A stretch of 32,686 nt of DNA from Avibacterium endocarditidis (GTDB lineage Bacteria; Pseudomonadota; Gammaproteobacteria; Enterobacterales; Pasteurellaceae): the NCBI RefSeq assembly GCF_002921145.1, contig NZ_PQVI01000126.1, forward strand, positions 1-32,686. Reading direction: 5' to 3'. The position numbers and the translations under genes are program-made. Under the pieces are notes generated by a model that saw only the letters and a list, made by a program, of their open reading frames with translations, did no database searches and was not told where the DNA came from. Shown here one piece after another: positions 1 through 32,686 of this stretch (position 1 is its first letter; each line of letters opens with the position of its first letter).

Positions 1-425
1 AACGCTTTGATTTGATCGTTCGCATCACGGCGCACATTACGCACTGCCACTTTGCCTTGCTCGGCTTCGCCTTTCACGATCTTGATAAGATCACGACGAC
101 GCTCTTCTGTTAATGGTGGAAGTGGTACACGAATGGTTGTGCCAGCTGATGATGGGTTTAAGCCTAAATCAGAGGTTAAAATGGCTTTTTCCACCGCACC
201 GATTAAGCTACGATCAAACACGGTTACTGCCAAAGTACGCGCATCTTCAGCCACTACGTTGGCTAATTGGCGCAATGGGGTTAATGCGCCATAGTATTCC
301 ACTTGAATACCGTCCAGTAAGCTTGGCTGCGCGCGCCCTGTTCTTACTTTGGCAATATGATGCTTGAATGTTTCAAGGCTTTTTTCCATACGCAACTGCG
401 CATCTTGTTTAATTTCGTTAATCAC
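1..425 (-). CDS. frr: Ribosome recycling factor (N-terminal 141 residues; cut by window edge)
   Basis: Releases 70S ribosomes from mRNA after termination, together with EF-G, in the cytoplasm. Translating the minus strand from a GTG at 423-425 gives an uninterrupted frame to the window edge that opens with [19 protein letters not shown] and contains [38 protein letters not shown] and [15 protein letters not shown], all hallmark RRF segments. The family is about 185 residues, so roughly 44 C-terminal residues lie outside. The GTG start is chosen because AAGGAA sits at normal spacing upstream and the protein begins where the family does. It lies 29 bp downstream of pyrH on the same strand, so the two are probably cotranscribed, as pyrH-frr often are. 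Confidence 0.96.
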
Positions 426-454
426 AAATATTCCTTTTATTTAAGTTTAATCAA

Positions 455-1171
455 TTAGTTACAAATTAGCGTGCCTTCACGCTCACCTAAAACCACTTTG
501 CGTAATGCACCAGGTTTGCTCATATTGAACACACGAATTGGCATTCCGTGATCGCGTGCTAAAGTAAAGGCGGCTAAGTCCATTACTTGCAATTCTTTGT
601 CAATCACATCGGCATAAGTGAGTTTTTCATACAATACTGCATCTGGATTTTTAGCAGGATCGCAATCATACACACCGTCCACTTTTGTGGCTTTAAGCAC
701 AACATCAGCTTCAATTTCAATCCCACGCAAGCACGCTGCTGAATCGGTGGTAAAGAATGGGCTACCTGTTCCCGCAGAGAAAATCACCACGCGCCCTTCA
801 CGCAACATTTTGATTGCTTCAGACCAGTTATAGGTATCGCAAATACCGTTTAACTGGAAAGCGGACATTAATTTTGCATTTACATCTGCGCGGTGTAAGG
901 CATCACGCATTGCCAAACCGTTCATTACGGTGGCAAGCATACCCATATGATCGCCTACCACGCGGTTCATTCCCGCCTTAGCCAGTTTTGCGCCACGGAA
1001 TAAATTTCCGCCACCTAACACAACCCCGACTTCTACGCCCATTTCTAGTAATTCTTTAATTTCGAGCGCCATTCTGTCTAAAATTGAAGGATCAATTCCA
1101 AAACCTTCATCACCTTGTAAAGCTTCACCGCTTAATTTAAGCAGGATTCTTTTATATACGGGTTTGCTCAT
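455..1171 (-). CDS. pyrH: Uridylate kinase (UMP kinase)
   Basis: Phosphorylates UMP to UDP in pyrimidine nucleotide synthesis; bacterial PyrH is a GTP-activated, UTP-inhibited hexamer of the amino-acid-kinase fold. The 238-residue product starts [20 protein letters not shown] and carries GGGNLFRG (about residues 55-62), [18 protein letters not shown] and the [13 protein letters not shown] nucleotide-binding segment. Length matches the family. The frame stays open upstream to 1222, but that extension is rejected: GAGGAA precedes the ATG at 1171, and a good sigma70 promoter lies inside the extension. Divergent from the phosphoethanolamine transferase gene and followed by frr. Confidence 0.97.
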
Positions 1172-1207
1172 TTTTTCCTCACAAAAGTTGGGTACAAAAT
1201 TCTGCAT

Positions 1208-1236
1208 ATTATAGAGCAACATCTTTGCAGTGAAAA
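1208..1236 (-). promoter_or_regulatory. Sigma70-type promoter of pyrH-frr
   Basis: On the minus strand TTTTCA (1236-1231) is followed after exactly 17 bp by a perfect TATAAT (1213-1208). The predicted transcript would start near 1200 and leave a leader of about 30 nt with GAGGAA before the pyrH ATG at 1171. The promoter position argues against the longer in-frame pyrH start. Inferred from sequence only. Confidence 0.7.
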
Positions 1237-1316
1237 TAGTTCAAAGCAAAAATCGCATAGAACCAATGAAAAAAATTCAGTAAAATGAAGCGAACTAAAA
1301 AATAAGGAACAATGTT

Positions 1317-2863
1317 GTGGCAGAAAAGAACAAAAAAGGAACATTTCATCTTTCATCATTGCTAGTAAGTGCGGTGTGTTTTGCGCTACTTTATATTATC
1401 AGCCTGTTGGCACTACAGGGTTCGGGCTATTTTGCGCAACCTAGTTGGCAGCAGATCAGCCTTTTTATGTCTTTCATTATTATTTTTTCTAGCTCGAAAA
1501 AACTCTTTTATTTCATTGCATTACCTATTTTATTTATCTATGCGTGTTATGCGCCCATTGGGGTAAATTTTGGCGCGCCGTCTTATCAATATATCGCCTC
1601 TGTTTTCGCCACAGATTTACAAGAAGGCAAAGAATTTTTCGCTCAAATCCCCCTGCTTGATTATGGTTATCCCCCTGTAATTCTTGGCGGTGCGCTGCTT
1701 TATCGCAGGTTAAGTCAAAAATTCCACTTGGCTTTTTATAAAAATAAGGGGCTATTGGCGCTCATTTTTGTTAATGCACTTTGGGGCAATATTCCCTTTC
1801 AACCGCTGCAAGAAAGCTATTTAGCAGGGGAAAAAGTGATCGAAGAATTACGCTTACTCAACCGCTTTGATGTGCCGAGTGAATGGGGCGAAAGCCAACT
1901 GGATAGCCGTTCCCATTATGATGATTACATTTTAGTTATCGGCGAAAGCGCGAGAAAAGATTATCACCACGCTTACGGCTACCCTGTTGCCAACACGCCT
2001 TTTCTTTCCACGGCTAAAGGCACGTTAATTGACGGCCTAACCGCAGGCGGCACAAACACCATCGCTTCGCTTAAATTAATGCTTACCAAGCCTAACAAGC
2101 AAACTTGGGAAGGGAATTATCGCTTAAATTTCATTGACTTAATTAAATCCGCAGGAATCAAAACCTATTGGCTTTCCAATCAGGGTTATTTAGGGCAATA
2201 CGACACGCCAATTTCTGCCATTGCCAATAAAAGCGATGAAAAAATCTTTTTACGCGCGGGCGATTCCATTAGTAATGATGTGAGCGATTTCAACTTATTA
2301 AACCGATTTGATCAACTGATTCAAGCCCCAGCCACAGGCAAGCGTTTTATTGTGGTGCATTTATATGGCTCGCACCCGTTGGTTTGCGAACGCGTTACCG
2401 ATTACAAGAAAATTTTCGATGAAAATCAAATTGCTAAAAAATATCAGGACGTGAATTGCTACATCAGTTCGATCAAAAAAACCGATGAAGTGCTGAGTAA
2501 AATTTATCAGGCTCTGGTCAAAAATCAGAAAACCACCGCACTTTTTCGATGATTTATTTTTCTGATCACGGCTTAGCTCATCAAATTAGCGATAACTATA
2601 TCGCTATTCACAATAGCAGCGGAAAAAGTAAACGCCATTACGATATTCCGTTGTTTAAAATTTCCAGTGATGATCAGCAGCGTCACGAGAAAAAGGTATC
2701 AAAATCAGGCTTGAATTTCACAGAAGGCTTGGCGAATTGGATTGGCATTCGTAACGCTAACATTGACCCCAATGCGGATCTTTTCGATGATACGCCACAG
2801 CCAGATTACGATTTGCAAGAAAAAATGAAAAAATCACCGCACCTGATGATCCAGCGGTGGTGA
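1317..2863 (+). CDS. Phosphoethanolamine transferase for lipooligosaccharide (Lpt6/EptA family), frameshifted
   Basis: Inner-membrane enzyme with a periplasmic alkaline-phosphatase-fold domain that moves phosphoethanolamine from phosphatidylethanolamine onto LPS. Hydrophobic segments lie at about residues 11-35, 47-83 and 144-160. The catalytic domain shows VIGESARKDYHHAYGY (metal-binding Glu about 210), AGGTNTIASLK (nucleophile Thr about 246), YGSHPLVCER and, after the break, YFSDHGLAH (metal-binding Asp-His). The start is a GTG with AAGGA 8 nt upstream. The frame is lost at the T-run of 2542-2546, directly after an uptake sequence; one lost base joins the halves into about 515 residues, normal for the family. 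A second slip near 2826-2832 would give a different C-terminus ending at 2904. The closest relative from memory is H. influenzae HI0275 (Lpt6); lipid A versus core specificity cannot be told here. Confidence 0.85.
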
Positions 2864-3602
2864 TTCCAAATCATCACTCACTGATTTCTGTAACGAGTGA
2901 TTAATAAATCGCATTCCCTGCGGCGAGACTTCTAGCACAGAAGAGGTTTCGCCCCAATCGCCCAATACAATTCGTTAAGTGCGGTGGGATTTTATGCAAG
3001 TTTTGCCGATGCGTATGTCCGTGGATCAGCTGTGGTACGTTAAATTTTTGCATTATTTGCCGCACGAAATCCGCATTCACGTCCATAATTTGATTGGATT
3101 TATATTGCTTATCCTGTTTGCTTTTAGCGCGAATTTTTTCGGCAATTTTTAACCGCACTTTTAAAGGCAAATGTAAAAAAAGCCATTGGCGCCATTTTTG
3201 ATGCACTTTTTTACGATAACGTTGATAAGCCACATCATCAATGCAAAGGGTGTCGCCGTGGCAAAGCAAGGTAGGCGTGCCGTATAAATCAATCACTTGA
3301 TAAGTTGGCAGCAGCGTTAAACCGCAAGATTGGGCAAATTTTTTGCCGATAAGAAAATCGCGATTGCCGTGCATAAAATAGCATTTCACGCCTTTTTCCG
3401 TTAAGTGGCGAATTTGCTGTTTCACCAAATCGATCAAAGGGGAATGCTCATCATCACCAATCCAAAAATCAAAAAGATCGCCTAAAATATACAAACTTTC
3501 CGCATCTTTGGCTTGATTTTGCATAAAATCCACAAAAAGTGCGGTTAAATCTGGGCGATTTTCGCTTAAATGTAAATCTGCAATAAAATAGGTCTTTGCC
3601 AT
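2834..3602 (-). CDS. lpxH: UDP-2,3-diacylglucosamine diphosphatase (lipid A synthesis), frameshifted near the C-terminus
   Basis: Hydrolyses UDP-2,3-diacylglucosamine to lipid X and UMP at the inner face of the inner membrane. Calcineurin-like metal motifs are visible: IADLHL (residues 7-12), [12 protein letters not shown] (41-52), MHGNRDF (79-85), LLCHGDTLC and LIHGHTHR. In the uninterrupted frame the product ends in an unrelated tail at 2901. Shifting one base at 2975-2976, beside the uptake sequence 2977-2985, restores [16 protein letters not shown], the conserved LpxH C-terminus, and the frame then runs to a TGA at 2834, giving about 255 residues (family about 240). The gene is normally essential in Gram-negative bacteria, so the break is probably a sequence error. 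Convergent with, and overlapping, the transferase gene. Confidence 0.93.
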
Positions 3603-3722
3603 TGTTGAATATCTTTGAGAAGAAGGAAATTGCTTGATAGCCTAGCATTTTTTTAGCGGATTGATACAAATATTTGCGGATTTTCGCTATACTTGTGCAA
3701 ATTTTTTTCAGGGTATGTGTTT

Positions 3723-4466
3723 ATGCTAAAACTTCTTCGCATTATTGTGGTTATGCTGTGCTGTATTTTAATTTGTTTACTCGGCACGATTTATTCTCTC
3801 ATTCGTTTCAGAAATCCAAGTAACGTGGGCGATGTGGCACGTTGGTTCGGGCGTTTGTATCCCCTTTTCGGTTTGCAAGTGGAACATCGTTTCCCCGCCA
3901 ATGCGGAAAATATCGGGCCGTGCATTTACATTGGTAATCACCAAAATAACTACGATATGGTTACCATTTCTTATATGGTGATGCCGCGCACCGTGAGTGT
4001 CGGGAAAAAAAGCCTGATTTGGATCCCGTTCTTTGGCATTTTATATTGGGCATCGGGTAACATTTTTTTAGATCGTGATAACCGTTCCAAAGCACATAGC
4101 ACAATGACTCAACTGGCTGAACGCATTAACCGTGATAAGCTTTCTATTTGGATGTTCCCTGAAGGCACGCGTAGCCGTGGACGTGGTTTGTTGCCATTTA
4201 AAACCGGTGCGTTTCACGCCGCTATTGCCGCTGGTGTGCCGATTGTACCTGTGGTTTGTTCCACCACGCAAAATAAAATCGATCTTAACCGTTGGGATAA
4301 TGGCAAGGTGATCTGTGAAATGCTGCCACCTGTGGATACTTCGGCTTACACCAAAGACAATGTGCGTGAATTGGCGAGCTATTGCCATTCTTTAATGCAA
4401 CAACGAATCAACGAACTTGATGCGGAAATTGCCGCCAGCCAAGCTCAACAAGACGCAACAAAATAA
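3723..4466 (+). CDS. plsC: 1-acyl-sn-glycerol-3-phosphate acyltransferase
   Basis: Adds the second acyl chain to lysophosphatidic acid to form phosphatidic acid, a membrane-associated step of phospholipid synthesis. The 247-residue product begins [14 protein letters not shown] with an N-terminal membrane helix (about residues 4-26). It carries the HX4D acyltransferase motif as NHQNNYD and the substrate-binding FPEGTRSRG, followed by [10 protein letters not shown] and VPIVPV. The ATG at 3723 is preferred over an in-frame ATG 30 nt upstream because the family starts just before the first helix. One base separates its stop from the start of ftsP, so the two are probably translationally coupled. 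Confidence 0.95.
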
Positions 4467-4467
4467 A

Positions 4468-5877
4468 ATGAATCATTTTTCTCGCCGTCAATTTTTTAAA
4501 ACTGCCCTCACTGCAGGGGCTTTTTCAGCCATTCCTGCGCCATTATGGGCGGCTGATCGCCAGCCTTTACGCGTTCCCCCACTTATGGAAACTCGCCGTG
4601 GTAAGCCTGTTTTTTTAGAAATGAACAGCGCGCAAACTCAATTAGAGCGGGGAAAATCCAGCGAAGTGTGGGGATTTAATGGTAATTATTTAGGCCCAAC
4701 ATTAAAAATGCGCCAAGGGGATTTTGCCAAGCTGAACTATCGCAATAGCTTGTCGCAAATGGTGGCGCTAGCCATTCAAGGACTGCAAGTGAGCGCTGAA
4801 TCACTGGGTGGCGTATCTCACCCTTTCAAACAAGGACAAGGCTGGTCGCCTATTCTGCCGATCACTCAGCCTGCTTGCACTTGCTGGTATTCCGCTTGCA
4901 CCTTAGGGCATTCTGCTTATCAAACCTACCGCGGCTTGCTCGGGCTGTGCATTATTGAAGATAACGAAAGCCGTAAATCAAGCTTGCCACAAAAATATGG
5001 CGTAAACGATATTCCTTTGATTTTGCAAGATATGCAATTAAATGATGAAGGGGTGCAATTATTCCAACAAAATCGACCGCACTTTTTTGGCAATCGTTTA
5101 TTTGTCAATGGGCAAGAAGCGCCTTATTTAGAGGTGCCGCGCGGCGTTGTGCGTTTACGTTTGCTGAACGCTTCCCTTTCGCGCCGCTATGAATTACGCT
5201 TTGATGACGAGCGCGATTTCCAACTCATCGCGCTTGATCAAGGCTTTTTACCGCAAGCGAAAACCACAAAGGTGCTTTTTCTTGCACCGAGCGAACGCGC
5301 TGAAATTCTTGTTAATCTCAATGAGGGGGAAAACGCCACCTTAATTGTGGGGAAAAAACGAAATTTCTTCAGTAAACTCACGGGCTTTTTCGCCAGCGAT
5401 GAAGAGCTGCTCGACAACACAGTGCTTGAGCTACGCCTACAAGGCTTAAGCAGTGCCTTTGCGCAAAACAACACAATGCAATTTAACACCGATGCACCGC
5501 AAGCATTAAAGGCGGAAATTCGCCGTGAGCGTCAATTCCAACTAGATGCGAATAATGGAATGCTCAATCAACAACGTTTCGATCCTAGACGCATTGATGT
5601 AAATGCCGAATTAAACAGCACGGAACGCTGGACAATCACGAGCAACGAGCCTGCAGGATTTAAAATTCAGGGGGCAAAATTTATCATTGAAAGCATTAAT
5701 GATAAACCTGTGGCAGAAAGCGATCTTGCGTGGAAAGACAGCCTCTGGATTGAGGGCAAAGTGCAGATTTTAATTCGCTTTCAACAGCCGTCTTCTAACG
5801 GCCACCCTTTCACCTTTGGCGCGGCAGATCTGATGGCAGCAGACAAAGGTTGCTTAGGCTTAATGGTGGTGCAATAA
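4468..5877 (+). CDS. ftsP: Cell division protein FtsP (SufI), Tat-exported multicopper-oxidase-like
   Basis: Periplasmic divisome-stabilising protein exported folded by the Tat system. The 469-residue product starts [19 protein letters not shown], a twin-arginine signal with SRRQFFK, cleaved near PLWA-AD. The cupredoxin-like body aligns by eye with E. coli Suf[56 protein letters not shown] and a C-terminal [16 protein letters not shown]. The His-rich copper-ligand motifs of true oxidases are absent, as in SufI. The start is set by the signal peptide and by coupling to plsC. An uptake sequence lies inside the gene at 5076-5084. Confidence 0.93.
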
Positions 5878-5997
5878 AGGAAATAACGCCAAGTTATGTG
5901 ATATGCGCCTTTAATCTAAAAGTGCGGTTGAATTTTTGTGAATTTTTTTGTTAAATCAAACAAGATTTAGGAAGTTAAAATCAGTTAAGGTTTCGTT

Positions 5998-6824
5998 ATG
6001 TGTCAGCTATTAGGAATGAATTGCAATACGCCCACCGATATTGTGTTCTCTTTTGAAGGATTTCGCCGCCGCGCGGGGCTTACCGATAGCCATTCTGACG
6101 GTTTCGGCATTGCCTTTTTTGAGGGTAAAGGCGTGCGTATTTTTCGCGATAACCAAGCCGGGCATAGTTCCCCCATTGCAGATTGTGTCAAACAATATCA
6201 CATTAAATCTTTCAACGTGATTGCTCACATTCGCAAAGCCACACAAGGCGAGGTAACCATTGAAAACACACACCCATTTATTCGTGAAATTTGGGGCGAA
6301 AACTGGGTATTTGCGCACAACGGCAATCTGACGAGCTTCCCTGATATGTCGGAAAGTTTCTGCCAACCCATTGGCTCCACCGACTCAGAAGCCGCTTTTT
6401 GCTATATGGCTGAACAGTTAAAAAATCGCTTTCGTAAAAAGCCCACAGAAGAACAAATTTTCCAAGTCATTCAAGAAATTACTAAAGAATTAGCACAAGG
6501 CGGCACGTTTAATTTTATTCTCTCTAACGGGGAATGGATGATCGCTCACTGCTCCACCAATTTGCATTACATCACGCGCAAAGCCCCTTTTGGTACAGCG
6601 CAACGCATTGATGATGACGGCGTGATCGACTTCCGCCAACATACCACAGAAAAAGATAAAGTAACCATTATTACCACCTTTCCACTCACTAAAGATGAAA
6701 TCTGGACAAAAATGGAATACGGCGGTTTTGATTTTTCAAAGATGGCGATAAAGTTTACGAAGTACTTGGCACGCCGAAAGAAGCTATTGATGATGGCACA
6801 TTAGGTAATGCGAAAGCCGCTTAA
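5998..6824 (+). CDS. Class II glutamine amidotransferase, YafJ type (C-terminus frameshifted)
   Basis: N-terminal-nucleophile amidotransferase-like domain. Cys2 follows the initiator Met (MCQLLGMNC), the expected nucleophile after Met removal. Other family segments are SDGFGIAFFEG, AHIRKATQGEV, NTHPFIRE, FAHNGNL and GSTDSEAAFCYM. The physiological substrate of YafJ-type proteins is not established. The frame breaks at the T5 run 6732-6736: the raw frame ends at 6804 in a basic tail, while adding one base gives FKDGDKVYEVLGTPKEAIDDG and a stop at 6822-6824, about 275 residues, normal length. A strong terminator follows. An uptake sequence lies in the 120-bp upstream gap (5920-5928). Confidence 0.9.
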
Positions 6825-6839
6825 TTATTCTCTCGTTGT

Positions 6840-6871
6840 AAGCACTTTTATTGCCATTAAAAGTGCTTTTT
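6840..6871 (+). terminator. Rho-independent terminator after the yafJ-type gene
   Basis: An 11-bp perfect stem, AAGCACTTTTA (6840-6850) pairing with TAAAAGTGCTT (6858-6868), with a 7-nt loop TTGCCAT, runs into a short T-tract. It starts 15 bp after the corrected stop at 6824, which also supports that stop. Confidence 0.85.
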
Positions 6872-7207
6872 ATCCAATTATTAACAATCTTGCGCTGCCC
6901 TCACTCAGATCATTCAATAAAACGAAACATTTACAATTTTTGATAACCCATTCTTAATAAAGAAAAAAGACTCAACTTTGTTGCTTGTCGAAGCAAAATA
7001 TCGCGAAATCGAAAGTCTAAAAAAGCAAAATGTTAAAAATAAGTAAACACTTCGCTATTTTATAGTCAATTACTCCAACAAAAGTCGATCATTCTCACAA
7101 ATTCCATATTTTGTCCTGTTTCGTATTCGCAACCGCTATATCATCTGCGGCGGTAAGATTAGAGTATTCGCATACACTAATCCAAGTTTATATTACGGAG
7201 TTAAACA
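6872..7207 (+). promoter_or_regulatory. sdaC upstream region with two hairpins and a CRP-like site
   Basis: No gene is called in these 336 bp. TTGCTT-GTCG-AAGCAA forms a small hairpin at 6981-6996. GATTAG-a-GTAT-tcgc-ATAC-a-CTAATC forms a 10-bp stem with one mismatch at 7157-7182, only 25 nt before the sdaC ATG, so it may sit in the mRNA leader. GTATTCGCA occurs twice (7123 and 7164). The stretch 7081-7102 resembles a CRP site (half-sites AAAGTCGA and TCACAAAT, 6-bp spacer), a weak match. A 41-codon open stub without ATG runs 6921-7046. Regulatory function is inferred. Confidence 0.4.
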
Positions 7208-8461
7208 ATGTTTAAAACAACAATAACAAACAAATTCGATTTACTTTGGACGTTAAATTTATTCGGTACTGCGGTGGGAGCTGGCGTGCTGTTTTTGCCC
7301 ATAAATGCTGGAATGGGCGGATTTTGGCCGTTAATCGCCATTATGCTGTTGGTTGGGCCGATGACTTATTTCTCACACCGTGCATTATCTCGCTTTGTGC
7401 TGTCATCTTCCAAACCCGGCAGCGATATTACAGAAGTAGTGGAAGAACATTTTGGGCAAGGCGCAGGGAAAATTATCACGCTGCTCTACTTTTTTGCGAT
7501 TTTTCCTATTTTGTTAATTTATGGTAATGGCATCACCAATACGGTGGAATCCTTTATTATCAATCAGTTAGGGCTAGGCGCACCGAACCGCATTTTGCTT
7601 TCTTTCATTTTGATTGCAAGCCTGATTTCGGTGATGCTGATGAGCGAAAAAATAATGCTCAAAATGACTGAGTTTTTGGTCTATCCCCTTGTTTTTATTT
7701 TATTTTCTCTTTCCATTTATTTAATTCCACAATGGAACACCGCAATGCTTCACCAAATGCCTGATGCCACCAGTTTTATTAGCACGCTGTGGATCACCAT
7801 TCCGGTGTTAGTGTTTTCTTTTAATCATTCCCCTGCGATTTCTTGCTTTTCGCAATCACAACAACGGGAATATAAATTGCCAGAGCTGACCGAATGCCAC
7901 GCAAGCCAAGCATTGAAAAACACCTCAACCTTACTGTTATTTTTCGTGATGTTTTTCGTATTTAGCTGCGTGCTAACCCTTACCCCAGAAGATTTAGTGC
8001 AAGCCAAAACGCAAAATATCAGTATCCTTTCCTTTTTAGCCAATAAATTTGATAACCCTTATATTTCCTACTTTGGGCCTTTAGTGGCGTTTCTTGCTAT
8101 TACCAGCTCTTTCTTTGGCCATTATTTAGGCGCACGAGAAGGCATTCAGGGGCTGTATTTAAAATTTTCGGGCAAACAAGACATTACGAATCGAAAAAAA
8201 TTGAATTTTTTCACCGCACTTTTCTTTTTATTGACCTTTTTATTGACCTTATGGGCGGTGGCAATTATCAATCCAAGTATTCTTGGTTTAATTGAATCCA
8301 TTGGCGGGCCAATTATCGCCGCAATTCTGTTTTTAATGCCAATGTATGCCATTCGTAAAGTGCCTGCGATGGCGCGTTATCAAGGCTATGCTAGCAATGT
8401 TTTCGTTACCGTTATGGGAATGATTGCAATCTCAGCAGTGGTGTATGGATTATTTTATTAA
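7208..8461 (+). CDS. sdaC: Serine transporter (HAAAP family)
   Basis: Inner-membrane proton-serine symporter of the hydroxy/aromatic amino acid permease family, bringing L-serine in for deamination. The 417-residue product has about 11 hydrophobic segments. It begins with [22 protein letters not shown], the first helix with the family GTAVGAG signature. Later segments include [18 protein letters not shown] and [10 protein letters not shown]. Length is typical. GGAG lies 8 nt before the ATG. Its partner sdaA follows 78 bp downstream on the same strand, so uptake and breakdown of serine are probably one operon. An uptake sequence lies inside at 8213-8221. The upstream region is described separately. 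Confidence 0.93.
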
Positions 8462-8500
8462 TTAAGATAGAATACGCACCTTTTATAATAATCACCTTAA

Positions 8501-8519
8501 GCAGGGCGAAATGCCCTGC
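8501..8519 (+). other. Intergenic hairpin between sdaC and sdaA
   Basis: GCAGGGC (8501-8507), GAAAT loop, GCCCTGC (8513-8519): a perfect 7-bp GC-rich stem. It lacks a T-tract, so it is more likely an mRNA-stability or partial-attenuation element than a full terminator. Confidence 0.5.
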
Positions 8520-8539
8520 CAGAAAACTTCGAGAAAACG

Positions 8540-9904
8540 ATGATTAGTGTTTTTGATATGTTTAAAATCGGCATTGGGCCTTCTAGCTCTCATACCGTTG
8601 GGCCAATGAAAGCGGGTAAGCAATTTGTCGATGATTTAGTGGCGAAAAATTTACTCGCCAAAGTAACCCAAGTTAAGGTCGATGTTTATGGCTCACTTTC
8701 AATGACAGGGCGTGGGCATAATACCGATATTGCCATTATTATGGGCTTAGCGGGCTATTTACCGCACGATGTGGATATTGATTTAATCCCTAAATTTATT
8801 TCTGATGTAAAAAGCACCGCACTTTTGCCATTAGCGCAAGGGCAGCGAGTGGCGAAATTTGATTATGAAAGCGATATGATCTTTCATCAAACCTTTCTGT
8901 CTTTACACGAAAACGGAATGACACTGTCCGCCTATGAAAATGACAACTTGCTTTATCAGCAAACCTATTATTCTATCGGCGGTGGATTTATTGTTGATGA
9001 AGCCCATTTCAATCAGCAGGAAGAATCCGACATCAACGTGCCTTTCCCTTATCAAAGTGCGGCAGATATTTTGCATCATTGCAAAGAAAATGGCTTAGCC
9101 TTATCGAGCGTGATGCTACAAAATGAAATTGCCTTACACGGAAAAGAAGCCACGCAAACGCACCTAAAACGCATTTGGCAAACGATGAAAGAATGTATCG
9201 AACACGGCTTGGCTACGGAAGGGTTACTACCCGGCCCACTCAAAGTGGTTCGCCGTGCGGCGACTTTACATCGTTTACTACAAGCCAACAATGGGCTTTC
9301 CAACGATCCAATGAAAGTGATCGATTGGGTCAATATGTATGCGCTTGCGGTCAATGAAGAAAATGCAGCAGGCGGGCGTGTGGTTACCGCGCCAACCAAC
9401 GGTGCTTGTGGTATTGTGCCTGCGGTGCTGTCTTATTATGAAAAATTCATTTCGCCAATTACCGATGAAATTGTAGAACGCTATTTGCTTGCTTGCGGAA
9501 TGATCGGCTCACTTTACAAAATGAATGCGTCCATTTCTGGGGCAGAAGTAGGCTGTCAAGGCGAAGTGGGAGTGGCTTGCTCAATGGCAGCTGCTGGCTT
9601 AACAGAAATTTTGGGCGGTAGCCCTGAGCAAGTTTGTATGGCCGCTGAAATTGCGATGGAACATAATCTGGGGCTGACTTGCGATCCTGTGGGCGGCCAA
9701 GTACAAGTGCCTTGCATTGAACGCAACGCCATTGCTTCCGTCAAAGCGATTAACGCTAGCCGAATGGCATTGCAACGCACCTCTAACCCACGCGTGAGCT
9801 TAGATAAAGTTATCGAAACAATGTACGAAACGGGCAAAGATATGAATGCCAAATACCGCGAAACCTCGCAAGGCGGTTTGGCGATTAAAATTGTTTGTAC
9901 TTAA
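8540..9904 (+). CDS. sdaA: L-serine ammonia-lyase (iron-sulfur, single chain)
   Basis: Converts L-serine to pyruvate and ammonia using an oxygen-labile [4Fe-4S] cluster, not PLP. The 454-residue product opens MISVFDMFKIGIGPSSSHTVGP, the family signature of the N-terminal beta domain. The alpha domain shows NGACGIVPAVL, SGAEVGCQGEVGVACSMAAA (Cys ligands) and DPVGGQVQVPCIERNA (Cys ligand). It ends in a terminal CT like other SdaA/SdaB proteins, whose C-terminal Cys can occupy the cluster. Length is standard. Partner of sdaC immediately upstream. It contains an uptake sequence at 8816-8824. Confidence 0.96.
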   Translation: MISVFDMFKIGIGPSSSHTVGPMKAGKQFVDDLVAKNLLAKVTQVKVDVYGSLSMTGRGHNTDIAIIMGLAGYLPHDVDIDLIPKFISDVKSTALLPLAQGQRVAKFDYESDMIFHQTFLSLHENGMTLSAYENDNLLYQQTYYSIGGGFIVDEAHFNQQEESDINVPFPYQSAADILHHCKENGLALSSVMLQNEIALHGKEATQTHLKRIWQTMKECIEHGLATEGLLPGPLKVVRRAATLHRLLQANNGLSNDPMKVIDWVNMYALAVNEENAAGGRVVTAPTNGACGIVPAVLSYYEKFISPITDEIVERYLLACGMIGSLYKMNASISGAEVGCQGEVGVACSMAAAGLTEILGGSPEQVCMAAEIAMEHNLGLTCDPVGGQVQVPCIERNAIASVKAINASRMALQRTSNPRVSLDKVIETMYETGKDMNAKYRETSQGGLAIKIVCT

Positions 9905-9921
9905 TTACTTTCTGGCTTTCA

Positions 9922-9950
9922 CATAATACGGCGTTATGCGCCGTATTATG
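9922..9950. other. Strong inverted repeat between convergent sdaA and dnaE
   Basis: A perfect 12-bp stem, CATAATACGGCG (9922-9933) with CGCCGTATTATG (9939-9950), and a 5-nt loop TTATG. It lies 17 bp after the sdaA stop and 24 bp beyond the dnaE stop at 9975. No T-run follows on either strand, so it is not a canonical terminator, though its position suggests a bidirectional 3' end. Confidence 0.6.
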
Positions 9951-9974
9951 TCTGTCCTGAGCAAAAAAGAGTAC

Positions 9975-12900
9975 CTAGCTAAACTCTAATTCCACCGCAT
10001 TTTGCCCCAGCATCTGCGAAAGTTCAGAAATAACCTCATCGCTAGGATTAATTGACCATTGCACGCCTAATTTCACCAACGCTCTGCCCTGTGGGCTTTG
10101 ATAATACACGTTAATCGGCAATGCACCACCACAATAAGGGGTGAGTATCTCTTTGAATTTTTTAATAAATTGCGCATTAATTTGCTCTTGATTTAAGCTC
10201 AATGCAAGGCTTTTAGCATAACGACTGCGAGCTTCATCAAGGGTCATTAATTCACGCACTGACATTTTTAACCCCTGAGTAAAATCGTCAAAACTCACCT
10301 GCCCCGACACAATCACTATCGTATCTTTTTGTAATTTTTCGCCAAAACGATCAAGGGCTTCACCAAATAAGGTTAAATCTAATCGACCTGAACGATCATC
10401 AAGGGTAGCAATACCAAGCCTATTTCCTTTTTTAGTAATCGCAACACGAGAGTTCACTACCAGCCCACAAGTAGTGCTGATCTGCCCTCGATAATTTGGC
10501 ACAAGATCTTTTAACCTTGTTGAGCTGTAATGGGCGATTTCTTTTAAATAAGGGCTAATCGGGTGGCTACTTAAATAAAGCCCAAGCGTTTCCCGCTCAC
10601 CATCAAGTATTTGCTTTTCAGTCCACTTTGGTGTATTGGCATAGGCTTTTTCCACTTCTTCAGGGGTTTCAGTAAGAACACCAAACATATCCGCCTGCCC
10701 GATGGCTTCATTTTTAGCATATTGATCGGAGGCTTTAAGTGCATCTTCCAGATTTTTCGCCAATGCCGCACGGTGAGGCCCGAGCTTATCAAATGCCCCT
10801 GACATTATCAGACTTTCAAAAGTGCGGCGGTTAATTTTCTTTAAATCCACTCTGGCGCAAAGATCGAATAAATCTTTAAAAATACCTCCTTGCTCACGCG
10901 CAGAAATCAAGGCTTCAATCGGGCCTTCACCTACCCCTTTAATTGCGCCAATGCCATAGACAATTTCGCCATTATCGTTCACGCTGAAATGATGTTTGCC
11001 CGTATTAATATCTGGTGGCGTAACTTTCAGCCCCATTCGCAAACATTCATCATAAAGCCCAACAATTTTTTCCGTGTTGTCCATTTCCGATGTCATTACC
11101 GCAGCCATAAACTCCGCAGGATAATGGGCTTTCAGCCAGAGCGTTTGGTAAGAAACCAAGGCATAAGCAGCGGAGTGAGATTTGTTAAACCCATAGCCAG
11201 CAAATTTTTCCACGAGGTCGAAAATTTTCATTGCCAAGTTGCCGTCCACCCCGTTTTTCACCGCGCCTTCTTCAAATACAGAACGCTGTTTTGCCATTTC
11301 TTCGGGTTTCTTTTTCCCCATTGCACGGCGTAATAAATCCGCTCCACCAAGGGTATAACCCGCCAGTACTTGGGCGATTTGCATTACTTGTTCTTGATAC
11401 AAAATAATGCCGTAGGTTGGCTCTAAAATTGGTTTCAGCCAAATGTGCTGATATTCCGCATCAGGGTAGGAAATTTCTTCTTCCCCGTGTTTACGGCGAA
11501 TAAAGTTATCCACCATTCCCGATTGCAACGGGCCTGGGCGGAACAAGGCAACCAATGCGATGATGTCCTCAAAACAGTCAGGTTTTAGGCGTTTAATCAG
11601 ATCTTTCATTCCTCGCGATTCCAACTGGAACACGGCGGTGGTTTCAGCATTGAGTAACACTTGGAAAGATTGCGGATCATCAAGGGGAATACGATTAATA
11701 TCCACTAACGGCTTGCCCTCTTTAGCAAGGCGCGTGTTAATCATATCCAATGCCCATTTGATGATGGTTAGGGTACGCAATCCCAAGAAGTCAAACTTCA
11801 CTAGCCCTGCATATTCCACATCATTTTTATCAAAATGGGTAACAGGGTGTTTGCCCTCACTATCACAATAGAGCGGTGAAAAATCGGTAATCAATCCAGG
11901 GGAAATCACCACGCCCCCTGCGTGTTTCCCTGCGTTACGGGTTACCCCTTCAAGCTTGCGCGCCATATCAATTAAGGCTTTAACTTCTTCATCGCTTTCA
12001 TAAATTTCAGGCAAGCGAGGTTCAGCCTCAAAAGCTTTGGCTAAGGTCATTCCCGGATCGGGCGGCACTAATTTGGAAATGCGATCCACAAAGCTATAAG
12101 GGTGTCCAAGCACACGCCCCACATCTCGGATTACCGCCTTAGCCGCCATCGTACCAAAGGTGATAATCTGCGACACCGCACCACGTCCGTAGGTTTCCGC
12201 AACGTGTTCAATCACGCGATCTCGCCCGTCCATACAGAAATCCACGTCAAAATCGGGCATTGATACCCGTTCTGGATTTAAGAAACGCTCGAAAAGTAAA
12301 TCAAACTCAAGGGGATCAAGATCGGTGATTTTCAACGCATAAGCCACCAGCGATCCCGCCCCAGAACCACGCCCCGGCCCAACAGGAATATCATTATCTT
12401 TCGACCACTGGATAAACTCCATTACGATTAAGAAGTAACCGGGGAAACCCATTTGGTTAATCACATCTAGCTCGACTTGCAAGCGCTCATCATATTCCTT
12501 GCGTTTTTCCGCCCGCTCTTTTTCATCGGGGAATAAAAAAGCTAAGCGCTCTTCCAAGCCCTCACGGGATTTTTGCACCAAATAATCTTCCGTGCTGAGA
12601 TCCCCGGTGGGAAATTTTGGTAAGAAATATTCGCCCAAACGAATCGTTACATTACAACGTTTGGCGATTTGCACGGTATTCGCCAGTGCGGTGGGAATAT
12701 CCGCAAATAATTCGCACATTTCCTGTTCAGTGCGGAAATACTGCTGATCGCTATATAATTTCGGACGTTTTGGATCATCTAACGTGTAGCTGTCGTGAAT
12801 CGCAACGCGGATCTCGTGCGCCTCAAAATCTTCGGAAGACAAAAAACACACATCATTGGTTGCCACAAGGGGAATATGATGTTTTTCTGCCAATTTTAAG

Positions 12901-13451
12901 GCCGCTTGAATATAGCGTTCTTCTTCAGGGCGACCAGTGCGACAAAGACTCAAATAAAAATGATCAGGAAAAAATTCTTGATAAAAACGCACCGCACTTT
13001 CTACATCCGCAGGATTATTTTTCAATAATTTTTTCCCCACATCGCCATTGCGCCCACCAGAAAGAATAATCAAGCCTTCGCGGTGTTCCACCAGCCATTG
13101 CTGATCTATATAAGGTAAATCCGTGTAACCTCGTTCATAAGCCTTGGATAATAATAAGGTGATGTTGTGATAGCCTGTGTTATTTTTCGCAAGCAAGGTG
13201 AGTTCAAAATGTTCATCACCGAGCAAATCACTTTTCACCAGCACATCAGCCCCAACAATGGGCTTCACCCCTGCTCCAAGAGCTTCGCCATAAAACCGCA
13301 CTAAACCGCAGAAGTTGGTGAAATCCGTCAATGCCATTGCCACCATTTCGTTTTCCACGCAGGCTTTGACCAACGGTTTTACTTTCGCAATACCATTAAT
13401 CATTGAAAAATCGCTATGCACACGCAAATGCACGAAACGCGGTTCTGACAT
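9975..13451 (-). CDS. dnaE: DNA polymerase III alpha subunit
   Basis: Catalytic subunit of the replicative polymerase. The 1158-residue product equals the family's usual length. The N-terminal PHP domain starts [19 protein letters not shown]. The polymerase core has [16 protein letters not shown], the catalytic [13 protein letters not shown] (two metal-binding Asp), [13 protein letters not shown] and [20 protein letters not shown]. An OB-fold segment (about residues 990-1070, [11 protein letters not shown] onward) and a C-terminal tau-binding region follow. At 3.5 kb it is the longest gene here and has no frameshift, in contrast to many neighbours. It contains an uptake sequence at 12991-12999. 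The 119 bp between it and the flavoprotein gene hold its upstream region and no gene. Confidence 0.98.
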
Positions 13452-13570
13452 AAAAAATCCTTGTTATTTTGCTATTGATGAGATGAAAAAGGGAAATTAG
13501 CCTGCCATTTTAACGAGATTTTAGCGCGGAGCAAATTTCTTTTTGCGGGCAATAAAAGTGCGAAATTAGC

Positions 13571-14771
13571 CTATAAACTGGCAATATGGCTTGCGCAGGC
13601 ATAAGCGGAACTCCACGCCCATTGGAAGTTATAACCACCGAGCCAGCCTGCTACATCTAGCACTTCGCCAATAAAATACAGCCCTTTGACTTTGCTACTT
13701 TCCATTGTTTTTGACGAAATTTCGTGCGTATCCACACCGCCCATTGTGACTTCTGCGGTTCGATAACCCTCCGTGCCATTAGGGAAAATTTTCCAATGAT
13801 GAATGAAATTTTCTAAATTTTCCAACCGCACTTTGCTTAAATTCGCTAAGGTTTCTGTTGGGATCATCTCACGCTGTTGCCAAAGCTCCACTAATTTCGT
13901 TGGCAAAACGCGTGATAATGCGGTTTTTAACTGCAATTTCGGCGAAGTTTGGCGTAATTCTTGCAAATAATTGCCAATGGATTGATTTGGTAATAAATCC
14001 ACTTCCACCCATTCATTCGGCTGCCAATAGTTAGAAATTTGTAAGATCGCTGGCCCAGAAATACCTCGGTGGGTAAACAATAACTGATTGAAGAAAGACT
14101 GCCCATTTTCAGCACACACACACACAGGCAAAGAAACACCAGCAAAGTGCGGTGTAAAATTGCTCTGTTTCTCGCCAACGGAATGGCACAAGGGACGCAC
14201 GCGGTGGGATCACGGCCAAGCCAAACTGTTCAGCAATTTGATAGCCCAAAGGGGAAGCACCTAAAGCGGGCATTGAAAGCCCACCCGTTGCCACCACAAG
14301 CTGATGACAATGCCAAGTTTGTCCGTTCGCTTGCACGGCAAAGCCACCGTTTTCCAAGGCGGAAACTTGTTCTATGTGCTGGCGTAACTGAATATTAACC
14401 TGATGTTTCTCACATTCCGCGAGCAATAAATCCACAATCTGTTGCGCACTTTCATCACAAAACAATTGCCCGAGTTCTTTTTCGTGATAGGCAATGCCAT
14501 ATTCCGCCACTAAGGCGATAAAATCCCACTGGGTAAAACGCGCTAAAGCAGATTTCACAAAATGAGGATTGTGCGAAAGATAATGCTGTGGCGTAACCTC
14601 TAAATTAGTGAAATTACAAAATCCACCGCCCGACATCAAAATCTTCCGCCCTGCTTTTTTACCGCTATCTAAAACCGTTACCTGTTTACCTTGCTTGCCA
14701 AGCTGACTTGCACAAAACAGCCCTGCTGCCCCTGCACCAATAATCAGCGTATCAGAAAAATAAGGTGTCAT
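13571..14771 (-). CDS. NAD(P)/FAD-dependent oxidoreductase of the YhiN/HI0933 family, frameshifted
   Basis: Flavoprotein of unknown substrate. An N-terminal Rossmann FAD-binding motif, IIGAGAAGLFCASQLG (about residues 10-25), is followed by GRKILMSGGGFCNFTN and LVVATGGLSMPALG. After the break come LLFTHRGISGPAILQISNYW, TMGGVDT and GLYFIGEVLDVAGWLGGYNFQWAW, the family's C-terminal signature. The frame shifts at 14144-14146, at the edge of an uptake sequence (14145-14153): one extra base splits it, and without it ETEQFYTAL runs into AGVSLPV, giving 399 residues, normal for the family. Its ATG overlaps the nrfG stop, so it is likely cotranscribed with nrfEFG; a role in haem-protein maturation is unproven. 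Confidence 0.88.
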
Positions 14772-15650
14772 TGCGCGGCTCCTTTTTTGGCGTTTTGTAG
14801 CATCTCTGCCATTTGCATACTTTGAATAATAGTGCGCCGATCGATCCCAGATTTATCCGAATCTAGCACCTTTTGCCAAAGGGCAATGGCTTTGGGATAA
14901 TCCGTTTGCACAAAGGCCTCCCCAGCTAACAGCGATAAACTCGATGCTTCTTTCGGATCTTGCGAGAGCGCTTGAGCAAGCATAGCTTGCACCTGTGGGG
15001 TGATTTTTTGCCCTGCTTTTTGATACAACGCATTTGCCGCCAAGCCTAAAATTGCGGGTTTTCCGCCTGTTAGGCGATCGGCATAAGAATAAGCGACCAA
15101 GGCATCATCAAACTCATTATTTTGCATATAAGCCTGCCCTAACTCGATCCAAGCCTCACTGTTGTTGGGATTTTGACGTAAACGTTGCTCAATTTTTTCC
15201 GCATAAGTTTCATTTTTTTGTCCCCCACTTTGCCCATTAAATGATTCAACGAAGGGATCGGTAGACTGCGTTGTAAGCAATTGCTTCGTTTGAAGTTGCT
15301 GCTGATATTGCTGTTCAGCAGAAAAGCGATCAAGGGAAAAATAATATCCCATAGGCAACGCAATCAATAATAGGTTCAATACCACAAAATAAGGGCGGCT
15401 TTTCAATGTTGAAGCCATCACAAAGTGGTGCGGTTGTTGTTTTTCAAGCTGTTTTTTTTCATCATCAAGTAAACGTTGGGCAAATTCCTGCGCCAATTCT
15501 GGATCAAGCTGACCTTTCGTTTGTTGCTGATAAAGGGCGATATTTTGCTGTTGGCGATAATTTTTCTGCCAATTGATTCCGCGCCCAAAAGGCAGCCAAA
15601 GCCCAAGGCTAATCAAGAGTAAAAGGGTTACGCCGATGAAAAAAAGTCAT
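14768..15650 (-). CDS. nrfG: NrfG/CcmI-type TPR protein of the haem lyase (frameshifted near the start)
   Basis: Holds apocytochrome for haem ligation; in NrfEFG lyases it directs attachment to the CXXCK site of NrfA. A first membrane helix is followed by a cytoplasmic stretch, a second helix (VVLNLLLIALPMGYYF) and a periplasmic TPR domain (NPNNSEAWIELGQAYMQNN, ALSQDPKEASSLSLLAGEAF). The raw frame begins only at a TTG at 15616. Upstream, removing one base from the A7 run at 15639-15645 opens the frame to an ATG at 15650 reading MTFFIGVTLLLLISLG, a typical CcmI/NrfG N-terminus that overlaps the nrfF stop as ATGA. The corrected length is 293 residues. CcmI of a general ccm system is the alternative; the nrf context favours NrfG. 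Confidence 0.82.
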
Positions 15651-16117
15651 TCTGATTTATCCGTTTTGGCTAATAAACTGTTTAATGCTTGTTGCTGCTC
15701 TGCGCTGAGCGCTGAATTTTGCGGCTTTTGCTTCATGCGCAACATTCGCCACATTGCTAGCGCCCCAAGCAATAGCAAGAAGAAAGGCAAGCCCCACAAT
15801 AACAGAGTGGTGGATTTCACTGGCGGATTATAACGCACAAAATCACCGAAGCGGCTCGTCATCACGTCAATAATTTGCTCATTGCTGCTGCCGGCTTCCA
15901 CCATTTTATATACTTCAATACGCAGATCATAAGCAATGGGCGAATTGGATTCCACCAAGTTTTGATTTTGGCATTGTGGGCAACGCAGGGATTTTGCCAA
16001 GGCTACAGCTCGGGTACGCTCGGCAGGGTTGCTAAATTCAAAGGTATCCACCATTTCTGCCTGAGCCAGTTGGCTGATTGCGAAAAATGTTATGACGACT
16101 AACCACCACTTTTTCAT
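15647..16117 (-). CDS. nrfF: NrfF/CcmH-type thiol-redox protein of the haem lyase
   Basis: Periplasmic, membrane-anchored thioredoxin-like reductant that presents reduced apocytochrome cysteines to the haem lyase. The 156-residue product has a signal peptide (MKKWWLVVITFFAISQLAQA), the family motif SLRCPQCQNQNLVESNSP with its LRCxxC pair (about residues 44-48), RFGDFVRYNPPV, and one transmembrane helix near 105-122, followed by a short cytoplasmic tail. It lies between dsbE/nrfX and nrfG and overlaps the latter's corrected start. CcmH is the alternative name; the dedicated nrf cluster favours NrfF. Unlike its neighbours it has no frameshift. Confidence 0.88.
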   Translation of the reverse strand: MKKWWLVVITFFAISQLAQAEMVDTFEFSNPAERTRAVALAKSLRCPQCQNQNLVESNSPIAYDLRIEVYKMVEAGSSNEQIIDVMTSRFGDFVRYNPPVKSTTLLLWGLPFFLLLLGALAMWRMLRMKQKPQNSALSAEQQQALNSLLAKTDKSE

Positions 16118-16147
16118 TCTTTTCCTTCCTGTTTAGCCGTTTCTTGC

Positions 16148-16711
16148 TTAGCTGTTTCTTGCAGCGCTAAGTGCGGTGTTATTTTTTGCTAATTTTTGCC
16201 ATAAGGGCAGAAATTCTTGTTGCCAAATTTGCTGATCCAACGGTCCTGAATAGCGATAACGAATAATGCCGTTGGCATCAACCAAATAGGTTTCTGGCGC
16301 GCCGTCCACACCCAATTTCATCGCGAATAAGCCTTTGCTATCATCAATCACCTGATGAAAAGGATTGCCCATTTCCTGCAACATTAGCAAGGCATTTTGC
16401 CGTTTATCTCGATAATTTAGCCCCACAATCGGCACACCCTGTTGTTGCAAGCGCATCAAAAAGGCGTGTTCTTGCTTGCAATAGGCACACCAGCTGCCCC
16501 ATACATTAATGAGATAAATTTCTTTTGGCAAAGATGCGTTGCTTACATTGATTTCAGGCTCAAGCAGATCACTTTGATAAAATTCAGGCACGGGCTTACC
16601 AATTAACGCGGAGGCAATTTTTTTCGGATCATTATGCAGCCCTAGCAACAAAAGACCACAGACTGCAATGATCAAGAATAAGGGTAAAAACACAATGATT
16701 TTTCTATTCAT
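16148..16711 (-). CDS. dsbE: DsbE/CcmG-type thiol:disulfide interchange protein (NrfX)
   Basis: Membrane-anchored periplasmic thioredoxin that reduces the haem-binding cysteines of apocytochromes. The 187-residue product begins [19 protein letters not shown] (uncleaved anchor). It has the [12 protein letters not shown] entry to the thioredoxin fold, the active site [14 protein letters not shown] (CAYC, about residues 80-83) and the cis-Pro-type segment [15 protein letters not shown]. The ATG at 16711 is preferred over an in-frame ATG 27 nt upstream because MNRK-plus-anchor is the family start. It overlaps the end of nrfE by 8 bp. The C-terminal tail contains an uptake sequence (16169-16177). 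Confidence 0.9.
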
Positions 16712-18630
16712 CTTTCGCTCTCCTTGTGCGTAAGGCAAAGGCGCTCAATAATGCACCAAACGCCATTAAGGTTGCACCAATCCACAGCCAACGAACAAAA
16801 GGCTTGTAATGCAGACGGAACGAAAATTCGCCCGCGCCAAGTTTATCACCCATCACAATATAAATATCGCCAAGCAAGTTCCAATATAGCCCCATTCCGA
16901 CATATTCATCGTGCGCACTTCGTAATAACGGCGTTCAGGACAAAGTGCGGTGATTTTTTCGCCGTTTTTTGTTATCTCAAATTGCGCCACTTCACTGGTG
17001 TAATTCGGCCCGAGTTCATTACGAAAACCAAGGTAGTGAAACGCATAGCCGTTGAGCATTTGGCTTTGGTTAGGCGATAAGCGCACGCCAATTTCACTGG
17101 CAAAATAGCTCGACATTGTCGCGCCAATCACCGTGAGTGCTAGCCCACAATGGGCAATCACCATTGCCCAACGCTTTAAGGAAAGGGATCGCCACGCGCC
17201 CCAAAGGGTAACGCCAAGCAACCAAAACGCCAAGCTAATTAACGCAAAGGGCAAGGCCTGAAAATGTAAGGTTTCATCATTTTGAATGGTGAATGCGATC
17301 ATTGCATAAGCAAGCCCACAGGCAGGAATTAGCAATAAGACATTGCGGCGCAACAAAGTGCGGTGGATTTTTTTTTTTTCCAAAATGCACTGACGACAAA
17401 AATCATCGCCAGCAATGCCAGCACAATAAGGGGCAAGAAAATGGTGTTAAAGTAAGGTGCGCCGACAGAAATCGAACCCCAGCCCATTGTGCTAAATAGC
17501 ATTGGATAAAATGTGCCTAAAAATACGCTTGCCGTGGCGACCGCCACCAAAATATTGGCAATGAGCATTAGGCTTTCTTTAGAAAAAAGGAAAAATGCAC
17601 CGCACTATTTTCATTTGAGCGTACATTCACTTTCAACGCAAATAAGGTGAGCGAGAAGTGGTGAGCAAGAAAAGAGCATTAACAACGCCATTCCTCGCTC
17701 GCCGTCCATAGCAAAAGCGTGTACAGAAGTCAGCACGCCCGAACGCACAATAAACGTACCTAATAAACTGAATGCAAAGGCAAACAGAGAAAATAAAATC
17801 GTCCAATAATGAAAAACGCCACGTTGTTCGCTCACGGATAAACTATGTAATAGCCCCAGCCCAAGTAACCACGGCATTAATGAGGCGTTTTCAACTGGGT
17901 CCCAGAACCACCAGCCACCCCAACCAAGCTCGTAATATGCCCACCACGCGCCGAGCATTATGCCTAAGGTTAAAAAGAACCAAGAAACCAGCACCCAAGG
18001 GCGTGTCCAGCGAGCCAGCGCGGCATCAAAATGTCCGCTTAACAAAGTAGCAAGGGTGAGAGCAAAATTCACCGCAAAGCCTACATAGCCAAAATAAAGC
18101 AACGGAGGGTGAAAAATTAATCCTACATCTTGCAGCATCGGGTTAAGATCACGCCCTTCTAAAGGGCTAGGAAATAAACGCTCAAAAGGATTGGAGAAAA
18201 ATACGATAAACAGCGCAAAGCCAAAACACAGCAAGCCTAAAATAGACAGGGTTCGGCTAGCAATAATAGGGTCGATTTTACGGCTAAAAAAGGCAAAGGC
18301 CATTGTCCATAATCCCAACGAAAATAGCCAAAACAGCATTGAGCCTTCGTGTCCGCCCCAAGTAGCGGCAATTTTGAAAAATTGCGGTAAGGCAGAATTG
18401 GAATGCGCTGCCACATATTGCACAGAAAAATCATCAGTCGCAAAGCAATAAGCCAGCCCAAGCAAGGAAAGGGTGGTAAAAATCCCAAACAGATAACTCA
18501 AATTCCACGCCGAGGTAATCAGGTGCGGATTGCCTTGTTTAATCCCAATATGCGGCACAATTGCCAACAGCAATGCGGAAACAAGAGCAAAAAGTAAAGC
18601 AAGAAAAGCAAGTTCTGGGATCATTGTCAT
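16704..18630 (-). CDS. nrfE: NrfE/CcmF-type cytochrome c haem lyase subunit, broken by four indels
   Basis: Polytopic inner-membrane core of the haem lyase, which attaches haem to the CXXCK motif of NrfA. The first 320 residues show many membrane helices and the WWD haem-binding domain [20 protein letters not shown], with flanking [11 protein letters not shown]. The frame is then lost four times: in the A4 at 17670-17673, the A6 at 17583-17588, the T12 at 17368-17379 and near 16895. Reading through them gives [72 protein letters not shown] and a stop at 16704, 642 residues in all, the normal CcmF/NrfE length. CcmF is the alternative; the nrf context and the CXXCK site in NrfA favour NrfE. Confidence 0.85.
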
Positions 18631-18731
18631 ATTCGTTGGTTAATTTATTGTGTATTTTAGAGAAAATGCGTAGCAATGTCATTGTGTTATGCAGAAAAAT
18701 CATCAAGCTCATTCTCAATTCAATCAGTGAT

Positions 18732-18750
18732 AAAAATGCGTAAAAACGCA
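18732..18750 (-). other. Terminator-like hairpin upstream of nrfE
   Basis: On the minus strand TGCGT-TTTT-ACGCA is followed by TTTTTA. The stem is only 5 bp, so termination would be weak. A near-match uptake sequence (AAGAGCGGT on the minus strand) lies beside it. It sits about 100 nt before the nrfE start, in a 250-bp gap that otherwise holds nothing recognisable. Confidence 0.4.
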
Positions 18751-18826
18751 CCGCTCTTTATTTTCAGCAAATGACTTTTCTCGTCAGTTTTCCCTTTGCC
18801 ATTAGGGGATTTACGGCAAAAAACCA

Positions 18827-18856
18827 TTAAAACAAAGGCGAACACCTTGGTTCGCC
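18827..18856 (-). terminator. Rho-independent terminator after nrfD
   Basis: A perfect 7-bp stem GGCGAAC/GTTCGCC with a 6-nt loop (18837-18856), read on the minus strand, is followed by TTTGTTTTAATGG. It lies 24 bp past the nrfD stop. It suggests nrfABCD ends here and that nrfE-G needs its own promoter or read-through. Confidence 0.75.
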
Positions 18857-18880
18857 CTGATCATCATTGATGGATTTTTG

Positions 18881-19843
18881 TTAGGCTAAAGTCATTTGCC
18901 CTGCGTATAAAATAAAGTAACGCAAGCAAAGTACGCCGATTAAGCCCAATCCTGCCACAATCAGCATAAAGCCTTTTTGGTGTTTGAGTTTCTCACCGGC
19001 AATAGCGTTGAGTAAGAGGGGTAACACAATCCCAATGCCTACCACGCCGATCCAGAAGACATTCGCCCAGAAGCCACCAGAAAGTGCGGTGTGAAATGCC
19101 ACGGTTTTTTGTCCGCCACCAAGGTATAAACCAAAGAAGAAAGCGAACAATAAGAAGGCTTCAATCAATACCACTGGCTGTTCAAATTTATGCAAGAACG
19201 CCAAGCCTTTGGAATGAGTGCTTTCTTTGGTGCATAAAATGGTGAAGAAAATCAATGCCGCAATGCCCGATGACGTACCTGATGCCAAGAATAACACTGG
19301 TAAGACAGGGTTATTTAGCATTGGATAGCTCACTAATGCAGAAAGTAAGAACCCTGTATATGCCCCTAACGCCACGCTGAGCAATAAAGTAATGATCTCA
19401 ATAGCATTGGTAAACTTAGCAGCAATATCAATGATTTTCTCTGCAAAATTTGCAAGTTTCGGCACAAAACGCTTCACAAGGCTCAACACCAGTGATTTGA
19501 AGATAATCGCCAACCATAATACCAAGAACAACATATACACTTGGAACAACATCACCCCTGCGGACATAATGGAGGTGTGATGATAATTAAACATCAAATA
19601 CCAGAATGTCCAAGGTTTGGTTAAGTGGAAAATCAATAGCAATAAGCCAATGGTAATGCTAATCGGTGCGAGCAAGGCATTAACCTTTAAGATATTGTTT
19701 TCTTCCGGGCGTTCCCCTGCCAATCCTGCACGTTTTAACAATACCGCAAGCATTGTCGCCCCTGCGGAAATCCCTAATAAAAAGAGATAAATCGCAATCG
19801 GCCCGTCCCATACTAAAGATGGGAAATGAAATGGACTGTTCAT
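18881..19843 (-). CDS. nrfD: NrfD, membrane quinol-oxidising subunit of nitrite reduction
   Basis: Integral membrane protein of the NrfD/PsrC family that takes electrons from menaquinol and passes them to NrfC. The 320-residue product has about 8-9 hydrophobic segments, starting with PSLVWDGPIAIYLFLLGISAG, then PWTFWYLMFNYHHTSIMSAG, VLPVLFLASGTSSGIAAL and a C-terminal pair. Length is typical. Its ATG overlaps the nrfC TGA as ATGA, so the two are translationally coupled. An uptake sequence lies inside at 19082-19090. A terminator follows the stop. No frameshift. Confidence 0.95.
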   Translation of the reverse strand: MNSPFHFPSLVWDGPIAIYLFLLGISAGATMLAVLLKRAGLAGERPEENNILKVNALLAPISITIGLLLLIFHLTKPWTFWYLMFNYHHTSIMSAGVMLFQVYMLFLVLWLAIIFKSLVLSLVKRFVPKLANFAEKIIDIAAKFTNAIEIITLLLSVALGAYTGFLLSALVSYPMLNNPVLPVLFLASGTSSGIAALIFFTILCTKESTHSKGLAFLHKFEQPVVLIEAFLLFAFFFGLYLGGGQKTVAFHTALSGGFWANVFWIGVVGIGIVLPLLLNAIAGEKLKHQKGFMLIVAGLGLIGVLCLRYFILYAGQMTLA

Positions 19844-20517
19844 CGTCTGATCTCCCCTGCTCTAGCTGGAACGTGGTAAAGATTTGGATCTGTACCTAAT
19901 TCAACTTTTGTACGATAGGTTTGTTTTTCTTTCAGTTTCAAAGAAATTTCACTTTGCGGATCGTTGGTATCCCCAAAGGTTAGGGCTTTGGTTGGGCAAG
20001 CCTCTACACAAGCTGGCTGTTTACCTTTTGCCAAATTCGTATCGCGACAGAAGTTACATTTATCGGCAGATTTATACACTGGGTGGATAAAGCGCACGCG
20101 ATATGGGCATACGGCAATACAGTATTGGCAGCCTACGCACAAATCTTTATGCACATCAACAATACCAGTGGAGGCATCAATATATGAAGCCCCTGTTGGA
20201 CACACAGCAACACAAGGTGCATTGGTACAATGCTGGCACGAATGACGGAAAAACTCATATTTCACGTCAGGAAATTCGCCATAAGGTTCGCTACGAATAA
20301 TTTCTAAACGTGAAACGCCTTCTGGCACTTGGTTGGTTTCACGGCACGCGTCCATACAAGCGGTACAACCAATACAAGCGGTTTCATCGTGCAACATTGC
20401 ATAACGAATTGGCTTTTCTTCTGCCTTATCTTGTGCTACTGACTTAATTGTTGTTCCTGTCATTAGGATCAAAGCACCCATTCCAGAAACAAAATTACGG
20501 CGTGAGCAAGTTGTCAT
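19840..20517 (-). CDS. nrfC: NrfC, periplasmic ferredoxin-type 4x[4Fe-4S] protein
   Basis: Passes electrons from NrfD to the pentahaem NrfB. The 225-residue product starts with a twin-arginine signal, MTTCSRRNFVSGMGALILM, so it is probably exported folded with its clusters. Four cysteine clusters are visible: CIGCTACMDACRETNQVP, CQHCTNAPCVAVCP, CVGCQYCIAVCPYRVRF and CNFC with ACVEACPTKAL. Length matches the family. The ATG overlaps the corrected nrfB TGA, and the stop overlaps the nrfD ATG: a tightly coupled gene trio. No frameshift. Confidence 0.96.
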   Translation of the reverse strand: MTTCSRRNFVSGMGALILMTGTTIKSVAQDKAEEKPIRYAMLHDETACIGCTACMDACRETNQVPEGVSRLEIIRSEPYGEFPDVKYEFFRHSCQHCTNAPCVAVCPTGASYIDASTGIVDVHKDLCVGCQYCIAVCPYRVRFIHPVYKSADKCNFCRDTNLAKGKQPACVEACPTKALTFGDTNDPQSEISLKLKEKQTYRTKVELGTDPNLYHVPARAGEIRR

Positions 20518-21135
20518 TTGTTATCCTTTTGTTCGCTGGTCGGGTCAAGATCTTTTAAGGCTTTGCGTTTTTGTTGTTCTCCGTGACAATCCACGCAAAG
20601 TTTAACACGTTGTTTTTCTCAATGCCTTTCATTGCGTCTTTTTCTGGGTGCAAGGTATGGCACGCAGCACAAGGCAATTTTATTGCGTGAACATCGTGCG
20701 CCCAAAGTTTCTCGCGTAATTTTTCAGGACGGTGACAAGAGAAGCAAACTTGATTTTGCTCTTGCACAGAGAACATTGGTTTTTGTCAGAGAAAATATCA
20801 CTTTCAAAACGCATTACATCTTTTGCACCACGGCGGTGATTTTCAGAGATATTACCGTGGCAGCTCACACAAGTAATCGGCTTGCCTGTGCTTGGATTGG
20901 TTTTGGATAAGTGCGTACCGTGGAATTTACCAAAATGTAAATCACCGCCCGATTGTTCATCAGTGGCTTCTAATTTATGGCATTTCGCACAGTATTCATT
21001 GGGGTTACGCTGATTTTCTAACGTAGGTTGATAGCTTAATTCAGTGTTTTCTGTATTAGCTTGTGCAGGCAAAGCCAAGATCATCGCCCCTAATAAGGCG
21101 GTAAGCTTTACCATTTTCTTTAATACAACGTTCAT
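20514..21135 (-). CDS. nrfB: NrfB, periplasmic pentahaem cytochrome c (two frameshifts)
   Basis: Electron donor to NrfA. A signal peptide (MNVVLKKMVKLTALLGAMIL, cleaved after AQA) is followed by haem motifs CAKCH and CVSCH. The frame is then lost near 20778-20784. In the next frame MFSVQEQNQVCFSCHRPEK and CAACH continue. It is lost again in the T5 run 20613-20617; the third frame gives CVDCHGEQQKRKAL and a TGA at 20514 that overlaps the nrfC ATG as ATGA. Restored, the product is about 207 residues with five CXXCH haem sites, as in E. coli NrfB. Recovery of both the fifth haem and the operon overlap makes sequence error more likely than decay. Confidence 0.92.
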
Positions 21136-21167
21136 TTCTTATTACCTCAAATTTTCGTTCAAAATAG

Positions 21168-21232
21168 ACCGCACTTTAGTTTTCTTCCCACTTTAAGGTT
21201 TCTTCCTAAGTCGGCACTTAATAAAGTGCGGT
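21168..21232 (-). terminator. Inverted pair of uptake sequences between nrfA and nrfB (partial terminator)
   Basis: ACCGCACTTTA (21168-21178) and TAAAGTGCGGT (21222-21232) form an 11-bp perfect stem around a 43-nt loop. On the minus strand the stem is followed by CTATTTTG. It lies just after the nrfA stop and 33 bp before nrfB. The long loop and poor T-tract suggest partial termination or 3'-end protection, which would favour nrfA over nrfBCD expression (inference). Confidence 0.55.
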
Positions 21233-21243
21233 TACTTTTTGGC

Positions 21244-22735
21244 TTATTTTGCTGGTGGAGCTTTCTCCATTAAGCCTTTTTCTAACGCTTCTTTATTCCA
21301 TTGTGGAACAACTTCTTTGAGGAATTTCGCTTTCGCTGCACGTTCTTTTTCAATATCAATGCCCATTGCTTTCCACGCATTTTCAGCTGTTGAAATATCT
21401 GGGTAATTGATTGGCTGTTTCACACCGTGTTTGGTGAGAATAATGGCTAATTTAGTACGCGCGTCAGCAATACGATCTAAGCCTGTTGCAATGGTTTTTA
21501 AGATAATATCTGGTGCGTGAATATGGCCACCGTGGCCCGCAGCAGAATAATCCCAACGCCATTGTGCGTGACGGATAGCTTGTAATGCTGGTTTCATTTC
21601 TTCTTCTGTTGCACCTGCGTCCCAAGCCGCTTTCGCTTCAAAGTGCGCTTTCACGATTTGGTCTTCAAGTTTAATCATCACGTCTTTGATGTCTTTTTTA
21701 TGACCTGCCACCACTTTGGTTAAAGTTTCTTTGCTTTGATCGTGGCAGTTTGCACAGGTGTTTTCAAAAGAATCAAGCGGATTACCAATTTTGTGGTCTG
21801 TGTAAACTTTACCATCAGCCCCTTGTACTTTTGGCATATGGCAATCCACACAGGTTACACCATTTTTACCGTGTGTGCCTTGCAACCAAGTTTCATAGTC
21901 TGGGTGCTGTGCTTTTAACATTGGTGTTTTAGAGATAGAGTGAATCCAATCGTAGAATTCGATATTGTCATAGTATTGTTCCATACTATCCACATCTACC
22001 CCTTTCATCCAAGGGAATACCACATTGTTTACCATTTTTATCAAAGTAATATTCAACGTGGCAGTTAGCACAAATTGCGCCACGTTTGTCTGTTTTGTCT
22101 AAATGTGCGAAGTCTTTTCCGATCGCATCTAAGGCGCGTAAAACGTGCGGACGAGCGATGCGTAAAGCAGGTTTACCTTCTGCAAAATCTTTTGATGTGG
22201 TGTCGTGGCAGTCAGCACAGCCGATAGAATTTACCACTTCAGCCCCACCTTTTGCCCATTTGCCGTTGAAGTATTCTTCTTCACCCCATTCAGCAATTAA
22301 ACGTGGCACATCTGGGCCTTTACACGTCCAACACGCCATTGGTTGTGGGCCGCTGTTAGCATCAAACGGCGCACCTGTACGCAAAATATTGCGCACGTCA
22401 GTTACAGTATAAAAGTGACCACGCGGTTTGTTATATTCTTTTGAGAACGCATAACCGCCCCATAGAACGATTAATCTTGGATCAACTTCATCAGCGTAAA
22501 CAATTTCAGAAGATTTTGCCGTATCCGCCCAACCTTGATATTGTTTTGGGTATTTTTCCGCAAATTTTTCACTGATAGTTTCAATTTTCAAATCAGGATT
22601 CGGTTTTGCCAGTTCTTCACGGGTAGGGGCACGTTTTTCCACCGCACTATTATCTACCGCCATAGCAGACGATGCCGCCGCTAAAGTTAATCCAGCCATT
22701 GCCAGAGAAGCTAGCGTTTTTCTGAAAATGTTCAC
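21244..22735 (-). CDS. nrfA: NrfA, periplasmic ammonia-forming cytochrome c nitrite reductase (one frameshift)
   Basis: Reduces nitrite to ammonium with six electrons in the periplasm. It starts at a GTG (22735) with GGAG upstream and a signal peptide ending SSAMA. The active-site haem motif is ACWTCKGPD (CXXCK), which needs the dedicated NrfEFG lyase. Haem motifs CADCH and [10 protein letters not shown] follow; then the frame slips by one extra base within 22028-22039, and the next frame continues [30 protein letters not shown] (haem 4) and [12 protein letters not shown] (haem 5). The restored length is 496 residues, normal. The catalytic region includes GHIHAPD. First gene of the cluster; the upstream control region is listed separately. 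Confidence 0.96.
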
Positions 22736-22811
22736 GATAATTACTCCATTAAAAGTTGATCAAGGGATATCCCACATTCGCAAAATGCACGTTCATTACA
22801 TGTTGTAAAAA

Positions 22812-22826
22812 TGATAATTTTTCTCA
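22812..22826. promoter_or_regulatory. Fur-box-like sequence in the nrfA leader region
   Basis: TGATAAT-T-TTTCTCA matches 12 of 14 defined positions of the 7-1-7 Fur pattern TGATAATnATTATCA. A second TGATAAT lies at 22839-22845. The region is AT-rich, so chance is a real possibility. Haem-rich NrfA would be a sensible iron-regulated gene. Confidence 0.3.
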
Positions 22827-22918
22827 TTAAAAACAAGGTGATAATGAATTAAGAGAAAGTTTTTCACGCTTAAAAATAACAAATTCATTCTCATCTTTCA
22901 GCGCTATTTTGCTATTTT

Positions 22919-22932
22919 TTGCGTTTGATCAA
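22919..22932 (-). promoter_or_regulatory. FNR-like site upstream of nrfA
   Basis: On the minus strand TTGAT-CAAA-CGCAA matches 8 of 10 defined positions of TTGAT-N4-ATCAA. It is centred about 190 bp before the nrfA start. FNR control of nrfA is well known in enterobacteria. No clear -10 hexamer was found at the spacing of a class II site, so the call is tentative. Confidence 0.35.
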
Positions 22933-22946
22933 TGTTTTTATTATAA

Positions 22947-22997
22947 ATAACCTTTTTGAGTTATTTTTGTTGCATAAAAATAACCCTTAAGAGTTAT
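22947..22997. promoter_or_regulatory. Two matching imperfect palindromes, 33 bp apart (NarP-like 7-2-7 geometry)
   Basis: ATAACCTTTTTGAGTTAT (22947-22964) and ATAACCCTTAAGAGTTAT (22980-22997) share both arms and their centres are 33 bp apart, close to three helical turns. Each can be read as two heptamers in tail-to-tail 7-2-7 order (TAACCCT-TA-AGAGTTA in the second), matching the NarL/NarP pattern TACYYMT-N2-AKRRGTA at 6 of 7 positions per half in the second copy. They lie between divergent nrfA and rhlB. Assignment to NarP is inference. Confidence 0.45.
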
Positions 22998-23177
22998 CAA
23001 AAGCCTAGATAATTTGCCTTTTCTAAGCATAACGGGGTAATTTATTCTTGATACAAAACAAGCTAAAAAGCAATAAAAAGAACAATAAATGCTACATTTT
23101 CAACCACCCTTTATTTATTCTCTTTTTTACAGACAAAGAAGAGAGAAAAGAAGAATTTTTGGGGATTTCTGTCCTTC

Positions 23178-23201
23178 GTGCTATGCTTAGCACAATTTTT
23201 T
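23178..23201 (+). terminator. Terminator-like hairpin in the rhlB leader
   Basis: GTGCTA-TGCT-TAGCAC (23178-23193) is a perfect 6-bp stem with a 4-nt loop, followed by AATTTTTT. It ends 29 nt before the rhlB ATG and has no gene upstream to terminate on this strand, so it may be a leader attenuator. The rest of 22998-23230 is AT-rich with no gene called. Confidence 0.5.
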
Positions 23202-23230
23202 CTCATAAAATCGAAAATAGTCAGATAACT

Positions 23231-24478
23231 ATGCAAAATGATCATTTAACTCAGCAACGTTTTGCTGATTTACCACTAAATCCAAGCGTATTACAGTGTT
23301 TAGAAAAAAACGGTTTTGAATACTGCACGCCAATCCAAGCCCTTTCTTTGCCTATCACCCTTGCAGGGCGTGATGTAGCAGGGCAAGCGCAAACAGGCAC
23401 AGGCAAAACAATGGCCTTTCTCACCGCCACCTTTCATCATTTATTAAGCGAAAATTCGCAGCATAATGCCACGCAACCGCGTGCGTTAATTTTAGCGCCC
23501 ACGCGCGAGCTTGCCGTGCAAATTAGCAATGATGGCGCGGCGCTCTCACAAGCCACAGGGCTAAAAATGGGACTAGCTTATGGGGGCGATGGCTACGATA
23601 AACAGCTTAAAGTGATTGAGCAAGGCATTGATATTTTAATTGGTACAACAGGACGCGTGATTGATTACGTCAAACAAGGCATTATTCGCTTAACGGATAT
23701 TGAAGTGGTGGTGCTAGATGAAGCAGATCGAATGTTCGATCTGGGTTTTATCAAGGATATTCGCTACTTACTGAGAAAATGTCCGCCCCCTGCTGAACGC
23801 TTAACAATGCTCTTTTCCGCTACCCTTTCTTATAAAGTGCGTGAGCTTGCCTTTGAAGATATGAATGATCCTGAATATGTGGAAGTTGAGCCACTGCAAA
23901 AAACAGGCCACCGCATTAAAGAAGAACTGTTTTATCCGTCTAACCAAGACAAAATGGCGTTATTAATGACGTTGTTGGAAGAAGAATGGCCAGAGCGTTG
24001 CATTATTTTCGCCAACACCAAACATCGCTGTGAAGAAATTTGGGGCTATTTAGCCGCTGATGGACACCGTGTTGGCTTGCTAACTGGTGATGTTGCGCAG
24101 AAAAAACGCCTTGCTTTGTTGCAACAATTTACCTCAGGTCAATTGGATATTTTAGTGGCGACTGATGTTGCTGCGCGTGGCTTACATATTCCTGATGTTA
24201 CGCACGTTTTCAACTATGATTTGCCTGATGATCGCGAAGATTATGTGCATCGCATTGGACGTACAGGGCGCGCAGGCGAAAGTGGCGTTTCCATTAGTTT
24301 TGCTTGTGAAGAATATGCAATGAATTTACCTGCCATTGAAGAATATATTGGCCACTCCATTCCAGTGAGCCAATATGATCCGCAAGCGCTACTCAGTGAT
24401 TTGCCAAAACCTTACCGCAAACGCACTGGGCAAAGCCACTATCAAAATAATAAACGCAATTTTAAAAAGTGTTATTAA
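23231..24478 (+). CDS. rhlB: ATP-dependent RNA helicase RhlB (DEAD-box)
   Basis: RNA helicase of the RNA degradosome, unwinding structured mRNA for exonucleolytic decay. The 415-residue product shows the Q-motif region ([13 protein letters not shown]), [37 protein letters not shown], then [26 protein letters not shown] and [13 protein letters not shown]. The frame is open upstream to 23048, but that 61-residue extension is Lys- and Asn-rich and unlike the family. The ATG at 23231 gives [16 protein letters not shown], the usual RhlB N-terminus, though without a clear Shine-Dalgarno. Divergent from nrfA; its terminator is an uptake-sequence pair. No frameshift. Confidence 0.95.
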
Positions 24479-24499
24479 TCTCAAAAATCGCCAAAATTC

Positions 24500-24554
24500 C
24501 ACCGCACTTTTATAAACAAAGCATAAACAAGAAAAGTGCGGTGATTTTTTTTTT
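24500..24554 (+). terminator. rhlB terminator built from an inverted pair of uptake sequences
   Basis: CACCGCACTTTT (24500-24511) pairs perfectly over 12 bp with AAAAGTGCGGTG (24532-24543). The stem is followed by A and ten T. The loop is 20 nt. Both arms contain the 9-bp uptake core. It lies 21 bp after the rhlB stop. Such pairs are a known dual-use arrangement in Haemophilus. Confidence 0.88.
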
Positions 24555-24576
24555 CTATTATTTCTGTTTTATCTCG

Positions 24577-24613
24577 TGATAGAATTGACGGATTTTTAAC
24601 ACACAAATTTAAT
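24577..24613 (+). promoter_or_regulatory. Candidate promoter(s) of the rsfS operon
   Basis: TGATAGAAT (24577-24585) is an extended -10 element that would leave a leader of about 40 nt. An alternative, overlapping by one base, is TTGACG (24585-24590), 17 bp, TTTAAT (24608-24613), which would leave only about 10 nt. No clear Shine-Dalgarno precedes the rsfS ATG at 24631. Confidence 0.4.
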
Positions 24614-24630
24614 GAGCGATAATATTTCGT

Positions 24631-24942
24631 ATGACAACATTAGTAGATTTTTTAATTAACAAATTAGACGATTTAAAAGCCGTTGATATTTTGCATTTAG
24701 ATGTGCAAGGCAAATCAAGCGTAACGGACAATATGATTATTTGCACAGGCACATCAAGCCGCCATATTAGTTCTTTGGCGCAAAAACTGATTGATGAAAG
24801 CAAACAAGCAGGTTTTGAATCTTTTGGTGAAGAGGGCAAAGCCACTGCAGATTGGGTGGTGGTCGATTTCGGGCAAGCGATGGTGCATATTATGCAAGCA
24901 GACAGCCGTGAAATGTATCAATTAGAGAAACTTTGGGGCTAA
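24631..24942 (+). CDS. rsfS: Ribosome silencing factor RsfS (YbeB)
   Basis: Binds ribosomal protein L14 on the 50S subunit and blocks subunit joining when nutrients are short. The 103-residue product has the family's [39 protein letters not shown] and [17 protein letters not shown] segments. Length is typical. It directly abuts rlmH (TAA then ATG) and opens the elongation and lipoate block. The upstream 152 bp hold the rhlB terminator and a candidate promoter. Confidence 0.95.
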
Positions 24943-25410
24943 ATGAAAATCCAATTAATTGCGGTAGGCACAAAAATGCCTGCTTGGGTAACCACAGGCT
25001 TTGAAGAATATCAACGCCGTTTCCCAAAGGATATGCCTTTTGAGCTAATCGAAATTCCCGCGGGAAAACGTGGCAAAAATGCAGATATTAAACGCATTTT
25101 GGATCAAGAAGGCAAAACAATGCTGGCGGCTTGTGGGCGCAATAAGATTGTTACCTTAGACATTCCCGGTAAACCTTGGACAACCGAACAACTGGCACAA
25201 CAGCTAGAGGGGTGGAAAAATGATGGACGGGATTTATGTTTGCTCATCGGCGGGCCTGAAGGTTTATCGCCAGAATGTAAAGCTGCCGCCGAACAAAGCT
25301 GGTCGCTTTCCCCTTTAACCTTACCCCACCCTTTAGTGCGCGTGGTGGTGGCAGAGAGTTTGTATCGTGCTTGGTCGATTACTACCAATCACCCTTATCA
25401 TCGAGAGTAA
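24943..25410 (+). CDS. rlmH: 23S rRNA (pseudouridine1915-N3)-methyltransferase
   Basis: SPOUT-family methyltransferase that uses SAM to methylate pseudouridine 1915 in helix 69 of 23S rRNA on assembled 70S ribosomes. The 155-residue product begins [20 protein letters not shown] and carries the knotted SAM site [14 protein letters not shown], followed by [24 protein letters not shown] and the terminal NHPYHRE. Full length and intact. It follows rsfS with no gap, and mrdA starts 3 bp after its stop. Confidence 0.97.
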
Positions 25411-25413
25411 TCA

Positions 25414-27347
25414 ATGGATTTAAAGAAATTGCTTTCTCAGCCAACAATGGAGCCGATCCGCGATAAAAAAGCGGAGCGTAACCTGTTTATTCGCCGCGCC
25501 TTAGTGTCTTTTTTAGGCGTGCTTGGGCTGTCTGCAATTTTGCTCACCAATTTATATCATCTGCAAATCGTCAATTATGACACTTATCAAACCCGTTCTA
25601 ACGGTAACCGTATCAAATTATTGCCGCTGCCACCAACACGCGGTTTGATTTACGATCGCTATGGCAAATTGCTTGCCGAAAATCTCACCTTTTTTGGCTT
25701 ATATATCGTGCCAGAAAAAGTGGAAAATTTAGACCGCACTTTTGAACAGCTCAAGCAAATGGTGGGTTTAAATGAAGACGATATTGCGAATTTTAAGAAA
25801 GAACGCCGCCGTTCTTCGCGCTATACGTCTATTTTACTCAAGCCTGATCTCACCGAAGAACAGATCGCACGTTTTGCGGTAAATCAGCATCAATTCCCGA
25901 GTTTATCCGTTAAACCTTATTTTAAACGTCATTATTTGTACGGCGAACCGCTCACCCATATTTTAGGTTATGTGGAAAATTAATGATAAAGAGTGGAACG
26001 CCTGAAAAAGAAGACAAATACGCCAATTATGCTGGCTCGCACAATATCGGCAAGCTCGGTATTGAACGCTATTACGAAGAACAATTACACGGTGAAGTGG
26101 GCTTTGAAGAAGTAGAAATTAACAACCGTGGTAAGGTGATCCGTAAATTGCGCGAACAGCCTGCAGTAGCGGGTAAAAGCATTCATCTCACCATTGATTT
26201 AGAATTGCAACGTTATATCACTGATCTGTTAGCGGGACATAAAGGCGCGGTGGTGGTGCTAGATCCAAAAGACAGCAGCATTTTAGCGATGGTTTCAACG
26301 CCAAGTTATGATAATAACCTTTTCGTTGATGGCATTTCAGGTAAAGATTACAAACGCCTGCTTGAAGATCCTGAGCGTCCGCTTTATAGCCGTGTTACGC
26401 AAGGGGCTTATCCGCCAGCTTCTACGGTAAAACCGTTTATTGCGGTAGCTGGTTTGCAAGAAGCCTTGATCACGCCAAGCACAACGGTGTTTGATCCGGG
26501 CTATTGGATGTTGCCAAATAGCACCAAACGTTTCCGTGACTGGAAAAAATCAGGCCACGGCTATACAGATCTCAATAAAGCGATTACCGAATCTTCCGAT
26601 ACCTACTTTTATCAGCTCGCTTACAATATGGGGATTGATAAACTTTCTGGTTGGATGAAAGCCTTTGGTTTTGGTCTGCCAACAGGTTTAGATATTCGGG
26701 AAGAAACCTCAGCAATTATGCCTTCGCGCGAGTGGAAACAAAAACGCTATAAAAAACCTTGGCTACAGGGTGATACCATTTCCGTGGGCATTGGGCAAGG
26801 CTATTGGACAGCAACGCCATTGCAAGTGGCAAAGGCCTTAGCTATCTTAATTAATAATGGCAAGGTAAATACACCGCACTTAATGAAAGGGGTGGAAGGC
26901 TCTTTCTTTGAACCTTACCAAGATCCTTTTTTATATCCCGATATTAAAGCCAATGATAGCTATTGGGCGCAAGCCAAACGCGGTATGTATAACGTAATTA
27001 ATGCGAGCAATGGGACAGGGCGTAAAGCCTTTGCTGGCACGAACTATCACGTTGCAGGAAAATCAGGCACAGCACAGGTTTTCAGCTTAAAAGAAAACCA
27101 AACCTATAACGCCAAATCACTGAGCAAAGAATTACACGATCACGCGTGGTTTATCGGCTATGCCCCTTATGAAGACCCGAAAATTGTGGTTTCTATCATT
27201 TTAGAAAATGCAGGCGGTGGCGGTAGCAACGCCGGCCCCGTGGTAAGAAAAATTATGGATTATTATCTTAATCAACGGCTTCCACAAGTAAACCAAATGG
27301 AAAATAAACAGAACGAAGCTCAACCCCAACAAGAGGAAACAGAATAA
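25414..27347 (+). CDS. mrdA: Penicillin-binding protein 2 (elongasome transpeptidase), broken by three clustered indels
   Basis: Cross-links peptidoglycan during cell elongation, paired with RodA. A short cytoplasmic tail and one membrane helix (about residues 28-48) precede the pedestal domain ([16 protein letters not shown]). The transpeptidase domain has [10 protein letters not shown] (Ser nucleophile, SxxK), SSDTYFYQ (SSD-type motif) and [10 protein letters not shown] (KSG). The first frame stops at 25981. Within 25976-26009 three short-run losses, net four bases, account for the break; restored it reads about [20 protein letters not shown], as in other PBP2s, and totals 645 residues. The gene is normally essential in rods, so sequence error is likely. 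The stop overlaps the rodA ATG. Confidence 0.94.
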
Positions 27348-28462
27348 TGAGTAAAAGGAAAATCTGGCTCGGCTTGTGGCAGCGTTTACACATTGATTTC
27401 TGGCTATTTCTTGGTCTTGTAATGATTTCCGCCTATGGATTATTCGTGCTATATAGCGCTTCTGGTGGCAATGAAGTGATGTTCCGCAACCGTATCATTC
27501 AAGTTACCCTTGGCTTTGTGGTGATGTTTGTTATGGCACAACTTTCCCCGCGTTTTTATCAGGGCATTGCCCCTTATTTATTTGGTGTGGGCATAGTATT
27601 GCTGATTCTAGTGGATTTGGTGGGAACAACCAGTAAAGGCGCACAGCGTTGGTTAGATCTCGGCTTATTTCGTTTTCAGCCTTCGGAAATCGTCAAACTG
27701 GCCGTGCCATTAATGGTGGCGGTGTATTTAGGCAAACGTCCGCTTCCTCCCACCTTAAAACACACCTTTATCGCACTCTTTATTATTATTGTGCCTACCC
27801 TATTGGTTGCCATTCAGCCTGATTTAGGCACATCAATTCTGGTAAGTGCGTCTGGAATTTTCGTTGTTTTTCTGGCTGGAATGAGCTGGTGGCTGATTTT
27901 AATTGCGGTGATTGGGCTAGCTGGTTTTATCCCTATAATGTGGTTTTACCTAATGCACGATTATCAACGCACAAGGGTGCTAACCTTACTTGATCCAGAA
28001 AAAGATCCCCTTGGGGCAGGTTATCATATTTTGCAATCAAAAATTGCCATTGGTTCGGGTGGTATTTGGGGCAAAGGTTGGATGCAAGGCACACAATCTC
28101 AGCTAGAATTTTTGCCTGAACCCCATACCGATTTTATCTTTGCCGTATTAAGTGAAGAACACGGAATGGTTGGTTTCGCCGTTTTGATGTGCCTTTATTT
28201 ATTTATTGTGGCAAGAGGTTTGGTGATTGGCGTTGAAGCACAAAATGCTTTCGGTCGTACCCTTGTTGGGGCATTAACGCTGATCTTCTTTGTTTATGTT
28301 TTTGTGAATATTGGCATGGTGAGCGGCATTTTGCCTGTGGTGGGCGTGCCACTCCCATTAATGAGCTATGGTGGGACGTCTTTTGTTACATTAATGGCAG
28401 GTTTTGGCTTGATTATGTCCATTCATAGCCATAAAGAACATTTCTTTAGGGGAACTAACTAA
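27347..28462 (+). CDS. rodA: Rod-shape peptidoglycan glycosyltransferase RodA
   Basis: SEDS-family polymerase that builds glycan strands from lipid II and works with PBP2. The 371-residue product has about ten membrane helices and the SEDS motifs [46 protein letters not shown] and [12 protein letters not shown]. Length is standard. Its ATG overlaps the mrdA TAA (AATGA), supporting the restored end of mrdA. A small hairpin (28460-28478) follows in the 54-bp gap before rlpA. Confidence 0.97.
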
Positions 28463-28516
28463 GAATTTATTGTTCTTAACATTCCAACAAAATTTTAACT
28501 AAAGTGAATAATCGAA

Positions 28517-29353
28517 ATGAAATTAACACAAATAATTAAGCTGAGTTTGGCATTTCTACTCACACTAGCAAGTGTGAATAGCAATGCTGAAACGCAAAAA
28601 TTATATGGGGTGAAAGGCCCTAAACTGGTGCACCAAAAAATGTCTGATAAGACCCACACCTATGTGGTCAATGGCGTCAGTTACACCACCAAGCACCCGA
28701 GTACGGCTAAGCACTACGCCAAAACAGGGGGAGGAAGTTACTACCACCAAAAATTTTCAGGGCGTAAAACCTCCAATGGCGAATATTATGATCCTAATCG
28801 CTATACGGCAGCACACAAAACTCTGCCATTAAATTCTTACGCCTTGGTCACCAATTTACACAACGGTAGAAAAGTGATCGTAAAAATCAACGATCGTGGG
28901 CCTTTTATAAAAGGAAGAATTATCGATCTTTCCCTTGTTGCCGCAAAAGAACTGGGGATTATTCATCGTGGTGTTGGACAAGTTCGCGTTGAGGCGCTGC
29001 ACGTTAATCATAAAGGGAAAATTCTCGGCGCGGGAACGCACAGCCTTGCTAAAATGGCGAAAACACCAGAAGCAGCAAAGCGTTTGGATCTATCCGCAAA
29101 ACAAAGTGCGGTGCTTTCTGACACCGATTTTTCAGGTTATAAAGTAAAAATGCTAAACTTAACCTACAAACAAGCAATACAAATGGTGAAACAAGCCAAA
29201 CGCTTAAAAGTCAAAACAAAAATTGACTCAAATAAAAAATCTCACAGTATTTCCTTTGGGCCATTTAAAACTAAACGTGAAGCACAACAATTTAAAGCCA
29301 AACTTCATAAATTAAATGGCACTAAGCCAGTGATTATTTATAGTCACAAATAA
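28517..29353 (+). CDS. rlpA: RlpA: septal-ring lytic transglycosylase, apparently not a lipoprotein
   Basis: Double-psi beta-barrel protein; characterised relatives cleave denuded glycan at the septum. The 278-residue product has a signal peptide (MKLTQIIKLSLAFLLTLASV, cleaved near NSNA-ET). It has no lipobox cysteine, unlike E. coli RlpA, so it is probably a free periplasmic protein. The DPBB domain (about 70-165) shows KTSNGEYYDPNRYTAAHKTLP and IVKINDRGPFIKGRIIDLS, with the conserved Glu, His and Asp. A degenerate SPOR-like domain occupies about 200-277. An uptake sequence lies inside (29104-29112). Placed between rodA and dacA as in Haemophilus. Confidence 0.92.
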   Translation: MKLTQIIKLSLAFLLTLASVNSNAETQKLYGVKGPKLVHQKMSDKTHTYVVNGVSYTTKHPSTAKHYAKTGGGSYYHQKFSGRKTSNGEYYDPNRYTAAHKTLPLNSYALVTNLHNGRKVIVKINDRGPFIKGRIIDLSLVAAKELGIIHRGVGQVRVEALHVNHKGKILGAGTHSLAKMAKTPEAAKRLDLSAKQSAVLSDTDFSGYKVKMLNLTYKQAIQMVKQAKRLKVKTKIDSNKKSHSISFGPFKTKREAQQFKAKLHKLNGTKPVIIYSHK

Positions 29354-29382
29354 ATTTAACTCTATTTAGGACGTAATAAATT

Positions 29383-30570
29383 ATGTTTAAACATATGCTT
29401 AAAAAAACCAAATTTGCCCTTATCACTGCTACATTATGCGCAAGCCATTCTGTAATGGCAGAAGATATTCAATATGGCATTGCCGCACCACAACTGAATG
29501 CGCAAACCTATATTTTAATGGATTACAATTCTGGTGCGGTGTTAGCAGCATTTAACCCTGATCAACGCCAATACCCAGCTTCACTCACAAAAATGATGAC
29601 AAGCTATGTAGTGGGCGATGCGTTAAAACAAGGCAAAATCCACGATACGGATATGGTGACCATTGGCGAAAGTGCGTGGGGTAAAAACTTCCCAGGTTCA
29701 TCAAAAATGTTCCTAAATTTAAACCAACAGGTTTCCGTTGCCGATCTTAATCGCGGGATCATTGTGGTATCGGGCAATGATGCTTGCGTGGCAATGGCGG
29801 AACACGTTTCAGGCTCAACACAAAATTTCATCAATGCAATGAATAAATATGTGGAGCAGTTTGGTCTAAAAAATACCCATTTCACCACCGTACACGGCTT
29901 AGATGATGAAAATCAATATTCTTCCGCCCGTGATATGGCATTAATTGGTGCACATATCATTCGTGATTTACCTGAAGAATATAAAATCTATGCGGAAAAA
30001 GAATTCACTTTCAACAAAATTCGCCAACCAAACCGCAATGGCTTGTTGTGGGATAAAACCCTGAAAGTTGATGGTATGAAAACAGGGCATACCGACAAAG
30101 CCGGCTACAACCTTGTAGCTTCTGCATTGGGCAACGGCAATATGCGTTTAATTTCGGTGGTGATGGGCGTACCAACTTACAAAGGCCGTGAAATTGAAAG
30201 CAAAAAATTATTGCAATGGGGATTTGCTAACTTTGAAACCTTCAAAGCCTTAGAAGCCAACAAAACCGTTTCTGAACAAAGCGTTTATTATGGCGATAAC
30301 AGCAAAGTGCAACTTGGCGTGTTGCAAGATCAATTTATCACCTTGCCAAAAGGTCGCCAAGCGGAAGTGAAAGCCCGTTATGATTTAGACAAAAAATACC
30401 TTGAAGCGCCATTGGCGAAAGGCCAAGTGGTGGGCAAAATCACCTATCAGCTTGATGGTAAAGACATTGCTAAAGTAGATTTACAAGTAATGAACAATGT
30501 TGAAGAAGGCGGTTTCTTCGGCAAAATCTGGGATTGGTTAGTGCTAACTGTAAAAAGTTTATTCAGCTAA
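29383..30570 (+). CDS. dacA: D-alanyl-D-alanine carboxypeptidase (PBP5/6 type)
   Basis: Removes the terminal D-Ala from peptidoglycan pentapeptides. A signal peptide ends near SVMA-ED. The catalytic domain has YPASLTKMMTSY (Ser nucleophile, SxxK), VVSGNDACVAMAEH (SGN) and DGMKTGHTDKAGYNL (KTG). The C-terminal beta domain is followed by an amphipathic tail (GGFFGKIWDWLVLTVKSLF) that would anchor the protein to the outer face of the inner membrane. The 395-residue length is typical. AGGA lies about 11 nt upstream of the ATG. A terminator follows. Confidence 0.96.
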   Translation: MFKHMLKKTKFALITATLCASHSVMAEDIQYGIAAPQLNAQTYILMDYNSGAVLAAFNPDQRQYPASLTKMMTSYVVGDALKQGKIHDTDMVTIGESAWGKNFPGSSKMFLNLNQQVSVADLNRGIIVVSGNDACVAMAEHVSGSTQNFINAMNKYVEQFGLKNTHFTTVHGLDDENQYSSARDMALIGAHIIRDLPEEYKIYAEKEFTFNKIRQPNRNGLLWDKTLKVDGMKTGHTDKAGYNLVASALGNGNMRLISVVMGVPTYKGREIESKKLLQWGFANFETFKALEANKTVSEQSVYYGDNSKVQLGVLQDQFITLPKGRQAEVKARYDLDKKYLEAPLAKGQVVGKITYQLDGKDIAKVDLQVMNNVEEGGFFGKIWDWLVLTVKSLFS

Positions 30571-30610
30571 ACTTGAAATTGGTAAAATCTTCCCAATCTA
30601 AAGCTCAAAT

Positions 30611-30640
30611 GGCCGCACTAAACAAAGTGCGGTCTAAATT
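30611..30640 (+). terminator. dacA terminator using an uptake sequence
   Basis: GGCCGCACT (30611-30619) pairs with AGTGCGGTC (30626-30634), 9 bp with one G-T pair, loop AAACAA, followed by TAAATTTTT. The downstream arm is part of an exact uptake core (30625-30633); the upstream arm is a variant copy. Confidence 0.8.
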
Positions 30641-30663
30641 TTTAACAAATTTGAGGACAAAAA

Positions 30664-30966
30664 ATGGCAGAACAAGAAAAAGTCGTAAAACTTGAAGATA
30701 TTCCACAAAAGCAACTTAAAGATCTTCTTGAATTCCCTTGTGATTTCACCTTTAAAGTGGTGGGAGCTAACCGACCTGATTTAGCCGATGATGTGATCGC
30801 TGTGGTACAAAAATATGCCAAAGGTGATTATAATCCGCGTGAAAATGTCAGCGGAAAAGGCACATACAAATCCATTTCAGTGGATATTGTGGCTGAAAAT
30901 ATTGAGCAAGTGGAAACCCTTTATAGCGAACTTGCCAAAATTAACGGCGTAAGAATGGTGCTTTAA
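30664..30966 (+). CDS. ybeD: YbeD/DUF493 family protein
   Basis: Small cytoplasmic protein of the DUF493 family with an ACT-like fold; molecular role not established. The 100-residue product contains [40 protein letters not shown] and a C-terminal [13 protein letters not shown], all typical. It lies directly upstream of lipB as in enterobacteria and Haemophilus. GAGGA precedes the ATG at normal spacing. Confidence 0.94.
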
Positions 30967-30992
30967 TCTGCATAAACAATAAGGTAAAGGCG

Positions 30993-31646
30993 ATGACCCA
31001 ATCCATTATTATCCGCCAACTTGGCGTGCAAGATTATCAAGAAATTTGGCATAAAATGCAGCAATTTACTGATAATCGTGATGAAAATACCCAAGATGAA
31101 ATCTGGCTCGTTCAGCACCCTGCGGTGTTCACCCAAGGCTCAGCGGGCAAGCCTGAACATTTATTGCAACAAAGCGCGATCCCTGTTGTGCAGTCAGATC
31201 GTGGCGGACAAATCACCTATCACGGATTGGGTCAGCAAGTTATGTATGTGTTGATCGACATTAAACGCCTGAAAGCGCAAGGCAAAGATCTCAATGTACG
31301 CCAGCTGGTTACCGCCCTTGAACAATCGGTGGTACAAACGCTGGCAGATTACGGCATTGAAGGCTATCCCAAAGCCGATGCACCAGGGGTGTATGTGGAC
31401 GGCAAAAAAATCTGCTCGCTCGGTTTACGCATTCGCAAAGGCTGTTCTTTCCACGGTTTAGCACTAAATATCAATATGGATCTTACGCCTTTCTTATACA
31501 TTAACCCCTGTGGTTATGCCGGGCTTGAAATGTGTCAAATGGCAGATTTTATCCCGCAAGAAGAAGCACAGCCAGACAAGGTTTCGCCCAAATTAGTTAC
31601 ACACTTCACCCAATTATTGGGGTATAATTCCGTAACAAATTCTTAA
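30993..31646 (+). CDS. lipB: Octanoyl-[acyl-carrier-protein]:protein N-octanoyltransferase
   Basis: Moves octanoate from acyl carrier protein to the lipoyl domains of 2-oxoacid dehydrogenases and GcvH, the first step of lipoate synthesis. The 217-residue product shows the family motifs [54 protein letters not shown] (catalytic Lys region) and [14 protein letters not shown] (catalytic Cys of NPCG). Length is typical and the frame intact. It feeds lipA 17 bp downstream. Confidence 0.97.
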
Positions 31647-31663
31647 CAAAAATAGGAGCGTTA

Positions 31664-32627
31664 ATGGCAACGCCTTTTAAAATGGAACGTGGCGTAAAAT
31701 ATCGTGATGCCGCAAAAACTTCCATTATCCCAGTAAAAAATATCGATCCCAACCAGCCTTTATTGAAAAAGCCTGAGTGGATGAAAAATCAAACTGCCAG
31801 CCAATTCAGCAAAAATTGATAGCATCAAAAATGGAATGCGCCGCCACGGCTTGCATTCTGTGTGTGAAGAAGCCTCTTGCCCTAACCTGCACGAATGTTT
31901 TAACCACGGCACGGCAACCTTTATGATTTTAGGGGCGATCTGTACCCGTCGTTGTCCATTCTGTGATGTGGCACACGGCAAGCCTTTACCGCCTGATCCT
32001 GATGAGCCTCGCAAATTAGCCGAAACTATTCAGGATATGAGATTACGTTATGTGGTGATCACGTCGGTGGATCGCGATGATCTGCCTGACCGTGGTGCAG
32101 GCCACTTCGCGGAATGTGTGAAAGAAATCCGCGCGCTTAATCCGGGGATAAAAATTGAAATCCTTGTGCCTGATTTCCGTGGACGCATCGAACAAGCGCT
32201 AGAAAAATTAAAAGATAATCCACCAGATGTGTTCAACCACAATTTGGAAAATGTGCCACGCTTGTATCGTGATATTCGGCCAGGGGCAGATTATGAATGG
32301 TCGCTCAAATTATTGCGTGAATTCAAAGCAATGTTCCCTGATATTCCAACCAAATCAGGCTTAATGGTGGGCTTAGGCGAAACCAACGAAGAAATCTTAC
32401 AAGTGATGCAAGATTTACGCGCCAACGGCGTAACAATGCTTACACTGGGGCAATATTTGCAACCAAGCCGTCATCATTTACCAGTCGCGCGCTATGTTCC
32501 GCCTGAAGAATTTGATGAGTTCCGTGATAAAGCCAACGAAATGGGCTTTGAACACGCCGCCTGCGGGCCTTTCGTGCGTTCTTCTTACCACGCAGATCTC
32601 CAAGCCAGCGGTGGGTTGGTGAAATAA
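31664..32627 (+). CDS. lipA: Lipoyl synthase (one frameshift)
   Basis: Radical-SAM enzyme that inserts two sulfurs into protein-bound octanoate. The ATG at 31664 has AGGAG upstream. The N-terminus [20 protein letters not shown] runs to EWMK, where an extra A in the A5 run 31784-31788 shifts the frame. The next frame continues [20 protein letters not shown]. Cluster ligands are [12 protein letters not shown] (auxiliary cluster) and CTRRCPFC (radical-SAM CX3CX2C). RSSYHAD near the C-terminus holds the conserved Ser ligand. The restored length of 320 residues equals the family's. The final 59 bp of the window contain a near-match uptake sequence and no gene. Confidence 0.95.
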
Positions 32628-32686
32628 TCCAACAACTAAATTACTCTAATACAAAGAGCGGTAGAAAATTTCAAGATTTTTCACCG

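Follow-up and report, generated by a model that had tools for sequence, protein, structure and literature searches.

Two 18-bp imperfect palindromes lie between the divergent genes nrfA and rhlB of Avibacterium endocarditidis, and their position raises two questions: which regulator they serve and which of the two genes they control. The window considered here is the whole 32,686-nucleotide stretch analysed (NZ_PQVI01000126.1), part of a 2.26-Mb draft assembly that is 93% complete (GCF_002921145.1; G000 in our numbering of genomes). An earlier note described twin palindromes 33 bp apart, about three helical turns, and direct reading of the sequence agrees. The proximal palindrome is ATAACCTTTTTGAGTTAT (22947-22964, centre 22955.5) and the distal palindrome is ATAACCCTTAAGAGTTAT (22980-22997, centre 22988.5), which puts the centres 33 bp apart. 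Symmetry differs between the two, with 8 of 9 pairs matched in the distal and just 5 of 9 in the proximal palindrome. The gene labels were also right: NCBIfam models confirm nrfA to the left on the minus strand and rhlB to the right on the plus strand. The features of the region, in window positions, are as follows.

23231 to 24478, plus strand: rhlB, RNA helicase, the divergent neighbour (NCBIfam)
23090 to 23096, minus strand: TGTAGCA box upstream of the palindrome pair, read from the sequence
22980 to 22997, no strand assigned: distal NarP-type 7-2-7 site, 63 bp upstream of the FNR-like centre, with the 16-mer TAACTCT-TA-AGGGTTA on the nrfA strand at 22981-22996
22968 to 22974, minus strand: linker box TGCAACA, which reads TGTAGCA in G004 and G006 and TGTGGCA in G001 and G002
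22947 to 22964, no strand assigned: proximal NarP-type 7-2-7 site, 30 bp upstream of the FNR-like centre, with the 16-mer TAACTCA-AA-AAGGTTA at 22948-22963
22919 to 22932, minus strand: FNR-like site TTGATCAAACGCAA, named by its match to the FNR consensus
22873 to 22881, minus strand: extended -10-like element TGTTATTTT for nrfA, its hexamer 47 bp downstream of the FNR centre
21244 to 22735, minus strand: nrfA, ammonia-forming cytochrome c nitrite reductase, its frame broken in the assembly (NCBIfam)

The heptamer consensus for NarP and NarL is TACYYMT. Both 16-mers are inverted heptamers with a 2-bp gap and fit the NarP 7-2-7 geometry that had been proposed for them, with A in place of C at position 3 (hereafter A3 and C3). 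The distal arms, TAACTCT and TAACCCT, match the consensus save at position 3; the proximal arms, TAACTCA and TAACCTT, are off at position 3 and carry one more mismatch each. The strict pattern ATAACY-N5-RRGTTAT matches the draft genome at these two palindromes and nowhere else, and its backwards control has no match. Simulating the window 400 times with an order-2 Markov model gives 0.03 occurrences of ATAAC-N8-GTTAT per window on average, and none of the simulated windows holds a pair of matches 60 bp or less apart.

We suggest, with a probability of roughly 82%, that the palindromes are a tandem NarP operator pair at the nrfA promoter, and it is likely that the pair is a genuine, well-conserved regulatory element. 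This reading of the sequence draws on the slots that the sites occupy relative to FNR, co-occurrence with narP, a replacement by TACC in one relative (G003), the shared recognition helix of NarP, and constraint on the arms. Counted against it are the 25 of 87 family-wide sites that fall off the slots, canonical and variant patterns that do not exceed their controls genome-wide, and the conservation of columns outside the arms.

Reading toward nrfA, 33 bp separate the distal from the proximal site, a further 30 bp lead to the FNR-like site, and the extended -10-like element follows after another 47 bp. Counted from the -10-like element, the FNR-like site would lie near -59.5 and the palindromes near -89.5 and -122.5. 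A simple sigma-70 scan of the region found no promoter, and an Rfam search of 22700-23300 for structured RNA returned no match. Each palindrome would bind one NarP dimer on its inverted heptamer pair, and the three sites, with 33 and 30 bp between centres, would share about one face of the DNA. When nitrate or nitrite is present and oxygen absent, phosphorylated NarP on both sites may help FNR activate the nrf genes, through direct interaction with FNR or RNA polymerase or through displacement of another protein. We infer the binding of NarP, cooperativity, activation and not repression, and the start site.

The layout has a known counterpart. The E. coli nrfA promoter is described with FNR at -41.5 and NarL/NarP at -74.5, where they displace IHF, about three turns apart (PMC5434802). 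The site there, like those of Avibacterium, consists of inverted heptamers 2 bp apart and about three turns upstream of FNR at the same gene. The Avibacterium arrangement differs in having A3 in all four arms, two sites 33 bp apart, and an FNR site predicted near -59.5 instead of -41.5. Within the family, predictions from 2007 concern four genomes abbreviated PM, AA, HI, and HD, presumably P. multocida, A. actinomycetemcomitans, H. influenzae, and H. ducreyi. NarP and FNR sites were predicted in these four Pasteurellaceae at nrfABCDEXFG (PMC1805755, Table 1), and family, gene, and FNR pairing are common to the table and our findings. The table gives presence only, without slots or A3 arms, for ten genomes that apparently include no Avibacterium. 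NarQP is reported to raise NrfA with nitrate in A. pleuropneumoniae (PMC12737762), and the engineered narG -89 7-2-7 site is given as TACCCCTAAAGGGGTA (PMC4549865). A search of the open literature for Avibacterium together with NarP found no paper; subscription papers lay outside the search. Our additions are the pairing of the sites, their A3 arms, and the pattern of slots; we claim no priority for variants at position 3.

Positions of sites across the family follow nrfA. The sample of upstream regions covers 90 of the 129 Pasteurellaceae genomes with an nrfA match (30 loci and 60 stretches), and 81 of the 90 regions have an FNR-like site (80 by the narrower FNR pattern of the slot scan). We scored 7-2-7 sites with position 3 left free, at 11.1 or more of 12.8 and within 130 bp of the FNR centre. 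The 80 regions yielded 87 sites, of which 34 lie at 30-31 bp and 28 at 62-64 bp; the other 25 include small groups at 21, 52, and 84-85 bp. A site at one of the two main distances is present in 54 of the 69 regions that have both an FNR-like and a 7-2-7 site. Both main slots are filled in Avibacterium, in G012 and G067, whose arms mix A3 and C3, and weakly in G066; other Pasteurellaceae carry TAC-type sites in these slots.

The gene under control is most likely nrfA, and of the suggestion that the palindromes could serve either divergent gene, the half concerning nrfA stands while that concerning rhlB is not supported. The palindromes do lie between the two genes, with the start of rhlB about 233 bp away. 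But across 171 loci, searched mostly with 1 to 3 kb of flank, rhlB adjoins nrfA only in Avibacterium, whereas the slots track nrfA family-wide; moreover, in G003, rhlB is apart from nrfA and the genome has no match to ATAACY-N6-RGTTAT. Control of rhlB by the palindromes is therefore barely credible.

Presence of the sites also coincides with presence of the regulator. We determined NarP status from E-values, treating 23 genomes with a best match no better than about 1e-29 as lacking NarP. A best 7-2-7 site scoring at least 11.4 is present in 68 of 77 upstream regions from genomes with NarP versus 2 of 13 from genomes without (Mann-Whitney P = 7.5e-8 on best-site scores, with genomes treated as independent and phylogeny left aside). 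Scores at or above the threshold also turn up in 16% and 17% of mononucleotide shuffles of these regions, so that some of the 68 sites are expected by chance. Two genomes without NarP form exceptions: G130, a draft in 120 contigs whose 14 fellow members of the genus in the collection have NarP, and G048, whose match is not TAC-like. The proximal site of G000 itself scores 11.1, below the threshold of this test. All seven Avibacterium genomes have narP, including G000, whose NarP matches that of G002 at 100% identity. The best NCBIfam model for the protein is NarP, at 298 bits under a cut-off of 343; by the NarL model, with its cut-off of 250, the protein scores 249.8.

A different regulator may instead have taken over a former NarP position, which would suit the absence of the strict pattern elsewhere in the genome, as with a regulator of a single target. 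The earlier note had raised such an operator, and a survey confined to GerE-type proteins speaks against it. G000 has just three in its 93% complete assembly: NarP and two that we take to be UhpA-like and MalT-like. Mixed A3/C3 sites also hold the slots in other genera that have narP. We therefore regard another regulator as very improbable and retain NarP as the protein predicted to bind.

If NarP is the regulator, the sites may still be in use or may be relics, once-canonical NarP sites that drifted to TAAC, bind poorly, and look alike across species because divergence is short. Conservation within the genus bears on this. Aligning the nrfA upstream regions of relatives, a check proposed with the original observation, bore it out: the stretch 22700-23300 is matched at least partly in all seven Avibacterium genomes, and both palindromes are kept at unchanged spacing in five of them (G000, G001, G002, G004, and G006). 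Over these five species, invariant columns number 20 of 20 in the arms, 8 of 16 in the inner positions, and 12 of 15 in the linker. In the flanks, 52 of 60 are invariant toward FNR and 19 of 60 upstream, the latter count being lowered by an indel since the comparison is ungapped. The second site of G004 is the exact reverse complement of its first. The two genomes without a good pair are G003 and G005. G003 has the left arms TACCTCT and TACCTAT at the same 33-bp spacing and weak right arms; in G005, the pair is degenerate although narP is present. Around the site, an 11-kb stretch of G000 is 95% identical to both G002 and G006, and the nearest nrfA half in the named collection is that of A. 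gallinarum NCTC 11188, at 91%.

Drift would account for the loss of the pair in G005 and the poor right arms in G003, for the loss of the consensus base at position 3 in all four arms, and for the good conservation of adjacent columns outside the arms; a broken nrfA would also be in keeping with it. However, invariance of all arm columns against half of the inner ones in five species, and a matched change in both arms of both sites, are not what drift favors. We consider relic sites improbable, and a functional NarP pair remains our preferred reading.

The break in nrfA takes the form of two overlapping frames, 21244-22083 and 21986-22735, with the change placed between about codons 235 and 250. 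To its left on the minus strand, the nrf operon continues with nrfC, nrfD, and part of nrfE by NCBIfam and an NrfB-like protein by Pfam. In the window at 17611-22735, nrfE matches the first half of its model only and the nrfB-like frame looks short. In nrfA, nrfE, and the nrfB-like gene, these defects may reflect either real decay or draft errors.

How unusual A3 is can be judged from the 68 sites of the co-occurrence test. Their 136 arms have C at position 3 in 103 cases, A in 29, T in 3, and G in 1 (T being about as likely as A by chance in AT-rich DNA), and by site the pairs are CC 43, AC 16, AA 6, and others 3. AA sites, those of the five Avibacterium genomes and G038, account for 12 of the 29 A3 arms, 10 of which are from Avibacterium; the remaining 17 are scattered over 17 genomes, and outside Avibacterium A3 is mostly in a single arm. 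Overall, 23 of the 68 site-bearing genomes have A3 arms, in several genera, Rodentibacter among them. Caviibacterium pharyngocola has ATAACTCCAATGAGTTAT where the proximal site would lie and, further upstream, a mixed ATAACTATAAAGAGGTAT.

The recognition helix of NarP, SEETVKVHIRNLLRKLN, aligns with that of NarL (1a04) and was compared in 50 of 140 genomes. The 30 best-matching genomes all share it unchanged, as do 19 of 20 further genomes hand-picked to include A3 bearers; the exception, G037, has C3 arms. A3 bearers with the identical helix include G012, G067, G068, G094, G115, G120, G122, and G124. An altered helix is thus rejected, by identity in 49 of 50 genomes. The proposal of a Pasteurellaceae variant of the NarP site holds insofar as A3 recurs in the family and fails insofar as the A3 arms, a minority that goes with an unchanged helix, make no separate type of site. 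To judge from these arms, A3 is a minority variant of the NarP site, and not a new specificity. As conjecture, A3 in all four arms would make weaker sites that are used as a pair.

Genome-wide patterns set limits to this variant. A genome scan of the kind that the earlier note had called for finds the strict palindrome pattern nowhere else in G000, and the pair is kept in close relatives, so that both outcomes named there as refuting are contradicted. The looser pattern gives no such contrast. Across 140 genomes, ATAACY-N6-RGTTAT matches in 55, with 0-3 matches per genome versus 0-9 for the backwards control (2 versus 1 in G000); it is no commoner than the control and thus provides no family-wide regulon signature. 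A genome-wide regulon defined by the canonical TACYYMT-N2-AKRRGTA was also tried and rejected, with 13 matches in G000 at up to one mismatch versus 13 for the backwards control. Exact canonical matches in G000 are two, before cstA and before a sodium/glutamate symporter gene named after its G002 counterpart. The cstA site, TACTCAT-AA-ATAAGTA (contig C99:77-92), is also in G002. NarP of A. pleuropneumoniae is reported to bind the cstA promoter (PMC12737762), and the retention of a TAC site there speaks against specificity having moved wholesale to TAAC.

The napF promoter offers a second test of position 3. Its Avibacterium site resembles the nrfA pair in having one A3 arm (TACTCAA-TT-CAGGTTA in four genomes, TACCTAA-TT-TGGGTTA in G005) and differs in being single, mixed in its arms, and downstream of the FNR-like site. 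Its score ranges from just 10.1 to 10.8 on the scale used for nrfA, and in G000 another place scores higher. Sites reaching 11.1 beside an FNR-like site are present in 7 of 53 napF-type upstream regions, some of which are probably from napF paralogues. Support from napF for A3 is weak.

These findings suggest that real NarP sites are overlooked by a model that insists on TAC. Together, the upstream regions form natural series that vary in their arms (CC, AC, or AA), in the number of sites (one or two), and in the distance to FNR under a near-constant regulator, and they lend themselves to measuring tolerance at position 3, the cooperativity of NarP, and its phasing with FNR. A general rule can be formulated, albeit a doubtful one that we put forward tentatively. 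A NarP dimer would sit at about whole turns upstream of FNR (21, 30, 52, 63, and 84 bp, or 2, 3, 5, 6, and 8 turns) on a constant face, with a heptamer relaxed to C or A at position 3, and Avibacterium would have a two-dimer, all-A3 array whose weak sites give a sharper nitrate threshold. Tests of phasing were exploratory, made after the pattern had been seen. At a score of 11.8 and up to 110 bp, the 13 distinct distances give P = 0.009, with 38, 44, and 68 bp off phase; over the full 260 bp, the 30 distinct distances give P = 0.13. At a score of 12.1, P becomes 0.019 and 0.16, respectively, with a best period of 11.5-11.6 and not 10.5.

The DNA beside the promoter has a history of its own. 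The first half of nrfA is closer to G003 (96% versus 90%) because a short tract has been replaced. A tract of ~340 bp at 22466-22808, which takes in the nrfA leader and the start of the gene, is 100% identical to G003 over 22500-22750 and just 83% to G002 and G006, and DNA outside it matches G002. With few exceptions, informative sites at 22466-22797 and 22802-22808 follow G003, and those at 22228-22424 and 22839-22943 follow G002. The pattern is that of a gene-conversion-like replacement that stops just short of the promoter.

Two further observations concern the upstream regions. An extra group of 7-2-7 sites, out of phase with the nearer slots, lies 140-149 bp upstream of the FNR centre in G016, G017, G018, G020, G022, G025, G026, G029, G033, G039, G097, G105, G107, G109, and G110. 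The heptamer TGTAGCA/TGCTACA is enriched, with 49 copies in 28 of 90 nrfA upstream regions where shuffles expect 5.8, and inverted pairs of it 123-127 bp apart are present in nine genomes (G020, G022, G025, G026, G039, G105, G107, G109, and G110).
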